Shown here: in pieces, positions 1 through 64,000 of the stretch | Layout of the letters: each line of letters opens with the position of its first letter | How positions within the stretch are numbered: position 1 is the first letter of the stretch | NCBI RefSeq assembly: GCF_000284095.1 | Contig: NC_017068.1 | Location: 1,736,001-1,800,000 of the forward strand | DNA from: Selenomonas ruminantium subsp. lactilytica TAM6421 | GTDB taxonomy: Bacteria; Bacillota; Negativicutes; Selenomonadales; Selenomonadaceae | Reading direction: 5' to 3' | DNA length: 64,000 bases | The notes under the pieces: model-generated | Databases searched by the model: none | The model's input: only the letters and a program-made list of their open reading frames with translations | Told to the model about the DNA's origin: nothing | Made by a program: the position numbers and the translations under genes

Positions 1-289
1 TAGGGAGAAGTTCCCCCTCCTCTCCATTGCCGTCAAACGTTACATTTAGCACCTTAGCTCTTGGTTCATAGGTCTCTATGGCCTCCACAATTTGCCGCGT
101 AAGCTGGCTGATTGCGTGAGGGGTAGGATTATCAAGCATTGACACGTCAAGGCCGAAATCACGGTCTAGTCTAGCCTCTCCTTTCGCCGTTGTGAGGATT
201 GTTTTTACATTCTGCATGATTTCCTCTAGCTCAGTAGCTGGAAGGAAATTAACTTTCGCTAGATCCGCTGTTATATTGATGACGCTCAA
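1..289 (-). CDS. Phage baseplate wedge protein, gp25/GpW-like (partial)
   Basis: The reading frame runs off the left edge of the window, so only the N-terminal ~96 residues are present. It reads as a gp25/W-type baseplate protein: the stretch around KGEARLDRDFGLDVS, followed by a helix containing AISQLTRQIVEAIETYEPRA, is typical of this family, which builds the wedge of contractile tails. I chose a TTG start at 289 because a GGAGG lies 9 nt upstream; it overlaps the stop of the gpU-like gene by 4 nt. The order gpV, PAAR, tail protein, W is what P2-like phages show. The family call rests on motif recognition only. Confidence 0.72.
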   Translation of the reverse strand, partial: MSVINITADLAKVNFLPATELEEIMQNVKTILTTAKGEARLDRDFGLDVSMLDNPTPHAISQLTRQIVEAIETYEPRAKVLNVTFDGNGEEGELLP

Positions 290-816
290 GTCAATACACC
301 TCCCAGAATTCTCGAGTTTGTAGTGGCCTCATAATATTCCTGCATGGACAGATTCACGTCGAGGCCTGCAACAGTACCATCGATGTAGTGTGTCGCGGTG
401 GCCTCAACACTTTCAATGAGCCATTTTTTCCCTACAGGCTTACCACTAACCACAAAAGTCAGCACTTCACCGGTCTCACAATAACTGCGGAGTATTTCAA
501 GGCATGATTCTGGGTTTACTCCGAGCCACTTTCGTAACTTGATGCCTAAAGTCAATGTCGTGATATCTGGCCCTTGGAACTCTAGCACTGGTTTGCTGGC
601 AATGATGTCATGTTTTGCGATGCGGGCCTTGAAACTTCGCTTATATTCATCAAAAGTAAGACAGTCATTATAAGCAGCTACTTTAAAGGTCACATCTCCC
701 AGGGACCCTATCTCATTGGCGGCCCCAGGGTTAACACCCAGCGCCTTTGCGTATTTATTTATCGCACTGGTTAAGCCTTTCATGCCGGCTTTTTTCAATT
801 TACTTTTCCAATCCAT
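286..816 (-). CDS. Phage tail protein, P2 GpU-like
   Basis: This 176-residue protein has the GpU pattern: LGDVTFKVA near residue 40, KRSFKARIAKHD, a KPVLEFQGPD segment near residue 75, and the late VGKKWLIESVEAT segment. GpU proteins act at the head-proximal tip of contractile phage tails. It lies between the PAAR spike gene and the gp25-like gene, overlapping the latter by 4 nt, so the three are probably co-transcribed as a late tail operon. No disruption is visible in this gene, although the prophage around it is damaged. Confidence 0.75.
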   Translation of the reverse strand: MDWKSKLKKAGMKGLTSAINKYAKALGVNPGAANEIGSLGDVTFKVAAYNDCLTFDEYKRSFKARIAKHDIIASKPVLEFQGPDITTLTLGIKLRKWLGVNPESCLEILRSYCETGEVLTFVVSGKPVGKKWLIESVEATATHYIDGTVAGLDVNLSMQEYYEATTNSRILGGVLT

Positions 817-819
817 AGC

Positions 820-1110
820 TCAACCTCCAACGAAAACATTTCCGCTCCCTGCTGCAATACTGCCCCCACAGGATACAGGATCACCAACGCGTCCCGCTGG
901 ACTGCTGTTGATGAATACCGTAGAACTGCCTGAGGCAATCACTCCACTGTGTGCGGAATGAGCAGGGCAAGAATGTGGGGCATAACTATCGCCCACACGG
1001 CCTGCGCCTATGCCATTAATGAACACGTTGCTACTAGCGGATACCAAAGACGTAGGCGGGCATGCATCATGTCCTGTATCGGCATCACCCAATCTTGTAA
1101 TTGCTGGCAT
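820..1110 (-). CDS. PAAR-domain tail-spike tip protein
   Basis: Ninety-six residues, starting MPAITRLGDADTGHD. PAAR proteins cap the spike of contractile injection machines such as phage tails and type VI secretion. The family repeat is visible as SSNVFINGIGAGRVGD and later SSTVFINSSPAGRVGD, with paired Cys/His near CPAHSAHSG that would bind the metal ion at the tip. The start at 1110 is favoured over an upstream one because a GGAGGG lies just before it. The gene sits right after the gpV remnant, the usual position for the spike tip. Confidence 0.85.
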   Translation of the reverse strand: MPAITRLGDADTGHDACPPTSLVSASSNVFINGIGAGRVGDSYAPHSCPAHSAHSGVIASGSSTVFINSSPAGRVGDPVSCGGSIAAGSGNVFVGG

Positions 1111-1121
1111 TTCCCCCCTCC

Positions 1122-1320
1122 TTAGTTGATATTGACCGTCGAGCCATTGATGACTACAGGCCCTGTACATTGTATGGTCAATCCGCCCGTAGCTCGGTTA
1201 AACTCTACAAAAGAGCCGTCGCCAAAGTCTATGCGGCGGATATCGCCATTCGTACTATTAGGGGGCTGCGCTTCACTAAAGAATGTTCCCAGTATAAAGC
1301 CATTGGAGTTAGAATATAAA
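1122..1320 (-). pseudogene. Baseplate spike protein GpV, C-terminal remnant
   Basis: About 62 codons remain, including GFILGTFFSEAQPPN and IRRIDFGDGSFVEFNRATG, which match the end of P2-like baseplate assembly protein V (the spike beneath the PAAR tip). The N-terminal two thirds are gone. The frame runs directly into the end of the IS3-family element at about 1320, and gpV sequence does not resume on the other side of the element. The gene was therefore cut by the insertion together with loss of flanking phage DNA. Confidence 0.75.
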
Positions 1321-1401
1321 TAGTACAAGTCAAAATGAGAAATCCTAAATAAGTTCATGACATGGTACAATATATGTACCTATCTTGAGGAGGATTTCAG
1401 A

Positions 1402-1686
1402 ATGGCTAAACAACATGACAAACAGTTTAAACTTGACGCAATTCAATATTACGAAGATCATAAGGAGCTTGGCTTGCGTGGCTGTGCCAATAACCTTGGC
1501 ATCGGTTACAGCACTTTGACCAAGTGGCGGAAAGAACTTCGTGACTCCGGCGATATCGTTGTAAGAGGTTCCGGCAACTACGAATCCGATGAACAGAAAG
1601 AAATTGCCAGATTACGCCGTGAATTGCGCGATACGAAAGACGCACTTGACGTGTTAAAAAAAGCCATCAGCATTCTGGGAAAATAA
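1402..1686 (+). CDS. IS3-family transposase OrfA (HTH subunit)
   Basis: Ninety-four residues starting MAKQHDKQFKLDAIQYYED. An N-terminal helix-turn-helix (about residues 5-50, with LGIGYSTLTKWRKEL as recognition helix) binds the IS ends, and a C-terminal leucine-zipper-like segment rich in Arg/Glu (EIARLRRELRDTKDALDVLK) allows multimerisation. The start at 1402 follows an AGGAGGATTTCAGA ribosome site. A run of seven A followed by G at 1656-1663 is a classic -1 slippery site that would fuse OrfA to OrfB, giving the active OrfAB transposase. Confidence 0.9.
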   Translation: MAKQHDKQFKLDAIQYYEDHKELGLRGCANNLGIGYSTLTKWRKELRDSGDIVVRGSGNYESDEQKEIARLRRELRDTKDALDVLKKAISILGK

Positions 1687-1763
1687 CAGAGGCCATTTAT
1701 CTTCAGGTCTCTGAACAGGCGGAAATTGCAAAAGAAGAAGGACGCCCTATTTCCGTCTCCGGA

Positions 1764-2597
1764 ATGCTGCGAAAACTTGGCGTTTCACGCTCGGGCTATA
1801 ACGCTTGGCGCCATCGTCTGCCATCAGACACATCAATAAGGCGACAGGAAGTAAAAGAACAAATCCAGCGAATCTACGATGAGTCTCATCAAAATTATGG
1901 TGCACCTAAAATCACATCAGAACTGCGTAAAGCCGGAGAAATCATCTCTGAAAGGACTATAGGTCAGTATATGCGCCAGATGGGGCTTCGTGCTCAATGG
2001 GTTAAGCCCTTGGTTCCAACTACCGTTGATCCAGACTTCAGTGACAGTCTGCAGAACATCTTGGATGAACAATTTAATCCGGAACGGCCTAATGCGGTTT
2101 GGTGTTCAGACATCACTTATGTATGGACAATTGACGGATTTGTATACTTGACCAGCATTATGGACTTGTACTCTCGCAAAATCATCGCATGGACGCTTTC
2201 TGACAGCTTAGAAGTAAGCTGCGTAACGGAAACAATTCAAAAATCGAAATTACGCCGCAACCTCGATTTACCACTGATTATCCACTCAGACCGAGGCAGC
2301 CAATACGTAGCTAAAGAATATAAGAAGGCCACCGCACGAATGCAGCGGAGCTATTCCAAGAAAGCTTATCCATGGGATAATGCCTGTATCGAGTCATTTC
2401 ACGCATTGATAAAGCGTGAATGGTTGAACCGCTTTAGAATCAGGGATTTTAATCATGCTCACAGCCTAATTTTTGAGTATATTGAAGCATTTTATAATAC
2501 AAAGCGGATTCACAGCCATTGTGGATATCTTTCGCCAGATGACTTTGAAAAACTTTACAAGGCGAGCGTTGCTAGAGAAGCACTATTGGTAAGCTGA
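1764..2597 (+). CDS. IS3-family transposase OrfB (DDE catalytic part)
   Basis: This 277-residue frame carries the rve integrase core with all three acidic residues: Asp in VWCSDITYVW, Asp in LIIHSDRGSQY and Glu in ACIESFHALIKRE. The N-terminal part has the HTH_21-like segment (NYGAPKITSELRKAG). The frame is open upstream of 1764 back to the slippery A-run near 1656, so in vivo the product is probably made as an OrfAB frameshift fusion rather than from the internal ATG. No stop or frameshift interrupts the catalytic domain, so the element could still be active if its ends are intact. Confidence 0.92.
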   Translation: MLRKLGVSRSGYNAWRHRLPSDTSIRRQEVKEQIQRIYDESHQNYGAPKITSELRKAGEIISERTIGQYMRQMGLRAQWVKPLVPTTVDPDFSDSLQNILDEQFNPERPNAVWCSDITYVWTIDGFVYLTSIMDLYSRKIIAWTLSDSLEVSCVTETIQKSKLRRNLDLPLIIHSDRGSQYVAKEYKKATARMQRSYSKKAYPWDNACIESFHALIKREWLNRFRIRDFNHAHSLIFEYIEAFYNTKRIHSHCGYLSPDDFEKLYKASVAREALLVS

Positions 2598-2628
2598 AAA
2601 TAATTAAAATTTCTCATTTTATGTTGTA

Positions 2629-2700
2629 CTAAATCTTGACATAGGACCAGCTGTCCGTGACAACCTGTTTGTTTTGAATTTCTACCAATGCTTCACTCAA
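2629..2700 (-). pseudogene. Rha-family phage regulatory protein, N-terminal stub
   Basis: An AGGAGG ribosome site and a TTG start at 2700 begin a short frame reading LSEALVEIQNKQVVTDSW, then a stop inside the IS end. The LVEIQNKQVVTDS opening matches the N-terminus of phage Rha proteins, antirepressor-like regulators expressed early. The rest of the gene is absent: the IS lies where codon ~18 should continue, and beyond it is late gpV sequence. It follows the small XRE gene closely, so it was the second gene of the early operon. Identification from about 18 residues is tentative. Confidence 0.5.
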
Positions 2701-2714
2701 CGCTGATTTCCTCC

Positions 2715-2939
2715 TTACACTGCCATATTTGTGGTATCAATAAGCTCACTCGCAAACAAGTAGTCGTAATCCATATTGGAAAAGAACTTGTTATGAATAG
2801 TGATGGCCTCCTGAATTGAGATATTGCCCTTCCCCCTTAGCTTGGCATCCAGCCATGCAGGGTTACGCCCCACTGCCGCAGATACCTGAGCATAACTAAG
2901 TCCATATCGGGCCATCTCAGCTTTTAGATTTGGAAACAT
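2715..2939 (-). CDS. Small Cro-like helix-turn-helix regulator
   Basis: Seventy-four residues with an XRE-like fold: LKAEMARYGLSYAQVSAAVG, then a turn and RNPAWLDAKLRGKG as probable recognition region, followed by ISIQEAITIHNKFF. A strong AAGGAGG site precedes the ATG. It is the first gene of the leftward transcript and diverges from the repressor gene at 3134, the usual cro/cI layout. Its own promoter (TTGACA, 17 nt, TATATT on the minus strand near 3040-3012) overlaps a candidate operator. The role as Cro is inferred from position. Confidence 0.6.
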   Translation of the reverse strand: MFPNLKAEMARYGLSYAQVSAAVGRNPAWLDAKLRGKGNISIQEAITIHNKFFSNMDYDYLFASELIDTTNMAV

Positions 2940-2944
2940 CTTAC

Positions 2945-3133
2945 TTTACCTCCTTACTACGATATTCGGACTCTTTTTTCGTTCTAATACGAAACTCGTT
3001 GTTCATGGCTATAATATAATACGGGTCTCGTAATATGTCAACTGATTTTTTCGTATTTCTACGGATTTATCTATTTTATATTTACGGATTTTCGTAGAAA
3101 TGTTATAATGAAGCTATGAAAGAAGGCGATAAA
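2945..3133. promoter_or_regulatory. Divergent prophage switch promoters and operators
   Basis: Leftward: TTGACA, a 17-nt spacer and TATATT drive the Cro-like gene. Rightward: TATAAT at 3104-3109 drives the repressor. Candidate operators with TACG/CGTA half-sites are TACGAGACCCGTA between the leftward -35 and -10, and TACGGATTTTCGTA at about 3083-3096. A perfect 9-bp dyad, ATTTCTACG at about 3053 and CGTAGAAAT at about 3093, spans the rightward promoter. Several further TACG-like half-sites are scattered here. Binding by the neighbouring repressor is inferred. Confidence 0.6.
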
Positions 3134-3958
3134 ATGATGGCCCCAAGCGAAAAAATACAGATATGTTTAGATATGAAAAATTTAAAGCGGAAAGATTTGG
3201 CCACAGCTGCAAACATGCCTGCGTCTACTATTTCTGACTTTCTAAACGGCAAGACCACAAAATTGGACATAACAAAAGCCCAGAGCATTGCAAACACTCT
3301 GGGCTGTACACTCGATTATTTAGTTGGCGACGATACTATTGGCGTTGATATTAGCACGGCACTCAAGGCCGAGCGTGAAGAACACGGAGAAACCACTGAC
3401 ATCGTTTCCTTGAATACAAAAATCCCCGAAGCACTTATTATGAAATACGAACACGGAGATGAGCCTGTCAGCTTTTTCCTCTTTGGCAAGCTGTGCGAAC
3501 ACTACGACCTGTCCGTATGGGACTTTCTGCAGAAGTACGACTTCTACGATGAATACATCCCGCCTCATTTCAATGGTGATGCTGGCGCCTACGAAGCCTT
3601 TAAGAAGGCCGAGCGCGAGGATGCGCTCAAATCATCCGCCGGCTACCCGGAACTTAGGGATATTGTAGAAAAAGGAATGTATGTAGTTAATGGCCAGCCT
3701 GCGAGAAGGTCTTTTTATCGTGACCTCCATTTAGATGTCGAGCGGATTTATATGCATCCTTATGCAGTTTGGGCGCCGAACGAGAACATCAAGGGCGATG
3801 AAGAAGCTGCTGTAGAGGAATTTGTTTCTGTGACAAAACAATACGCCACTGATGCGCAAGTCGCAAATCTGGAACATGCGCTCGCAAATGCCAAAAACCT
3901 AGATGAACGCGTTAAAACGGCTATGGCCTATTATTATGAAATCGTTATAGACAGATAG
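3134..3958 (+). CDS. Prophage CI-like repressor, XRE family
   Basis: The N-terminal ~65 residues are a clear XRE helix-turn-helix (KDLATAANMPASTISDFLNGKT, then AQSIANTLGCTLDYLVGDD). The rest (about residues 75-274) has no LexA/S24 peptidase motif; it contains a second region resembling a degenerate HTH (ALIMKYEHGDEPVSFFLFGKLCEHY) and a charged C-terminus. A start at 3134 is chosen because AGAAGGCG lies just upstream; an earlier in-frame ATG at 3116 lies at the predicted transcription start. It diverges from the Cro-like gene and is followed by the accessory genes. Induction by RecA-driven self-cleavage looks unlikely without an S24 domain. Confidence 0.75.
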   Translation: MMAPSEKIQICLDMKNLKRKDLATAANMPASTISDFLNGKTTKLDITKAQSIANTLGCTLDYLVGDDTIGVDISTALKAEREEHGETTDIVSLNTKIPEALIMKYEHGDEPVSFFLFGKLCEHYDLSVWDFLQKYDFYDEYIPPHFNGDAGAYEAFKKAEREDALKSSAGYPELRDIVEKGMYVVNGQPARRSFYRDLHLDVERIYMHPYAVWAPNENIKGDEEAAVEEFVSVTKQYATDAQVANLEHALANAKNLDERVKTAMAYYYEIVIDR

Positions 3959-4077
3959 TGCCCCCGGTTATCCTCCCTAATTCAGCAAAACTACCAAAAT
4001 GGTACTTTTGAACCTCCACGACATCGACTACCGCTTGATGGAGCAGTTCCATATAGAGCTGAAATGGGCATAACAAA

Positions 4078-4114
4078 AAGCCGCCCATAAGGACGGCTAA
4101 AGAAAGAAGCGGAT
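4078..4114 (+). repeat. Cargo-leader repeat, copy 1
   Basis: AAAAAGCCGCCCATAAGGACGGCT followed by AAAGAAAGAAGCGG just before the TTG start at 4119. The two GC-rich arms pair as a hairpin with one mismatch. Related leaders stand before the genes at 5082, 5985, 6607 and 6871. Confidence 0.55.
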
Positions 4115-4118
4115 ATTA

Positions 4119-4832
4119 TTGGCTACCATTCAGGATCATATACGGTTATCAACAAATACGTACCCAATTTTCGAAATGGCGGAAACTATCCAGCGCATCT
4201 ACAATCCGCCGGCACTAAAGGCATTTCAGAACGCCATTCAGATACCCTGCGCTTCACCGGCTATGCAAACTACTGCGATTACAGCTCAGCTTACGCAGGC
4301 GCAGGCTATAACGGCAGCGGCATTCCACCCCGCTATTGAGGCTGTTGCAATGTACCAACAACCATATATGTCTATGGCTGCGGCAATGACTGAATATCAA
4401 AGAACGCTGGCACATATTTCCAGAATCCCCGAGCTGATGAAGATTCAAAATACAATTCTCCAATTAGAACATTTCATCCCAGCCGTTATAATGCCTCCTG
4501 CACTATCAAATGTATCAACACTGCTCCCTGCTTTAGAATATCTTCACACTGAACAGCCGGATTCTTATCAACAGATTGATACCATTTTGTCCGTTGAAAT
4601 GGATAAAGATACTCCTATTGAGCAATACATTCAAAACCTGTTGTTGAAGATTAAAGACACCACTACTGCTAGTATATCTGATTTACCACAATATCTGTTT
4701 GGATTAGCACAATCTTTAGATTTAGTCTCACCTTTCGTTGATGAGCCCGCGAGAACCAGTATCGACCAGTTAAATTCACTTCTTATTGTACTGGCGTATG
4801 TAATTCTTCAAAACATCCCAAAAAGCAAGTAA
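4119..4832 (+). CDS. Uncharacterised prophage cargo protein with hydrophobic C-terminus
   Basis: I do not recognise this 237-residue protein. It begins at a TTG codon directly after the leader repeat. The first half is rich in Ala, Ile, Gln and Met (AITAQLTQAQAITAAAFHPA, then AVAMYQQPYMSMAAAMTEYQ), suggesting long amphipathic helices. The last 20 residues contain SLLIVLAYVILQNI, a possible membrane segment. The 3' end overlaps, in antisense, a small membrane-protein gene by 57 bp. As a single cargo gene in the lysogen-expressed part of a prophage, it might be a fitness or exclusion factor, but nothing in the sequence proves it. Confidence 0.5.
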   Translation: MATIQDHIRLSTNTYPIFEMAETIQRIYNPPALKAFQNAIQIPCASPAMQTTAITAQLTQAQAITAAAFHPAIEAVAMYQQPYMSMAAAMTEYQRTLAHISRIPELMKIQNTILQLEHFIPAVIMPPALSNVSTLLPALEYLHTEQPDSYQQIDTILSVEMDKDTPIEQYIQNLLLKIKDTTTASISDLPQYLFGLAQSLDLVSPFVDEPARTSIDQLNSLLIVLAYVILQNIPKSK

Positions 4833-4934
4833 TATCATCAAATAAGCTGCAGTTTTCCAAGGATTTACCGACATTCTTATAATTGTAGCAGCAGCCATAG
4901 CTACTATGACAATATGGATTATAAGCTTGTACAT
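4776..4934 (-). CDS. Small two-helix membrane protein, antisense to cargo gene
   Basis: Fifty-two residues: MYKLIIHIVIVAMAAATIIR forms a first membrane helix, and TAAYLMILLAFWDVLKNYI a second, ending in a basic tail. GTGAGGGAG lies 5-6 nt upstream of the ATG, and a promoter with a -10 of TATAAT inside a TGCAATA dyad precedes it. The last 57 bp overlap the end of the convergent gene at 4119-4832. Size and layout would suit a small toxin, holin-like or exclusion peptide, but the function is unknown. The same promoter architecture recurs upstream of the gene at 6221-6496. Confidence 0.5.
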   Translation of the reverse strand: MYKLIIHIVIVAMAAATIIRMSVNPWKTAAYLMILLAFWDVLKNYIRQYNKK

Positions 4935-4951
4935 TATTCTCCCTCACTTTC

Positions 4952-4988
4952 TGCAATATATCTAGGTATATTATACCATTTTATTGCA
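4952..4988 (-). promoter_or_regulatory. Promoter inside TGCAATA-N23-TATTGCA dyad, copy 1
   Basis: On the minus strand TGCAATA and TATTGCA stand exactly 23 bp apart with TATAAT between them. The whole element, including the following GAAAGTGAGG ribosome site, is repeated at 6516-6552 with the same 23-bp spacing. A dimeric regulator covering the -10 box is a natural reading; its identity is unknown. Confidence 0.55.
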
Positions 4989-5034
4989 AAAAGTGCTCTA
5001 CGCTTTTATGCATAAATATGAACCTCGCAATATA

Positions 5035-5081
5035 AAAAAAGCCGCCCGGATGAACAACTCGATAAAGAAAGGATAGGTATT
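5035..5081 (+). repeat. Cargo-leader repeat, copy 2
   Basis: AAAAAAAGCCGCCCGGATGA, then AACTCGATAAAGAAAGGA as ribosome site, immediately before the protease ATG at 5082. The hairpin's second arm is degraded in this copy. Confidence 0.5.
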
Positions 5082-5894
5082 ATGGATTTTCTAGATTTAC
5101 TCCCATTTACCACAACAAAAATTGAAGCCACCACGAATACTGGTCAGCTTTCTACAGGTACGGGTTTTTTCTTTGCCTTTAATTCTGACCAACAACAATC
5201 ATATATTCCCGTATTAATAACCAATCGTCATATGATTGAAAATATGCTATCCATTACTATAAAAATCACCACAAAGAAAAACAATATGCCACAGATAGGT
5301 AATTATCTCCCCTTCACCATAGAGCTTAATAAAAGGTATGTGATTATGCATCCCGATAAAGGCATCGATTTATCAATAATTATATTAGCTCCGTATATTA
5401 GTCCGCATATAAAGTCCTTATTTATACCATACCTTTCTAAGGAAAACATTGCCACAGAAAAAGAATTACAACATATTAATATTTTACATGACATAATCAT
5501 GGTTGGATATCCAGATGGAATATCAGACGAAATCAATAATATGCCTATTTTCCGAAAAGGAATTACAGCTACCAATCCATCTATTGACTATAATGGACGT
5601 CATGAATTCCTAATAGATGCATCTTGTTTCCCTGGTTCCAGCGGCTCACCAGTGATGTCATACGAAAATGGCATGGTCAAAGATGCTGATGGTAATTTTA
5701 CAATTAATTATGGCACAAAACTAATCGGAATCCAATCGAAAACTTTTCTGCATAATTCTAACGGAAAAATTGTACCAATAGAAATCCCAACACAAGTCAT
5801 ACCAGGAGTTATTACGTCTATTCCCAACAATCTTGGTATTGTTGTAAAAGCATCATGCATACTCGATTTTGAATCACTTCTTCCACCGCACTAA
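5082..5894 (+). CDS. Cytoplasmic trypsin-like serine protease
   Basis: This 270-residue chymotrypsin-fold protease has the triad in order: His50 in LITNRHMIE, Asp96 in DKGIDLSII, Ser187 in FPGSSGSPV. There is no signal peptide or membrane segment, so it should act in the cytoplasm. Such stand-alone trypsin-like domains are often found in phage-defence loci and prophage cargo, where they cleave host or phage proteins on infection. It is expressed on its own behind a cargo-leader repeat. The family call is firm; the target and the defence role are inferred. The AT-rich codon use differs from the core genes after 10989. Confidence 0.75.
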   Translation: MDFLDLLPFTTTKIEATTNTGQLSTGTGFFFAFNSDQQQSYIPVLITNRHMIENMLSITIKITTKKNNMPQIGNYLPFTIELNKRYVIMHPDKGIDLSIIILAPYISPHIKSLFIPYLSKENIATEKELQHINILHDIIMVGYPDGISDEINNMPIFRKGITATNPSIDYNGRHEFLIDASCFPGSSGSPVMSYENGMVKDADGNFTINYGTKLIGIQSKTFLHNSNGKIVPIEIPTQVIPGVITSIPNNLGIVVKASCILDFESLLPPH

Positions 5895-5947
5895 AATATA
5901 ACATCTGTAAATTTTGTATACCTCTTGAGAACAGTATAATCCATAAA

Positions 5948-5984
5948 TCAAGCCCCCACGCTCGATAAGGAAAGGAATGATGCT
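5948..5984 (+). repeat. Cargo-leader repeat, copy 3 (degenerate)
   Basis: AAGCCCCCACGCTCGATAAG followed by GAAAGGAATGATGCT before the ATG at 5985. It retains the CTCGATAA.GAAAGGA part of copy 2 but only a decayed GCCGCCC core. Confidence 0.4.
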
Positions 5985-6134
5985 ATGAATTTTAGCAAGA
6001 ACCATTTGCGCGATAAAGCAAACAGCGCAGATTTTAGGCAGTTTCGTCGATCCGTATTCCGCGAATACGCCAGTTTCCTAAAAGAAAAGATACAGCACAA
6101 TTATGAGTGGTCAGTGAAGTTCATCCTTCATTAG
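5985..6134 (+). CDS. Short basic ORF, possibly the 5' part of a frameshifted gene
   Basis: Forty-nine residues beginning MNFSKNHLRDKANSADFRQF, with a good AAGGAAAGGA ribosome site and a cargo-leader upstream. The end overlaps another open frame (6107-6292) whose protein would continue plausibly with EVHPSLEAPQDVKAPLDSEI. Read together through one frameshift near 6110-6120 they would give a single protein of about 100 residues. Either this is a real 49-residue product or the first part of a broken gene; I cannot decide from one sequence. Function unknown. Confidence 0.4.
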   Translation: MNFSKNHLRDKANSADFRQFRRSVFREYASFLKEKIQHNYEWSVKFILH

Positions 6135-6292
6135 AAGCGCCACAAGACGTAAAAGCACCCCTCGATAGTGAAATTAAAGGATTCATAAAGGCTACTAAGG
6201 ATATCAAATTGCTATCTTCCTCATCTGAAGAACCTTCTACGGACAATATCTCTGACGATACGCCCACAAATGGCAATCCTACCGAAGAATGA
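6107..6292 (+). pseudogene. Possible 3' part of the frameshifted gene at 5985
   Basis: An open frame of 61 codons from a GTG with no ribosome site of its own. The sequence is hydrophilic and acidic at its end (SSSSEEPSTDNISDD), as in disordered tails. The lack of a start signal and its position directly after the 49-residue ORF suggest it was the C-terminal part of that protein. It overlaps the convergent minus-strand gene by 72 bp, like the other cargo/antisense pairs here. Confidence 0.3.
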
Positions 6293-6496
6293 TTTTGCTT
6301 CGTCATTCTCCGCTTTGAGCTGAACCATCTCGAAAAATTCCAAATCCGTCTCAAAACGTTCCAACATATATTTGAGGAAATCGTTATCTATAGGCTTTTC
6401 CTCCATCGCCCTTATTTGCTGATGCTGAACTTTTACGCACGATACGATTTCCTTTTCATGGAGTGCCAGCAGGAATGAATTGAGAAACTTCATCAT
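6221..6496 (-). CDS. Uncharacterised 91-residue protein, antisense to cargo ORF
   Basis: Starts MMKFLNSFLLALHEKEIVSC; the ATG at 6496 follows GTGAGGCGG with good spacing. The protein looks helical and charged (IDNDFLKYMLERFETDLEFF, then LKAENDEAKSFF) and ends in a very basic tail (IVRDIVRRRFFR). No known family is recognised. It is driven by a copy of the TGCAATA dyad promoter that also precedes the small membrane gene at 4776-4934, so the two are probably co-regulated. The basic tail could bind nucleic acid; that is a guess. Confidence 0.5.
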   Translation of the reverse strand: MMKFLNSFLLALHEKEIVSCVKVQHQQIRAMEEKPIDNDFLKYMLERFETDLEFFEMVQLKAENDEAKSFFGRIAICGRIVRDIVRRRFFR

Positions 6497-6515
6497 GTTC
6501 GACCGCCTCACTTTC

Positions 6516-6552
6516 TGCAATATTATCACCTATATTATACTATTTTATTGCA
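6516..6552 (-). promoter_or_regulatory. Promoter inside TGCAATA-N23-TATTGCA dyad, copy 2
   Basis: Same layout as copy 1: dyad arms 23 bp apart with TATAAT between, then a GAAAGTGAGG-type ribosome site. The interior bases differ moderately from copy 1 while arms and spacing are exact, which argues for selection on the dyad. Confidence 0.55.
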
Positions 6553-6566
6553 AAAATATCACAAAT

Positions 6567-6606
6567 AAGCCGCCCGGATAGATGACATACGAAAGGACTG
6601 ATATCA
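6567..6606 (+). repeat. Cargo-leader repeat, copy 4
   Basis: AAGCCGCCCGGATAGATGAC followed by ATACGAAAGGACTGATATCA before the ATG at 6607. The GCCGCCCGGAT core is intact; the pairing arm is lost. Confidence 0.5.
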
Positions 6607-6822
6607 ATGATTAAGAAAATAGCGCTGGCAACACTGACCGCAGTATGCCTCTCCATGGCAACTCCTGCCCTAGCTTCTGACTATCTGGCGAATCCGCGCT
6701 CTATGAAATTCCATTACGCATCCTGCCGGACCATCAAGCATCCCGAGAACTTTATCCCGTACAGTTCCCGTGATGAAGCCATTACAGATGGTTATGTCAG
6801 CTGTGGAGTATGTAAACCATAA
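6607..6822 (+). CDS. Secreted Ada-like zinc-binding mini-protein, paralog 1
   Basis: Seventy-one residues. Residues 1-23 form a signal peptide (KKIALATLTAVCLSMATPALA, cut after ALA). The mature ~47 residues fit the Ada/nuclease-associated metal-binding fold: SMKFHYASCRTIKHPENF, then DEAITDGYVSCGVCKP, giving Cys, His and a C-terminal CxxC as ligands. These domains often accompany secreted nucleases; here the domain stands alone. A paralog with the same length lies at 8115-8330, on the other side of the PUA/EVE-like gene. Exported to the periplasm or outside; role unknown. Confidence 0.6.
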   Translation: MIKKIALATLTAVCLSMATPALASDYLANPRSMKFHYASCRTIKHPENFIPYSSRDEAITDGYVSCGVCKP

Positions 6823-6828
6823 AAATAA

Positions 6829-6870
6829 GCCGCCCGGATGGACGGCATGTAGAAAGGATATGTTGATATA
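6829..6870 (+). repeat. Cargo-leader repeat, copy 5
   Basis: AAGCCGCCCGGATGGACGGC followed by ATGTAGAAAGGATATG before the ATG at 6871. The GCCGCC/GGACGGC arms can form a hairpin as in copy 1. Confidence 0.55.
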
Positions 6871-7830
6871 ATGCAGTTACCCCTATTTTCTGATGAAGAA
6901 CTTCCTCAAGGCTATTGGTTTGTACGAACCGAAGGTGGAAAGTACTACCGTGAATTTAAAGAGAATGGCTATATCGCAATAAACTGGAATGACTTTGTTG
7001 ATCTTGATGAAATCACTGACCTTACCCTGAGACAATTAAAAGATAAAGTCAAAGACCATTACGAAGGCGAAAAGCGTCCTGGCGTTGCGGCTGCGCAAAT
7101 GCAAACTTTTGTTGGCACGATGCGTAAAAATGATATTGTACTTATTCCAAATGCCCGATCCAGAGAGATTTCCTTCGGTATTGTTAAGTCCGATGCCTAT
7201 ATACAGTCAAAAGATGATATTCAAGAAGGAAAATGTCCTTTCCGAAAGCGGCGAAACATAAAATGGATAAAAACGGTTGACCGCGCAAATCTGGACCCAT
7301 ATCTGTATAGCTTAATCAATACCCATCATTCTATTTCTAGCGCAAGCAAATGCAGTAACTTCATTAACAGAACATTATTTGACTTCTATGGTAATGATGA
7401 AGAGACTCATCTCATATTTAACGTTACTACTCATGAGCCTATCAAGAACTCTGAACTACGCGTTTTAATGAACAGCATCTATGGCGTAGCTGAGATATTC
7501 AATAATGCGCACCCAGAATTATCCGTAGACATGGATGATGTTATCTTTAAAGCTAGTGTTAATTCGCCAGGTCCTATCGAATGGGTAGGAAAAAAGAAGA
7601 ATATGGTTTTTGTTCTTGTACTTCTTCACTTTTTCGTTGGCGGAACGCTTGACGTCGGTCCAGTTCATTGGGAAACCAAAGGGGTTATTGGCTACGCGAT
7701 GGATGCTTACAAGGAATATAATGATAACCATCTAAAGGAAATGGAGCTAACTAAAAAGGTCCTTGAAGAAAAACTGCCAGTTCCTAAACAAGGTATCCAG
7801 GAACTACAGGCTTCCAACAAGGACCTCTAA
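6871..7830 (+). CDS. PUA/EVE-like domain protein with hydrophobic C-terminal segment
   Basis: In this 319-residue protein, residues ~14-150 resemble the PUA/EVE-type domain found at the front of many restriction and defence proteins: GYWFVRTEGGKYYREF, then GYIAINWNDFVDL, AQMQTFVGTMRKNDIVLIP and ISFGIVKSDAY. Such domains bind modified bases or nucleotides. Residues ~185-245 form a second domain, and NMVFVLVLLHFFVGGTL (about 247-263) is a likely membrane segment, followed by a charged helix. A sensor plus membrane-effector layout is an inference. It lies between the two Ada-like peptide genes and converges with a small membrane gene 6 bp downstream. Confidence 0.5.
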   Translation: MQLPLFSDEELPQGYWFVRTEGGKYYREFKENGYIAINWNDFVDLDEITDLTLRQLKDKVKDHYEGEKRPGVAAAQMQTFVGTMRKNDIVLIPNARSREISFGIVKSDAYIQSKDDIQEGKCPFRKRRNIKWIKTVDRANLDPYLYSLINTHHSISSASKCSNFINRTLFDFYGNDEETHLIFNVTTHEPIKNSELRVLMNSIYGVAEIFNNAHPELSVDMDDVIFKASVNSPGPIEWVGKKKNMVFVLVLLHFFVGGTLDVGPVHWETKGVIGYAMDAYKEYNDNHLKEMELTKKVLEEKLPVPKQGIQELQASNKDL

Positions 7831-7836
7831 CCACCA

Positions 7837-8031
7837 TCATTTATACGGCGACGAAATGGTGAAGAAATTTATCAGAATGACAAGTGATACTGTTATCCCG
7901 ATAAGATTTCTATAGACAGGCTTTAACAAGCCCTTACAAAAACGTTTCAGCGGAATATCAACAAGTACCCACAACAGATAAAAGACTAACAAAAATGTGA
8001 TGGCGCATGACAAATAGTGCATTACTAACAT
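7837..8031 (-). CDS. Small two-helix membrane protein
   Basis: Sixty-four residues with hydrophobic helices at about 6-24 (SCAITFLLVFYLLWVLVDI) and 43-57 (LIGITVSLVILINFF), separated by a basic loop (KRFCKGLLKPVYR). The second in-frame ATG (8031) is preferred because AAAGGGGG lies 9 nt before it; the ATG at 8040 abuts that site. A TATAAT-like box lies upstream. The stop codon is 6 bp from the end of the convergent PUA/EVE-like gene, repeating the cargo-plus-antisense-small-gene pattern. Function unknown. Confidence 0.5.
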   Translation of the reverse strand: MLVMHYLSCAITFLLVFYLLWVLVDIPLKRFCKGLLKPVYRNLIGITVSLVILINFFTISSPYK

Positions 8032-8114
8032 GATAACCATCCCCCTTTAGCCTCTATTATAACGAGCTTCGCCATGAAAATCTAGTAGCTTGCAATAAAA
8101 AAGGAAGGATTCCC

Positions 8115-8330
8115 ATGTTCAAGAAAATAGCTTTGGCCACGCTGGCCGCTGTCTGTGTATCAATAGCTACCCCTGCCCTGGCATCTGACTATCTCGGTAA
8201 TCCCAAGTCGATGAAGTTCCACTACTCCAGCTGCTCCACAATAAAGCATCCGGAAAGGTTCGTGGAGTTCAGCACCCGTGACGATGCCATTGCTGCGGGA
8301 TATGTACCGTGCAAGCGGTGCAATCCGTAA
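8115..8330 (+). CDS. Secreted Ada-like zinc-binding mini-protein, paralog 2
   Basis: A 71-residue paralog of the protein at 6607-6822: the same signal peptide design (FKKIALATLAAVCVSIATPALA) and the same mature domain (SMKFHYSSCSTIKHPERF, then DDAIAAGYVPCKRCNP). The metal ligands Cys, His and CxxC are all kept. A good AAGGAAGGA site precedes it, but the GCCGCCC leader does not; instead TTGCAATAAAA appears upstream. Duplication followed by moderate divergence, with ligands conserved, suggests both copies work. Confidence 0.6.
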   Translation: MFKKIALATLAAVCVSIATPALASDYLGNPKSMKFHYSSCSTIKHPERFVEFSTRDDAIAAGYVPCKRCNP

Positions 8331-8394
8331 TCACCACTATATATAGTATAAGAAGGTTATTTTAGCAGAATATCTAGTCTTTGTCAATTTTTTC

Positions 8395-8422
8395 TTGACA
8401 TCAAGTTTATTTTTGTTATAAT
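8395..8422 (+). promoter_or_regulatory. Consensus promoter of the Abi-associated RNA
   Basis: A perfect TTGACA (8395-8400), a 16-nt spacer and a perfect TATAAT (8417-8422). Transcription should start near 8429, about 80 nt before the Abi ATG. Confidence 0.85.
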
Positions 8423-8428
8423 GGAGAG

Positions 8429-8505
8429 CAAGAAGAGAGTGCTGATGTCTCCTACGGGAGCTCGGCGCGGGAATAGTCCTCTCCATTATTGGAGGGGGCT
8501 ATTTT
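8429..8505 (+). ncRNA. Structured small RNA upstream of Abi gene (abiF-RNA-like)
   Basis: A ~77-nt RNA with its own promoter and terminator. Hairpin 1 (8439-8468) pairs GTGCTGA with TCGGCGC, has a small internal loop, then CTCC-TACG-GGAG with a stable UACG tetraloop. Hairpin 2 (8472-8503) is the terminator. The known abiF RNA motif is a structured RNA found beside abiF-type genes, and such RNAs have been proposed as antitoxins; position and size fit, but I have not aligned it to that model. It would be made in excess over the toxin mRNA because most transcripts should stop at the terminator. Confidence 0.65.
8472..8505 (+). terminator. Leaky terminator that also buries the Abi ribosome site
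   Basis: A 14-bp stem (8472-8485 with 8490-8503, G-U pairs allowed) with a TTAT loop, followed by a T-rich tail. The 3' arm contains GGAGGGGG, the only ribosome site for the ATG at 8510. The hairpin can therefore both stop transcription and block translation. Confidence 0.75.
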
Positions 8506-8509
8506 TGTT

Positions 8510-9475
8510 ATGACAACACCCGCAAAGCCATTCCGAACTCTATCGGAACAGATTGAACTACTGAAGAGCCGTGATTTAATCATTACGGACGATGAGCAGG
8601 CCAAAAAACTTCTTCTCAGCAACAACTATTACAACATCATCAATGGGTATAGCAAGTTTTTCCCGACCAATCAGGATCACTATACAAATGGAACATCCCT
8701 TGATGAGGTAATCCGTTTATACACCTTTGATGTGGAGCTAAAGCAGGCCTTTTTCAAAGCAGTCCTTGCTGTTGAGGCACACTTAAAAGCCATTTTTGCC
8801 TACCATTTTGCAGAAGCATATCATCATATACGTTATTCGTATCTTGATATCGCCTGTTATGATCAGAATCGCGTTCTGGATGCGGTTCAAACTATCCACA
8901 AGTTATCAGGCATAATCAATCATCAAAATAAATTCTCCGACTCCAGTATCCATCATTATGTGCATGCCTATGGCAATGTACCTATATGGGTATTGGTAAA
9001 CTATATAGACTTTGGTGACCTTCGGTACATGATTATAAATTCTAAAAAACCTATCCAAAATAAGGTTTCTCGTGATATTTTAGATTTTACAAAGCAAAAT
9101 CTCCCCCACATCAGCTTATTCCCACCCGAAAATATGCTTGACCTGTTGGCCAACATAAACGAACTTCGCAATGTTTGCGCACACAATAACCGTATGATTG
9201 GCTTTAAGTGCCGTCGTGACAGCAGGTACTGGCCTGAATTACATGACCGTTATAATTTAGCACAACGCAGTGAACGCCGGGATGTATATTCTGTCTATGT
9301 TTCCTTGCAATGCTTCTTGAGTGAAACTGAATTTTCTTGGCTCCATAACACTATTCGAAAAAGAATGCGAACTCTTAGCAACGGTCTTCAATCCATTGAT
9401 ACGAATCACATTCTAAGGTTATTGGGATTTCCCGATGACTGGCATTTGACAGCTCAAATACGGCATCAAAAATAA
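8510..9475 (+). CDS. Abi_2 family abortive-infection HEPN protein (AbiD/AbiF type)
   Basis: A 321-residue member of the Abi_2 (AbiD/AbiF) family: the opening PFRTLSEQIELLKSRDLII, then LLLSNNYYNIINGYSKFF, DVELKQAFFKAVLAVEAHLK and the HEPN RNase motif Arg220-x4-His225 in NELRNVCAHNNR are all intact. These proteins are thought to cut RNA and stop growth on phage infection. The ATG at 8510 is chosen because it follows GGAGGGGG; an earlier frame opening at 8489 lies inside the hairpin. Translation and transcription are gated by the RNA upstream. It is the last cargo gene before the recombinase. Confidence 0.88.
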   Translation: MTTPAKPFRTLSEQIELLKSRDLIITDDEQAKKLLLSNNYYNIINGYSKFFPTNQDHYTNGTSLDEVIRLYTFDVELKQAFFKAVLAVEAHLKAIFAYHFAEAYHHIRYSYLDIACYDQNRVLDAVQTIHKLSGIINHQNKFSDSSIHHYVHAYGNVPIWVLVNYIDFGDLRYMIINSKKPIQNKVSRDILDFTKQNLPHISLFPPENMLDLLANINELRNVCAHNNRMIGFKCRRDSRYWPELHDRYNLAQRSERRDVYSVYVSLQCFLSETEFSWLHNTIRKRMRTLSNGLQSIDTNHILRLLGFPDDWHLTAQIRHQK

Positions 9476-9477
9476 AA

Positions 9478-9503
9478 ATGAGCCGCCCCTGCGCCAACAG
9501 GAA
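9478..9503 (+). other. GC-rich hairpin after the Abi gene
   Basis: GCCG and CCTG pair with CAGG and CGGC around a CGCCAA loop in the sequence starting 3 bp after the Abi stop. It resembles the cargo-leader core (GAGCCGCCCC) but no T-run follows, so termination is uncertain. Confidence 0.35.
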
Positions 9504-9613
9504 CGGCCTGGATGCAATCAGTCTGAGAGAGACTAATCACACTACCCAAAGTAGATTATACCACCTCTCAGGCTTGTTTGCCAAACGCAAATAAACTAGA
9601 GAGGTGTTTTATT

Positions 9614-10985
9614 ATGAAAAAAGCAGCGCTTTATATCCGTGTATCCACCGAGGAACAGGCCAAGCATGGCTTCTCCCTATCTGAACAGCAGCATGATCTG
9701 GAGCAGTACGCCCTTGCACACCATTATACTGTCGTTGGCGTGTACGCCGATGAAGGCAACACCGCCCGCAAAGCACTCTCCCGCCGTAAGGAGCTCCAGC
9801 GACTCCTTGACGATGTGCGGGCAGACAATCCTGCTGAAGTGCTTGGACCGCTGGTTCCGCAATGTGCGGGATTATTACAAGGTGCAGGACGTTCTCGACC
9901 AGTACGGCGTAAACTGGGAATGCACGCAGGAGGACTACAATACCACCACGACCAATGGGCGGCTGATGCTGAACCTCAAACTCTCCATCGCCCAGAATGA
10001 ATCCGACCAGACCAGCGACCGCATCAAGTATGTCAACGAAGGAAAGCATCGCCGCAAGGAGGAAACCACCGGCAAGCATCCATTCGGCTATGAAATCAAG
10101 GATAAGCATCTGGTGGTCATCGAAAAGGAACGGCCTATAGTCGAGTTCATCTTCCAGCAAATACTGGCGGGGTACGCCACCCACTCCATTTTCCGCAAGA
10201 TACTCGATAAGTTTGGCATATCCATTGACGCCCGCCGTGTTTGGCGTATTTTGCGTAATCCAACGTATAAGGGAGTTCGCTACGGCATCCCCGACTACTG
10301 CCCGGCCATTATCCCTCCAGAGCAGTTTGATCGCGTACAGACAATTCTCTCCCGCAATCAGCAGCCAAGACGATCAGGAAGAATTTATCTGTTCTCCGGC
10401 AAAGTGGTCTGCCCATCCTGTGGTACTATCATGGTCGCACATCGAGGTTACGTCAACAAGAAAAAAAATAGCTATCAACAAACCTACATCTGTGGCAATC
10501 GCTATATCACAGGTAAGCCGCATACCGCAGGGGGATGCTTGTTCGGTGGCGGTATCAGTGAGAACGTAATCGAAAAATTCCTGCTGAATAACATCCGTCC
10601 GCTATTAGAATCATACCTCATTCATTTTGACCAGCAAAACAAGCATGTTCCAGAAAAGGATAAAATAAAATCCATCAAGACAAAGCTTTCCCGATTGAAA
10701 GACCTCTACCTTGATGGATTGATTGATAAAGATAGTTATAAAGTTGATTATGAGCGACTGCAAAAAGAGCTTGCCCAGGCTGCCTATGCAGCAGCCAACC
10801 AAAAGACCATATCACCGCTGGTTGATAAAATCATGGATGACGATGATTTCGTGAATACCTATCTCACTCTGCCACGCGAGCAGAAAAGAGAACTTTGGCA
10901 AAGCCTTATCCAGCGCATTGAGCTGGGCCGCCGCCCGGAAGAACGTGGAAAATCCTATAAGGATATCCGCATATTCTTCTACTGA
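9614..10985 (+). pseudogene. Large serine recombinase (prophage integrase), frameshifted
   Basis: The N-terminal resolvase domain (ALYIRVSTEEQAKHG, with the catalytic Ser) is in one frame to about 9835; the remainder (DRWFRNVRDYYKVQD, QNESDQTSDRIKYVNEGK, a recombinase domain, a zinc ribbon VCPSCGTIMV with a later YICGN, and a coiled coil) is in another. At the junction, family members normally have several residues between the RAD and ILxxxLDRWFR segments that are missing here, so about 10-14 bases were probably deleted. It should integrate and excise the prophage; in this state it is likely dead. The 3' end is 3 bp from the pyrE stop. Confidence 0.85.
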
Positions 10986-10988
10986 AAA

Positions 10989-11573
10989 CTATACATTTAC
11001 CTTACCAGTACTCCCTCTTTTGGTCATCGGAATCCCCTGTTTGCACAGCGGACATTCCTCAGGCTTGTAGGTTTCCACATCCATATGCAGGAGTGCCGTG
11101 CAAGGCACGTCACCGAAGCTGGCTTTGCCGCCGCTGCGGTCAACCAGCATGCTGACGGCTACAGGAATGCCGCCGTGGGCTTTGACCACTTCGATGACTT
11201 CCTTGATGGAGCCACCGGTGGTCACAATGTCTTCCACGATCAGGCAGCGTTCCCCTTCATGGAGGCTGAAGCCCCGGCGGAAGGTCATCTTGCCGTCCAC
11301 CCGTTCCGTGAAGATGGCACGGGTTCCCAGGGCCTTGCCCGTCTCATGGGCCAGCAGGATGCCGCCGGTCACAGGGCCGACTACCGTTTCAATGTTGGCA
11401 TCCTTGAACTTCTCAGCCATGGCCTGGCAGAGTTTTTCCGTGTATTTCGGCTGCTGGAGCACATTGAACTTTTCCACATAATGAGGGCTGTGCAAACCGG
11501 AGGTCAGCAGAAAATGACCATCCATAATCGCCCCCGTTTCAATCAGTAATTCTTTTACTTCCTGTTCCGTCAT
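10989..11573 (-). CDS. pyrE: Orotate phosphoribosyltransferase
   Basis: Converts orotate and PRPP to OMP, the fifth step of UMP synthesis. The 194-residue protein has the PRPP-binding motif CLIVEDIVTTGGS near residue 115 and GPVTGGILLAHETGKALG. It carries a C-terminal Cys pair (ECPLCKQG), as in the bacterial long-form family. It is the last gene of the pyr operon, 1 bp after pyrF. Its last codons lie against the end of the prophage recombinase gene, so the prophage may have used the 3' end of pyrE as its target and supplied the final residues (after about KRGS). The catalytic core is complete. Confidence 0.95.
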   Translation of the reverse strand: MTEQEVKELLIETGAIMDGHFLLTSGLHSPHYVEKFNVLQQPKYTEKLCQAMAEKFKDANIETVVGPVTGGILLAHETGKALGTRAIFTERVDGKMTFRRGFSLHEGERCLIVEDIVTTGGSIKEVIEVVKAHGGIPVAVSMLVDRSGGKASFGDVPCTALLHMDVETYKPEECPLCKQGIPMTKRGSTGKVNV

Positions 11574-11574
11574 C

Positions 11575-12291
11575 TTATCTTACGTTCTCCATTTCTTCTA
11601 TAATCTTCAAAGCGGCAGCCTTCGGATCAGCCGCGGCATAGATGGGACGGCCAATCACCAGATGGGTGGAACCATCCTTCAAGGCATTGGCCGGCGTTGC
11701 AATCCGGCTCTGGTCGTTGACATCACTGCCTGCAGGCCGGATGCCCGGCGTGACAATCAGGAAGTCATCGCCGCAGGCTTCCCGAATAAGGGCTGCTTCC
11801 TGGGCAGAAGCCACTACACCATCCAGGCCGGCTTTCTTGGCCAGTTTGGCATAGCGCACCACAGCGCTCTTGATCTGGATGGCCTGTCCAAGGCCTTCCC
11901 AGTCCTCCTGATTGATGCTGGTCAGTACCGTAACCGCGATAAGCTTGGGACATTCAATGCCCATCTTCTCGGCTTCCGCATGCATCCGATCCACAGTGGT
12001 CTTCATCATGGTATAGCCGCCGCTGGCATGGACATTGAGCATGGTTGCCCCCAGTCTCATCAGCGAGCAGATACCGCCCGCCGCCGTATTGGGTATATCG
12101 TGAAGTTTGAGATCAAGGAAAACATCCTTTCCCTGCTCCTTGAGCCAGGTTACCACCTGAGCGCCCACACTGTAAAAGAGCTCCATGCCCACCTTGTAAT
12201 AGGACACACTGTCTCCTAATGTCTTTACCAGCCGTTCCACATCTTCCATCTTGTGAACATCAAGGGCTGCTATCAAGCGTTCATCTGCCAT
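11575..12291 (-). CDS. pyrF: Orotidine 5'-phosphate decarboxylase
   Basis: Last step to UMP. In this 238-residue TIM-barrel protein, the DxKxxD active-site motif is DLKLHDIPNT near residue 61, and the phosphate-binding end is TPGIRPAGSDVNDQSR and LVIGRPIYAA. It begins with MADERLIAALDVHK after a GGAGG site and lies between pyrD (33 bp) and pyrE (1 bp) in the operon. Length and motifs are normal for the bacterial short type. Confidence 0.96.
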   Translation of the reverse strand: MADERLIAALDVHKMEDVERLVKTLGDSVSYYKVGMELFYSVGAQVVTWLKEQGKDVFLDLKLHDIPNTAAGGICSLMRLGATMLNVHASGGYTMMKTTVDRMHAEAEKMGIECPKLIAVTVLTSINQEDWEGLGQAIQIKSAVVRYAKLAKKAGLDGVVASAQEAALIREACGDDFLIVTPGIRPAGSDVNDQSRIATPANALKDGSTHLVIGRPIYAAADPKAAALKIIEEMENVR

Positions 12292-12324
12292 AACCGGGCC
12301 TCCTGTATACTGTAAAAATTTGAC

Positions 12325-13251
12325 TTAAAGTGCTGCACCGATAATATCCTGCACGGATTCCAAATGCTGCTGCGCCAGATAATCATTGATGCCATCACAG
12401 ATCTTCATGGTCACAGCCGGATCATGGAAATTAGCCGTACCTACTGCCACGGCACTGGCTCCTGCCAACAGGAACTCAATGGCGTCCTCGGCAGAACTGA
12501 TGCCCCCCATGCCAATCAGGGGAACTTTGACGGCTTTGGCTGTCTGATAGACCATGCGCAGGGCCACAGGCTTCACGCAGGGGCCGGACAGGCCGCCGGT
12601 GATATTGCCCAGCGTGGGCTTCTTCGTGCGGATATTGATTTCCATGCCCATCAGGGTATTGATCAGGGAAATTATATCTGCCCCCGCATCCTCTACGGCT
12701 TTGGCCATGGTAACGATATCGGTCACATTAGGCGAAAGCTTCAGGATAACCGGCTTTTTCGTATGAGTCTTGGCCTCTTTGACCACAGCCGCCGCAGCTT
12801 TGGGATCGGTACCGAAGACAATGCCGCCCTCCTTGACATTGGGACAGGAGACATTGAGTTCAATGGCCGCCACTCCGGGCACATCCAGCATTTCCGCCAA
12901 CACGCCGTATTCTTCCACCGTACTGCCTGAGATATTAACGATTACATTCATGTCATACTTCGTGATGCGGGGCAAAGTTTCCTGCAAGAAAACCTCCACG
13001 CCGGGATTTTCCAGACCGATGCAGTTGAGCATACCGCCGGGCGTTTCCGTAATGCGGATGCCTTCGTTGCCCCGGCGGGGCTTCAAGGTGGTGCCCTTGA
13101 CCATGACGCCGCCGAGCCTTGACAAGTCAACGAATTCGGCAAATTCCTCGCCAAAGCCGAAGGTGCCCGAAGCTGTGAGCACTGGTGTATTCATCTGGAT
13201 GCCAGCGATATTGGTATGCAGGCGTTTATCCTGCAGATTGATAGTACTCAT
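12325..13251 (-). CDS. pyrD: Dihydroorotate dehydrogenase, catalytic subunit (type 1B)
   Basis: Oxidises dihydroorotate to orotate using FMN. The 308-residue class 1 enzyme has Cys as active-site base in [14 protein letters not shown] (type 1 enzymes use Cys), an FMN-binding [14 protein letters not shown] and a C-terminal [11 protein letters not shown]. It overlaps the pyrK stop by 4 nt (ATGA), and the two form the NAD-linked 1B heterotetramer with electrons leaving through PyrK. Confidence 0.96.
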
Positions 13252-14015
13252 GACAGGTCAAACACCTCCTGGGCATAGAATACTGGGCCGTCCTTGCAGA
13301 CCTTCTTGCGCTGGCCGTCCGTGGTGTCGATGGAACAGGACAGGCAGGCACCAAGGCCGCAGCCCATGCGCTTTTCCAGAGAAACCTGACAGGGAATACC
13401 ATGCTCATGGGCAATCTTGGCGATGCCCTGCATCATGATTTCCGGGCCACAGGCCACAACGAGGTCGTAATCACCCTTGGCCAGGATTTCCGGCAAAGCC
13501 GCGGTGGTGAAGCCCTTCTGCCCATAAGAGCCATCATCCGTGGTGCAGAATACCTCCTGCACCAGCGGCATATATAGCTCTTCCCAGAAAAGCTCCTGCT
13601 TTGAGCGGCCCCCCATCAAGATATCGGCCTTGCCTTCCATGGCGGAGGCGTAGAACAGCAACGGGGAAAGCCCCATGCCGCCCCCCACCAGCAGGGGGCG
13701 CTTAGCCGTCATAGCAAAGCCGTGCCCCAAGGGCCCCAGCACATTGATAACAGCCCCGGTCTTGACCTTGGCCAAAGCCGCCGTGCCCTTCCCCACCGTG
13801 CGGTAGATAAAGGCCACGGTGCCCGTCTGCAGATTGCGGGCGGCAATACCCACGGGACGGCGCAGGGTAAAGGCACCATCGGGGATCTGCAGCTGGACAA
13901 ACTGTCCCGGCTCTGCCTCCCGGGCAATTTTGGGGGCTTCTACCTCCAGGTAGTACACCCCGCTCACCAGTTCCCGGTTCAGGATAACCTCGGCATCCAC
14001 CAAAGCCTTAGGCAA
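13248..14015 (-). CDS. pyrK: Dihydroorotate dehydrogenase electron-transfer subunit
   Basis: Carries electrons from PyrD to NAD+ through FAD and a [2Fe-2S] cluster. About 255 residues: an FAD domain with [13 protein letters not shown], an NAD domain with [15 protein letters not shown], and the cluster Cys set in [14 protein letters not shown] and [10 protein letters not shown]. The likely start is TTG at 14015: GGAGG lies 8 nt before it, while the farther ATG at 14036 has no such site. The start lies inside the last codons of carB, so the pair is probably translationally coupled. Confidence 0.92.
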
Positions 14016-17000
14016 GGTCGTCACCTCCGCCCACATAATCCTGGATGGCCAGGGAGTAAACCAGACGGCGCTCCCGCATAAAGGACAGCACCCGCATTAC
14101 TTCCCAGGCAGTATCCAGCGAGGTCAGGCAGGCAATGCCATGCTCTACGGTGGCCCGGCGGATCTTGAAACCATCCTTCAGGGAATGTTTGCCCTGCGTT
14201 AAAGTATTGATAACCATATGAATCTTGCCGGTCTTGATCTTCTCGATGATGTCGGAGCTGCGCTCATGCACCTTGCCCACCACTTCCACATCGATGCCCA
14301 TGGACTTGATGGCCTTGGCGGTACCTTCCGTGGCAGCGATATTGAAGTCCAGCTCCGAGAAGGCCTTGGCCAGCTGTTTCATCTCTTCCTTGTCCTTATC
14401 GGCTACGGTGAAGAGGACGCATCCCTTGGTGGGCACATTGATGCCGGAACCCACAATGGCCTTGTAGAGGGCTCTTGCATAGTGATAGTCAATGCCCATG
14501 ACCTCACCCGTGGATTTCATTTCGGGGCCAAGGGCGATATCCACGTCCGTCATCTTGGCGAAGGAGAATACCGGCGCCTTAACTGCCACATAGGGTTTCG
14601 GCGGCACCAGCCCCGTGCGGTCGCTGACATCCTTCAGGGATGCGCCCAGCGCGATGCGGGTGGCCAGATTGACCATCTTCACATCCGTTACCTTGGACAG
14701 GAAGGGCACCGTACGGCTGGAACGGGGGTTCACTTCGATAATGAAGACCTCATCGTTGACCACGACGAACTGGATATTCAGCAGGCCTTTGACATGCAGG
14801 GCCACCGCCAGCCGCTTGGTGTAGTCGATGATGGTGTAGAGCACCTTGGAGGGCAGTGTCTGGGCCGGATATACGGCGATACTGTCGCCGGAGTGAACGC
14901 CGGCCCGCTCCACATGTTCCATAATGCCCGGGATCAGCACATCGATGCCGTCGGAGATAGCATCCACTTCCACTTCCGTGCCCTGCATGTAGCGGTCCAC
15001 TAACACCGGATGATCCGGCGTAACCTTGACGGCCCGGCTCATATAGTCGCGAAGCTCTGCTTCGTTGTAGACGATTTCCATGGCCCGGCCGCCCAGTACG
15101 TAGGAAGGACGTACCATGACGGGATAGCCGATGCGTTCCGCACCGCTAATGGCGTCTTCGAGATTCGTGACGCTGATGCCCTGGGGACGGGGAATCTGAG
15201 TCTGTGTCAGCACTTCATCGAAGCGCTCTCTATCCTCTGCCCTATCGATATCGTCAACGGAAGTACCGAAGACCTTGACGCCAGCCTTCTGCAGGGAAGC
15301 CGCCAGGTTGATGGCGGTCTGGCCGCCAAACTGGACGATAACCCCTTCGGGCTTTTCCTTGTCGATGATGTTCAGCACATCCTCGGTGGTCAGCGGTTCG
15401 AAATACAGTCTATCAGAGATATCGAAGTCCGTGGATACGGTTTCCGGGTTGTTGTTGATGATGATGGCTTCAATGCCCATTTCCTTCAGCGCCCAGACAG
15501 AATGTACGGAGCAATAGTCAAATTCCACACCCTGACCGATGCGGATGGGGCCGGAACCCAGCACGATGACCTTGCGCTTGTTGGAAACTTCTACTTCGTC
15601 CTGCTCCCCGCGGAAGGTGGAGTAGTAATACGGCGTAGCAGCTTCGAACTCAGCGGCACAGGTATCGACCATCTTGTAGCAGGGCAGTACGCCCATGCTC
15701 TTGCGGGTGGTGCGGATCTCGTCTGCCGTCTTGCCCGTGATTTCCGCGATGGATACATCAGCAAGGCCCACATTCTTGGCTGCCAGCATCAGGCTCGGCG
15801 TCAGAGCATCCTCAGCCAGCTGGTTTTCCACCTGAGCGATATTGTTGAGCTTATTGATAAACCACTTGTCCACTTTGGTAATGTTGTGGATTTCATCCAC
15901 CGTGGCAATGCCCCGGCGCAGGGCTTCAGCAATCACAAAGATACGCTCGTCATTGACGCGGGCCAGGTTCTTCTTGACACGCTCATCATCCCAATCAGCC
16001 ATCTTGGGCATATGGAGACGATGTACACCGATCTCCAGCGAACGCACAGCCTTGAGGATGGCGCCTTCGAAATGACGGTCAATGCTCATAACCTCGCCGG
16101 TAGCCTTCATCTGAGTGCCCAGGGTCTTGTCCGCATAGACAAACTTGTCAAAGGGCCAACGGGGGAATTTCACCACGCAGTAGTCCAGGGACGGCTCAAA
16201 GCAGGCCTTGGTCTTCTGGGTGACGGCGTTGGTGATTTCATCCAGGGTGTAGCCAATGGCGATCTTGGCGGAAACCTTGGCGATGGGGTAACCCGTAGCC
16301 TTGGAAGCCAGGGCCGAAGAACGGCTTACACGGGGGTTAACCTCGATTACATAATAGCGGTTGCTGTTGGGATCCAGCGCATACTGGGCGTTACAGCCGC
16401 CCTCGATGCCCAGCTCGCGGATAATGCGCAAAGAAGCGCTGCGCAGCATCTGATATTCATGATCCGTGAGCGTCTGGGACGGAGCCACGACGATGGAGTC
16501 ACCGGTATGCACGCCCACGGGATCGAAGTTTTCCATGTTGCAGACGGTGATGCAGTTGTCATTGCCGTCCCGCATGACTTCATACTCGATTTCCTTCCAG
16601 CCGGCCACACTGCGCTCGATGAGCACCTGGCCAATCAGGGAGTAATTGAGCCCCTTGATGACGATATCGATAAGTTCTTCTTCGTTCTCGGCAATACCAC
16701 CGCCAGTACCGCCCATGGTGTAGGCCGGGCGCACGATAACGGGATAACCGATACCGTTGGCAAACTCCACGGCGCTGGGCACATCTTCAACGATGGTGCT
16801 TTCCGGGATAGGTTCGCCGAGCTTTTCCATGGTTTCCTTGAAGAGTTCTCTATCTTCTGCCTGCTTGATGGCCGACAATGGCGTACCCAGAAGTTCCACA
16901 TTGTACTTTTCCAATACGCCGTTTTCTGCCAGCTGTACAGCCAGGTTCAGACCAGCCTGACCACCTAAAGTAGCCAACAGGCCATCCGGTTTTTCCTTGG

Positions 17001-17235
17001 CGATGATCTCTTCCAGGAATTCCGGCGTCAGCGGTTCGATATATACTCTGTCGGCAATATGGGTATCCGTCATGATGGTGGCGGGGTTGGAGTTTACCAG
17101 CACCACTTCCAGCCCTTCTTCTTTGAGGGCACGGCAGGCCTGGGAGCCGGCGTAGTCAAATTCCGCCGCCTGACCGATGATGATGGGGCCTGAGCCAATT
17201 ACCATTACTTTTTTGAGATTTTCCTTCTTTGGCAT
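14008..17235 (-). CDS. carB: Carbamoyl-phosphate synthase, large subunit
   Basis: Makes carbamoyl phosphate from bicarbonate, ATP and ammonia delivered by CarA. The 1075 residues are the normal length for two ATP-grasp halves plus the allosteric C-terminal domain. The duplicated motif GSGPI(I/R)IGQ appears at both halves (near residues 13 and 560), each followed by a biotin-carboxylase-like ATP-grasp region ([20 protein letters not shown] and [17 protein letters not shown]). It starts 2 bp after carA and is followed by pyrK. The C-terminal domain, from about residue 930, binds UMP/IMP/ornithine in related enzymes. Confidence 0.97.
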
Positions 17236-17236
17236 C

Positions 17237-18307
17237 TTATTCTCCCTTCAACATGGTCCAAAATTCGTCGAATAAATAAAGATTGTCGTCCGGGCCCGGG
17301 GAGGCTTCCGGATGATACTGCACGGAGAACAGCGGCAGTTCCGTATGACGCACGCCTTCCACCGTACCATCGTTGACATTGATATGGGTAACTTCCAGGG
17401 GCAGATCCTTCAAGGACTCCTCCTCCACCGCATAGCCGTGGTTCTGGGAGGAAATCTGTACCTTGCCCGTGCGCAGATCCTTGACCGGCTGGTTGGAACC
17501 GCGATGACCGAACTTGAGCTTATAGGTCTTAGCCCCCAAAGCCCGGGCAATAAGCTGATGGCCCAGGCAGATACCGAAGATGGGTTTCTTGCCGATGAGC
17601 TTCTTGATTTCCTCCACGATTTCCGGCACATCGGCGGGGTCGCCGGGGCCGTTGGAGAGGAAAATGCCGTCCGGATTCATAGCCAGGATATCCTCGGCTT
17701 TCGTATCTGCCGGCACAACCTGCAGCTTGCAGCCGATATCGTGCAGGGAAGTCAGGATATTCTGCTTGACGCCGAAGTCCATGGCCACCACCAGCGGAGC
17801 ATCTTCCTTCTCTGCTTCAATGGTATAGGCCTCAGGCGTGGTCACTTCCATAACCACTTCCTTTTTGATGGGCACTGCCATGAGCTTGTCGATTTCTTCC
17901 TGGCTGGCATCCTCGGGTACGATAATCCCCTTCATGGTACCGGCGTTGCGGATTTTGCGGGTAACGGCACGGGTATCCACATCGTAAAGGCAGGGAATAT
18001 CCTGTTTGGTCAGGAACTGGGCCAGACTTTCTTCATAATGCCAATTGCTGCCCAGTTCACAGAGCTCGCCGATTACGAAGCCGCCTACAAAGGCTTTACG
18101 GGACTGCATGAAAATATCTGCAATACCGTAGTTGCCTACCATAGGATAGGTCAGCGTCAGAATCTGGCGGCAATAGGAGGGGTCTGTCAGGCTTTCCTGA
18201 TACCCCGTCATGCTGGTGTTGAACACCACTTCGCCGGTGGCCCGGCTGTCATTCAATAACTGCCCCGTGAAAACGCTGCCGTCTTCGAGGATTAATTTAC
18301 CCTTCAT
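17237..18307 (-). CDS. carA: Carbamoyl-phosphate synthase, glutaminase subunit
   Basis: Releases ammonia from glutamine for CarB. The 356 residues comprise an N-terminal CPSase domain ([18 protein letters not shown]) and a class I amidotransferase domain with nucleophile Cys in [11 protein letters not shown], plus the His/Glu pair in [11 protein letters not shown]. It lies between pyrC and carB with a GAGGTG ribosome site. Placement inside the pyr operon indicates control by pyrimidine demand, with arginine synthesis drawing on the same product. Confidence 0.97.
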
Positions 18308-18325
18308 GAAAACACCTCATATCTG

Positions 18326-19615
18326 TCAGTCCAGGACTTTCCCATCCTGCATAACTACTTTACCTTTGACCATGGTCAGCACCGCCTTGCCTTTGAGCTT
18401 GCGGCCCACGAAGGGACTGTGGCTGCCCTTGGTATAGAATTCTTTTTCGTCAACTGTCCATTCCAGTTCCGGGTCGATTACCGTGATATCTGCCTGCGCA
18501 CCTTCGCTTAACTTGCCTGCTTCCAGACCGAAAACCTGAGCCGGTTCATAGCTCATCTTGGAAACGATCAGGGGCAGGTCAAGTTTCTGCTCATGATAGA
18601 GATCCGTCAGCATAACACCTAAGGAAGTTTCGAGGCCCGGGAAACCGCTTGGGGCATAGATATACTCCCTGTCCTTTTCTTCCTGGGCATGGGGGCTGTG
18701 GTCGGTGACAATAGCATCGATGGTGCCGTCCTTCAAGCCTTCCAAAATGGCGTCACAGTCCTTCTGAGCCCGCAGGGGCGGATTGATCTTCGTGGAGGTG
18801 TCAAAGAGGTTGACACATTCTTCCGTCATGGTCAGATGCTGGGGCGTGGCCTCCGCCGTTACCTTGACGCCCCGCTTCTTGGCCTGACGCACGATATCCA
18901 CCGCCCGGGCGGAACTGATATGAGCGATATGGACTTTGGAACCGGCGTACTCAGCCAGCATGATGTCCCGGGCCACAGCGATGTCCTCGGCAACCGTTGG
19001 GCGGCCCTTGAGCCCCAGCATGGCGCTGCGATGACCTTCGTTCATCACGCCGTCTTCAATCAGCGTGGGTTCCTCCTCGTGGTTGATGATGACCTTGTCA
19101 AAAGTATGGAGGTAATCGAAGGCATTGAGCATGACCTTGGCGCTGGGATCGAAGTGACCATCATCGGAGAAGGCCACGGCGCCGGCCTCAATCATATCCC
19201 CCATCTCCGCCAGTTCCTTGCCTTCCTGATTCTTCGTAACGGCGCCGATGATTTCCACTTTGACGACGCCCACTTCCTGAGCACGCATTCTGAGGCTGCG
19301 TACCAAAGCTGCCGAATCCACAGCCGGTTTGGTGTTGGGCATGGTGCAGATGGTGGTGAAACCGCCCGCTGCTGCTGCCTGAGTACCGGAAGCGAAATCT
19401 TCCTTGGCTTCCTGGCCCGGCTCCCGCAGATGAACATGCAGGTCGATAAGGCCCGGAGTCACTACCTTGCCCGTGACATCGATTACCTCATCAGCCTGAT
19501 CCGCAATGCTTGCGGCAATCTTGGCAACCTTGCCATCTTCCACCAGCACATCAGCGATTGCATCGAATTTATTTTCCGGATTGATTACGCGTCCGCCTTT
19601 GAGCAAAATTTTCAT
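18326..19615 (-). CDS. pyrC: Dihydroorotase (class I)
   Basis: Cyclises carbamoyl-aspartate to dihydroorotate. A 429-residue amidohydrolase: metal ligands in GLIDLHVHLREPGQE near residue 57, further His in KVIINHEEEP and KVHIAHISS, and catalytic Asp in IVTDHSPHAQEEKD. It overlaps the pyrB stop by 4 nt (ATGA) and has a GGGAGG ribosome site. Length and motifs fit the class I type that pairs with aspartate carbamoyltransferase in Firmicutes. Confidence 0.96.
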   Translation of the reverse strand: MKILLKGGRVINPENKFDAIADVLVEDGKVAKIAASIADQADEVIDVTGKVVTPGLIDLHVHLREPGQEAKEDFASGTQAAAAGGFTTICTMPNTKPAVDSAALVRSLRMRAQEVGVVKVEIIGAVTKNQEGKELAEMGDMIEAGAVAFSDDGHFDPSAKVMLNAFDYLHTFDKVIINHEEEPTLIEDGVMNEGHRSAMLGLKGRPTVAEDIAVARDIMLAEYAGSKVHIAHISSARAVDIVRQAKKRGVKVTAEATPQHLTMTEECVNLFDTSTKINPPLRAQKDCDAILEGLKDGTIDAIVTDHSPHAQEEKDREYIYAPSGFPGLETSLGVMLTDLYHEQKLDLPLIVSKMSYEPAQVFGLEAGKLSEGAQADITVIDPELEWTVDEKEFYTKGSHSPFVGRKLKGKAVLTMVKGKVVMQDGKVLD

Positions 19616-20559
19616 GCCTGTTTTCCTCCCGTCAGCACCAAGGTAAAGAGCGCCATGCGCACGGCTACGCCGTTCTGTACTTCTTCCTGAATGGCCGAAT
19701 TCTGGCCGTAAGCCGTGAAGGGCGAGATTTCCCAGCCCTTGTTCATGGGGCCCGGATGCAGGATCAGTACATCATCCTTGGCCAATTTCAGGCGCGTGTC
19801 GTTGAGGCCGAAGATGCGGGCATATTCTCTGGTCGTCGGGAACAGACCGCCCTTCATGCGCTCCAGCTGGATGCGCAGCACTTCGATGACATCAGCATTG
19901 GCGATGGCGTCTTCAATGCGCTCATGCACCACGATGCCCGGTTCTTCATAGAGGAAGCGGGGCAACAGTGTCTTGGGCCCGGCGATATGCACTTCCATGC
20001 CCATCTTACGCATGCCGTAGATATCGGAACGGGCCACACGGCTGTGGAGCACGTCGCCGATAATAGCTACCTTCAGTCCCTCCAGATGACCCTTATGTTC
20101 CTGGATCGTGAAGAGGTTCAGGAGACCCTGGGACGGATGAGCATGAGCGCCGTCACCGGCGTTGAGGATTACGGGGCTGACTACGCGGGAAGCGTATTCA
20201 GCTGCGCCCTCTGCCTTATGGCGCATAACGATGGCATCTACCCCCATGGCCTCGATGGTGTAGAGGGTATCTCTGAGGCTTTCGCCTTTGACAATGCTGC
20301 TGGAACCTGCCGTGATGTTGACCACATCAGCCCCGAGGTATTTGCCCGCCAGCTCGAAGGAAGTACGGGTACGGGTGCTGGGTTCGTAGAACAGGGTGAC
20401 AATGGATTTGCCGCGCAGGGTGGGAACCTTCTTGATATCCCGATGAATGATGTTCTTCATTTCCTTGGCGGTTTCGAGCACCAAGCGAATTTCTTCCGGG
20501 CTGAAATCTTCCAGGCCCAAAACATTCTTTCCCCGCAGGGATACATTGTTTTTCTCCAA
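19612..20559 (-). CDS. pyrB: Aspartate carbamoyltransferase, catalytic subunit
   Basis: Condenses aspartate with carbamoyl phosphate, the committed step. About 315 residues: the carbamoyl-phosphate loop FYEPSTRTRTSFELAGKYLG, the HPSQGLLNLFTI motif and the C-terminal HPGPMNKGWEISP are all present. A TTG start at 20559 gives the best spacing to AAGGAG; a GTG at 20568 touches that site. No pyrI regulatory subunit follows, as in other Firmicutes. It is the first gene of the operon and follows a leader with two promoters and a terminator. Confidence 0.95.
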   Translation of the reverse strand: MEKNNVSLRGKNVLGLEDFSPEEIRLVLETAKEMKNIIHRDIKKVPTLRGKSIVTLFYEPSTRTRTSFELAGKYLGADVVNITAGSSSIVKGESLRDTLYTIEAMGVDAIVMRHKAEGAAEYASRVVSPVILNAGDGAHAHPSQGLLNLFTIQEHKGHLEGLKVAIIGDVLHSRVARSDIYGMRKMGMEVHIAGPKTLLPRFLYEEPGIVVHERIEDAIANADVIEVLRIQLERMKGGLFPTTREYARIFGLNDTRLKLAKDDVLILHPGPMNKGWEISPFTAYGQNSAIQEEVQNGVAVRMALFTLVLTGGKQA

Positions 20560-20591
20560 GTCATTCACTCCTTAACAGGTTGACATAAATA

Positions 20592-20621
20592 ATTATACAT
20601 TAAAGTTGCATAAACTTTCAA
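20592..20621 (-). promoter_or_regulatory. Proximal pyr promoter (P2)
   Basis: TTGAAA, an 18-nt spacer and TATAAT on the minus strand, about 35 bp before the pyrB start and downstream of the leader terminator. It would allow pyr transcription that bypasses the attenuator. Confidence 0.55.
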
Positions 20622-20674
20622 GGGAGAAATCCATTGTCTTTGCAAAATTGCCCGCATATCGATAATCAAGTATC

Positions 20675-20714
20675 AAAAAAGGGAGCTTCCTATGCGTATG
20701 CATAAGAAAGCTCC
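20675..20714 (-). terminator. Leader terminator (attenuator) before pyrB
   Basis: A 15-bp stem with a 4-base loop (GGGAGCTT... at 20714 down to ...AAGCTCCC at 20681, one or two mismatches), followed by six T on the minus strand. It stops transcription from P1. The CTTATGC part of its 5' arm can instead pair with an upstream GCATAAG, which would dissolve the terminator. Confidence 0.8.
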
Positions 20715-20836
20715 CGCTTTACTTCAGGTTATAGTTATACTACTAGCTATATGACAGGGTCCCCTTATGCGCATCGCAGTACGCATTTTAAAAAGGCAAT
20801 GTATTCGTTTGTCCTTGAGCAGCTCTCGTCTGCTTT
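20675..20836 (-). ncRNA. pyr leader RNA or independent small RNA
   Basis: Roughly 160 nt between P1 and the terminator. It includes a small hairpin (GCAGACGAGAGCTGC), a short open frame of 20 codons (starting MRTAMRIRGPCHIASS) that ends just before the terminator but lacks a clear ribosome site, and a GCATAAG that can compete for the terminator's 5' arm. No full PyrR-binding consensus and no T-box core were found. Because P2 lies beyond the terminator, this could equally be a separate sRNA. Confidence 0.45.
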
Positions 20837-20842
20837 GTTAAC

Positions 20843-20871
20843 ATTATAGCCTGCCTGTCACTTAAATGCAA
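20843..20871 (-). promoter_or_regulatory. Distal pyr leader promoter (P1)
   Basis: TTGCAT, a 17-nt spacer and TATAAT on the minus strand, beginning 26 bp after the stop of the molybdopterin enzyme gene. Transcription should start near 20836. Confidence 0.7.
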
Positions 20872-20897
20872 CCCTTGTAAGCAATTTATTGTATTTT

Positions 20898-22910
20898 TTA
20901 TTGGACTTTTTTTCTTAGATTTACCCTGACATCGTAGAAAGTACTGCCTTCCGCCTTATCGGTTGTCCGCTGATGCGTCAGCAGATTCGTATTGCCGGCA
21001 GCTGTATGCTGCCGCCACCAGACACCTTCGCTGACCACAGTCCCCGTTTGCACCCGCGCGGACAGCTTGACGGTAAATTCCGCCTGTCCCTGCGTATTTT
21101 CTGCCATGACCGCGTCGCCATCCTGAAGGTGCAACCGCTGGCCATCTGCAGGGTTCAGCAGCAACACCATGATATTGCCCTTGGTCAGTTCCTCGCGTTC
21201 ATTGAAGGAACTGTCCAATATCCGGGGATCGGGACTGTTGATCAGGATAAACTCTTCCTTATCTTTTGCCAGATGCGGCGGCAGATAATCCGGCAGCTGC
21301 CTATCCAGCGACGGATTCAGGATTTCAATCTTCCCCGAAGGGGTTTTGAAATCCAGCTTGTAATTCTCGGGCAGGGGCAATTCCACCGGTTCTCCCTGGG
21401 CCAGGCTCTCTTTATCCACAGGCAGTGGCCAGGACTTATCCGTGCTGGCGATAAACCTTTCAACCAGTTCTGTCTCACTCTGCCGGAAGAATTCGTCATC
21501 CAGCCCCATAGCTTCAGCCAATAACTGCATCACCTGCCAATTGGATCTGCTTTCCCCCACCGACGGGATGAGCTGCTTCCCACGCTGGATCACATACTGG
21601 CCATAGGAATAGTAAATATCCTCATGCTCCAAAGATGTGGTAGCCGGCAGCACAATATCTGCATAAAGGGCTGTATCCGTCATAAAGCGCTCATGCACCA
21701 CGGTAAACAAGTCGTCCCGCTTAAGTCCTGCCAATACCTTATTCTGATCCGGTGCCGTACAGGCAGGATTGGAGGAATAGACAAACAGGCTTTTGACCGG
21801 TGGCTGCAACGTGCTATCCGTCAGCACATCCCCCAGCTTGATCATATTGATATGACGGACGCCTTTCTTTTCCATATCCGGGCGGCGGATGATATCCTTG
21901 TCAAAGGCATGGCTGCCGGAAGACGAGGTCAGCAGGCCGCCGCCCGCTTTGGCATAAGCCCCCACCACAGCCGGCAGACAGGTGATGAGCCGGGAGGTCA
22001 TCGCCCCATTGCCATAGCGGGACTGGCCGCTGCCCAAGCGAATAAAGGGTGCTCTGGCCGCAGCAAAGGCCCGGGCAAAGCTTTCGATGACCTGAACCGA
22101 CAATCCTGTGATTTCCGCTGCCTTCTCAGGCGGATACTGAGGCAGGATCTGCGCCTGCAGTTCCTCCCAGCCCTGCACATATTGATGAATAAACGCTTCA
22201 TCCACCAGCTTTTCCCGGGCCAGCACATGCAGCACCCCCAAAGCCAGAGCACCATCTGAGCCAGGCTTCACACAGATGAATTCATCGGCATATTGGGCCG
22301 TTTTCGTCTCATAGGTGTCTACACAGATAATCTTTGCGCCATTTTTCCGGGCGATATCCACATCGTGCTTGAAATGGATATCCGTGGCCAGCATGCTGAT
22401 GCTCCAAAGGACGATGTAGTCGCTTTGCTGGGCCTCCTGGGGCGCTGTGGGCAAAGTGCCTCCCATCAGCGAACGATAGCCGTCAGCCTTGGCCGGTGCA
22501 CAGATGGTGCGATCCAGGCTCGAAGCCCCCAAGGCATAGAACAGGGCATGACCGGCACTGTATTGTATCGTACCCATGGTCCCGGCATAGGAATAAGGAA
22601 GGATTGCCTCCGCCCCATATCGGTCAATGATTCCCCGCCAACGGCTGGCAATCTCATCAACAGCCTCCTGCCAACTGATGGGTACAAACTTCCCCGCACC
22701 CTTTGCTCCCACCCGCTTCAAAGGCGTCAACAGGCGCTTGGGCGAGTGAACCGTCCGCTCATAATGAGCCATCTTGGGACAAAGGGTACCGCGGGTAAAG
22801 GGATGCGCCGGATCGCCCTCGACTTTGATTGCCCGTCCATTCTCCGTCGTAATCAATAACCCGCAGCAATCCGGGCAATCATAGGGACAAGCTGACTTAT
22901 TTATATCCAT
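20898..22910 (-). CDS. Molybdopterin-dependent oxidoreductase (DMSO reductase/formate dehydrogenase family)
   Basis: Six hundred and seventy residues. The N-terminal [4Fe-4S] ligands are in CPYDCPDCC (from Cys8) and GTLCPKM (Cys44); then come the molybdopterin domain (SYAGTMGTIQYSAGHALFYA, FVYSSNPACTAPDQNK) and a C-terminal dinucleotide-binding domain (DGDAVMAENTQGQAEFTVK). No twin-arginine signal is present, so it is cytoplasmic. The substrate cannot be named from sequence; the closest general type is the BisC/formate-dehydrogenase-like group. It stands as a single gene between the pyr leader and the COG2509 flavoprotein gene. Confidence 0.85.
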   Translation of the reverse strand: MDINKSACPYDCPDCCGLLITTENGRAIKVEGDPAHPFTRGTLCPKMAHYERTVHSPKRLLTPLKRVGAKGAGKFVPISWQEAVDEIASRWRGIIDRYGAEAILPYSYAGTMGTIQYSAGHALFYALGASSLDRTICAPAKADGYRSLMGGTLPTAPQEAQQSDYIVLWSISMLATDIHFKHDVDIARKNGAKIICVDTYETKTAQYADEFICVKPGSDGALALGVLHVLAREKLVDEAFIHQYVQGWEELQAQILPQYPPEKAAEITGLSVQVIESFARAFAAARAPFIRLGSGQSRYGNGAMTSRLITCLPAVVGAYAKAGGGLLTSSSGSHAFDKDIIRRPDMEKKGVRHINMIKLGDVLTDSTLQPPVKSLFVYSSNPACTAPDQNKVLAGLKRDDLFTVVHERFMTDTALYADIVLPATTSLEHEDIYYSYGQYVIQRGKQLIPSVGESRSNWQVMQLLAEAMGLDDEFFRQSETELVERFIASTDKSWPLPVDKESLAQGEPVELPLPENYKLDFKTPSGKIEILNPSLDRQLPDYLPPHLAKDKEEFILINSPDPRILDSSFNEREELTKGNIMVLLLNPADGQRLHLQDGDAVMAENTQGQAEFTVKLSARVQTGTVVSEGVWWRQHTAAGNTNLLTHQRTTDKAEGSTFYDVRVNLRKKVQ

Positions 22911-22939
22911 AATCTCAACTCCAAAAACAGGGAACTAAA

Positions 22940-24556
22940 TCAGACCTGCGACTCCAGGAAGGAAAGCGCTGCCTTCATGCCGTCTACCGCCGCGCTCATA
23001 ATGCCGCCGGCATAACCTGCGCCCTCCCCCATGGGATAGAGACCGTCCACACCTTCTGCCAGCATGGTCTCCCGGCTGCGGCAAATGCGGCAGGGAGCTG
23101 ACGATCTGGCTTCTACACCGGTCATAACGGCACCTTTATGGGCAAAGCCTTTGATTTTCCGGTCAAAATGCGGCAAGGCGCCTTCCAATGTCTGCGTGAG
23201 GAAAGACGGCAGACATGCGTGCAGATCCACAGCCTTTATTCCGGGCTGATAAGTCGGCGTGGTCAGGAACTGCGTAGATCCGGAAGTCCCCTGCAAAAAA
23301 TCCCCCACCGTCTGCACCGGGGCATGATAATTCCTGCCCCCTAAGTCAAAGGCCAATTTTTCCAGCTTATCCTGCAGGTTCATGCCGGCCAGCACTTCCT
23401 GACCGAAATCATCTGGCCCCACCTGCACCAGCAAGGCACTATTGGCCACGCCGGAATCACGCTTGTAATTGCTCATGCCATTGGTACATACCTGACCTTT
23501 GATTGACGTAGCAGCAACCACCTGCCCCCCCGGACACATGCAGAAGGAATACGCGCCCCGTCCCGTCTTGGGATCTTTGTAGGTCAGGGCATAATCAGCC
23601 ACAGGCAATAACGGATGTCCTGCATCTTCGCCATACTGGGCTTTATCGATGAATTCCTGGGGATGTTCAATGCGCACGCCAATGGCAAAAGGTTTGGCTT
23701 CCATCTGCAGGCCCTTGCCCAGCAGCATCCGGTAGGTATCGCGGGCAGAATGGCCGATGCCCATGAAAACTTCCTGACAGGGAATACGTTCCTCACCGCC
23801 TACGATAACCGCCCGCATCCTGCCCTGTTCGATTTCCAGATCCGTGACCTGGGCATTGAAACGCACCTCGCCGCCCAAACGGATGATTTCCTGCCGGATA
23901 TTCTTCACTACCCCCTGCAGAAGATCCGTGCCAATATGCGGTTTATGCAGATAACGGATTTCGTCCGGTGCCCCGGCTGCAATAAAAGCCGCCAAAACAT
24001 CGGCAATATGCTCATCACTGATACGGGTGGTCAGCTTGCCATCGGAGAAGGTGCCTGCGCCGCCCTCCCCAAACTGTACATTGGACTGCTCATTCAAAGT
24101 ACCGGTCTGCCAGAACAGCTCAATGGCAGCCTTGCGGCTGTCCACATCGCCGCCCCGTTCCAATACCAGCGGATTCCAGCCGGCCCGGGCCAGAGTCAGG
24201 GCCGCAAACATGCCAGCAGGCCCGAAACCGATCACGATGGGACGCAGATCGCCTGCCTGCCGCGGGCGGAAATTAAGGGCAACAGGCTTTTTAAATGGCA
24301 GGATCTCCACATTCTTGTCCCTGCGCAATTTTTTCAGCACATTCTTTTCCGGCATATTGACTTTGACGTCCAACATATAGACGAACTGCACCGGCGCACC
24401 ATGATAGCGGCGGGCATCTACAGCCTTACGCACAATTACCACCTCAGCAACAGCCTGAGGTGGTAATTGCAAACGTTTGGCTGCAAGTGTTTGCAGGTTT
24501 GTCTCCTCAGTAAAAGGTACCTGCAGATTTTTTATACGAATCACTTGTAGCTTCAC
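22940..24556 (-). CDS. FAD-dependent dehydrogenase, COG2509 family
   Basis: A 538-residue flavoprotein. An N-terminal ~90-residue domain precedes a Rossmann fold with PIVIGFGPAGMFAALTLARAG (near residue 107) and the family segment NVQFGEGGAGTFSDGKLTTR. A late FAD-binding part reads LYPMGEGAGYAGGIMSAAVDG. Members are widespread in Firmicutes but their substrate is not established. It overlaps the following cdaR gene region by 4 nt on the same strand (cdaR stop at 24553), so it is probably the last gene of the cdaA-cdaR transcript. Confidence 0.85.
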   Translation of the reverse strand: MKLQVIRIKNLQVPFTEETNLQTLAAKRLQLPPQAVAEVVIVRKAVDARRYHGAPVQFVYMLDVKVNMPEKNVLKKLRRDKNVEILPFKKPVALNFRPRQAGDLRPIVIGFGPAGMFAALTLARAGWNPLVLERGGDVDSRKAAIELFWQTGTLNEQSNVQFGEGGAGTFSDGKLTTRISDEHIADVLAAFIAAGAPDEIRYLHKPHIGTDLLQGVVKNIRQEIIRLGGEVRFNAQVTDLEIEQGRMRAVIVGGEERIPCQEVFMGIGHSARDTYRMLLGKGLQMEAKPFAIGVRIEHPQEFIDKAQYGEDAGHPLLPVADYALTYKDPKTGRGAYSFCMCPGGQVVAATSIKGQVCTNGMSNYKRDSGVANSALLVQVGPDDFGQEVLAGMNLQDKLEKLAFDLGGRNYHAPVQTVGDFLQGTSGSTQFLTTPTYQPGIKAVDLHACLPSFLTQTLEGALPHFDRKIKGFAHKGAVMTGVEARSSAPCRICRSRETMLAEGVDGLYPMGEGAGYAGGIMSAAVDGMKAALSFLESQV

Positions 24557-25506
24557 TCCATACTTTTTTCTGTTTTCTTGCTTTTCACCGCAATATGCAC
24601 CAGCACATCGTGGTTGGTCACCGTCACTCCTGCCGGGAGCGCCAGTTTCACCGTCTTATTGGTATTTTTCAGTACATCAGCCAACGACACCTTCTCCGTC
24701 GGGACAGAGGTAAGATTGGCGATGAGATTTTCCGCACCGGCAATCTCGATCTGCAATGGCTCCGGTTTCAGTGATACGAGCTCCAGATTATCCGGCAAGT
24801 CATCGCCGGCTACCGGCTGGATGGTGACAATCTTCTTGGTAAGTCCCCTGGCCATCTGTACCGAAACATACATGGTGGAAGGCTGGATGGTAATCCCGGA
24901 TACTTCCTTGCCCTCTGCATTGATTGCCGTCAATGGCACCTGCAGGGCAAAGTCCGTATCATTCTTGCTGGTAAGCCCCACATAACCAATCAAGCGATCT
25001 ACTTCCGTGACCAAGGAAGCAGGCCCTTCCACCAGAACCTCTGCACTGGCCTGGCTGACACTGGCTACGGTAACGCCGCTGGCCGGTGAGCCATTGACGT
25101 TGATATCGGCCCGGACCTTCCGGGTGATGATGGGATCCAGATTGACCTCCACCGCGGCCGGTGTCATGTCAACCAGCTCAAAGCCCGTGGGCATTTCCAC
25201 CCGAACCTTGTATTCCTTCTTGCCCTCCTCAGCACCACGCAGATCCACATAGGCATGGAAATCCGCATCGTTGTTGTTGACGAAAAGCGAGCGGGCACCG
25301 CGGACGGTGACCTTGATCTTATCCGTGCCCTGGGTGACCTTATAGCCTTCCGGAGCATTCAAGAGCTGCACCTGTACCGTAAAGCTGCCCTCCGTCGAAG
25401 GATTTTGGTCATTCATCACATAGCCCCAGAGAATCACCGCTATGAGTAGGGCAACGATCTTAGCCGCTAAATTACGTTGTATTAAACTGCGAAAGCGTGA
25501 AATCAT
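24553..25506 (-). CDS. cdaR: CdaA regulatory protein, YbbR domains
   Basis: An N-terminal membrane anchor (NLAAKIVALLIAVILWGYVM, about residues 12-31) is followed by roughly three YbbR repeats outside the membrane, seen as recurring GxxxKVTVRGA/VLVEGPASLV-like strands. The protein modulates the diadenylate cyclase encoded just upstream, with which it overlaps by 4 nt. The 317 residues fit the family. The two-gene order cdaA-cdaR is conserved across Firmicutes, where a glmM gene often follows; here the COG2509 gene follows instead. Confidence 0.9.
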   Translation of the reverse strand: MISRFRSLIQRNLAAKIVALLIAVILWGYVMNDQNPSTEGSFTVQVQLLNAPEGYKVTQGTDKIKVTVRGARSLFVNNNDADFHAYVDLRGAEEGKKEYKVRVEMPTGFELVDMTPAAVEVNLDPIITRKVRADINVNGSPASGVTVASVSQASAEVLVEGPASLVTEVDRLIGYVGLTSKNDTDFALQVPLTAINAEGKEVSGITIQPSTMYVSVQMARGLTKKIVTIQPVAGDDLPDNLELVSLKPEPLQIEIAGAENLIANLTSVPTEKVSLADVLKNTNKTVKLALPAGVTVTNHDVLVHIAVKSKKTEKSME

Positions 25507-26342
25507 TTCTTCTTCCTCCAGTTCATTACCATATCTTTGATGCCGGTGGTCGGCATTTCAAAGGCGGGCATCAACACCTCTTTCAGATATTCCGGACTCA
25601 AGTGTCGCATGATATGACCATTCTCTGCCACCGAAATCGTGCCGGTCTCCTCGCTGACCACCACGATCAAAGCATCGCACTGCTCGGACAGGCCGATAGC
25701 CGCCCGGTGGCGCGTACCGAGTTCCGTGGACAGGGCGCGGTTCTCCGTCAGCGGCAGCAGACAGCCAGCAGCAATCAGGCGGTTGCCCCGGATAACCGTC
25801 GCCCCATCATGGAGCGGCGTATTGACAATAAAGACATTGAGCAGAAACTCCGAGGAAATCAGGCCATCGATCTGTATGCCGGTGGCGCTGACATCATTGA
25901 GCCCCATATTGCGCTCAATGACCAGCAAGGCACCGGTCTTTGTTGCAGAGAGCTGCTTCACCGCCTTGGTGATCTCATTGACCACCGTGCGGGCTTCCTC
26001 ATCGTCCAGGAACGCGGCAGTCCCCAGGAACCTTCCCTGCCCCAGATGCTCCAGTGCCCGCCGCAGTTCCGGCTGGAAGACAATGGGCAATGCCACAAAG
26101 AGCAGCGTCACGGCTTTCTGCAAAAGCCAGGAAATCACATGCAGATCCAGCCAGCTGCAGACCATGGTCACGGCCAGCAAAACCAGGATACCCTTTACCA
26201 AAGTAATGGCCCGGGTATCCTGCAGCATTTCGTAAACTTTATAGAGAATTGCTGCCACAATCAGGATATCCAACACATCGAACCAGCCGATGGTGGACAG
26301 GATTCCATGAAATTGTACCGGCAAGGAAAAATCAATTGGCAT
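25503..26342 (-). CDS. cdaA: Diadenylate cyclase
   Basis: Makes c-di-AMP from two ATP at the membrane. Three membrane segments lie in the first ~90 residues (LDILIVAAILYKVYEML, LVKGILVLLAVTMVCSWL, AVTLLFVALPIVF). The DisA_N catalytic domain follows with its hallmark DGA at residues 179-181 (HDGATVI) and RHR at 211-213 (GTRHRAA). An AGGGAG site precedes the ATG. It is co-transcribed with cdaR, and c-di-AMP would control potassium and wall homeostasis. Confidence 0.96.
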   Translation of the reverse strand: MPIDFSLPVQFHGILSTIGWFDVLDILIVAAILYKVYEMLQDTRAITLVKGILVLLAVTMVCSWLDLHVISWLLQKAVTLLFVALPIVFQPELRRALEHLGQGRFLGTAAFLDDEEARTVVNEITKAVKQLSATKTGALLVIERNMGLNDVSATGIQIDGLISSEFLLNVFIVNTPLHDGATVIRGNRLIAAGCLLPLTENRALSTELGTRHRAAIGLSEQCDALIVVVSEETGTISVAENGHIMRHLSPEYLKEVLMPAFEMPTTGIKDMVMNWRKKK

Positions 26343-26472
26343 AAAACAAAACTCCCTAGTGTTACATTTCCGTTATATCTCTACCTACTATTATATGAAA
26401 AATTCGTGTTCTTTGTAAAGAACTCCTTGTAACTATTGTAAAAGTTTACGCCTTTTTTCTAAAAATAATATG

Positions 26473-26511
26473 AAAAAAAGAAGACTTGCTGCCCCAAAGC
26501 AGCAAATCTTC
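26473..26511 (-). terminator. Terminator of ilvE
   Basis: GAAGATTTGCTGC and GCAGCAAGTCTTC form a 13-bp stem (one G-U) with a six-base loop, followed by seven T on the minus strand. It lies 24 bp after the ilvE stop. Confidence 0.9.
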
Positions 26512-26534
26512 CTTTATTGTACCAAATCTTAATC

Positions 26535-27557
26535 TTATTTGATTTCGCGGATCCAGCCTTCCGGTGCTTCCACCGTACCCAGCTGCACGCCGCGGAGCGT
26601 GTTGTAGAGTTTCGTGAGGACAGGCCCCATTTCCTGCATACCGCTCGGGAATTCGATGGTCTTGTCCTTGGCCACAACCTTGCCCACCGGGCAGATAACA
26701 GCAGCCGTGCCGCAGAGACCAGCTTCTGCAAAGTCTTCCAGTTCCGTGAACTTCACCGGACGATGTTCGACCTTGTAGCCCAGGTTCTCAGCCAGAGCTA
26801 CCAGCGAACGGCGGGTGATGGACGGCAGGATGGAATCGGACTTCGGCGTCACGATCACATTGTCCTTGGTGACAAACAGGAAGTTGGCACCGCCGGTTTC
26901 TTCCACGTAAGTGCGGGTTGCTGCATCCAAGTACATGTTTTCGTCAAAGCCATTTTCATGGGCTACAATATAGGGGTGCAGGCTCATGGCATAGTTAAGG
27001 CCTGCTTTGATATCGCCCGTACCATGCGGAGCAGCGCGGTCAAAGTCGCTGACGCAGATGGTGATCGGCTTGATGCCGTTCTTGAAATAAGAACCTACCG
27101 GCGTACCGAAGAGACGGAACTGATATTCATCCGAGGGCTTAACGCCGATGACCGGGCCCGTAGCGAAAATATACGGACGCAGATACAGGGCACCGCCGGA
27201 TTCGTAGGGAGGAATCCAGTCCTTATTGGCTGCTACTACCTGATCCACAGCCTCCATGAACATCTCTTCCGGCACTGGCGGCATAACCAGCCGCTTAGCG
27301 GAATCTACCATGCGTTTTGCATTCAGGTCAGGACGGAAGGTAACGATGCGGCCATCTTTGGTGCGATAAGCCTTCAAGCCTTCAAAAACTTCCTGGCAAT
27401 ACTGTAAAATACCAGCGCACTCGTTGAGCACGATCGTGGCATCTTCTGTCAATCCACCTTTACCCCATTTGCCGTCTTTGTAATTGGCCACATAGCGTTT
27501 GGTGATCGGTTGATAGCTAAAACCGAGATTTGACCAGTCAATGTTTACATTTGCCAT
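26535..27557 (-). CDS. ilvE: Branched-chain amino acid aminotransferase
   Basis: Final transamination in Leu, Ile and Val synthesis. A 340-residue fold-type IV PLP enzyme: catalytic Lys in GDIKAGLNYAMSL, followed by FDENMYLDA and YVEETGGANFLFV, and the N-terminal WGKGGLTEDATIVLNECAG. The start at 27557 follows AAAAGGGG; an upstream in-frame start at 27581 lacks one. It has its own promoter with a perfect 9-bp dyad over the -35 and its own terminator, and lies next to ilvD but is separately transcribed. Confidence 0.95.
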   Translation of the reverse strand: MANVNIDWSNLGFSYQPITKRYVANYKDGKWGKGGLTEDATIVLNECAGILQYCQEVFEGLKAYRTKDGRIVTFRPDLNAKRMVDSAKRLVMPPVPEEMFMEAVDQVVAANKDWIPPYESGGALYLRPYIFATGPVIGVKPSDEYQFRLFGTPVGSYFKNGIKPITICVSDFDRAAPHGTGDIKAGLNYAMSLHPYIVAHENGFDENMYLDAATRTYVEETGGANFLFVTKDNVIVTPKSDSILPSITRRSLVALAENLGYKVEHRPVKFTELEDFAEAGLCGTAAVICPVGKVVAKDKTIEFPSGMQEMGPVLTKLYNTLRGVQLGTVEAPEGWIREIK

Positions 27558-27593
27558 ACTAAAACCCCTTTTCTTTTTCACGAAAGTAACTTT

Positions 27594-27636
27594 ATTCTAT
27601 GCTTGTAATGTACAAATGTCAAGAGGTTTTGTACAT
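27594..27636 (-). promoter_or_regulatory. ilvE promoter with operator dyad
   Basis: TTGACA (27622-27617), a 17-nt spacer and TAGAAT (27599-27594). A perfect inverted repeat, ATGTACAAA (27636-27628) and TTTGTACAT (27616-27608) with 11 bp between, encloses the -35 box. This would suit a dimeric repressor, identity unknown. Confidence 0.7.
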
Positions 27637-27652
27637 ATTTAAGATTTGTGCG

Positions 27653-29305
27653 TTATTTCACCACAGCCCCGGTGCTGGCGGAAGTCGTCATGCGGGCATA
27701 GCGGGCCAGATAGCCGTGCTTGATCTTCGGTTCCGGCTTCTGCCAGTTCGCCCGGCGTTTTGCCAGTTCCTCATCACTGACAGCCAGTTCCAGCTTGCGG
27801 TTCGGGATATCGATGGTAATCTCGTCCCCTTCCTCGATCAGCGCAATGGGGCCGCCTTCCATGGCTTCCGGCGACACGTGGCCCACACAGGCTCCCTGGC
27901 TGGCACCGCTGAAGCGGCCATCGGTGATCAAGCCCACCTTGAGCCCACGCCCCGTGATGACAGCAGTTGGGTTGAGCATTTCCTGCATGCCTGGGCCACC
28001 CTTGGGGCCTTCGTAGCGGATGACCACTACATCACCGTCATGGATTTCACCGTTCATGATGGCATCACAAGCCTCAGGCTCCGAATCGTAGCACTTGGCC
28101 TTGCCGGTATAGGTCAGCATATCCTCGGCCACGGCAGAGGCCTTGACCACAGCATAATCCGGTGCCAGATTGCCCTTGAGCACAGCAATTCCGCCTTCCG
28201 GACGATAGGGCGTCTCCACGGAATGGATGACCGTATTATCCACCACCGGCGTATTCTTGATGCGCTCGCCCATGGTGCCTGTTACCGTCAGGGCATCCAG
28301 ATGGATCAGATCCTTCTTGGACAGTTCATTCATGACCGCAGAGATGCCGCCCGCTTCATTGAGATCCACCATATGATGCTTGCCAGCGGGACTGAGTTTG
28401 GCAATATACGGCGTACGGCGGGAAATCTCGTCAAAGAGCGGTGCCGGAATCTCAATACCTGCTTCATGGGCGATTGCCGTCAGATGCAGTACCGTATTGG
28501 AGGAACCGCCAATGGCCATATCCACGGTAATCGCATTTTCAAAGGCTTCTTTCGTCAGGATATCGCGGGGACGGACGTTGTTTTTGAGCAATTCCATCAC
28601 CACTGCGCCGGCACGCTTAGCCAGCAGACGGCGGTCGCCGGTATAGGCAGCAGGAATCGTACCGTTGCCCGGCAGGGCCATGCCCAGTACTTCCGACAGG
28701 GAATTCATGGTATTGGCAGTAAAGAGACCGGCACAGGAGCCGCAGCTGGGGCAGCATTTAGACTCCAGATCCGTCATTTCTTCAGCCGTCATATCCCCGG
28801 CAGCAAATTTACCGGCCGCCTCAAAGGCCTGACTGACGCTGACATCACGTCCCTTGTAACGCCCGGGCAGCATGGGGCCGCCAGAAACCACCACGGCGGG
28901 GATATTCAGGCGGGCCGCTGCCATCAGCATACCGGGCACGACCTTGTCGCAGTTCGGAATCAGAATCAACGCATCAAAGCCCGAAGCCATGGTCACTGCT
29001 TCCACAGAATCAGCGATAAGCTCCCGGCTGGCCAGGGAATACTTCATGCCCGTATGGCCCATGGCAATACCATCGCAGACACCGATGGCCGGGAATTCGA
29101 TGGGTGTGCCGCCGGCAGCTGCCACACCTAACTTGGCTGCCTCTGCAATCTCCCGCAGATGGATATGACCGGGAATGATCTCGTTGAAGGAATTGCAGAT
29201 ACCAATAAGCGGCTTGTTGAGATCCTCAGGACCGTAGCCATTGGCATGGAACAGGGAACGGTGGGCGCAGCGGGTGGCACCTTTTTTTACATTATCGCTA
29301 ATCAT
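27653..29305 (-). CDS. ilvD: Dihydroxy-acid dehydratase
   Basis: Dehydrates dihydroxy acids in Ile and Val synthesis using an Fe-S cluster. The 550 residues are the normal length; cluster Cys are in [27 protein letters not shown] and [19 protein letters not shown]. The C-terminal [21 protein letters not shown] motif is intact. It has a promoter at 29347-29375 and sits upstream of ilvE on the same strand with a 95-bp gap that holds the ilvE promoter. No ilvBN or ilvC in the window. Confidence 0.97.
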
Positions 29306-29346
29306 CTTTCCACTCTCCTAAGATATTGAATCTAAACATAGTTACA

Positions 29347-29375
29347 AGTTTACAACTTTACCACGTTTTTTGCAA
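29347..29375 (-). promoter_or_regulatory. ilvD promoter
   Basis: TTGCAA, a 17-nt spacer and TAAACT on the minus strand, about 40 bp before the ilvD start. Imperfect inverted sequences CTTTAC...GTAAAG surround the -35 region. Confidence 0.55.
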
Positions 29376-29406
29376 GCGCAAACGTAAAGTATCGTGTACA
29401 TTTGCT

Positions 29407-29943
29407 TTAGAACTCTATCCCCTTTTGCGCTTTGATTCCCTTCTGATAGGGATGTTTTATCTCCTTCATCTCCGTGACCAGATCCGCCCGCTCAATCAGA
29501 GATTCACAAGCATCACGCCCGGTCATGACCAGATGGAGTTCTTCCGGACGCAAATCAAGCAGTTCCAGCATATCCGTTTCCGTGATCAATTCATACTTCA
29601 CCGCATAGTTGATCTCATCGAGAATGATCAGATCCCATTTGCCGCTTTGGATTTCCTCTTTCGCCCGCTTCAAGGTCTCCCGGGCTGCCGCTTCATGTTC
29701 TTCCTTGGTCGTGGGCCCCTTGTTCGTGAAACCCAGGCCGCACTGATCGATCTCAATCCGGTCATCAATATTCTTCAATGTCTCAAGGGTCTTGAGTTCG
29801 CCATAGGTGCAGCCCCCCTTGATGAATTGCAGGATCAGCACCCGAAAGCCATCACCCCAGGCACGGATTGCCAATCCCAGTGCCGCCGTGGTCTTCCCCT
29901 TGCCATTGCCCGTATGGACAATCACCAAACCTTGCTTTTTCAT
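29407..29943 (-). CDS. cobO: Corrinoid adenosyltransferase (CobA/CobO/BtuR type)
   Basis: Adds the adenosyl group to cob(I)yrinate or cobalamin. The 178-residue P-loop protein has Walker A TGNGKGKTTAALGLAIRAWG near residue 14, FIKGGCTYGELKTL, and the Walker B-like LIILDEINYAVKY. The ATG at 29943 has better spacing from GAGG than the GTG at 29949. It is transcribed alone, away from the cobI/cbiK genes about 10 kb further on, so its regulation may differ. Confidence 0.92.
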   Translation of the reverse strand: MKKQGLVIVHTGNGKGKTTAALGLAIRAWGDGFRVLILQFIKGGCTYGELKTLETLKNIDDRIEIDQCGLGFTNKGPTTKEEHEAAARETLKRAKEEIQSGKWDLIILDEINYAVKYELITETDMLELLDLRPEELHLVMTGRDACESLIERADLVTEMKEIKHPYQKGIKAQKGIEF

Positions 29944-30027
29944 TTTCACATCACCTCAAAAATATGCTATACTAATTATTATAATTATAGGTAATTAAAG
30001 AAAATCCTGTTTGTGTTGGTGTTATTT

Positions 30028-31647
30028 ATGAAGAAATTTTTGCTGTTTACCCTGATTATTTTAGGCTTTACCATATTATCTGCCTTTATGGCGGAAAAAA
30101 CCGACGTATTAGGGCTGCGCTCCATGACGCTTTCCACCTCCTTTGACGAGCAGGACGGCCATCTGATCCTCTCCTGGGATCCCCTGCCCTATCCCTGCCT
30201 CTATAAAGTAGAAACTTATTCGCCCACCACGGGGTTAGTGGAAGGCGAACCGGAGGAAAAATTCTGGGGCAGTGAACTCACCATGAATGCCTCCTATGAC
30301 GTGCCCAGCAGTGCCATTCCCATGAACTACCGGGTAACGGCCTATGGGATGTTCGGCCAGCTTACGGAGCCATCGGCACCAATCCTGAATCCGCTGCATA
30401 CCAAGGAGCCAGTGAGCCCCAGCGTCATTTATCATTATGGCGAGGAGCACCCCGCCAGCCTCATGCCATTTTTGGTCTGGCATTCCGTCCCCAATGCGGT
30501 CTGCTACGAAGTAGAACTCCTGGCCGGAAAACCTGCTCAGGAAGGCGGTACAGCACCGGACAAGAACAACCATCTGGAAAGCAACCAGCTGATCTTCACC
30601 AATGGATGGCAGGCCGATCTGAAAAAATATGCCAACCGCAAATTCATCTACTGGCGGGTACGGGCATTGGATATCCATCATCAGCCCATCGGAGAATTCT
30701 CCCCGGCAGAGGAACTCTATATCGACGCATCCCTGCCCCAGCCCAATCATCCGCTGCTCAATGAATTCGACCAGATGCCGAACTTCGAGATGCCTATCTA
30801 CCCCGTTTACCAATGGATTCCCCTCAACAATATCGAGCGCTACGAAGTGGAACTCATGATCCATCCCCCGGCCGCTGAAAACGATAACCAGCCCACCGCC
30901 GATGCCGCCTGGCGCAAAGTTGTCAACTCAGCCACGGCCTGCTACGACGAATACGCCCGCCCCTATGCCGGTGATTACTACTGGCGGGTGCGCGGAATCG
31001 ACAAGTCAGGTAATCCCGTAGGCGTCTGGTCTGATACTGCCCATTTCGTGGTCAAACAGCAGCCCGAGCGAGTGCCCGTGGCTGTTCTCGGCGACAGCAT
31101 CACCCATGGCGGCGGCGCCGTTTCCAATTCGCCGGCTGCTTTGGAATACAGTTATACGACGTATTTCGATTTTCCCTGTCTGAATCTGGGGCGCAGCGGC
31201 GATACCTCCACCATGACCTTGCAGCGTTTCGATCAGGATGTACTGCCCTTCAAGCCACGCAACCTCATCATCCTGACCGGCACCAACAGCCTGCGGGCCA
31301 CCAATATGCAGCCGAACCTCATCATCAGTGATCTGGATGCCATACGTCAGAAATGCGAGGCCAACGATATCCGCCCCATCTTCCTGACGCTCATGCCCAT
31401 CAATCCGGCCAATATCCAGTTTGCCTTCCATACTCCCACGGATAAGAAATGGGAAGCCAAACTGCTGCAGGTCAATACCTGGATACGCAACCAGCCCTAT
31501 TATATCGACCTCGAACCCTATTTCTACGACTCCAGCCATAAGGTCATGGACACCCAGTTCAGCATCGACGGCCTCCACCCGGATGTGCGTGGCAAGATGC
31601 TGATGGGCGAAATCATCAATCAGCATAAAGACCTGTTCATAAAATAA
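30028..31647 (+). CDS. Exported SGNH/GDSL hydrolase with fibronectin-like front domains
   Basis: A signal anchor (KKFLLFTLIILGFTILSAFM) leads into ~300 residues of two or three beta-sandwich, Fn3-like repeats, each ending in a YxVxxYG or YYWRVRG-type strand. The C-terminal ~190 residues are an SGNH esterase: Ser in VPVAVLGDSITHGG, Asn in IILTGTNSLRA, and the Asp/His pair in SIDGLHPDVRGK. It probably removes acyl groups from a cell-surface glycan or peptidoglycan. The start at 30028 is chosen because it opens the signal; an earlier frame start at 30013 adds five residues. Monocistronic, ending at a bidirectional terminator. Confidence 0.8.
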   Translation: MKKFLLFTLIILGFTILSAFMAEKTDVLGLRSMTLSTSFDEQDGHLILSWDPLPYPCLYKVETYSPTTGLVEGEPEEKFWGSELTMNASYDVPSSAIPMNYRVTAYGMFGQLTEPSAPILNPLHTKEPVSPSVIYHYGEEHPASLMPFLVWHSVPNAVCYEVELLAGKPAQEGGTAPDKNNHLESNQLIFTNGWQADLKKYANRKFIYWRVRALDIHHQPIGEFSPAEELYIDASLPQPNHPLLNEFDQMPNFEMPIYPVYQWIPLNNIERYEVELMIHPPAAENDNQPTADAAWRKVVNSATACYDEYARPYAGDYYWRVRGIDKSGNPVGVWSDTAHFVVKQQPERVPVAVLGDSITHGGGAVSNSPAALEYSYTTYFDFPCLNLGRSGDTSTMTLQRFDQDVLPFKPRNLIILTGTNSLRATNMQPNLIISDLDAIRQKCEANDIRPIFLTLMPINPANIQFAFHTPTDKKWEAKLLQVNTWIRNQPYYIDLEPYFYDSSHKVMDTQFSIDGLHPDVRGKMLMGEIINQHKDLFIK

Positions 31648-31649
31648 AG

Positions 31650-31690
31650 AATTTCCCTCACAGTGATTACTCACCATGAGGGAAATTTTA
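31650..31690. terminator. Bidirectional terminator between SGNH hydrolase and lctD
   Basis: AATTTCCCTCA and TGAGGGAAATT pair around a 16-base loop, with A/T tracts on both sides, between two convergent genes. Confidence 0.8.
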
Positions 31691-31705
31691 TTTTGTCTGC
31701 TTATT

Positions 31706-33109
31706 TTATGCCTGACAAACCTTATGGGGATTCAGGATATTGTTGGGATCAAAGACCTTCTTGATGCCCCGCATCAGTACCAGGCTGGCTTCCGGCAGGG
31801 ACTCATTGAGGTATGGTTTCTTGACCAGGCCGATGCCATGTTCGCCGGATACCTGTCCGCGCAGGTCATGTGCTTTCGCATACATGCGATTCATGGCAAT
31901 GCCCAAAAGATCCTGCCATTTATCCTCGGGCAGGTCATCCCGCAGGATATAGACATGGAGGTTGCCATCGCCGGCATGGCCAAAAGATTTGATGCGGATG
32001 CCGATTTCCTGCCGCAGCTGATGGACGAATTCCACAAATGCATTGACCTTGTTGCGGGGCACAACCACATCAACCTCATCCATCATGCTGGTGGAAGCCT
32101 TGATGGCTTCCAGGAAGGCACCACGCGTCTTCCAGACCGGCAGGCTGCGCTCTTCCGTATCGGCAATCAGGATATCGATAGCTCCCTGGTCGAGGCAGAT
32201 CTGCGCCGTTTCATCGTAATAGGAAGCGATCTCCTCCATGGTATTGCCGTCAAATTTCAAGAGCAGATAAGCATCGGCCTGATTGTCCGGGAACTTGCGC
32301 CCCAGATATTCTTCGGCATCGAGAATGACTTCCCGTTCCATGAATTCAATGGCTGTCGGCACAGATTTGGCCTGAATGATAAGAGGCACTGTACCAATGG
32401 CCTGTTCCAGCGTCGGGAAGGGCACCAGCAGGCTGACGCTCTTTTTCGGCAGGGGCAGCAGTTTCAGGATGGCCTTGGTGACAAAAGCCAGCGTACCTTC
32501 GGAGCCGATGACCATATCCTTGAGGTCATAACCGGAGCTATTCTTGACCACCTTGCCCCCCAGCTGCATGATGGTACCGTCGGCCAACACCACTTCCAGA
32601 GAGCGCACATAGTCACGGGTTACGCCGTATTTCACCGCCGTCATGCCGCCCGCATTGGTGCTGATATTGCCGCCGATGGTGGCGGATTTTTCACCTGGAT
32701 CAGGCGGATAATAGAAACCTCTCTCTTCCACATAATTGCGCAGTTCCATAAGCAGGACGCCCGGTTCCACGGTCAGGGTAAGATTTTCTTCATCCAGTTC
32801 CAATACATGGTTCATCAGCGTGGTGTCAATCATGATGCCGTGTTCCACGGCTACGGAAGCACCCACAAGGCCGGTACCTGCCCCACGCGGCGTCACGGCG
32901 ATATGATGTTCATTGGCATAGGCCATGAGCTTGGATACCTCTTCCGTGGAAGTCACCCGGGCCACCAGCGTGGGGTACGATTTTTCGCTGGCCAGCTCAT
33001 CATGACTGTATTCCTCATTGATTTCCTCACCGAACAGCAGGCGTTCCCGATCCATGAAGCCGGCAATGATATCTAAATCCTCTTTGGTGATCTGTTTGTA
33101 TTCCATCAT
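31706..33109 (-). CDS. lctD: FAD-linked lactate dehydrogenase subunit (LctD/GlcD type)
   Basis: A 467-residue GlcD-family oxidase: FAD-binding PCMH domain with [19 protein letters not shown] and [22 protein letters not shown]-terminal FAD-oxidase domain with [15 protein letters not shown] and [13 protein letters not shown]. In Acetobacterium and relatives an enzyme of this type with EtfAB partners oxidises lactate with NAD+ while using reduced ferredoxin (electron confurcation). Here the same three genes lie in order lctB-lctC-lctD with 4-nt overlap to lctC. Glycolate or another 2-hydroxy acid remains possible. Confidence 0.88.
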
Positions 33110-34299
33110 GCGATTTTCCTCCCCTGCTGGATATCTTCAATCAGCTGCGGTATAACCTCGTACAAATCCCCCACTACAGCGTAGTTAGCCACCTTGAAGA
33201 TGGATGCCTTGGGATCGCTGTTGATGGCAAAGATCTCTTCTGAATGTTCCATGCCAGCCACGAACTGGATGGCACCGGAAACACCACAGGTGATGATGAG
33301 TTTTGGACTTACCGTGCGGCCGGAAAGCCCAATCTGCCGTTTGGCATCCATCCAGCCCGCTTCAATCAGCGGCCGGGTGCAGGCAAAATCGCCTCCCAAT
33401 GCTTCGGCTAATTTATAGACGAGCTCCAGATCCTCTTTTTTCTTGATGCCGCGGCCGGCAACCACCAGCACATCTGCATGTTCGATGCTCTTTTCCTTGG
33501 GTTTCTTGGTAATGCCCAGGACGGCAATACGGGAAGCAAGCGCATCTTCCGGTACGTCAAAGCTTTCGATGGTGCCATGGGCCTCCTCGCTGCGCTCCGG
33601 TGCGTCCATGATCTTATAGCGGACCGTAGCCATCTGCGGGCGGGTGTTCGGCGTCAGGATCTCCGCCATGATATTGCCACCGAAGGCCGGACGGATCTGT
33701 ACCAGATCGGAGTTCTCATGGATATCCAGCACCGTGCAGTCAGCCGTAAGCCCCGTATGGAAGCGGGCGGCCACCCTGGGTGCCAGCTGGCGTCCCACCG
33801 GCGTAGCCCCGACGAGAATGGCAGCCGGTTTCACCTGTTTGATGAAATACTCAAAGACCTTGGCATAGGATTCCATATTGAATTCGCCCAGCGCTTCCTT
33901 GTCGCAGACAAAGACCTTATCCACACCATAATGACGCAGTTCCTCAGCAGACTTGCCGATATCATGTCCCATGAAGAGCGCGAAAACCTGCTGATGGATC
34001 TTGTCCGCCAGTTCCCGGGCCTTGCCCAGAAGCTCATAGGAAACCGGATGTACACGGCCGTCCACATGATCGATATAAACGGCAATCCCCTGCCATTTGC
34101 TCTTGTCAATCTGCGGCTTTGCTTCATCCTCCACAAACTCCATGGCCCCATTGCCCTTCTTCACGCAGAGTTTGCAGAGACGGCAAGCGGCAGAGATCTC
34201 TACCTTGCCATCCTTCTCCGTCATGGCACCGAAGGGGCAGATGGCCATAAGTGCTTTGATATCCTGAATCTTATCCTGATGTACAACTAATTTTCCCAT
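33106..34299 (-). CDS. lctC: Electron-transfer flavoprotein alpha subunit with N-terminal Fe-S domain (LctC)
   Basis: About 397 residues. Residues 1-60 form a ferredoxin-like insert with Cys21, Cys39, Cys42 and Cys45 ([17 protein letters not shown]), enough for one [4Fe-4S] cluster. The EtfA fold follows, ending in the FAD motif [20 protein letters not shown] and [21 protein letters not shown]. This N-terminal extension is characteristic of bifurcating EtfA of the lactate complex. The ATG at 34299 follows GGGAGG; the upstream TTG at 34314 overlaps that site. Located between lctB and lctD. Confidence 0.88.
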
Positions 34300-34318
34300 T
34301 ATGAAACCTCCCAAGGAT

Positions 34319-35119
34319 TTACGCGATAAACTTCTGACTCTTCAGCAGGCTGTACATGCGGTCTGCCAGTTCCTCACCACTGCCCTGCCAGGTCTCCCTG
34401 GCCTTGTGGAACTCCGGCGGGAAGATGCGCTGTACCTGGGTGGGCGAACCATTCAGGCCATAATGATGTTCATCCGTATCGCTCATATCGCTTAACGTAT
34501 AAGTTTCAATATCACGACTGGCCGTTTCCTTGGATTTCTTATAGGACGGCAGGCGCGGTTCATAGATGTCCTTCTGTACCGTCAGCAGGCAGGGGAATGC
34601 AACTTTCAGCCGTTCCACATCCTCGGACATTTCCATATCTACCTGAATGGAATCGTCCTCCACACCTTCCACCTGCTTCACATTGCAGACGCAGGGAATG
34701 CCAAGCTGTTCGGAAACTTCCGGACCAACCTGGGCAGTATCGCCATCGGTGGTCTGCAGCCCGCAGAGAATCAAATCGAAGTTACCAAAACGTTTGATTC
34801 CCTGAGAAAGCGTATAACTCGTAGCCAGCACATCCGCGCCGCCAAATTTGCGATCTGTGATGAGTGCCCCCTTGTCAGCACCCATAGCAAATGCTTCATA
34901 GAGAATTTTTTTGGCGGGAGGCGGCCCCATGGTCAGTACATTGACCGTACCACCATACTGTTCTTTGAGGCGCAGCCCCGTTTCTAACGCAAAAAGGTCA
35001 TATGGATTCATCTTGGCATCCGCCCCATTGCGCTTCAGTACACCAGTTACCGGATCGACTTCCACTTTGTTTGAACCTGGAACTTGCTTAATACAAACGA
35101 GAATATTCATTGCTTTCAC
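34319..35119 (-). CDS. lctB: Electron-transfer flavoprotein beta subunit (LctB)
   Basis: A 266-residue EtfB: opening MNILVCIKQVPGSNKVEVDP, the nucleotide-binding ALETGLRLKEQYGGTVNVLT and the family signature near the end (VERLKVAFPCLLTVQKDIYEPRLPS, shown in part: FPCLLTVQKDIYEPRLPS). It pairs with the EtfA-like protein downstream to hold the bifurcating FAD. First gene of the three-gene lactate operon, 20 bp before lctC. Upstream (35120-35307) lies an AT-rich divergent intergenic stretch shared with the acyltransferase gene; no regulator gene is beside it. Confidence 0.9.
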   Translation of the reverse strand: MKAMNILVCIKQVPGSNKVEVDPVTGVLKRNGADAKMNPYDLFALETGLRLKEQYGGTVNVLTMGPPPAKKILYEAFAMGADKGALITDRKFGGADVLATSYTLSQGIKRFGNFDLILCGLQTTDGDTAQVGPEVSEQLGIPCVCNVKQVEGVEDDSIQVDMEMSEDVERLKVAFPCLLTVQKDIYEPRLPSYKKSKETASRDIETYTLSDMSDTDEHHYGLNGSPTQVQRIFPPEFHKARETWQGSGEELADRMYSLLKSQKFIA

Positions 35120-35307
35120 CCTCCTTGCTTATACTAATTCGTCATATGATTCTAAACTCCTTCTATTGAATAAAATTTTCTTTATATTGTGAAATAAATA
35201 ACTATCACGGGATAAAACGATTTTTCAATAACAAATACAGGTGGCATGAAATATCAATTTTTGTTATTATAGGTACGTACTAATTTTTATCGAGGTGTTT
35301 TATCTTT

Positions 35308-36453
35308 ATGCAAACTGCCAGTCAGCCGCGCAAACCGCGTCTTGCCGCCATTGAATACATCCGCGGCATTTCCATGATGGGAGTTATCGGTATCCATATC
35401 GGCTCCCAATACATCATGAATCCTGCCGCCAACATCCACCTGGTGGCGCTGTTTGAAACCTTCACCAGATTCAGCGTACCGATTTTCTTCTTTATCTCAG
35501 CCTTTGGACTCTTCTACAATCTGAACATCAACGCCACCTTCGACTTTGTCAGCTTCACCAAACGGCGTCTGAAGACGGTGCTGATTCCCTACCTGGCCTG
35601 GTCGCTCTTTTATCTCTATCACGACGGACTGCTCTACGGCATAGGCTTTCCTGATCCGCTGCATCTGCTGTCCATTCTCTTTTTCGGCAATGCCAAATAT
35701 CAATTGTACTTCATGGTAATCCTGCTCTGGTTCTATCTGCTGATGCCTCTCTGGATTGCCATCGTCCGCCGCCTGACCATTCCGCGCCTTGGCTGGCTGC
35801 TGGCCTTGCAGATTGCCTTCGATTACTGGTCGAGTTTCAGCACGTCCTTCAATATATATGTCTACGGCCTGCCCGATGACAGCATCCTGAAACCCTTTTT
35901 GCTGTACCGCCTGAACTATTGGGTATTGCATTACTTCTTCATCTTTCTGCTGGGCGGCTATCTCTCCGTCCACAGCGCAAGATTCATGGAGTTCATGAAA
36001 GCACATCTGCATGGCCTGACCTGCTTTTTCTTCTTCACCTTGGGCGGGCTGATGACCTATTACTACGAAAAGATCTATTTTGACGGCTATACGGCACTGG
36101 AAGCCATCAACACAGCCCATCAGCTCTGTCCCTGGGGCATCCTCTACACCATTGCCGCCAGCCTGTTCTTCTTTGCCGTCTTTACCTATCAAAGCTATCC
36201 CCAAAGCTGGAATAGCCTGCTGCATATCTTAGGCAAGCATTCCTACTTCGCCTATCTGGCCCATCCGCTCTTCATCACCTATATCGGCCTTTGGCTGCAG
36301 AACACCGGCCATCTTATGACAGCCCCGGTCGTGATTGCGTTCTACTTCGCCACGCTGCTGCTCTCCATCCTCGCAGCCATCGCCTGCCGCCAGCTCGGCA
36401 CTTATGTGCCCATCATCAACAAGCTGACCATTGGTGTCTATCCGAAAAAATGA
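35308..36453 (+). CDS. Membrane acyltransferase (acyltransferase-3 family)
   Basis: A 381-residue integral membrane protein with about ten hydrophobic helices. The family's opening is clear: AAIEYIRGISMMGVIGIHIG with the Arg/His pair, then FSVPIFFFISAFGLFY. Members move acetyl or other acyl groups onto surface sugars. It resembles the WecH/OafA-like single-domain type without an SGNH tail. Transcribed alone, divergent from lctB, ending at a bidirectional terminator. The acceptor is not evident from its neighbours. Confidence 0.85.
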   Translation: MQTASQPRKPRLAAIEYIRGISMMGVIGIHIGSQYIMNPAANIHLVALFETFTRFSVPIFFFISAFGLFYNLNINATFDFVSFTKRRLKTVLIPYLAWSLFYLYHDGLLYGIGFPDPLHLLSILFFGNAKYQLYFMVILLWFYLLMPLWIAIVRRLTIPRLGWLLALQIAFDYWSSFSTSFNIYVYGLPDDSILKPFLLYRLNYWVLHYFFIFLLGGYLSVHSARFMEFMKAHLHGLTCFFFFTLGGLMTYYYEKIYFDGYTALEAINTAHQLCPWGILYTIAASLFFFAVFTYQSYPQSWNSLLHILGKHSYFAYLAHPLFITYIGLWLQNTGHLMTAPVVIAFYFATLLLSILAAIACRQLGTYVPIINKLTIGVYPKK

Positions 36454-36460
36454 CAACGAC

Positions 36461-36505
36461 AAAAAGGCAGTGAAAAGTTTCGCATTACTTTTCACTGCCT
36501 TTTTC
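36461..36505. terminator. Bidirectional terminator
   Basis: AAAAAGGCAGTGAAAAGT pairs perfectly with ACTTTTCACTGCCTTTTT around an eight-base loop, between the convergent acyltransferase and ABC ATPase genes. Confidence 0.93.
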
Positions 36506-36510
36506 CTATC

Positions 36511-37290
36511 CTATTTTACTTTCCGCAGGGGAAAGATGATTTCCTGCCCCCTGCCATTGGCAAATACATCGGCTTCCACATGGAAGATATCCCGCAGGCA
36601 TTTGACCGTCAGGACCTCCCGCGGCTCGCCCTGGGCCCGGACTCTGCCGTCCTGCAGCACGATGACCTCATCGGCATATTGCAAGGCGTGGTTGATATCA
36701 TGCAGCACCATGATCACCGTAATCTGCTGCTCACGATGCAAGTCCTGTACAATATCCATCACCTGCAATTGATTGGCAATATCCAGGTACGTCGTTGGCT
36801 CATCCAATAGCAGGATCTCCGGCTGCTGGGCCAGCACCATGGCCAGGAACACCCGCTGACGTTCACCGCCTGACAGATCCTGCACCCGTCGGGACGCAAA
36901 ATCTGCAATCTGCGCCGTTTCCATGGCCCATTTCACCGCCCGCTGATCCGCTTCCCTGTCCTGCGTAAAAAAACTTCGGTAAGGAAAGCGCCCGTACTCC
37001 ACGAGATTTTCCACCGTGACATCGGCAGGGGCCATGGTTCCCTGGGGCAAAATCGCCATTTGACGGGCCAGCTCCCTGCGACCGAAGCTTGCGATATCCC
37101 GGCCATCCAAAAGGATCTGTCCTTCGATATCCCGGTTCAGCGCCGCAATCGCCTTGAGCAGGGTTGACTTGCCTGCTCCATTGGGGCCGATGATGGCCGT
37201 GCGCCTGCCCATCGGAAACTTCACGGAAATATCATGCAGAATCTTTTTTCCATTGACCGCCACCTGCAAATTCTGTGTTTCTAAGGTCAT
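36511..37290 (-). CDS. ABC importer ATPase, iron-siderophore/cobalamin type
   Basis: 259 residues with Walker A IGPNGAGKSTLLKAIAALN, Q-loop ILPQGTMAPADVTV, signature DLSGGERQRVFLAMVLAQQ and Walker B ILLLDEPTTYLDIANQ. It belongs to the FepC/BtuD group that works with FecCD permeases. The ATG at 37290 follows GGAGGG; the GTG at 37293 is less well spaced. Last gene of the binding protein-permease-ATPase unit. Next to cobI and cbiK, a corrinoid or cobalt-chelate substrate is more likely than iron. Confidence 0.9.
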   Translation of the reverse strand: MTLETQNLQVAVNGKKILHDISVKFPMGRRTAIIGPNGAGKSTLLKAIAALNRDIEGQILLDGRDIASFGRRELARQMAILPQGTMAPADVTVENLVEYGRFPYRSFFTQDREADQRAVKWAMETAQIADFASRRVQDLSGGERQRVFLAMVLAQQPEILLLDEPTTYLDIANQLQVMDIVQDLHREQQITVIMVLHDINHALQYADEVIVLQDGRVRAQGEPREVLTVKCLRDIFHVEADVFANGRGQEIIFPLRKVK

Positions 37291-38285
37291 CACAATTCCC
37301 TCCTTAGCAAAAACAGAAAGAAGGGCGCGCCGATAATGGCCATGATGATGCCCACCGGCAGTTCCACCGGCGCAAAGGCAATCCGCGCCACCGTATCACA
37401 GACCGTCACAGTCCCAGCGCCCAATAGCGCCGTAGCCGGCAGCAGCCAGCGATAATCCGAGCCGATCAGGAGCCTTGCCGTATGAGGCACAATCAGCCCC
37501 ACAAAGCCCAATAAACCCACCACGGACACGGCACTGGCCGCCAGCAGGGCAGCGATAGCCGACAAGGCTATGCGCGCCAGCCCAACCCGCAGGCCCAAAC
37601 CTTTTGCCAGTTCATCCCCCAGCTGCAGGATATTCAGATGGCGGGCGCCCCAAAAAGCCAGAATAACCCCCAGCAAAGTGTAAGGCCAGAGCATTTCCAC
37701 CTGGGGCCAGCTGCGGGCCGATAAGCCCCCCACCATCCACATCAGGGCGCCATGCACCCGGTCACTGTAGAAAATGAGCAACGCCGAAATACCGGCACCG
37801 AAGAAAGCCGACACCGCCACACCAGCCAGTACGATGCGCAAGGGGCTGATACCGTTCTTCCAGGCCAGGATATAAATGAGCACTGCCGCTCCCATGGCAC
37901 CGATAAAGGCCGCCGGCGTGATCAGATAGGCATAAGCCGGAAAAGCCAGCATGATCAGGATGCCGAAAATGCCCGCCCCCGACGAGATGCCGATGATATG
38001 CGGATCAGCCAAAGGATTGCGCATCACCGCCTGCAATATCGCCCCGGACAAAGCCAGATTGATGCCCACCAGCAAGGCCACAATGGTGCGGGGCAGGCGG
38101 ATATTGTAGAGGATCTGCCCATGGGCGCCGCTGATATCACCGCCAAGAGCTTCCAGAGCCTCAGCCCAGGGAATATCCACCGAACCACGGGACATGCTCA
38201 AAACGATGCCGAAACAAGCAAAAGCGGCCAACGCTGCCATAAGCAGCGTCCGCCGTTTCGCCGATGATTTAAAATCCATCTGCAT
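37290..38285 (-). CDS. ABC importer permease, FecCD/BtuC type
   Basis: A 331-residue permease with about ten membrane helices. Typical segments are present: RLPRTIVALLVGINLALSGA near residue 60, ISSGAGIFGIL, and the cytoplasmic coupling region GFVGLIVPHTARLLIGSDYR near residue 267. Start and stop codons overlap its neighbours (TAATG with the binding protein gene). It forms the membrane channel with the ATPase encoded downstream. Confidence 0.92.
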   Translation of the reverse strand: MQMDFKSSAKRRTLLMAALAAFACFGIVLSMSRGSVDIPWAEALEALGGDISGAHGQILYNIRLPRTIVALLVGINLALSGAILQAVMRNPLADPHIIGISSGAGIFGILIMLAFPAYAYLITPAAFIGAMGAAVLIYILAWKNGISPLRIVLAGVAVSAFFGAGISALLIFYSDRVHGALMWMVGGLSARSWPQVEMLWPYTLLGVILAFWGARHLNILQLGDELAKGLGLRVGLARIALSAIAALLAASAVSVVGLLGFVGLIVPHTARLLIGSDYRWLLPATALLGAGTVTVCDTVARIAFAPVELPVGIIMAIIGAPFFLFLLRREL

Positions 38286-39241
38286 TATTCAAAAACCTCA
38301 GGATACAGGCACTTGGCCATTTGTTCCACAGCTTCCGGATAATGGATACCAGGACTCAGCAGGAATAAATCCTGGGGCAGGTAATAGACCTTGCCCTCCT
38401 TCACAGCCGTCACCGACTGCCAGGCAGGACTTTGCAAAGTCTTATCCATCCCAGCCTTGATATCCTCCATCTTGCCCATGCTGGTGATGAAGATCACGTC
38501 CGGATTCTTTTCCACCAGCGTTTCCAGGCTATAAGGAGCCGCATCGGGATTCTTGGCTAAAGGCTCCATATTGCTGGCCACATTTTCCCAGCCCAGCATC
38601 TTGACAATGGAGCCGGCAATGCTGCCATCGAGCTGTACCGTCAAGCCCTGATTCGTGCTATGGATGATAGCGGTACGGCGCTTATCAGCCGGAATCTTAG
38701 CCTTGACTGCAGCAATCTTTTCTTCCATACTGCTGACCAGCTGCTGGCCCTTGTCGGGATTGCCCGTAACCTTGGCCAGCGTTGCCACTTCCCGCTTGAC
38801 ATCTTCATAGCTCTTCATATCCAGCACCAGGGTCTTGATGCCATTGGCCTCCAGCGTGTCCACCAATTTCTCATTCATGCCCTTGTTGATGATCACGAGA
38901 TCCGGCTGGCAGGCCATGATCTTTTCCGTATCAACCTGATAGACCTTGCCCACACTGGTCAGGTCCTTGGCAAAGGCGGGCATCTTCGTCTTGGAATCCG
39001 GACGGCCGACCACAAGGTCGGCACCGCCCACGGCCTCCAGCGGCTCCAAAAAGGACGCCGAGGTCACCACGATGCGGGCAGGCTTCTGGGAGAATTCCAC
39101 ATTGCGGCCCAAATCGTCTGTCACCACGGCAAAACTCTGCTGCCCGGCCGGCTGATCAGCCGCCTTGTCACTGCCACAACCGACCAGCAATATCGATACC
39201 GCCATAATAAATGTCAATAAAATCCCTATATGGCGCTTCAT
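38285..39241 (-). CDS. Periplasmic-binding lipoprotein of corrinoid/metal-chelate importer
   Basis: 318 residues. Signal with lipobox ILLVGCGSDKAADQ (Cys22), so anchored to a membrane. The mature part is a BtuF/FhuD-like class III binding protein: FAVVTDDLGRNVEFSQKPARIVV, then QPDLVIINKGMNEKLVDTLE and PDVIFITSMGKMEDI. First gene of its ABC unit and 17 bp after cobI, so probably co-transcribed with it. The ligand is inferred from context as B12 or a precursor. Confidence 0.88.
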   Translation of the reverse strand: MKRHIGILLTFIMAVSILLVGCGSDKAADQPAGQQSFAVVTDDLGRNVEFSQKPARIVVTSASFLEPLEAVGGADLVVGRPDSKTKMPAFAKDLTSVGKVYQVDTEKIMACQPDLVIINKGMNEKLVDTLEANGIKTLVLDMKSYEDVKREVATLAKVTGNPDKGQQLVSSMEEKIAAVKAKIPADKRRTAIIHSTNQGLTVQLDGSIAGSIVKMLGWENVASNMEPLAKNPDAAPYSLETLVEKNPDVIFITSMGKMEDIKAGMDKTLQSPAWQSVTAVKEGKVYYLPQDLFLLSPGIHYPEAVEQMAKCLYPEVFE

Positions 39242-39257
39242 AGTATCATCCCCTATT

Positions 39258-39959
39258 TTAATTTTTACGTGTCAAAATCGTGGAGAGATAGTTCAGCTTA
39301 TCCTTCTTATGAGCTACGACATCATAGATGATCTTTTCGTCATCGAGGCCGGCACGGCTGACGAGGACGGCCTGTTCCGCCATTTCGTTCTGATCCAGCA
39401 TATCGGCCACTTCTTCAAAGTTCTTGTAAACCTTCATCAGCACCACATTATCTGCGGCCTGCATGGCCTTCTCTACCTTTTCCGGGCTGGCCGTAGCCGG
39501 AATGATGGAGAGTACATCATCCCCTTCCACGATGGGATAGCCCAGCTGACTGCCAATAGCCGCGAAGGCCGGAATCCCCGGGATGGTCTTGATTTCCACA
39601 CCGGCATTTTCCAGCAGGCGGAATACATAGATATAGGTGCTGTAGAACATGGGATCGCCAATGGTCAGGAAGGCCACATTCTTGCCCGCGTTCAGCAGCT
39701 CCAGAATCTCCTGCTTATTGGCTTCCCAGGCATCCGTGCTGTTCTCCGCAAAGCCCTTGACCATGGGAAACACCTGATAGACAATCTCCACATCTTTTTT
39801 CAGATAAGGTTTTGCTACGGACAGGGCCACACTGCCATCCTTCTTCTCCGTCTTGGGCGCGATCAGCACATCCACCTGCTCGATGGCCTTGATGGCCTTC
39901 ACCGTCAAAAGTTCCGGATCGCCAGGGCCTACGCCGATACCATAAAATATTCCACTCAT
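39258..39959 (-). CDS. cobI: Precorrin-2/cobalt-factor-2 C20-methyltransferase
   Basis: Methylates C20 of the corrin precursor using SAM. The 233-residue SUMT-like enzyme has the first motif FYGIGVGPGDPELLTVKAIK, the AFLTIGDPMFYSTYIYVF motif near residue 100 and IPGIPAFAAIGSQLGYP. The ATG at 39959 follows GGAGG; an ATG at 39974 lies within that site. It has a near-consensus promoter of its own and is followed by the ABC importer genes, so uptake and synthesis of B12 are linked. Also named cbiL in anaerobic pathways. Confidence 0.92.
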   Translation of the reverse strand: MSGIFYGIGVGPGDPELLTVKAIKAIEQVDVLIAPKTEKKDGSVALSVAKPYLKKDVEIVYQVFPMVKGFAENSTDAWEANKQEILELLNAGKNVAFLTIGDPMFYSTYIYVFRLLENAGVEIKTIPGIPAFAAIGSQLGYPIVEGDDVLSIIPATASPEKVEKAMQAADNVVLMKVYKNFEEVADMLDQNEMAEQAVLVSRAGLDDEKIIYDVVAHKKDKLNYLSTILTRKN

Positions 39960-39993
39960 ATTCCAAACCTCCATAAATAAGTTGTCTTAGCCT

Positions 39994-40022
39994 ATCATAC
40001 TATGCTGACTATTCCCTGTCAA
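39994..40022 (-). promoter_or_regulatory. cobI promoter
   Basis: TTGACA, a 17-nt spacer and TATGAT on the minus strand, about 35 bp before the cobI start. Confidence 0.8.
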
Positions 40023-40031
40023 ATATTGAGG

Positions 40032-40071
40032 AAGCCGTCTGTCCCTTTCTGACAGGGAAAACAGACGGCTT
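40032..40071 (-). terminator. Hairpin after cbiK
   Basis: AAGCCGTCTGT and ACAGACGGCTT pair, with an inner CCCT/AGGG stem. It lies between the cbiK stop and the cobI promoter. No long T-run follows, so it may act as a terminator or only as an mRNA end barrier. Confidence 0.6.
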
Positions 40072-40103
40072 TAGTGTGTCATGTGGATGAATATGATTAA
40101 ATC

Positions 40104-41096
40104 TTATTTTTCTAATGCGTTCCAGGCATCTTCAGCCCGTTTCACATAGAGGTCACGGATTGCCTTGTTTTCGCCGATGCCATGGATATAGGCATCAACC
40201 TTGTAGCCGGCTTTTTCCAGGATGGACTTATGGGAATCTTCTTCCGCACCAGCCATATCGTTGTTGGCATGGTCGCCAGCTACCATCATCATGGGCATGA
40301 GCGTTACATGCTTGATGCCGTTCTTCTTGAGTTTCGGCATAACCGTCTCCAGATTCGGCCAGCCCTCTACTGTGTAAACATAGACATTCTTGAGGCCCAT
40401 CTCGTCAATCTTGGCCTGGATCACGGAATAATAAGCATTGGAAACCTGCGGCGTGCCATGAGCCATGATCAGGATGGCATCATCCTTGCCCTGTTTCGGG
40501 AACTGGGTGGACAGTGCCTTGATGGTCTCCGTCACATCATCAGCCTGTTCTTCCTGGCCCTGCCAATACATCAGGGACGTACCCAGCGTCATCTTCTTGA
40601 ACTGATCCTTGTAGTTATGATATACGCCGATATCATAATTGTATTCCATGCCCGGAATTACATCCAGGGATGCCAGAGCTACGCGGGTGTAGCCTTCTTT
40701 TTTCAGCTGATCCAGAGCTTCTTCCGGCGTCGGATAGGTGATGCCCTCGTTCTTCTTCACGCGGTTGATGATGATATGGGAGGTATACGCCGTAACTACC
40801 TTCGTGTTCGGATGCTTAGCCTGGATTTCCTTTACCGTAGCGTCGATGGTCTTTTCCCGGGTATCTTTGAAAGTCGTACCAAAGGTCATAACCACAATAG
40901 CATCCTTGTTGGCAAGGTTAGCCATTGCCGGATTCTCATTCTTGAGCACGCCAATTTCTGCAGCCTGCTTCAAAGCCTTGGTCGGAGCCTTGACTTCCTC
41001 ATTCAGCTGATAAGCTGCCTCTGCCGGCACATAGCTTGCAGAGAAAGCTGCCCCACAGGCGATAGCCGCTGCCAACATTTTCTGCCAATTCTTCAT
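40104..41096 (-). CDS. cbiK: Sirohydrochlorin cobaltochelatase, exported type
   Basis: Inserts cobalt into sirohydrochlorin. In this 330-residue protein, residues 1-27 form a signal peptide (LAAAIACGAAFSASYVPAEA), unlike the usual cytoplasmic CbiK. The chelatase domain has IVVMTFGTTFKDTREKTID, the active His in ILIMAHGTPQ and a second in MMVAGDHANNDMAG. Exported CbiK proteins are known in Desulfovibrio. Expression is controlled by a cobalamin riboswitch and terminator upstream. How a periplasmic chelatase joins corrin synthesis is not obvious; cobalt or tetrapyrrole handling at the cell surface is possible. Confidence 0.9.
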   Translation of the reverse strand: MKNWQKMLAAAIACGAAFSASYVPAEAAYQLNEEVKAPTKALKQAAEIGVLKNENPAMANLANKDAIVVMTFGTTFKDTREKTIDATVKEIQAKHPNTKVVTAYTSHIIINRVKKNEGITYPTPEEALDQLKKEGYTRVALASLDVIPGMEYNYDIGVYHNYKDQFKKMTLGTSLMYWQGQEEQADDVTETIKALSTQFPKQGKDDAILIMAHGTPQVSNAYYSVIQAKIDEMGLKNVYVYTVEGWPNLETVMPKLKKNGIKHVTLMPMMMVAGDHANNDMAGAEEDSHKSILEKAGYKVDAYIHGIGENKAIRDLYVKRAEDAWNALEK

Positions 41097-41126
41097 AAAA
41101 AAACCTCCCTAAAATCCATTCCACAA

Positions 41127-41165
41127 GAAAAAGCACCTTTCCTCGCTGCAGCGCAAAAAGATGCT
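41127..41165 (-). terminator. Riboswitch expression-platform terminator
   Basis: AGCATCTTTTT and GGAAAGGTGCT pair (with G-U pairs), followed by five T on the minus strand, between the aptamer and the cbiK ribosome site. It is the likely off-switch when cobalamin binds. Confidence 0.75.
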
Positions 41166-41219
41166 CTCATCATCAATCGACGAAATCCCCTTCCTATCGC
41201 TCGCAGGTTCAGCAGCATC

Positions 41220-41449
41220 CCAATAGCTGCTACGGTGATTGTCAAACAGGCAGTTCTCCTGGCTCGGTTCATCGCTCCTCTGCGCCTTCCCAAAGGCTTA
41301 TGCCCCCAGTGACTTAACTATGCAGATTCGCTCCCCTTACAGTGGCGGGACCGCGCTGGCCTATACCAGCTTCTCTTTTCAGCAGCCGGATGTGCGCCGG
41401 CTTGCACCTGTTCCTTCCTATGGAATTAGCTATAGTGAAATAACTCACA
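41220..41449 (-). promoter_or_regulatory. Cobalamin riboswitch
   Basis: On the minus strand, hallmark elements follow in order: AACAGGTGCAAGCCGG near 41413, CGGTCCCGCCACTGTAAGGG near 41350, AAGTCACTGGGGGCATAAGC, GGGAAGGCGCAGAGGAGCGA, and the B12 box GAGCCAGGAGAACTGCCTG ending near 41245. A -10 box TATAAT at 41461-41456 places the 5' end near 41449. It controls cbiK through the terminator at 41127-41165. Confidence 0.93.
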
Positions 41450-41513
41450 CGAGCTATTATAACCTATTTTTATGAATTTTACCATAGCTGAAATTTATTT
41501 TCATAAAATTATC

Positions 41514-41551
41514 AAAAAAAGCCATGAGTCTGCTCGTCCAGCAAACTCATG
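41514..41551 (-). terminator. Terminator of lysS
   Basis: CATGAGTTTGCT and AGCAGACTCATG pair around a GGACG loop, followed by GC and seven T on the minus strand. Confidence 0.9.
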
Positions 41552-41566
41552 ACTTCCTGGTTTCAT

Positions 41567-43081
41567 TTAGTTTTGTTCAGCCAGCGGCTTCATGGTCGGG
41601 AACAGCAGTACGTCGCGAATGGAAGCAGCATCCGTCAGGAACATGACGAGACGGTCGATGCCGATGCCTACACCGCCCGTTGGCGGCAGGCCGTATTCCA
41701 GAGCCATGACGAAGTCTTCGTCCATGCCATGGGCTTCATCATCGCCAGCTTCACGCTGCTTGAGCTGATCCTCGAAGCGGCCCTTCTGGTCGATGGGGTC
41801 GTTGAGCTCGGTGAAGCCATTAGCCAATTCACGGCCATAGATGAAGAACTCGAAGCGATCGGTAATGCGTGGATCTTCAGCATTGCGCTTAGCCAACGGG
41901 GAGATTTCCGTAGGATGCCCCGTGATGAAGGTCGGCTGCATCAGGGTCTCTTCGACTTTTTCTTCGAAGGCCTGATTCAGGATGCCGCCGATGCCATGAC
42001 GTTCCTCGTAGGGAACACCGATTTCATCAGCCAGCTTGCGGGCTTCTTCCACCGTTTCGCAGGCCATGAAGTCCTTGCCCGTTGCTTCCTTGACGGCATC
42101 GTTCATGCTGATGCGCTTGACCTTGGACAGGTCGATTTCCACACCCTGATAGTTGATGACGGAGGTACCCAGTACCTTCTGGGCAGCGTTAACCACGATG
42201 CCTTCCGTCAAATCCATCATATCCGTGTAATCAGCGAAAGCCTGATAGAACTCGATGGAGGTGAATTCCGGGTTATGGCGCACGTCCATGCCCTCGTTGC
42301 GGAAGATGCGGCCGATTTCATAAACGCGGTCAAGGCCGCCTACGATCAGACGCTTGAGGTTCAGTTCCGTAGCGATACGCAGGTACAGGTCAATGTCCAG
42401 CGTGTTGTGGTGGGTGATGAACGGACGGGCTGCAGCGCCACCGGCGATGGTGGACAGCACCGGGGTCTCCACTTCCAGATAGCCGCGCTCATCCAGATAT
42501 TCACGGATGGAATTGATAGTCTTCGTGCGACGGCGGAAGGTCTCACGCACATCCTGATTCACGATGAGGTCGAGATAGCGCTGACGATAGCGGATATCCA
42601 CGTCCTGCAGGCCATGGAATTTTTCCGGCAGCGGACGCAGGGATTTGGACAGCAGGTCGAAGTCCTCTACACGCACCGTAACCTCGCCGCGGTGCGTCTT
42701 GAACACCACGCCGCGGATGCCGATGATATCACCGATATCAAGACGGCGGAACTGGCCTTTGTACTTCTCCTCGCCCAATACGTCAATCTTGAAGTACACC
42801 TGAATGTTGCCCGTGCGGTCATTCAGCGTGCAGAAGGAAGCCTTGCCATGGCCGCGGATAGCCATGAGGCGGCCGGCGATGAATACTTCGGGGCCTTCTT
42901 CGTCCCCTTCCAGATGGTCGTATTCCTTCTTGATATCTGCCGCATATGCCGTCACATCAAAGCGATGGCCAAAGGGAGCCACGCCCATTTCCTTGAAGGC
43001 TTCCATCTTGTCACGGCGAACCTTCATCATCTCATTCAGGTCTTCCACAGGAGCCTGCTGATTCTGCTTATTTTCTGCCAT
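41567..43081 (-). CDS. lysS: Lysyl-tRNA synthetase, class II
   Basis: Charges tRNA-Lys. The 504 residues hold an N-terminal OB-fold anticodon-binding domain ([20 protein letters not shown]), then the class II core with motif 1 ([20 protein letters not shown]), motif 2 ([20 protein letters not shown]) and motif 3 ([14 protein letters not shown]). Length is standard. The gene follows greA closely on the same strand (28 bp) and likely shares its transcript. Confidence 0.97.
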
Positions 43082-43109
43082 TTACGCAAATTCTCCTATC
43101 TATATTAGC

Positions 43110-43586
43110 TTACTTTAAAATATCCTTGATTTCGTATTTGATCACACCAGCCGGAGCGTGTACATCAACGATAGTGCCGCGTTTCTGGCCCAGCAGTGCC
43201 TGGCCCAGCGGGGATTCGTTGGAAATCTTGCCTTCATCCGGATCAGCTTCGGTGGAACCAACGATCATGAAGGTTTCCGGGCCGTCTTCAGCAAATTCCA
43301 GATCTACGACGGAAACTTTGGAACCCATCTGCACCACGTCGCCGCTGCCGGCCTTGATGATATCAGAGTTGCGGATCTTGGCTTCCAGATCGGCAATCTC
43401 ACCTTCGAGGAATGCCTGCTCGTTTTTCGCATCATCGTACTCGGAGTTCTCGGACAAGTCGCCCAAGGCAATAGCGGCTTTCAGACGCTCTGCAATCTCG
43501 ATACGACGTACGCTTTTCAAGTAATTGAGTTTTTCTACGAGTTTATTATAACCATCTTCGGTCAGCATGACCTTTTTATCTGCCAT
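43110..43586 (-). CDS. greA: Transcription elongation factor GreA
   Basis: Rescues backtracked RNA polymerase by stimulating transcript cleavage. In this 158-residue protein, the N-terminal coiled coil includes DLSENSEYDDAKNEQAFLEG, whose acidic tip (Asp/Glu) enters the polymerase channel; the C-terminal FKBP-like domain ends in GVIKYEIKDIL. The start at 43586 follows AAAGGGG. Upstream in-frame codons to 43610 lack a ribosome site. Confidence 0.96.
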   Translation of the reverse strand: MADKKVMLTEDGYNKLVEKLNYLKSVRRIEIAERLKAAIALGDLSENSEYDDAKNEQAFLEGEIADLEAKIRNSDIIKAGSGDVVQMGSKVSVVDLEFAEDGPETFMIVGSTEADPDEGKISNESPLGQALLGQKRGTIVDVHAPAGVIKYEIKDILK

Positions 43587-43680
43587 GTTAAACGCCCCTT
43601 TGCAAATCATATATTAAGTAACTGTATTATTGTACCCCGCCCGCCCCTTTCCTGTCAACCGTATTGGAGTAGTACACAAC

Positions 43681-43713
43681 AAAAAAGGGATAAATCCGGA
43701 AAAGATTTATCCC
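43681..43713 (-). terminator. Terminator of the glutamine synthetase gene
   Basis: GGGATAAATC and GATTTATCCC form a perfect 10-bp stem followed by six T on the minus strand, 19 bp after the stop codon. Confidence 0.9.
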
Positions 43714-43731
43714 TTCTTGAAAAATCTATGC

Positions 43732-45618
43732 TTAGATCATGTTCTTGACATAGCTGTCATAGAGAGCCTTGAGTTCCTCTACTTTATCGTACATCTCAAC
43801 CTGCAGGCCGGATGCAGCAGCGTAGTCGCCTTCGTTCAGGGCGTTGATGAGCAGCGTGAACAGGGACTTCTCATCAATGCTGTCCTTGGCCAGATATGCG
43901 CGGATGCCGTTGATCTTGTTCCAGTTGTAGGAATCCAGATCCGTTACATACTCAGCCTTGATTTCCTTGGCAGCGCGGACGATATCGCGGTTTTCCGGAA
44001 TGATGCGGGAGATGAGCTCCGTCTTCCAGCGCAGCAGAGCGCCAGCGCGGAATGCATCGATGATGGTGTCATTGAGAGCACCGCCAGCGGTGATGACGGC
44101 CTTCTTGTCGGCATAGTTCTCGAAGTTCTGCATGTTTTCCCAAACCGTTGCCGGCGGTGCACCGAAGAGACGATCGCGTTCTTCATCGGTGTAATCTTCG
44201 AATACATCGTCTTCACTGCGATATGCGCGGTTCTTTTCAAGATAGAAGCCTTCTTCGCCAGCTTCCTTGGAAAGCTCGGTGAGAAGTTCTGCCGTCGTGT
44301 GCTCAACAGCCACTTTGATGCCATCGAGGCATGCAGAGTAGATAGCAGCCAGCACCAGATAGGTATTCGTGTACGGGTTGCAGGCACGCAGCTCGAAACG
44401 GGTTGCATACGGGTTGCCCAGGTCACGGATCAGGCCAGCCAGGATCGTACGGTTACGAGACGGGATTTCCGGCGTCTGGCCCAGGGAAGTTACGATACAT
44501 ACCGGAGCTTCGAAACCGGGTTTCAGACGGTTCAGGGAGTCATTCGTAGCGGATACAAACGGATTGATGGCTTCGTAGTTCTTGAGCATGCCCATCAGGG
44601 AACCATAACCGATAGCGCTCATGAAGTCCTTGCGCTGGTCATCAGCCGTGAACAGGTTATGAACCTTGCCATCTTTCGTTACAGCAGCCATGCCGATATG
44701 GGTATGTTCACCATTGCCAGCCAGACCGATCATCGGCTTAGCCTTGAAGCTTACTTCGAGGCCGATGGAACGGAAGGTTTCCTTGACCACCATGCGGACG
44801 AGGATCTCATTGTCTGCAGCCTGCAGGGCATCGGCAAAGCGCCAGTCAACTTCCAGCTGTTCGCAGACATGGGTCATGTTGCCGCTGCCATCGATCTGAG
44901 CCTTGAGGCCGCCAACTTCCTTATGGCCCATTTCTACTTTGAGGCCGTATTTATCGAGCTCCAGCAGGCAGTTTTCCATAGCCGTGCGCACAGCGCCATG
45001 GGTGCGTTCCCAATACTGTTCCTGCATGACCTGAGAAGCGGACATCTCTTCGATAGCTGCTTCTTCCAGCGGCGTCTTCACCCAGAATTCCAATTCCGTT
45101 GCGGAGGTGAACTGGATGTCAACTACATCATTGCCGTTGACGCTTTCGAGACCGGAAATCTGCGGATGCTTCTTGAAGGTATCCAGCAGTTCTTCCTTGA
45201 CGTAGTTCAGCGTATCAGCCAATACGGCACGGGAGTCGACGCGTTTGCCTTCATGTACGAGGAAGGACGGAATGCGCAGGGTACCAACCGGCTTGCCCGT
45301 CTCTTCATCATAGAATTCCATATTGTAATCCACGAACCAGTTTACGGAAGGATCGATAGGCATATCAACTTTAGCGTTGTTCAGGGTGGCGATACCCGTC
45401 AGCACAACGGAAGAACCGTCCGTCTGTACAGCAGTGCCGGCATAGAAATCATCGATATCTTTGATGAAGATGCGGACCGGAATCTTTTCGTCCGTATCGT
45501 TACCAGCCATATCCACGCCCACGAGGGAAACAAATTTGATTTCCGGATGAGCCTTGAGCTGCTCGATGACTTCCTCTTTCTTAGAATTCGCCGGAATCAC
45601 ATACAGTAAATTTTCCAC
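43732..45618 (-). CDS. Glutamine synthetase family protein, long (~628 residues)
   Basis: Catalytic core motifs are visible: TSATELEFWVKTP, NGEHTHIGMAAV, SRNRTILAGLIRD and FELRACNPYTNTYLVLAAIY. At about 628 residues it is longer than type I enzymes (~440-470) and shorter than typical type III (~700+), with a C-terminal helical extension after residue ~500. GTG at 45618 is chosen as start because AAAGGGTGG precedes it and a terminator-like hairpin lies just upstream; the frame is open further to 45687 through that hairpin. It probably makes glutamine from glutamate and ammonia. Single-gene transcript with an attenuator-like leader. Confidence 0.85.
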   Translation of the reverse strand: MENLLYVIPANSKKEEVIEQLKAHPEIKFVSLVGVDMAGNDTDEKIPVRIFIKDIDDFYAGTAVQTDGSSVVLTGIATLNNAKVDMPIDPSVNWFVDYNMEFYDEETGKPVGTLRIPSFLVHEGKRVDSRAVLADTLNYVKEELLDTFKKHPQISGLESVNGNDVVDIQFTSATELEFWVKTPLEEAAIEEMSASQVMQEQYWERTHGAVRTAMENCLLELDKYGLKVEMGHKEVGGLKAQIDGSGNMTHVCEQLEVDWRFADALQAADNEILVRMVVKETFRSIGLEVSFKAKPMIGLAGNGEHTHIGMAAVTKDGKVHNLFTADDQRKDFMSAIGYGSLMGMLKNYEAINPFVSATNDSLNRLKPGFEAPVCIVTSLGQTPEIPSRNRTILAGLIRDLGNPYATRFELRACNPYTNTYLVLAAIYSACLDGIKVAVEHTTAELLTELSKEAGEEGFYLEKNRAYRSEDDVFEDYTDEERDRLFGAPPATVWENMQNFENYADKKAVITAGGALNDTIIDAFRAGALLRWKTELISRIIPENRDIVRAAKEIKAEYVTDLDSYNWNKINGIRAYLAKDSIDEKSLFTLLINALNEGDYAAASGLQVEMYDKVEELKALYDSYVKNMI

Positions 45619-45645
45619 GTAATACCACCCTTTCAAATCAATACG

Positions 45646-45692
45646 AAAAAGCCATGCAAACACACCTCTTGCGAGGTAACTGTCCACACGGC
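45646..45692 (-). promoter_or_regulatory. Attenuator-like hairpin in the glutamine synthetase leader
   Basis: GCCGTG pairs with CATGGC, enclosing GACA/TGTT and an ACCTC-GCAA-GAGGT top stem, followed at once by five T. It ends about 18 bp before the ribosome site, so read-through is needed for expression. No named riboswitch was recognised. Confidence 0.5.
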
Positions 45693-45726
45693 TCCATTGC
45701 CATAAGTATTCTGTTCTCTGAAATGT

Positions 45727-45755
45727 ATATTAGCATAGAGTTGCAAAGTTGTAAA
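45727..45755 (-). promoter_or_regulatory. Glutamine synthetase promoter
   Basis: TTTACA, a 17-nt spacer and TAATAT on the minus strand. Transcription should start near 45720, giving a leader of about 100 nt. Confidence 0.6.
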
Positions 45756-45802
45756 GTCTTTTTTAGAATAAATTTCGTAAAAGACTTCCAATGAAAATTC
45801 CC

Positions 45803-46009
45803 CTTCGACATGATTAGCAAAAGAGCTTTAAGCCTTCCACAACCAGCCCTCCCCCAATACACTAACCAGCCCCGGCTGCTTCGATTCAGAAGCAGCTGGG
45901 GCTTAGCTATTATTATATGTCAGCAATTATAAAATTCTTTGTACCAGGCAGCAAAGCTGTTCAGCCCCTGCTGGATATCGATAGCCGGGCGGAAGTCGTA
46001 ATCGCGCTC
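45803..46009. repeat. Island repeat copy 1: Rpn 3' scrap, terminator, epimerase tail fragment
   Basis: From about 45813 the sequence repeats the last codons of the Rpn gene (ATTAGCAAAAGAGCTTTAAG), its downstream spacer, and the GCCCCGGCTGCTTC hairpin. From 45921 follow ~90 bp matching the 3' end of the epimerase gene at 51135 (minus strand, ending in an AAWYKEFYNC-like tail). It then joins the upstream region of the first full Rpn gene. No intact gene lies here. Confidence 0.75.
45869..45905. terminator. AGCCCCGGCTGCTTC hairpin, copy 1
   Basis: AGCCCCGGCTGCTTC and GAAGCAGCTGGGGCT pair (one mismatch) around a six-base loop. The same hairpin occurs at 47019, 50032 and 51083, each time after an Rpn-type gene or remnant. 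Confidence 0.7.
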
Positions 46010-46124
46010 TATCAATGTCCATTCATAATGTACATTCCTTTCCGGAAGTGATATAATATATACAAAACAAATTATTTACCACACAGTAATTTCTCTGATA
46101 TAATGAGAGAAAGGAGCAATATCT

Positions 46125-46982
46125 ATGTCTGAGAAAAGGTTCAGCATCAAACCCTGGGAAGAACTTACCATTGCAGATGACTACATGTTCAAACTGGTTA
46201 TGCACCATCCCAACATCTGCAAGCGCCTTATTGAGAAGATTCTCAACATCAAAATCAAGCATATTGACTATCTGGACGATGAAAAATCTCTCAAATTCCG
46301 CTATGCAGGCAAGGGAATACGGCTTGATGTCTATGTCGAGGGAGACAATACCATCTACGATATCGAAATGCAAGTACGGGATTATGGTGATAAAGAGCTC
46401 GCCTATCGCACCCGGTACTACCAATCCATGATTGACGTTGAAGCTTTGGCCGCCGGTACTGACTACAAAGAACTCAAGAAATCATACATTATCTTTCTAT
46501 GCCCCTTCGAACTTTTTGACGGGCTTAGACATATGTATACATTCCGCAATATCTGTCTTGAAGACAGGTCTATGGAACTAAACGACGGTACTACAAAATT
46601 ATTCTTATGTTCCGAAGGCAAACTGGATGATGTGTCAGCAGATATAAAGGCTTTCCTTGATTACATAAAAGGTTTTCCCACCGCCGATGAGTTCGTTACA
46701 GAAATCGATAGCTTCATAAAGGAAATAAAGATCAAAGAAGAAGAGAGGGTGAGTTACATGACATACGCCATGAAAATACAAGAAGCACACGATGACGGCC
46801 GCGCCGAGGGACGCGCCGAGGGACGTGCCGAGGGACGTGTTGAAGGGCGTGCTGAAGGGCGTGATTCAGAACGGATACGCACAGCCATGGATATGCTGCG
46901 TGACCATAAGCCCATGGAGGAAATTATCAAATATTCCCACCTGACAGAAGCTCAGATCCAAGAATTAGCAAAAGAGCTTTAA
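46125..46982 (+). CDS. Rpn-family PD-(D/E)XK nuclease (recombination-promoting type), copy A
   Basis: In this 285-residue protein, the nuclease core has Asp68 (IRLDVYV) and Glu81-Met-Gln83 (YDIEMQV), the D...ExQ active-site version, followed by RYYQSMIDVEALAAGTDYKEL. Rpn/transposase-like PDDEXK proteins nick or cut DNA and promote recombination. Near residue 225 lies a run of four-residue units (RAEG, VEG variants), then a C-terminal helical domain (MDMLRDHKPMEEIIKYSHLT). It is nearly identical to copy B at 50204-51049 apart from the number of units. A TATAAT and GGAG site lie upstream. Confidence 0.82.
   Translation: MSEKRFSIKPWEELTIADDYMFKLVMHHPNICKRLIEKILNIKIKHIDYLDDEKSLKFRYAGKGIRLDVYVEGDNTIYDIEMQVRDYGDKELAYRTRYYQSMIDVEALAAGTDYKELKKSYIIFLCPFELFDGLRHMYTFRNICLEDRSMELNDGTTKLFLCSEGKLDDVSADIKAFLDYIKGFPTADEFVTEIDSFIKEIKIKEEERVSYMTYAMKIQEAHDDGRAEGRAEGRAEGRVEGRAEGRDSERIRTAMDMLRDHKPMEEIIKYSHLTEAQIQELAKEL
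46796..46862 (+). repeat. 12-bp tandem repeat encoding RAEG units, copy A
   Basis: About five and a half copies of a CGCGCCGAGGGA-like unit, encoding GRAEGRAEGRAEGRVEGRAEGR. Copy B of the gene has one unit fewer. Changes stay in frame and would alter linker length only. Confidence 0.8.
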
Positions 46983-47018
46983 GCCTTCCACAACCAGCCC
47001 TCCCCCAATACACTAACC

Positions 47019-47054
47019 AGCCCCGGCCGCTTCGATTCAGAAGCAGCCGGGGCT
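47019..47054. terminator. AGCCCCGGCCGCTTC hairpin, copy 2
   Basis: Same hairpin as at 45869, after Rpn copy A and before an epimerase tail fragment. Confidence 0.7.
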
Positions 47055-47070
47055 TAGCTATTATAGAAAT

Positions 47071-47327
47071 CAGCAATTATAAAATTCTTTGTACCAGGCA
47101 GCAAAGCTGTTCAGCCCCTGCTGGATATCAACCACCGGGCGGAAGTCGTAGTCGCGTTCCAGTGCCTGGCTGTCGGCGTAGGTCACGGGGACATCTCCTG
47201 GCTGCATGGGAGCCAGCTCTTTATGTGCCTCAAAGTCGTAATCCTGCGAAAGGACGCCGTTATTGACCAGTGCATGCTGCAGAGTATCGATATAGTCGAG
47301 CAGGTTCTCTGGGGTTCCGCCGCCAAT
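47071..47327 (-). pseudogene. Epimerase 3'-tail fragment, copy 2
   Basis: About 257 bp closely match the 3' end of the epimerase gene at 51135-51395 (PPYAVYNI-end side lost; retained part runs from the GGGTPENLLDYIDTLQ region to the stop). It breaks off abruptly after the GGC-GGA-ACC codons at 47327, where unrelated sequence leading to the DUF3990 gene begins. With no start or N-terminal half it cannot work. It probably arose by duplication of the Rpn-terminator-epimerase tail segment. Confidence 0.85.
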
Positions 47328-47391
47328 TTATAGCTTGAATCGTCTAAGAAATTAATGATATAATTGAAAGCAGATAGGAGTGCAGCATCAT

Positions 47392-47883
47392 ATGTTTCTT
47401 TATCATGGTACAGACCTTCGTTCTGCAAATAACATTAGAAAAAATGGCATAAAATTGTCTATGGGAGACTGGCAAACCGACTTTGGTCTAGGGTTCTACC
47501 TCGCCACACATAAAGGAGTAGCAAAAGGACGTGCTAAACAAGCCAGTTTTCGCACTCATCAACATGGTGCAATATTGGTATACGAATTTGACACTACTGA
47601 TTTGACAATTCTAAAACCCAATCTAACAAAATGGGAAGATATTGTATTAGGCTATAGGCTGCGCGGTTTTCGCTACGAAAATGAAATGCCAAAGCATGAT
47701 GCTATTATAGGTCCCATAGCAGATGGTAAAATCGCTGCTATGCTAAATATGCTTACCTTAGGGCATATAACGGAAAAGGATTTTCGTGATGGTCTACAGT
47801 CAAAATTACCTGGACTCCAAATTGCCTTAAAAACCGAAAAAGCGATTCTTTCCTTAAAACTTCGAGAGGAGCTAATATTATGA
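47392..47883 (+). CDS. DUF3990-family protein, ADP-ribosyltransferase-like toxin candidate
   Basis: 163 residues. The opening MFLYHGTDLRSANNIRKNGI, then TDFGLGFYLATHKGVAKGRA, resemble the His and Tyr segments of ART-fold enzymes, as in other DUF3990 proteins; a Glu-rich later region could supply the third residue. GGAG lies 11 nt before the ATG at 47392. The gene overlaps the next ORF by 4 nt (ATGA), the layout of toxin-antitoxin pairs. The toxin role is inferred from family and layout and is not proven. Confidence 0.6.
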   Translation: MFLYHGTDLRSANNIRKNGIKLSMGDWQTDFGLGFYLATHKGVAKGRAKQASFRTHQHGAILVYEFDTTDLTILKPNLTKWEDIVLGYRLRGFRYENEMPKHDAIIGPIADGKIAAMLNMLTLGHITEKDFRDGLQSKLPGLQIALKTEKAILSLKLREELIL

Positions 47884-48131
47884 AACTAAAAACCGCTAAA
47901 TATATGCTTTCCCTAAATGATGTAACATTCGCCTATCGAGCAACAGTCATGGAACTATGCAAACGTGGCTTCTCCTTTAATACCGCAAAAAAAATGGTAA
48001 AAGGGACAGATTTACTAGAAGGTGTCAAAGAATCCGAAGGCATGTGGTTCCATGATATGACAGAACGTGACTGTGCTGATTATGTAGAACGATATCTAAA
48101 CAAACAAAAACGCATCGCAGTTAATTTCTAA
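47880..48131 (+). CDS. Small partner of the DUF3990 protein (possible antitoxin)
   Basis: 83 residues starting MKLKTAKYMLSLNDVTFAYR; helical, with basic and acidic patches (ELCKRGFSFNTAKKMVKGTD, then MTERDCADYVERYL). It resembles the small DUF3791-like proteins that often accompany DUF3990 genes, but similarity is weak to the eye. Translationally coupled to the upstream gene through the ATGA overlap. No DNA-binding motif is evident. If the pair is a toxin-antitoxin unit this would be the antitoxin. Confidence 0.5.
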   Translation: MKLKTAKYMLSLNDVTFAYRATVMELCKRGFSFNTAKKMVKGTDLLEGVKESEGMWFHDMTERDCADYVERYLNKQKRIAVNF

Positions 48132-48189
48132 TCGAGCAGGAGGCTTTCAACAGATAAAGATAACTTATAAATAGCCATAAAACTATACT

Positions 48190-49780
48190 AAATAAATTAT
48201 AATCTTGCGAAAATCCAGAAATGTCGCCACTAATAAGGTATAATATACATAAAAGGTGGTGATTCAGGTGATAAGGTCAATTAGGATACGGCTGCTCCCT
48301 AACAACAAACAGCGGACTAAGCTGTTTCAGTTCGCAGGTGCTTCAAGGTTTGCCTATAACTGGGCTTTGGACAAGCAGATGGAGAATTTTCGGGAAGGCC
48401 GTAAGCTCCAAAGCGATTATGACCTTCGCAAGGAGTTTACCGTTCTCCGCAATTCTGGGAAAAAGCCATGGCTGCTGGACATATCAAACAATGTCACAAA
48501 GCAGGCCATCAAAGACTTGTGCATAGCATATAAAAACTTCTTCCGTAAGCAGAAACAGGTAGGCTATGTCAAGTATTCACCTAAGAAGATTGGACATTAT
48601 GCTCGGATAGGCAGGAAACTGACAGTCTATGACATGAATGGGCACCCCAAATTCCGCAGCAGGAAGAACGGAGATTTCCGCTTCTACCAAGATAACGTGA
48701 AAATCCAGTTCACAGACACACATGTCAAACTGGAGAATATGGCTGGCAGCAAGAAAAAGAACCGCCAGAAGCTCAACTGGATAAAGCTCGCCGAAAAGGG
48801 CAGAATACCGACCAAGGCAAAATACACCAGCCCACGGATATCATTTGATGGCGAAAACTGGTGGATTTCCGTAGGGATTCGGACTTCCCGCACGCTGAAG
48901 CCAATGAGAGGCTTGAAGTTTGTCGGCAAACATCCCGGTCATCCTTACACGGAAGGCGTAGGCATTGATTTGGGTATCAAGGACTTGGCGATAGTCTCTG
49001 ACGCTACCAAGGTCAGGAATATCAACAAGGACAAGATGGTCCGAAAGCTCAAGAAAACGAGACGCAGGTTGCAGCGTCAGGTATCTCGTAAATATCAGAT
49101 GAACAAGAGAGGAGATAGTTACTGTAAAACAAGCAACCTTATAAAAAGCAAAAAGCGACTTTTACGAATCAACCACAGGCTGGCGAACATCAGAGCCAAT
49201 CATGTGCATCAGGCAACGGCGACAATAATAGGACGAAAACCAAGTTTTATTTGCCTCGAAGACCTGAATGTGCAGGGGATGATGAAGAACAAGAATTTGT
49301 CGGAGAAGGTTCAGGAGCAAAACCTTTACGAGTTTCGCAGACAGATAGAATACAAAGCTCATTGGGCGAAGATTGTCGTTGTCATAGCTGACAGGTGGTA
49401 TCCAAGCTCTAAGACCTGTATCGAGTGCGGCTATGTAAAGAAAGATCTGAAACTGTCAGACAGGACTTATATTTGCCCGCATTGTGGCAATGTGATAGAC
49501 CGTGACCTCCAAGCGGCATTGAATCTCAAACGCTACGGAGATATGGAACTATCCAAATCTGCAAGCTGACACCAACAAGTCAATGCAGATATGTACCGAT
49601 TCGTTAGTCGGGAATTTAAGCCTCTGGAGCATTACATCAAACGCAAGTAGCCTGCCCTTCGGGACGGCAAAAACGGATGCGAAAAGCCTCTTTTGAGGAA
49701 AGAATGAGGAATGGAACGTAAAAGTTAACTTTTCTTATGAATTGTATAGCTTTTTATAAGTTTTCAGTAACGGCCTAGCA
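48190..49780 (+). mobile_element. tnpB-only IS605-type element
   Basis: Contains an intact tnpB and no tnpA. The ends were not located exactly: the left lies between the antitoxin-like gene and 48250, the right between 49720 and 49782. The 210 bp after tnpB are gene-free and carry a UUCG-capped GC hairpin (49650-49668) and a CCTC-TTTT-GAGG hairpin (49687-49698), as expected for the guide RNA made from the right end of such elements. It has inserted between the DUF3990 pair and the Rpn-type fragment. Confidence 0.7.
48256..49569 (+). CDS. tnpB: TnpB RNA-guided endonuclease (IS605 OrfB)
   Basis: 437 residues with the RuvC triad complete: Asp238 in GVGIDLGIKDLA, Glu335 in FICLEDLNVQGM, Asp417 in VIDRDLQAALNL. 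The zinc ribbon is TCIECGY (Cys388, Cys391) and CPHCG (Cys407, Cys410). The N-terminal HTH_OrfB opening RIRLLPNNKQRTKLFQFAG is present. Enzymes of this type cut DNA guided by an RNA from the element's right end and help keep the element in place. Start is GTG at 48256 or GTG at 48268; AAAAGG precedes the first. No TnpA is encoded nearby, so movement needs a partner in trans. Confidence 0.93.
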   Translation: MVIQVIRSIRIRLLPNNKQRTKLFQFAGASRFAYNWALDKQMENFREGRKLQSDYDLRKEFTVLRNSGKKPWLLDISNNVTKQAIKDLCIAYKNFFRKQKQVGYVKYSPKKIGHYARIGRKLTVYDMNGHPKFRSRKNGDFRFYQDNVKIQFTDTHVKLENMAGSKKKNRQKLNWIKLAEKGRIPTKAKYTSPRISFDGENWWISVGIRTSRTLKPMRGLKFVGKHPGHPYTEGVGIDLGIKDLAIVSDATKVRNINKDKMVRKLKKTRRRLQRQVSRKYQMNKRGDSYCKTSNLIKSKKRLLRINHRLANIRANHVHQATATIIGRKPSFICLEDLNVQGMMKNKNLSEKVQEQNLYEFRRQIEYKAHWAKIVVVIADRWYPSSKTCIECGYVKKDLKLSDRTYICPHCGNVIDRDLQAALNLKRYGDMELSKSAS

Positions 49781-49782
49781 AT

Positions 49783-50022
49783 ATGTGTGAAGTACTAGAC
49801 GCTGTAGAAAGCAAGGGTATTGAAAAAGGCATCGAAAAAGGCATCGAAAAAGGTATTGAAAAGAGTCGGCTCAAAACAACGATCAACACCCTCAATCGTT
49901 ACACCCGCCGCAATCTTCCTATAGATCAGCAAGTTTTAGCTGATATTGCAGAAGACAATGAACTGACTGTTGAAAAAGTCCGTTCCATTGCTAAAGAAAA
50001 CGGCATTATTCTCTCGTGCTAA
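49783..50022 (+). pseudogene. C-terminal fragment of a different Rpn-type nuclease
   Basis: Seventy-nine codons: a KGIEKGIEKGIEKGIEK repeat, then SRLKTTINTLNRYTRRNLPI and a tail helix ending NGIILSC. This is the repeat-plus-tail part of PD-(D/E)XK transposase-like proteins, but with GIEK units instead of RAEG, so it is not from copies A or B. The nuclease domain is missing; the sequence before it belongs to the tnpB element. It may be a remnant cut by the insertion. Confidence 0.6.
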
Positions 50023-50031
50023 TCAAAAGCC

Positions 50032-50067
50032 AGCCCCGGCCGCTTCGATTCAGAAGCAGCCGGGGCT
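50032..50067. terminator. AGCCCCGGCCGCTTC hairpin, copy 3
   Basis: Same hairpin as copies 1, 2 and 4. It lies between the Rpn-type fragment and the upstream region of Rpn copy B. Confidence 0.7.
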
Positions 50068-50203
50068 TAGCTATTCGTAATCGCGCTCTATCAATGTCCA
50101 TTCGTAATGTACATTCCTTTCCGGAAGTGATATAATATATACAAAACAAATTATTTACCACACAGTAATTTCTCTGATATAATGAAAGAAAGGGGCAACA
50201 TCT

Positions 50204-51049
50204 ATGTCTGAGAAAAGGTTCTGCATCAAACCATGGGAAGAACTTACCATTGCAGATGACTACATGTTCAAACTGGTTATGCGCCATCCCAACATCTGCA
50301 AGCGCCTTATCGAGAAGATCCTCAACATCAAAATCAGGCACATTGACTATCTGGACGATGAAAAATCTCTCAAATTCCGCTATGCAGGCAAGGGAATACG
50401 GCTTGATGTCTATGTCGAGGGAGACAATACCATCTACGATATCGAAATGCAAGTACGGGATTATGGTGATAAAGAGCTCGCCTATCGCACCCGGTACTAC
50501 CAATCCATGATTGACGTTGAAGCTTTGGCCGCCGGTACTGACTACAAAGAACTCAAGAAATCATACATTATCTTTCTATGCCCCTTCGAACTTTTTGACG
50601 GGCTTAGGCATATGTATACATTCCGCAATATCTGTCTCGAAGACAGGTCTATGGAACTAAACGACGGTACTACAAAATTATTCTTATGTTCCGAAGGCAA
50701 ACTGGATGATGTGTCAGCAGATATAAAAGCTTTCCTTGATTACATAAAAGGTTTTCCCACCGCCGATGAGTTCGTTACAGAAATCGATAGCTTCATAAAG
50801 GAAATAAAGATCAAAGAAGAAGAGAGGGTGAGTTACATGACATACGCCATGAAAATACAAGAAGCACACGATGACGGCCGCGCCGAGGGACGTGCCGAGG
50901 GACGTGCCGAGGGACGTGCTGAAGGGCGTGATTCAGAACGGATACGCACAGCCATGGATATGCTGCGTGACCATAAGCCCATGGAGGAAATTATCAAATA
51001 TTCCCACCTGACAGAAGCTCAGATCCAAGAATTAGCAAAAGAGCTTTAA
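50204..51049 (+). CDS. Rpn-family PD-(D/E)XK nuclease, copy B
   Basis: 281 residues, differing from copy A by a few substitutions (for example CIKPWEEL for SIKPWEEL and RHPN for HHPN) and by one fewer RAEG unit. Active-site Asp68, Glu81 and Gln83 are kept. The upstream ~110 bp, including TATAAT and the ribosome site, are also almost identical to copy A, so both should be expressed alike. It converges with the epimerase gene across the fourth hairpin. Near-identity indicates a recent duplication or ongoing gene conversion. Confidence 0.82.
   Translation: MSEKRFCIKPWEELTIADDYMFKLVMRHPNICKRLIEKILNIKIRHIDYLDDEKSLKFRYAGKGIRLDVYVEGDNTIYDIEMQVRDYGDKELAYRTRYYQSMIDVEALAAGTDYKELKKSYIIFLCPFELFDGLRHMYTFRNICLEDRSMELNDGTTKLFLCSEGKLDDVSADIKAFLDYIKGFPTADEFVTEIDSFIKEIKIKEEERVSYMTYAMKIQEAHDDGRAEGRAEGRAEGRAEGRDSERIRTAMDMLRDHKPMEEIIKYSHLTEAQIQELAKEL
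50876..50930 (+). repeat. 12-bp tandem repeat encoding RAEG units, copy B
   Basis: About four and a half copies of the same 12-bp unit (GRAEGRAEGRAEGRAEGR), one unit shorter than in copy A. Confidence 0.8.
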
Positions 51050-51082
51050 GCCTTCCACAACCAGCCCTCCCCCATAACACTA

Positions 51083-51119
51083 AGCCCCGGCTGCTTCAGG
51101 TTTAGAAGCAGCCGGGGCT
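51083..51119. terminator. AGCCCCGGCTGCTTC hairpin, copy 4
   Basis: AGCCCCGGCTGCTTC and GAAGCAGCCGGGGCT pair around a short loop between the convergent Rpn copy B and epimerase genes. It probably ends both transcripts. Confidence 0.8.
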
Positions 51120-51134
51120 TAGTATTATGGAAGA

Positions 51135-52217
51135 TCAGTAATTATAAAATCCTCTGTACCAGGCAGCAAAGCTGTTCAGCCCCTGCTTGATGTCAATCGC
51201 CGGGCGGAAGTCGTAGTCGCGTTCCAGTGCCTGGCTGTCGGCGTAGGTTACGGGGACATCTCCCGGCTGCATGGGTGCCAGCTCTTTGTGGGCTTCAAAG
51301 TCGTAATCCTGCGGGAGGACGCCGTTATCGACCAGTGCATGCTGCAGGGTATCGATATAGTCGAGCAGGTTCTCCGGGGTTCCGCCGCCAATGTTGTAGA
51401 CAGCATAGGGCGGGATGGGCAGTCCGTCTTCACCCGTTTCTTTCTTGGGCGCCCCTTTCATCACGCGGTATACGCCCTCGACAATGTCATCAATATAGGT
51501 AAAATCCCGCTTGCAATTGCCGTAGTTGAAGATCTTGATCGTCTTGCCGGCCTTGAGGTTGTTCGTCGCCGAGAAATAGAACATATCGGTGCGGCCTGCC
51601 GGGCCGTAAACCGTGAAAAAGCGCAATCCCGTAGTTGGGAAGTTATACAGCTTCGAATAGGAATGGGCCATGAGTTCATTGGACTTCTTGGTTGCCGCAT
51701 AGAGGGAAACCGGATTATCCACCTTATCATCCGTGCTGAAAGGAATCTTCTTGTTGCCGCCATAGACCGACGAGGAAGATGCATAGACAAAATGCTCCAT
51801 GGCCTCATCATGGCGGGCTGCCTCCAACAAGTTATAAAAACCAATTAGGTTGCTATGAATATAAGTCTCAGGATGATCAATACTGTAGCGAACACCAGCC
51901 TGAGCCGCCAGATTGACCACAACCGCAAATTTGTATTCATCAAATAAGGAATCGATCAAATCCTTATCCGCAATGTCGCCTTTGATGAATTTCCAGGCAG
52001 ACGCAGAATCTTTCGCCGCCTTCTCCACCTGTGCCAAACGCCATTCCTTCAATTCGATTGGATTGTAGTCCGTGAGGCAGTCAATGCCGATAATCGTCGC
52101 GCCCGTTGTCTCCTGGAGCAGACGCTGAACCAGATAGCTGCCGATAAAGCCGGCTGCACCAGTGACGAGAATGTTTTTCCCATCAAGACTTACCTGTTGT
52201 TTTTCGATACGTTCCAT
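51135..52217 (-). CDS. UDP-glucuronate 4-epimerase-like NAD-dependent epimerase
   Basis: About 360 residues of the extended SDR family: NAD motif VTGAAGFIGSYLVQRLL near residue 18, YASSSSVYGG, catalytic Tyr/Lys in SLYAATKKSNELMAHSY, then FFTVYGPAGRTDMFYF. This pattern is typical of UDP-glucuronate to UDP-galacturonate epimerases. The ATG at 52217 follows GGAGG. It lies directly after ugd, which makes UDP-glucuronate, so the two should run in sequence for an acidic sugar of the surface polysaccharide. Its 3' tail has been copied twice into the neighbouring island. Confidence 0.85.
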   Translation of the reverse strand: MERIEKQQVSLDGKNILVTGAAGFIGSYLVQRLLQETTGATIIGIDCLTDYNPIELKEWRLAQVEKAAKDSASAWKFIKGDIADKDLIDSLFDEYKFAVVVNLAAQAGVRYSIDHPETYIHSNLIGFYNLLEAARHDEAMEHFVYASSSSVYGGNKKIPFSTDDKVDNPVSLYAATKKSNELMAHSYSKLYNFPTTGLRFFTVYGPAGRTDMFYFSATNNLKAGKTIKIFNYGNCKRDFTYIDDIVEGVYRVMKGAPKKETGEDGLPIPPYAVYNIGGGTPENLLDYIDTLQHALVDNGVLPQDYDFEAHKELAPMQPGDVPVTYADSQALERDYDFRPAIDIKQGLNSFAAWYRGFYNY

Positions 52218-52234
52218 TATATTACGGCCTCCAA

Positions 52235-53557
52235 TCAATCCCGCTTGAAAATGTCACGGGTGTATACCTTGTCCGCCACATCGTCGAGGCAGCTGTCATA
52301 GCGGTTGGCGATGATAGACTTGCTCAGTTGCTTGAACTTGTCCAAATCATTGACGATCTTCGAACCAAAGAAGGTATCCCCGTCTTTAAGGGTCGGTTCA
52401 TAGATGATTACCGTAGCGCCCTTGGCCTTGATGCGCTTCATGACACCCTGAATGGAAGACTGGCGGAAGTTATCGGAATTGGACTTCATCGTCAAACGGA
52501 ATACACCAACCGTACAATCCGTGGCTTTATGTGCATCCTCAGCCTCATCATAGTTATCCGAGTTTCCATAGGCTCCGGCCAGTTCCAGGACACGATCCGA
52601 GATGAAATCCTTCCGCGTGCGGTTACTTTCCACGATTGCTTCAATCAGATTCTCGGGAACATCTGCATAGTTGGCCAGCAGCTGCTTCGTGTCCTTCGGC
52701 AGGCAGTAGCCGCCATAACCAAAGGACGGATTGTTGTAATGGGTGCCAATGCGCGGGTCGAGGCAGACACCGTCAATAATATGCTCCGTGCTCAGGCCCT
52801 TAGATTCGGCGTAAGTATCCAACTCATTGAAATAGGAAACACGCAGGGCCAGATACGTATTGGCAAACAACTTAACCGCCTCGGCCTCCGTAAAGCCCAT
52901 ATAAAGGGTAGGAATATCTTCCTTGATGGCCCCTTCCTGCAGCAGCGCCGCAAAAGTATGGGAAGCCTCTACCGTTTCCGGATTCGATTCATCCGTGCTG
53001 ACAATGATGCGGCTGGGATAAAGATTGTCATAGAGAGCCTTGGACTCCCGCAGGAATTCGGGGCTGAAGATAATATGGTCGTTATTGTATTTCTTGCGAA
53101 CCTTGGCCGTGTAACCCACAGGGATGGTGGACTTGATAACCATCCAGGGCATATGCCCGGTTCCCTTATTCGCCGCTTCTACCAGTTCAATAACGGATTC
53201 TACCGCCGTGGTGTCAAAATAATTCTTCTTGGCATCGTAATTGGTCGGTGCAGCAATAACCACAAAATCTGCCTGCTGGTAGACCTTCCAGGCCGGATTG
53301 GATTCGCTCATGGTCTGGTCATTCAGAACACAGGTCAGATCCAGATCCTTCTCCGCCAAATACTTTTCGATATAGTCATCCTGAATCGGCGAAATCCGCT
53401 TGTTGATTTTCTCCACCTTGGATTCAATAATATCAATAGCCGTAACATGATTATGCTGAGCCAGCAAAGTCGCAATGGACAGCCCCACATACCCTGTACC
53501 AGCTACCGCAATATTCAGCGGAGATTTCTTAACTTGCTCTGATGCTATATTTTCCAT
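52235..53557 (-). CDS. ugd: UDP-glucose 6-dehydrogenase
   Basis: Oxidises UDP-glucose to UDP-glucuronate. In this 440-residue protein, the NAD motif is [20 protein letters not shown] near residue 14, a substrate segment is [14 protein letters not shown], and the catalytic Cys is in [16 protein letters not shown] near residue 276. Length fits the bacterial enzyme. Located between rfbB and the epimerase, with an AGGGG-type site near 53567; the gap to the epimerase start is 17 bp. Confidence 0.94.
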
Positions 53558-53633
53558 CTATATACCCCTTTTCAGATATAGTCATTACAAAACAATCCCG
53601 GCTACTCCATGTTTCAGCAGCAGCAGGAGAGAG

Positions 53634-54677
53634 TCATACCTTCGAATATTCCAAAACATCCTTAGCGGAATACATCTCTTGGTAATAATTCTGGTATTCA
53701 CCGTTGATGATATGTTCCCACCACTCACGATGCTCCAGATACCATTGCACGGTCTTTTTGATGCCGTCCTCAAACTTAGTGGCCGGCAGCCATCCAAGTT
53801 CCTCGTGAATTTTCGTCGGATCGATTGCATAGCGGCGGTCATGGCCCTTGCGATCCGTGACATGTTCAATGAGGTCTTCGCTTTTGCCCAACTCGTGCAA
53901 AATGGTCTTTACCACATCGATGTTAGCCCGTTCATTATGTCCGCCAATGTTATAGACCTCACCGACTCTGCCCTTGCGGACAATCAGGTCAATGGCTGCA
54001 CAATGATCTTCAACATAGAGCCAATCCCGTACATTCAGGCCATCACCATAAACCGGCAGTTTCTTATCCGCCAATGCATTGATGATCATCAACGGAATCA
54101 GCTTCTCCGGAAAATGATAGGGGCCATAATTATTCGAGCAACGGGAAATCGTAACAGGAATCTTATAGGTGCGATGATAAGCCTGAACCAGCAAATCCGC
54201 CCCAGCCTTCGAAGAAGAATACGGACTGGAGGTATGCAGCGGCGTTGATTCCGTAAAGAAAAGATCCGGACGATCCAACGGCAAATCGCCATAAACTTCA
54301 TCTGTCGAAACCTGATGGTAACGCTGGATGCCATATTTCCGGCAGGCATCCAAGAGAACGCTCGTACCGATTACATTCGTCTGCAGGAAAATTTCCGGAT
54401 TCTCGATGGAACGATCTACATGGGACTCTGCCGCAAAATTCACGATAACATCCGGCTTTTCGGTTTCAAACAATTTATATATGGCGACACGATCGGCAAT
54501 ATCAGCCTTGACAAAACGGAACTGCGGATTCTTCTCGGCCTCCGCCAATGTTTCCATATTCCCCGCATAGGTCAGCGCATCAAGGCAGATAATTTCATCC
54601 TCAGGATGCTTTGCCAATTCATAATAAACAAAATTAGAACCAATAAACCCGGCCCCACCAGTTACAACGATTTTCAT
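53634..54677 (-). CDS. rfbB: dTDP-glucose 4,6-dehydratase
   Basis: Second step to dTDP-rhamnose. A 347-residue extended SDR: KIVVTGGAGFIGSNFVYYEL at the start, FAAESHVDRSIENPEIF, STDEVYGDL with the Asp-Glu pair specific for dehydratases, and the Tyr/Lys in PYSSSKAGADLLVQAY. It starts exactly after the rfbC stop (no gap). Products feed rfbC; the last enzyme of the path, rfbD, is not in this window. Confidence 0.95.
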   Translation of the reverse strand: MKIVVTGGAGFIGSNFVYYELAKHPEDEIICLDALTYAGNMETLAEAEKNPQFRFVKADIADRVAIYKLFETEKPDVIVNFAAESHVDRSIENPEIFLQTNVIGTSVLLDACRKYGIQRYHQVSTDEVYGDLPLDRPDLFFTESTPLHTSSPYSSSKAGADLLVQAYHRTYKIPVTISRCSNNYGPYHFPEKLIPLMIINALADKKLPVYGDGLNVRDWLYVEDHCAAIDLIVRKGRVGEVYNIGGHNERANIDVVKTILHELGKSEDLIEHVTDRKGHDRRYAIDPTKIHEELGWLPATKFEDGIKKTVQWYLEHREWWEHIINGEYQNYYQEMYSAKDVLEYSKV

Positions 54678-55271
54678 TTAACAATTCACTCCGTATACAA
54701 ATTGATTATCACTATTCTCCAAAGTCGGACCAGTTGTATCTTTTTCACTGAGGACCGGCTCTATCCCCGCCAGCAAAGTCCCCCAATCCACATTTACCTC
54801 TGGAGCATCGTAACGCATGCCACCTTCTGAAGCCTTGTTATATACGTTGTCGCATTTATAGCGGAACTCTACGTCATCGGTCAAAGTCAAGAAGCCATGG
54901 GCAAAACCTCTGGGGATGAGGAACTGCCGATGATTCTCTGCGCTCAGTTCCACCGAAACCCATTTGCCAAAGGTAGGACTCCCCTTGCGAATATCTACAG
55001 CCACATCAATAACCCTGCCTTTCGAACAGGACACCAGCTTAGCCTGTGCATAAGGCGGATTTTGCCAGTGAAGTCCCCGCAAAGTCCCCTTCTGCGCAGA
55101 AAAACTCATATTGTCCTGCACAAAATCATTAGTAATGCCTAATGCCTCATACTTTGGCTTATTATATGTTTCCGTAAAAAAACCACGATGATCTCCGAAG
55201 ACATCCGTCTCGATTATCCGTACACCCTCTATCTCTGTCTCTATAACCTTCACGCCCAAAAACTCCTTCAT
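54678..55271 (-). CDS. rfbC: dTDP-4-dehydrorhamnose 3,5-epimerase
   Basis: A 197-residue cupin-type epimerase: [40 protein letters not shown] with the catalytic His, and [20 protein letters not shown]. It overlaps the rfbA stop by 4 nt. Its C-terminus is somewhat longer than the shortest members. Part of the rhamnose precursor set. Confidence 0.94.
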
Positions 55272-56140
55272 TCCCGAATCATACGGATAAGATACTTGCC
55301 ATATTCATTCTTAAGCAATGGCTGTGCCAGCTTTTCCACCTGTGCCGCATCAATATACCCCATACGATAGGCAATCTCCTCGATACAAGCGATTTTCAGG
55401 CCCTGACGTGCCTGAATCGTCCGCACAAACGACGCCGCATCCAAAAGGGACTCATGGGTTCCAGTATCCAGCCAAGCATAGCCACGACGCATCTTCTCAA
55501 CCTGCAATGTACCACGTTCAAGATAGACCTTATTCACATCGGTAATTTCCAATTCACCACGGGCTGAAGGCTTGATGGATTTGGCAATATCCACAATATC
55601 CTTGTCATAGAAATACAAGCCCGTTACAGCATAGTTTGACTTCGGCTCTGCCGGCTTCTCCTCGAGACTCAAAGCCTTACCAGCCTTATCAAACTCAACG
55701 ACGCCATAACGCTCCGGATCCGAAACGTAATAGGCAAACACCGTTGCACCCTGCTCCAACTTTGCTGCACGCTGCATTACCTGTGCGAGGTCAGAACCAT
55801 AGAAGATATTATCCCCCAGGACTAAGGCACATGCCTCACCATTTATAAACTGCTCACCGATCAAAAATGCCTGTGCCAATCCATCCGGACTGGGCTGTAC
55901 CGCATAAGAAATATGTATCCCCAACTGACTGCCATCACCCAAAAGAGATGAAAAATTATCCCTGTCCTCCGGAGTTGTGATAACCAAGATATCCTCAATC
56001 CCCGCCAACATCAATGTACTAAGCGGATAATAAATCATCGGCTTATCATATACAGGCATTAACTGTTTAGAAACTACCCTCGTCAATGGATAAAGGCGAG
56101 TCCCTGAACCACCGGCTAATATTATTCCTTTTTTTACCAC
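55268..56140 (-). CDS. rfbA: Glucose-1-phosphate thymidylyltransferase
   Basis: First step to dTDP-rhamnose. A 290-residue nucleotidyltransferase: [20 protein letters not shown] at the start, [20 protein letters not shown], and [15 protein letters not shown]. Standard length and motifs. First of the three-gene rfbA-C-B run; 41 bp separate it from the caspase-like gene upstream, so the whole cluster may be one transcript. Confidence 0.96.
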
Positions 56141-56181
56141 TAAAACTCATCCTTTATGAAAATAAAAAATATGTTTGTGCA

Positions 56182-56913
56182 TCAAGTTAAATCAAGTGCA
56201 AATGGGTAATAAGAACTATGCAGGAGTCTCGGTTTACTAATTTGCGGATGCTGTTCATATCGTTCCTGATTAAAAGCATCTATAGCCTTGTAATGCGCAT
56301 TAACTACGCTTAAAGTTCCCGGCCCATTCCACTGACATCCCACCTCTATGAGGCTACGACTGTAAAGTCCGCCACGGCTTGAAATATCATTTGAACACTC
56401 ATCTAAATCACAACTATACAAAATGATTGGGGATTTATCGCTCCGCGCTATTTCCCGTTCATAAATCATACGTGCTTCATAATGCGTAACAAGAGACATA
56501 TTCTCAGTCAGTAACAAGCTATCTAATGTTGCCTTTCTCTCTAAAGTTTCTGGATAATATATTTTCCGACAACAATCTAAAATAACCGTTCGCTTAGGAT
56601 GTATAAGCACTTCTGCATAGCATTCATCTTGTGGTGACAGTTCCAAAACTGTCTTACGATTCACATCCGTGTAACCATGTCCAGAAAAAATAACCATCGA
56701 ATAATCCATTTTATCTAATAGCTGTAAATCACTTTTTACTGTACAGTAATTCACCCTATCTCTAACTATAATCTCATCATCTTCCCAAGCACCGCCCTTA
56801 TTTGACTTGAAGAAATTAATATAGTTATCCCTATCCTTATAAACACCTGCACAATAATGTTCTTTATCATTACAATCACCTGGGTTTAGAAGAATAAGAA
56901 TTTTTCTTTTCAT
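56182..56913 (-). CDS. Caspase-like (peptidase C14) protease
   Basis: 243 residues of a caspase-hemoglobinase fold: core strand KRKILILLNPGDC, catalytic His79 in MVIFSGHGYTD and Cys115 (or 114) in TVILDCCRKIYY, placed 36 residues apart as in metacaspase-like enzymes. A later ILYSCDLDECSNDISSRGGLYSRSL region fits the C-terminal half of the fold. No signal peptide. The start overlaps the stop of the membrane-protein gene by 4 nt, so the two are coupled. Bacterial caspase-like proteases often execute defence or cell-death responses by cleaving a partner; here the partner may be the membrane protein. AT-rich compared with the flanking sugar genes. Confidence 0.75.
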   Translation of the reverse strand: MKRKILILLNPGDCNDKEHYCAGVYKDRDNYINFFKSNKGGAWEDDEIIVRDRVNYCTVKSDLQLLDKMDYSMVIFSGHGYTDVNRKTVLELSPQDECYAEVLIHPKRTVILDCCRKIYYPETLERKATLDSLLLTENMSLVTHYEARMIYEREIARSDKSPIILYSCDLDECSNDISSRGGLYSRSLIEVGCQWNGPGTLSVVNAHYKAIDAFNQERYEQHPQISKPRLLHSSYYPFALDLT

Positions 56914-57788
56914 TTTGTAATTTCCTCCATTGCAAACTTTTCAATAACAGATGGCGCAAGTCTTTCGCTGAATCCTCCGATTATACTTAATATGAACAGC
57001 ACAGCGTCTTGCTTCTCAACATTATGAAAAACATCAAAAATCAAATCGCTTTGATATAAATTAACGATAAACACAGCACCAATTCCACCAGCAACGTATC
57101 TTGACAAGACTTGCATAATGTTTAAACATCGTCCAGAACTACAGTCATAATCCAGCAAGCCAACACGATGAACAAACGACAACAAAACACCAGTAAATCC
57201 ATATATAATACAACTTTCTAATATGACAAACCACTCTTGGTCACATATATTTATGAATCTTGATGCCACATAAATCATTAAGCTCAACAAGTATATAGAA
57301 AGCGCAAACATAAGCTGCCATCGTCTTGTTATTTCAGCTTTTCGATTATAAAGGAAATGCTTTGCTTCCAACATAACCTCTTTAGCTTTTATCTCATCTT
57401 CATGGAATGCCAAGCAAACTGCTCTACCTAAATACCAAACCAGATCACGTTTTGTCTTTTTCGAAAGATATCTCACGCCTGCTTGGTGTTGAACAAAGTC
57501 TATATCTGCTAAAACACTTTGTACTACTTCGCTTTCCCCTAATTCATCAAATCGATCTTTTGTCTCCCAATCTAAATCATTCTCCGAATCGATAAAAACT
57601 AACAAGCCGTCACTTTCAAACTGAATTAGCTCTTTTATATTATCTTTTTGATGAGGAAATTCTTCATAAACATCCTTAAGTGATCTTTGTATGATTATTG
57701 ATTGTTTGTTCCCATCTCGATTTATTAGCAGAAGCAAAATAACATAATGAAAAATATATATCATTATATAGATAAAAATCACAGACAT
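56910..57788 (-). CDS. Multi-spanning membrane protein coupled to the caspase-like protease
   Basis: I do not recognise this family. 292 residues: one N-terminal helix (SVIFIYIMIYIFHYVILLLL), a soluble region of ~150 residues rich in acidic residues (FESDGLLVFIDSENDLDWET), then three or four membrane helices (LMFALSIYLLSLMIYVASRF; WFVILESCIIYGFTGVLLSF; YVAGGIGAVFIVNLY; AVLFILSIIGGF). The ATG at 57788 follows ATGAGGA; an upstream start at 57815 has no site. With the overlapping protease it may form a sensor/effector pair in the membrane. Its acidic soluble domain offers possible cleavage sites, which is speculation. Confidence 0.6.
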   Translation of the reverse strand: MSVIFIYIMIYIFHYVILLLLINRDGNKQSIIIQRSLKDVYEEFPHQKDNIKELIQFESDGLLVFIDSENDLDWETKDRFDELGESEVVQSVLADIDFVQHQAGVRYLSKKTKRDLVWYLGRAVCLAFHEDEIKAKEVMLEAKHFLYNRKAEITRRWQLMFALSIYLLSLMIYVASRFINICDQEWFVILESCIIYGFTGVLLSFVHRVGLLDYDCSSGRCLNIMQVLSRYVAGGIGAVFIVNLYQSDLIFDVFHNVEKQDAVLFILSIIGGFSERLAPSVIEKFAMEEITK

Positions 57789-57857
57789 ATTTATATTCCT
57801 CATTAAGTCTAACAATCAATTTTAAGATACTTGTAACTCCTTGCTAGCTAAAATTAG

Positions 57858-59210
57858 TTATTTCATAATTTTAGCTAGCAATTCCTCTGTTTTTTTACAC
57901 ATTATTATTTTATTATGTCTGGTTTCCACATTCAGTCGAATAACTGGTTCTGTGTTAGACTTACGTAAATTAAAACGCCAATTATCAAACTCTACAGATA
58001 ACCCATCTACTTTCGTAACTTTACCTTGCGATCCATATTCCATCTCAATTCGATGCAACACATTATCTGCATCCTTAACTTTACTATTGATTTCTCCAGA
58101 ACAAGGATAACAATCCATTCTCTCCTTCATTAAGTCTGATAATTTTTTCCCTGTCTTAGAGAGCAGTTCCAGCACCAAAAGCCACGGAATCATACCACTG
58201 TCACAATAAGAAAAATCCCGAAAATAGTGGTGAGCACTCATTTCTCCGCCATAAATGGCGTTTTCAGCCCGCATCTTTTCTTTGATAAAGGCATGGCCAC
58301 TCTTGGACATCACCGGCACGCCACCATTTTCCCTGACCAGTTCTTCTGTATTCCAGGTCAACCGCGGATCATAGATAATCTTTTCCCCAGGATTTTTTTG
58401 CAGAAATGCTTGTGCCAAAAAACCTACCATATAATAGCCTTCAATGAAGTTCCCCTGCTCATCAAACATAAAGCAACGGTCAAAGTCACCGTCCCAGGCC
58501 ACGCCTGCATCTGCACTGGATTCTCTTACTGCCTTTACGGTAGCTTCGCGATTCTCCGGTAACAAGGGATTCGGTACGCCATCGGGGAAGTTACCATCCG
58601 GCTGATGATGAACCTTCACCAGCTCAAAGGGCAGATATTTCTCCATCACATCCAGGATTGGTCCTGCCGCACCATTGCCAGCGTTGACTACCACTTTCAG
58701 AGGCTTCAGCTCAGATACATCCACATAAGACAGGATATGCTTTACATATTCTTCAGCGATATCCACCGTCTCGACTTTGCCAGCATTCTCTGCCATAGCA
58801 GGCAGCTCACCATCCGCCACCTGCTTTTCCAAATCCCGCAAACCGGTATCCCCGGAAATCGGCCGGGCTTCCTGCCGCACAAATTTCATGCCGTTGTATT
58901 CTTTTGGATTATGACTGGCGGTAATCATAACACCACCATCTAACTTCAGATGATCCGTGGCAAAGTAAATCATCTCCGTGCCACACTGACCGATATCTAC
59001 TACATCACAGCCTGATTCTGTCAGCCCTCTCACCAAGGCCTTTTTCAAAGCAGGCCCTGACAGACGAATATCATGGCCAACGACAACCATCCTAGTTCCA
59101 AACAAACCAGGGAAAAATCTGCCAATGCGATAGGCAATATCTTCATTTATTGTTTTGGGATATATCCCGCGAATATCATAGGCACCAAAGGCCTCTGTGC
59201 AATAACTCAT
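57858..59210 (-). CDS. manB: Phosphomannomutase/phosphoglucomutase
   Basis: Interconverts hexose 6- and 1-phosphates, here most likely mannose for GDP-sugar synthesis. In this 450-residue protein, phosphoserine is in GVMITASHNPKEYNGMKF near residue 98, the metal loop is WDGDFDRCFMF, the sugar loop GGEMSAHHYF and the phosphate-binding end KSNTEPVIRLNVETRH. It lies between fcl and the caspase module, next to manC and gmd, completing the mannose-6-P to GDP-fucose route. Confidence 0.92.
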   Translation of the reverse strand: MSYCTEAFGAYDIRGIYPKTINEDIAYRIGRFFPGLFGTRMVVVGHDIRLSGPALKKALVRGLTESGCDVVDIGQCGTEMIYFATDHLKLDGGVMITASHNPKEYNGMKFVRQEARPISGDTGLRDLEKQVADGELPAMAENAGKVETVDIAEEYVKHILSYVDVSELKPLKVVVNAGNGAAGPILDVMEKYLPFELVKVHHQPDGNFPDGVPNPLLPENREATVKAVRESSADAGVAWDGDFDRCFMFDEQGNFIEGYYMVGFLAQAFLQKNPGEKIIYDPRLTWNTEELVRENGGVPVMSKSGHAFIKEKMRAENAIYGGEMSAHHYFRDFSYCDSGMIPWLLVLELLSKTGKKLSDLMKERMDCYPCSGEINSKVKDADNVLHRIEMEYGSQGKVTKVDGLSVEFDNWRFNLRKSNTEPVIRLNVETRHNKIIMCKKTEELLAKIMK

Positions 59211-59229
59211 TAGTTCATACCTTACCTTG

Positions 59230-60174
59230 TCAACGCTCTGCCCGCATGGGATTATTCAGGAAATCCTCATAGGCTAGCTTAATGCCATCTTTTAACTTTG
59301 TCTTGTAAGTCCAGCCTAATTTCTCCGCCTTGGACACATCGAGAAGCTTGCGCGGTGTACCGTTTGGCTTGCTGGTATCCCAAGTGATTTCGCCTTCGTA
59401 GCCAACCACTTCTGCCACCAGTTCTGTGAGTTCCCTGATGGTGAGTTCTTTGCCTGTTCCCGCATTTACAGTTTCATCACCGCTATAGTTGTTCATCAGG
59501 AACACGCAGAGATTAGCCAAATCATCTACATACAGGAATTCACGCAAAGGCGAACCGTCTCCCCAGCAGGTTACATTGGCCAGTCCCTGTTCCTTGGCTT
59601 CATGGAAACGGCGGATAAGAGCAGGCAGCACATGGCTGTGGGTGGGATGGTAATTGTCATGGGGCCCATAGAGATTGGTGGGCATTACAGAAATATAGTC
59701 CGTGCCATACTGCTTGTTCAGGAACTCGCAGTATTTCAGCCCGGAAATCTTGGCCAAGGCATAGGCTTCATTGGTCTTTTCCAGTTCCGAAGTCAACAGG
59801 CAGGATTCCTTCATGGGTTGTGGAGCCAAGCGCGGATAAATGCAGCTAGAGCCCAAGAACTCCAGCTTCTTGCAGCCATTTTTCCAAGCCGCATGGATTA
59901 CATTCATCTCCAGCATCATATTGTCATACATGAAATCTGCTAACGCCTCACTGTTGGCCACAATACCGCCAACCTTAGCTGCTGCCAGGAATACATACTC
60001 TGGCTTTTCCTGTGCAAAGAATTCATTCACTGCCACCTGATCGATCAGATCCAGTTCTTTATGGGTACGTGTGATAATATTCGTATACCCCTGCCGTTCA
60101 AGTTCCCGCACAATGGCTGACCCCACCATGCCACGGTGTCCTGCCACATAGATTTTTGCATTCTTTTCCATCAT
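59230..60174 (-). CDS. fcl: GDP-L-fucose synthase
   Basis: Epimerises and reduces the Gmd product to GDP-L-fucose. A 314-residue [21 protein letters not shown] near the start, [20 protein letters not shown] with the Ser-Ser-Cys motif and the catalytic Tyr/Lys in [16 protein letters not shown]. The ATG at 60174 follows AGAGGCG. The start lies just before the manC stop region (overlap of coding ends is avoided). Partner of gmd in the cluster. Confidence 0.94.
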
Positions 60175-60188
60175 TATGATACGCCTCT

Positions 60189-61508
60189 TTATTCCCACTT
60201 AATTTTATCCGCTTTGGAGATTGCCTCGCCAAGCTGCACTTCCATAATGGTCATACGGTTGCCCGCCGTAATCTTATGCTTGGAACCAATTGGCAGTTCC
60301 ACAATATCCCCAGCCTTGACCGTACGTTCCTTCCCATCCAGCAGCACCGTACCTTCACCACTGACAATATTCCAAATCTCCCTGCGGTGCTCATGACTAT
60401 GATAGTTCATACCATGACCAGCATTTAGCGTGACCTTGATGGTCAGGCTCTCATCCTCTACATCGATAATCTGGAAACTGCCCCAGGATTTTTCCGCAAA
60501 CCTCACCTGCTGGGTGAGATTTTCCACATAGGGCTTGATATGGCTCGATGCATCCTTGTCAGCCACCAAAATTCCTTCGGGACTAGCTGCCACTACCAGA
60601 TTGGATGCCCCCATCACCAAAATTGGTATATCCATTTCATTAACCACATGAGTGTCTGAACAATTATCGTCCATCGTTACATCACCAATAGCAGGCTCAT
60701 GCATAATTTCCGTTAGGGTGTTCCATGTTCCCAGGTCTTTCCATTCCCCGGCATAGCGCAGAACACCGATACTCTGTTCCTTCTCCACCACCGCATAGTC
60801 GAAGCTGATTTTCGTCAGATTGCCGTAGTTTGCATACAAATCTTCGTAACCCTTGAAATCCAACAGTTCATGGGCCTTTTCCAAAACATAGCCCAACCGA
60901 TAGGCAAAGACGCCGCCGTTCCACAAAGCACCCCTAGCGATATAATCTGCCGCCTTGGCTGCTGTGGGCTTCTCCTTGAAGGACACCACCTTGCTGACTT
61001 CATCTTTGGAAGCTGGCATAATATAGCCATATTTCTCACTGGGATACGTGGGCTCAATGCCCATCAACATCAGGTCAGCCGTACCTTCTGCCGCTAATTC
61101 CGTCAAATGCTGCACAGCCTTGTAGTAATCTGTGGACACATAGGGATCAACAGGGCAAACCGCCACAGCTTCATCCAGCCCTACCCCCTTCACATCATGA
61201 AGATAGGCACTGACCAGCACAATGGCAGGGAAAGTATCCCTACGACAAGGTTCCACAGAAATATCCACGTTGTCTCCCAGCTGATTCTTCAATGTGGACA
61301 CCTGCGACTTGGATGTAGCCACTGTAACATCAGCAGACTGATTAACCTTGCGAATCTGTCGAAACACCCGCTGTGCCATAGAGATATACTCCCCATCCAC
61401 TTGCGGGAACAGCGGAATAAACTGCTTGGAACGGATATCGTTGGAAAGTGGCCATAAACGTTTTCCAGAACCACCGGATAATAGGACAATATGCAGTTTT
61501 TCCATCAT
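60189..61508 (-). CDS. manC: Mannose-1-phosphate guanylyltransferase with cupin domain
   Basis: Makes GDP-mannose. 439 residues: nucleotidyltransferase domain with [20 protein letters not shown] and [20 protein letters not shown], and a C-terminal type II PMI-like cupin with [20 protein letters not shown]. The combined protein may also isomerise fructose-6-P to mannose-6-P. It overlaps gmd by 4 nt (ATGA). Supplies gmd and any mannosyltransferases of the locus. Confidence 0.94.
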
Positions 61509-62587
61509 TTTATAGTGCCCTTTTCCATGAACTCGACCAAATTCACATGTTCCTTTAAGCGCTCGGCAGCCACTTTTTTCATATCATGTTTCACCATGAT
61601 TTCTACCAGCTGTTCAAAGGTCGTCTTCGTTGGATTCCAGCCAAGATCGTTCTTTGCCTTGGTAGGATCACCCCAAAGATTTACCACATCCGTCGGCCGA
61701 TAGAAATCCGGACTCACCTCGACTACGACCTTGCCCGTAGCCTTATCGATACCCTTTTCCTCCATGCCTTCACCTTCGAACTTCAGTTCAATACCGGCAT
61801 GATGGAAGGCCAGCTGACAAAACTCACGAACAGAATGCTGCACACCGGTAGCAATGACAAAATCCTCTGGTTTGTCATGCTGGAGAATCAGCCACATGCA
61901 TTCCACATAATCCTTGGCATAGCCCCAGTCGCGCAGGCTGTCGAGATTACCCAGATACAACTTATCCTGTTTGCCCTGAGCGATGCGTGCAGCCGCCAAC
62001 GTAATCTTGCGTGTAACAAAGGTCTCACCACGACGTTCCGACTCATGGTTGAACAGAATACCGGAGCAGCAGAACATATCGTAAGCTTCACGATACTCCT
62101 TCGTAATCCAAAAGCCATACTGCTTTGCCACCGCATAGGGAGAATAGGGATGGAAGGGCGTATTTTCATTCTGCGGCACTTCTTCCACCTTACCATAAAG
62201 TTCCGATGTAGAAGCCTGATAAATGCGGCAGGTATCCTTCAATCCGCAAAGACGGACAGCCTCCAATATACGCAATACACCTGTAGCATCCACATCTGCC
62301 GTAAACTCCGGTGCATCAAAGGAAACCTGCACATGGCTCTGGGCTGCCAAATTATAAATTTCATCTGGGCGTACCGTACTGATAACAGCCATCAGGCCCA
62401 TAGAATCACCCATATCACCATAATGCAGATGAAAATTCGGTTTGCCTTCTAAATGAGCAATACGTTCACGATAGTCCACAGATGAACGGCGAATAATGCC
62501 ATGCACATCATAACCCTTTTCCAGCAAAAACTCTGCCAAATAAGAACCATCCTGTCCGGTAACACCAGTAATTAATGCCTTTTTCAT
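61505..62587 (-). CDS. gmd: GDP-mannose 4,6-dehydratase
   Basis: A 360-residue extended [23 protein letters not shown] at the start, [19 protein letters not shown] with the catalytic Thr/Ser-Glu, the Tyr/Lys in [16 protein letters not shown], and the family [11 protein letters not shown] segment. First step from GDP-mannose to GDP-fucose. A GAGGGG site precedes it. Upstream, 62588-62703 is gene-free and AT-rich. Confidence 0.96.
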
Positions 62588-62703
62588 AAGTAAGATTTAC
62601 CCCTCTTTCAAGCAACATTTGAACCAAACTCAATAAAGAATTGTACATGCAAATTTACGCAAACTTTTATTGTAAAGCTCCACATGAGCAATCCACCTAC
62701 AAT

Positions 62704-63714
62704 TTATTTACGCCACCCGTTTAGCAACCTCCAAATAATCGGGTATCGTATAGAAAAAAATCTTGCCATGTAAATAGATATTAATACAGTAAAAAAAATT
62801 GTAAAAAAATACTGCAATAACATGTAATATAATCTTAAATTAATAAACACAGCCTTACACAAGGATATAATTACAAAATGGACACAGTAAATAAAAAAAG
62901 AATATCTCATATACCATTTTTCTTTAAAAAAAGATATGTTCATGTAAACATAAATTATCATCGGAATGCATATAATTCTAAACGCATAATAAAACATTTT
63001 TTGATTAAAGTTTAGCAAATCATATTGATTATTAGGAAGAAACCACGGAATAATAATCAAGAGTATAACGAACGATGATACGATGATACGATGATACGAT
63101 GATACGATGATACGATGATACGATGATACGATGATTTTACTATAAATACCACCCATTAAATACACTGGCATCCAATATACGAAAGATCTATATTCAACAA
63201 CACCTAATATCGATAACAAAGCACTGATAAAAATTATTATAACTGCAGCTTTTACATATTTTATTACATAAAACAAAAATAATGACAAAATGCTAAAAAT
63301 AATTAATTCACGTATAAACCACAACGGCATTGTTGTTGACAATAACAATGCATCAACAAAGCCACTACAACTAAATTTCTCATTTGTGTACAAAACATGT
63401 TTAACATACCCTAAGGAATTATAAAAAACATATGGTAACACCAACGAATAGAATCTTCTTTTTAATTTATTTTTATATCCTTCAAAGCTGCCATCAAATG
63501 TTCTGTAAAAAAGGAATGCTGATATAAAGAAAAAAAACGGCACAGCATACTCAGAGACATTGTAAAAATACCTTTCTATTAAATAAGTAACATCTAAAGC
63601 ATCATAATTTTCATAATGAATATTCACATTAAAACTATGATGCATAACTATTAGAATTGCCAAAACAAAATTAAGTTGTGTTAAGTTTTTTAAAAAACGT
63701 TCTTCAGTATCCAT
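62704..63714 (-). CDS. Membrane acyltransferase with in-frame octanucleotide repeat (phase-variable candidate)
   Basis: A 336-residue acyltransferase-3-like membrane protein: opening LNFVLAILIVMHHSFNVNI with the family His, AVPFFFFISAFLFYRTFDG, about ten hydrophobic helices. Around residues 194-214 an 8-residue motif RIIVSSYH repeats about 2.6 times, encoded by ~7.9 copies of an 8-bp unit. Gain or loss of one unit would shift the frame and remove the last ~120 residues, so expression can switch on and off. The present copy number leaves the gene open (ON). Likely O-acetylates the local polysaccharide. Very AT-rich compared with the sugar genes. Confidence 0.8.
   Translation of the reverse strand: MDTEERFLKNLTQLNFVLAILIVMHHSFNVNIHYENYDALDVTYLIERYFYNVSEYAVPFFFFISAFLFYRTFDGSFEGYKNKLKRRFYSLVLPYVFYNSLGYVKHVLYTNEKFSCSGFVDALLLSTTMPLWFIRELIIFSILSLFLFYVIKYVKAAVIIIFISALLSILGVVEYRSFVYWMPVYLMGGIYSKIIVSSYHRIIVSSYHRIIVSSFVILLIIIPWFLPNNQYDLLNFNQKMFYYAFRIICIPMIIYVYMNISFFKEKWYMRYSFFIYCVHFVIISLCKAVFINLRLYYMLLQYFFTIFFTVLISIYMARFFSIRYPIIWRLLNGWRK
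63073..63135. repeat. CGATGATA octanucleotide tandem repeat
   Basis: Seven exact copies of CGATGATA from 63073 to 63128, then seven bases of an eighth. It lies within the acyltransferase coding region. An 8-bp unit is not a multiple of three, the signature of a slipped-strand contingency locus. Confidence 0.95.
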
Positions 63715-63724
63715 AATTTCTTCA

Positions 63725-64000
63725 TCACTTCACTTTATTAAACATTGATATTGAACTTCGAAAAAAATTCTTAGCACTTTTAAAATTTTTAGTATTATGC
63801 CAAATCATCCACATCATAATGAAATAAATAATCAAACTTATAATAACCCGCTTCATAATTTCAAACGGTAATATTAACTGTCCACTAACTGAAATTACAT
63901 ATAACACTAAACATGCAATACATATTGTAGTAAAAAAATATATAATTTGACTATTTAAATATTCACAAAGATTATTCCGTCCAAAATAGTATTTAAATGT
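63725..64000 (-). CDS. Polysaccharide flippase-like membrane protein, C-terminus (partial)
   Basis: Open frame from the right edge to the stop at 63725, ~91 residues. It shows FKYYFGRNNLCEYLNSQIIY, then hydrophobic helices (FFTTICIACLVLYVI and VIISLIIYFIMMWMIW), ending NFFRSSISMFNKVK. The soluble loop with NNLxEYLxxQIIYF is typical of the C-terminal part of Wzx-type exporters in capsule and O-antigen loci. It ends 11 bp before the acyltransferase start. Only the tail is visible, so the call is tentative. Confidence 0.55.
   Translation of the reverse strand, partial: TFKYYFGRNNLCEYLNSQIIYFFTTICIACLVLYVISVSGQLILPFEIMKRVIISLIIYFIMMWMIWHNTKNFKSAKNFFRSSISMFNKVK

Follow-up and report, generated by a model that had tools for sequence, protein, structure and literature searches.

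The window analysed here, a 64-kb stretch of the genome of Selenomonas ruminantium subsp. lactilytica TAM6421, contains a putative prophage lysogeny region that runs from a CI-type repressor gene, through a gene here called c1 and several genes with matches to defence families, to a serine recombinase region with a split frame (Table 1). The gene caller used was a simple one and the gene starts are approximate. The recombinase adjoins a gene that by eye resembles pyrE, and an Rfam search of the window returned a cobalamin riboswitch only. Comparison of positions 4600-6900 with phages gave no match, and comparison with plasmids gave two weak ones, both inside the protease gene. Genomes are labelled with G numbers, G000 being the window's own genome, and the suffixes a, b and c denote individual sites within one genome.

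Table 1. Features of the putative prophage slot and of its two promoter/leader units, by position in the window.
Feature	Position	Strand	Basis or remark
CI-type repressor	3116..3958	+	Pfam HTH_3; PHROG transcriptional regulator/repressor
c1 gene, 237 aa, TTG start assumed, convergent	4119..4832	+	last 57 nt overlap the 52-codon gene
52-codon gene for a small hydrophobic protein, class I	4776..4934	-	homologue beside c1 in G015
51-nt conserved unit, copy a (left arm, -10, right arm, leader/RBS)	4942..4992	-	direct repeat D3, 86% identity
Leader TTGCAGAAAGTGAG and RBS start, copy a; includes most of the right arm	4943..4956	-	14-mer search
Dyad TGCAATA-N23-TATTGCA, site a	4952..4988	.	pattern match
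-10 TATAAT of site a, TGG before (extended -10)	4970..4975	-	sequence
Terminator-like hairpin upstream of promoter a	5039..5060	-	hairpin scan
Trypsin-like peptidase, candidate defence PDC-S45	5082..5894	+	domain and defence-family matches
91-codon gene behind site b, without hydrophobic segment	6221..6496	-	ORF list, hydrophobicity
51-nt conserved unit, copy b	6506..6556	-	direct repeat D3, 86% identity
Leader TTGCAGAAAGTGAG, copy b	6507..6520	-	14-mer search
Dyad TGCAATA-N23-TATTGCA, site b	6516..6552	.	pattern match
-10 TATAAT of site b	6534..6539	-	sequence; generic promoter scan
Candidate defence protein PDC-S02	6871..7830	+	defence-family match
AbiD / Abi_2 abortive infection family	8489..9475	+	domain and defence-family matches
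Serine recombinase (integrase-type) region, frame split	9578..10985	+	Pfam Resolvase on the open first part

A sequence-only reading of this DNA had reported two exact dyads, each surrounding a TATAAT on the minus strand, and both observations were confirmed; sites a and b are the sole matches in the window, and a scan of the whole 3.63-Mb genome with spacers of 20-26 returned the same two sites alone. Its claim that a duplicated promoter leads into different small genes is also supported, in that ORFs of 52 and 91 codons follow the two putative promoters. The exact pattern occurred in none of 100 shuffles of the window, a figure to be read with the fact that the pattern was picked after it had been seen. 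Moreover, the two sites are homologous copies of one 51-nt repeat, with most of their differences in the stretch from the -10 to the right arm, and the dyad and its spacing therefore count once and not twice. Within a single unit, an inverted repeat with arms of at least 7 arose in 250 (a) and 213 (b) out of 3000 dinucleotide shuffles each, so that a 7-bp dyad in one such unit is weak evidence; since TGCA is self-complementary, each 7-letter arm holds only three letters of directional symmetry. Site a also has a longer imperfect dyad, CACTTTTTGCAATA / TATTGCAGAAAGTG (13/14), which was matched by 3 of 2000 shuffles, and for the long imperfect arms of other units the counts were 0/2000 in G159, 204/2000 at site b and 174/2000 in G152a. 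The long dyad thus stands out in one subgroup, while the two further units tested, site b and G152a, show nothing unusual. A generic promoter scan of positions 3900-9700 showed no excess (17 found, 18.7 expected) and listed site b and not site a, and the scan for terminator-like hairpins found 8 sites where 4.7 were expected.

Copies of the unit with no more than 3 mismatches number 11, in 8 of the 22 genomes of the genus. A profile made from those copies, R1, was run over 189 genomes of the family and added weaker copies in G013, G019 and G015 and a second one in G152 (whose flank is described here from the same region in L048); G000 itself yielded a third copy, G000c, recognised beside a c1 paralogue, which brings the total to 16 sites in 11 genomes of two genera. 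R1 has a match at E<=0.01 in 31 of the 189 genomes, many of these being chance. A search of genome contigs with TGCAATAAARTRGTATAATNTR, which is blind to copies that have no left arm, gave 18 stretches, 7 of them from Selenomonas with the leader and the other 11 without it. The unit is carried by three viral contigs; three further ones with TTTTTGCAATAAANTNGTATAAT lack the leader and were not counted. Nine other dyads of the family, with spacers of 20-24, shared no context beyond that of orthologues, several lying inside genes, and were set aside.

The sequence-only reading had held that the arms and their spacing are conserved and that the interior varies. Over the 16 sites TATAAT is matched at 95 of 96 letters, the right arm at 108 of 112 (12 sites exact) and the GAAAGTGAGG that follows it at 147 of 160 (10 exact), whereas the left arm agrees with TGCAATA at only 97 of 112 letters, is exact at 10 sites and is absent at two. 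An interior as conserved as the arms, which these sites display, had been named in that reading as evidence against its own proposal. The two sites that lack the left arm, G015 and G000c, are both c1 loci and keep the promoter. The spacer is 22 in G013 and G152b. In G019 the -10 lies one base closer to the left arm, yet the arm spacing is still 23; this and the long dyad of site a count against a reading in terms of promoter and leader only.

At most sites TGGTATAAT forms an extended -10, and by eye there is no -35 hexamer common to the sites. Given the usual distance from a -10, the right arm would fall in the 5' leader, just before the ribosome-binding site. The 14-mer TTGCAGAAAGTGAG, chosen from these very leaders, occurs 12 times in the 189 family genomes, 11 of the occurrences being these leaders, and its reversed control occurs 3 times. 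The GAGG of the ribosome-binding site is lost at G155 and G157b, the two sites without a trace of a small gene, and is still present at G150b, where the small gene is frameshifted. In the nine c1 loci the leader matches at 89 of 90 letters, the left arm is exact in 6 and both arms are exact in 5; eight of these loci were found via the promoter and supplied rows of the search alignment, a set that favours the unit, with only the third copy in the own genome recognised via c1, and they are not independent, G000a/G159 and G144/G160 being near-copies. Judged from these alignments, the conserved element is mostly not the mirror symmetry but would be the promoter and the ribosome-binding site, to which the dyad appears largely incidental.

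The proposal that a regulator dimer grips both sides of the -10 is not supported by these sites, at which the left arm is less constant than the -10 and changes in a single arm (G150a, G150b, G155 and G157b) are not compensated in the partner arm. As candidate binders the prophage repressor and the 91-residue protein had been suggested. The repressor gene lies about 1 kb from the dyad, and in five of six other prophages the repressor/cro interval contains half-sites like TGCAATA or TATTGCA at no more than one mismatch, with TATTGCA occurring in exact form in G150, a raw count that we judge weak. However, the window's own repressor/cro interval contains neither half-site at up to one mismatch, on which ground the repressor was rejected, and by eye it carries TACGRnnYCGTA-like repeats. 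The unit is moreover accompanied by repressors that fall in several BLAST clusters, and the 91-residue protein, which has no Pfam match, stands behind only one of the 16 sites. Binding of the dyad by either protein is, in our estimate, highly improbable.

A further possibility is that the dyad is the operator of a host AraC-type regulator, in which case the prophage promoters would copy a host site, at a spacing of 23 bp against 22 bp in the host, and would be repressed by covering both sides of the -10. The host dyad, TTGCAATAAAA-...-ATATTGCAAA...TG, has arms 22 bp apart and lies beside a small DapF-like gene (the similarity to DapF being weak and below the cut-off), usually also beside a divergent AraC-type gene (Pfam HTH_18, AraC_binding). 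A host model, R2, built from 17 rows that were all chosen for a dyad with no more than 2 mismatches, finds the host site in 21 of the 22 genus genomes with E<1e-9, including 7 that had supplied no row, and the AraC gene is present in the same 21. R2 ranks the two window sites second and third in the 3.63-Mb genome (at 19.1 and 17.3 bits, the next-best score being 15.5), but this ranking is partly built in, as the host site was discovered by searching with this dyad, and the E-values are inflated, with 142 matches at E<=1 in the 22 genomes. Outside the arms, the host columns (AAA following the left; A preceding the right; A, T and G following the right) mostly agree with the prophage sites, whereas the spacing differs by 1 bp and the host middle element TATGCTTT is absent from them. 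In G144 and G150 the prophage site scores below another position; a comparably strong match recurs at rplL-rpoB in five genomes of genus g19, a likeness which we judge to be chance on five matches with the context seen for three; in G000, G147 and G148 the AraC gene is found at a different location, with no such site in its upstream stretch; and two c1 loci, as described above, do without the left arm. A host operator is on balance improbable as the origin of the dyad. The long dyad of site a and the existence of a similar, conserved host site are observations that favour part of the regulator idea, and a regulatory role of the dyad in the long-arm subgroup is possible.

What the unit faces is more regular than its symmetry. 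At 13 of the 16 sites a convergent gene of at least 90 codons ends 7-120 nt past the leader (a raw count), and at G157a, G152b and G000b such a gene ends 327-608 nt past it. Nine sites have c1 as their convergent partner and two, G019 and G152b, have a c1-like gene; the remaining partners are a DUF7946 protein (G150a), a ThsB-like TIR protein (ThsB_TIR, G155), an Abi-alpha protein (Abi_alpha, G157b), a 102-aa protein without family match (G152a) and, farthest off, the PDC-S45 gene at site b (G000b). c1 itself has no family match above cut-off in Pfam, PHROGs, NCBIfam or PADLOC; neither PDB nor BFVD yielded a fold match at E<=0.001, and sequence comparison gave no relative of solved structure at E<=1. 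Its predicted structure has a mean pLDDT of 63, with residues 101-237 at 55-87 (in blocks of ten) and all helical, and it carries a hydrophobic C-terminal segment. The family search gave the nine c1 loci, and a search with the c1 rows over 380 genomes of the class found 11, all within the family.

The small proteins paired with c1 have 51-63 residues, are usually hydrophobic and have no family match in the libraries searched. Among ten distinct small proteins there are two hydrophobic segments in six, one in two and none in two, the non-hydrophobic ones being the products of site b's 91-codon gene and of the 56-codon gene of G152a. In 10 of 11 measurable pairs of c1 and small gene there is a tail-to-tail overlap of the frames, 50-87 nt long and in two phases, a count which leaves out the frameshifted G150b and takes the inner small gene of G157a; the genes of the G152b pair lie 341 nt apart. 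Among the overlapping pairs is that of G176, from a third genus, in which a c1-like gene and a small gene occur without the leader. The overlap takes up the last 17-29 codons of each partner, and these codons can therefore not vary freely. Coding constraint is visible in class II of the small genes only, where synonymous codon changes (11) outnumber non-synonymous ones (7); class I has 7 synonymous against 26 non-synonymous codons, and its changes (16/16/18 over the codon positions) show no bias.

Antisense-type control with a 3' overlap is known from type I toxin-antitoxin pairs. Here, transcription from the unit would extend into the convergent gene at its 3' end and thereby restrict that gene, or vice versa. 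The tail-to-tail overlap, the hydrophobicity of the small proteins and the promoters of G155 and G157b, which have no small ORF and are separated by 7 and 10 nt from the stop codon of the partner, are consistent with such control. Nevertheless, the ribosome-binding site is kept at most sites that have a small ORF, and the convergent partner encodes a protein; taking these together we regard antisense-type control as unlikely.

The DNA between the c1 5' part and the unit behaves differently from that on either side. When G000a was compared by blastn with G160, G157a and G150b, the c1 5' part and the promoter were 82-95% identical and nothing was detected between them; with G160, for example, 94% identity was found at 351-728 and 1223-1310 of the cut segment and nothing in between. 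The c1 C-terminal part and the small gene switch together, as a block between the c1 5' part and the promoter, and since these two flanking parts are shared between prophages and the DNA between is not, a block swap by homologous recombination is possible. At six of six loci compared (G000a, G015, G144, G157a, G000c and G013) the class of the small gene agrees with that of the c1 end, as it does by sight in the near-copies G159 and G160 and the frameshifted G150b. Within classes the z values are 26-97 for c1 and 11.5-34 for the small proteins, and between classes they reach 12.9 and 3.6, the classes having been drawn after looking and without permutation, with those of c1 not cleanly apart. 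G019 is a misfit, its small protein being nearest to class II and its c1 end nearest to class I. In G157a two small genes stand in tandem behind one promoter; the inner one, beside c1, matches the class of that c1, and the outer one adjoins a stretch resembling the class III locus G150b, the match starting inside the c1 end and continuing from there.

A conserved N-terminal part and a variable C-terminal part that is swapped with a cognate neighbour, the pattern that c1 follows except in G019, could indicate a toxin/immunity pair in which the small protein neutralises the variable C-terminal part of c1. The class agreement and the tandem extra small gene of G157a would be compatible with this; however, G019 breaks the class pattern, there is no secretion domain or known toxin domain above cut-off in Pfam, NCBIfam or PADLOC, and a pair of sensor and membrane effector fits equally well. 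The toxin/immunity assignment is accordingly doubtful, though it deserves some weight. In broader terms, and judging from the hydrophobic segments and the pairing, c1 and the small hydrophobic protein probably constitute a membrane-acting module for exclusion or of a toxin/immunity-like kind.

The position of the unit points to a prophage slot. A repressor and/or an integrase was found in the examined flanks of 14 of the 16 sites (none was seen for G013 and G157b), and of ten representative repressor or integrase proteins nine were confirmed by Pfam, the recombinase of G015 being assigned by eye. A fixed position near repressor or integrase, with different cargo at the same place, is what is seen in prophage hotspots. 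Several of the genes exchanged at the slot edge resemble anti-virus defences, and defence families (PDC-S45, PDC-S02, AbiD, ThsB_TIR and Abi_alpha) cover part of the cargo, c1 and the small proteins not being among them; any defence role of these latter proteins is suggested by their neighbours.

We hypothesise that the unit is a conserved, portable promoter and translation start, delimiting one side of a slot for exchanged genes within the lysogeny region of Selenomonas prophages, and on the conservation and exchange patterns above we think this probable, short of firm confidence. On this proposal, 1) the unit would consist of the extended -10, mostly TGGTATAAT, and of a short leader, TTGCAGAAAGTGAGG, with a ribosome-binding site, and it would be transcribed in the lysogen; 2) a convergent accessory gene would have its 3' end towards the unit, which in most cases would drive a small gene overlapping that end; 3) homologous recombination in the c1 5' part and in the unit would swap the cargo as a block; 4) sites a and b would be two such units in one slot; and, 5) the small protein and c1 may act together at the membrane, with the slot as a whole serving defence. 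The lack of a shared -35, the pair of G176 without the leader and the finding of c1 loci mostly via the promoter were counted against this explanation. Going further, we tentatively suggest, at somewhat less than an even chance, a new two-gene prophage system. It would be composed of c1, whose N-terminal part is conserved and whose exchangeable C-terminal part comes in three types or more, and of a membrane protein of 51-63 residues that matches the type and is encoded in tail-to-tail overlap with c1; the conserved promoter/leader would drive the pair and would also be the recombination joint for swapping it and other anti-phage genes.

Prophage defence hotspots are known, and it is less clear how their cargo can be swapped without losing expression; a short promoter/leader could be expression unit and exchange joint at once. 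The pair of c1 and small protein is unmatched in Pfam, PHROGs, NCBIfam and PADLOC, and the 14-letter leader is usable as bait for more cargo in Selenomonas prophages. A search of the open-licence literature with a few terms found no paper on the Selenomonas unit.

Several known systems nonetheless offer points of comparison, as far as the parts of the sources available to us describe them. Prophages and satellites such as P2, P4 and the K139-like prophages of Vibrionaceae, the last with a hotspot between cI and integrase, harbour defence hotspots (Rousset et al., 2022, PMC9122126), and the Selenomonas slot is alike in having variable cargo, including known defence families, near repressor and integrase; the likeness is drawn from the genes, activity in Selenomonas being predicted, and in this comparison a shared 51-bp promoter/leader facing the 3' end of the cargo is a feature of the Selenomonas slot alone. 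RexAB and gp30/gp31 of Sbash (PMC6426596) are likewise prophage pairs of a mostly soluble-looking and a membrane protein, the Selenomonas pair lying beside the repressor. In Selenomonas, however, the two genes are convergent and overlapping and not in one operon, the hydrophobic segments number two at most rather than four TM segments, and c1 has no match to DUF4747 or to another Pfam family. Polymorphic toxins such as Rhs (PMC10539506) share with c1 the conserved N-terminal part, the C-terminal part exchanged with its neighbour and the orphan-like extra partner, whereas the proteins considered here are small, belong to a prophage lysogeny region and have their partner on the opposite strand, with a toxin role that is putative only. 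Immunity genes transcribed opposite to the toxin gene are described for colicins B and M (PMC6723558), to which no family match was found and from which the overlap of the frames in Selenomonas differs. As with the moron gene ltp of TP-J34 (PMC3952083), a gene of the lysogeny module with its own promoter and terminator is suggested; ltp encodes a lipoprotein, whereas here one promoter is common to different genes. Finally, BstA and its self-immunity DNA element aba (PMC8585504) also represent a defence gene that lies close to a prophage repressor and has a short cognate element at its own locus, but aba overlaps the gene start, whereas the Selenomonas promoter lies at the 3' side of the gene and an immunity role for it would be conjectural.

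The small genes around the two window copies of the prophage promoter include a related pair of 71 codons (window 6607-6822 and 8115-8330), which share 70% DNA identity over 211 nt and both begin in a signal-peptide-like manner, and their family turns up again next to the promoter in several loci. G152, another genome carrying the promoter unit, has a 259-aa gene with a PemK/MazF-like domain, and the first of two short ORFs in the window (see table) is similar to the beginning of that longer gene. Stretches resembling AAGCCGCCC...GGACGGC recur at window 4075, 5036, 6564 and 6818, preceding plus-strand genes, and on the minus strand some of them can be folded into hairpins followed by T-runs.

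The serine recombinase frame is split, so this genome may carry a defective integrase. At window 1357-2597, IS3-type transposase genes adjoin phage tail-like genes, both identified by eye.

Features and their positions (L169, a compared stretch; G000, the window's own genome)
Feature	Position	Remark
Two short ORFs	window 5985-6292	49 and 61 codons
Serine recombinase	window 9578-10985	reading frame divided between two frames
Cobalamin riboswitch	window 41232-41426	Rfam RF00174
Conserved host dyad	L169 3926-3971 = G000:C1 about 2188925	adjoins DapF-like gene

ATTGCAGAAAGTGAAG is present directly 3' of promoter-like sequence in five stretches of g19, a genus of the same family (L074, L076, L080, L081 and L083, the last deviating by one letter), with ribosomal-protein/rpoB surroundings recognised by eye in L074, L080 and L083. 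The host dyad, whose similar arms lie 22 bp apart, adjoins an AraC-type gene too in most Selenomonas, and beside the DapF-like gene it looks like a genuine operator in its own right.
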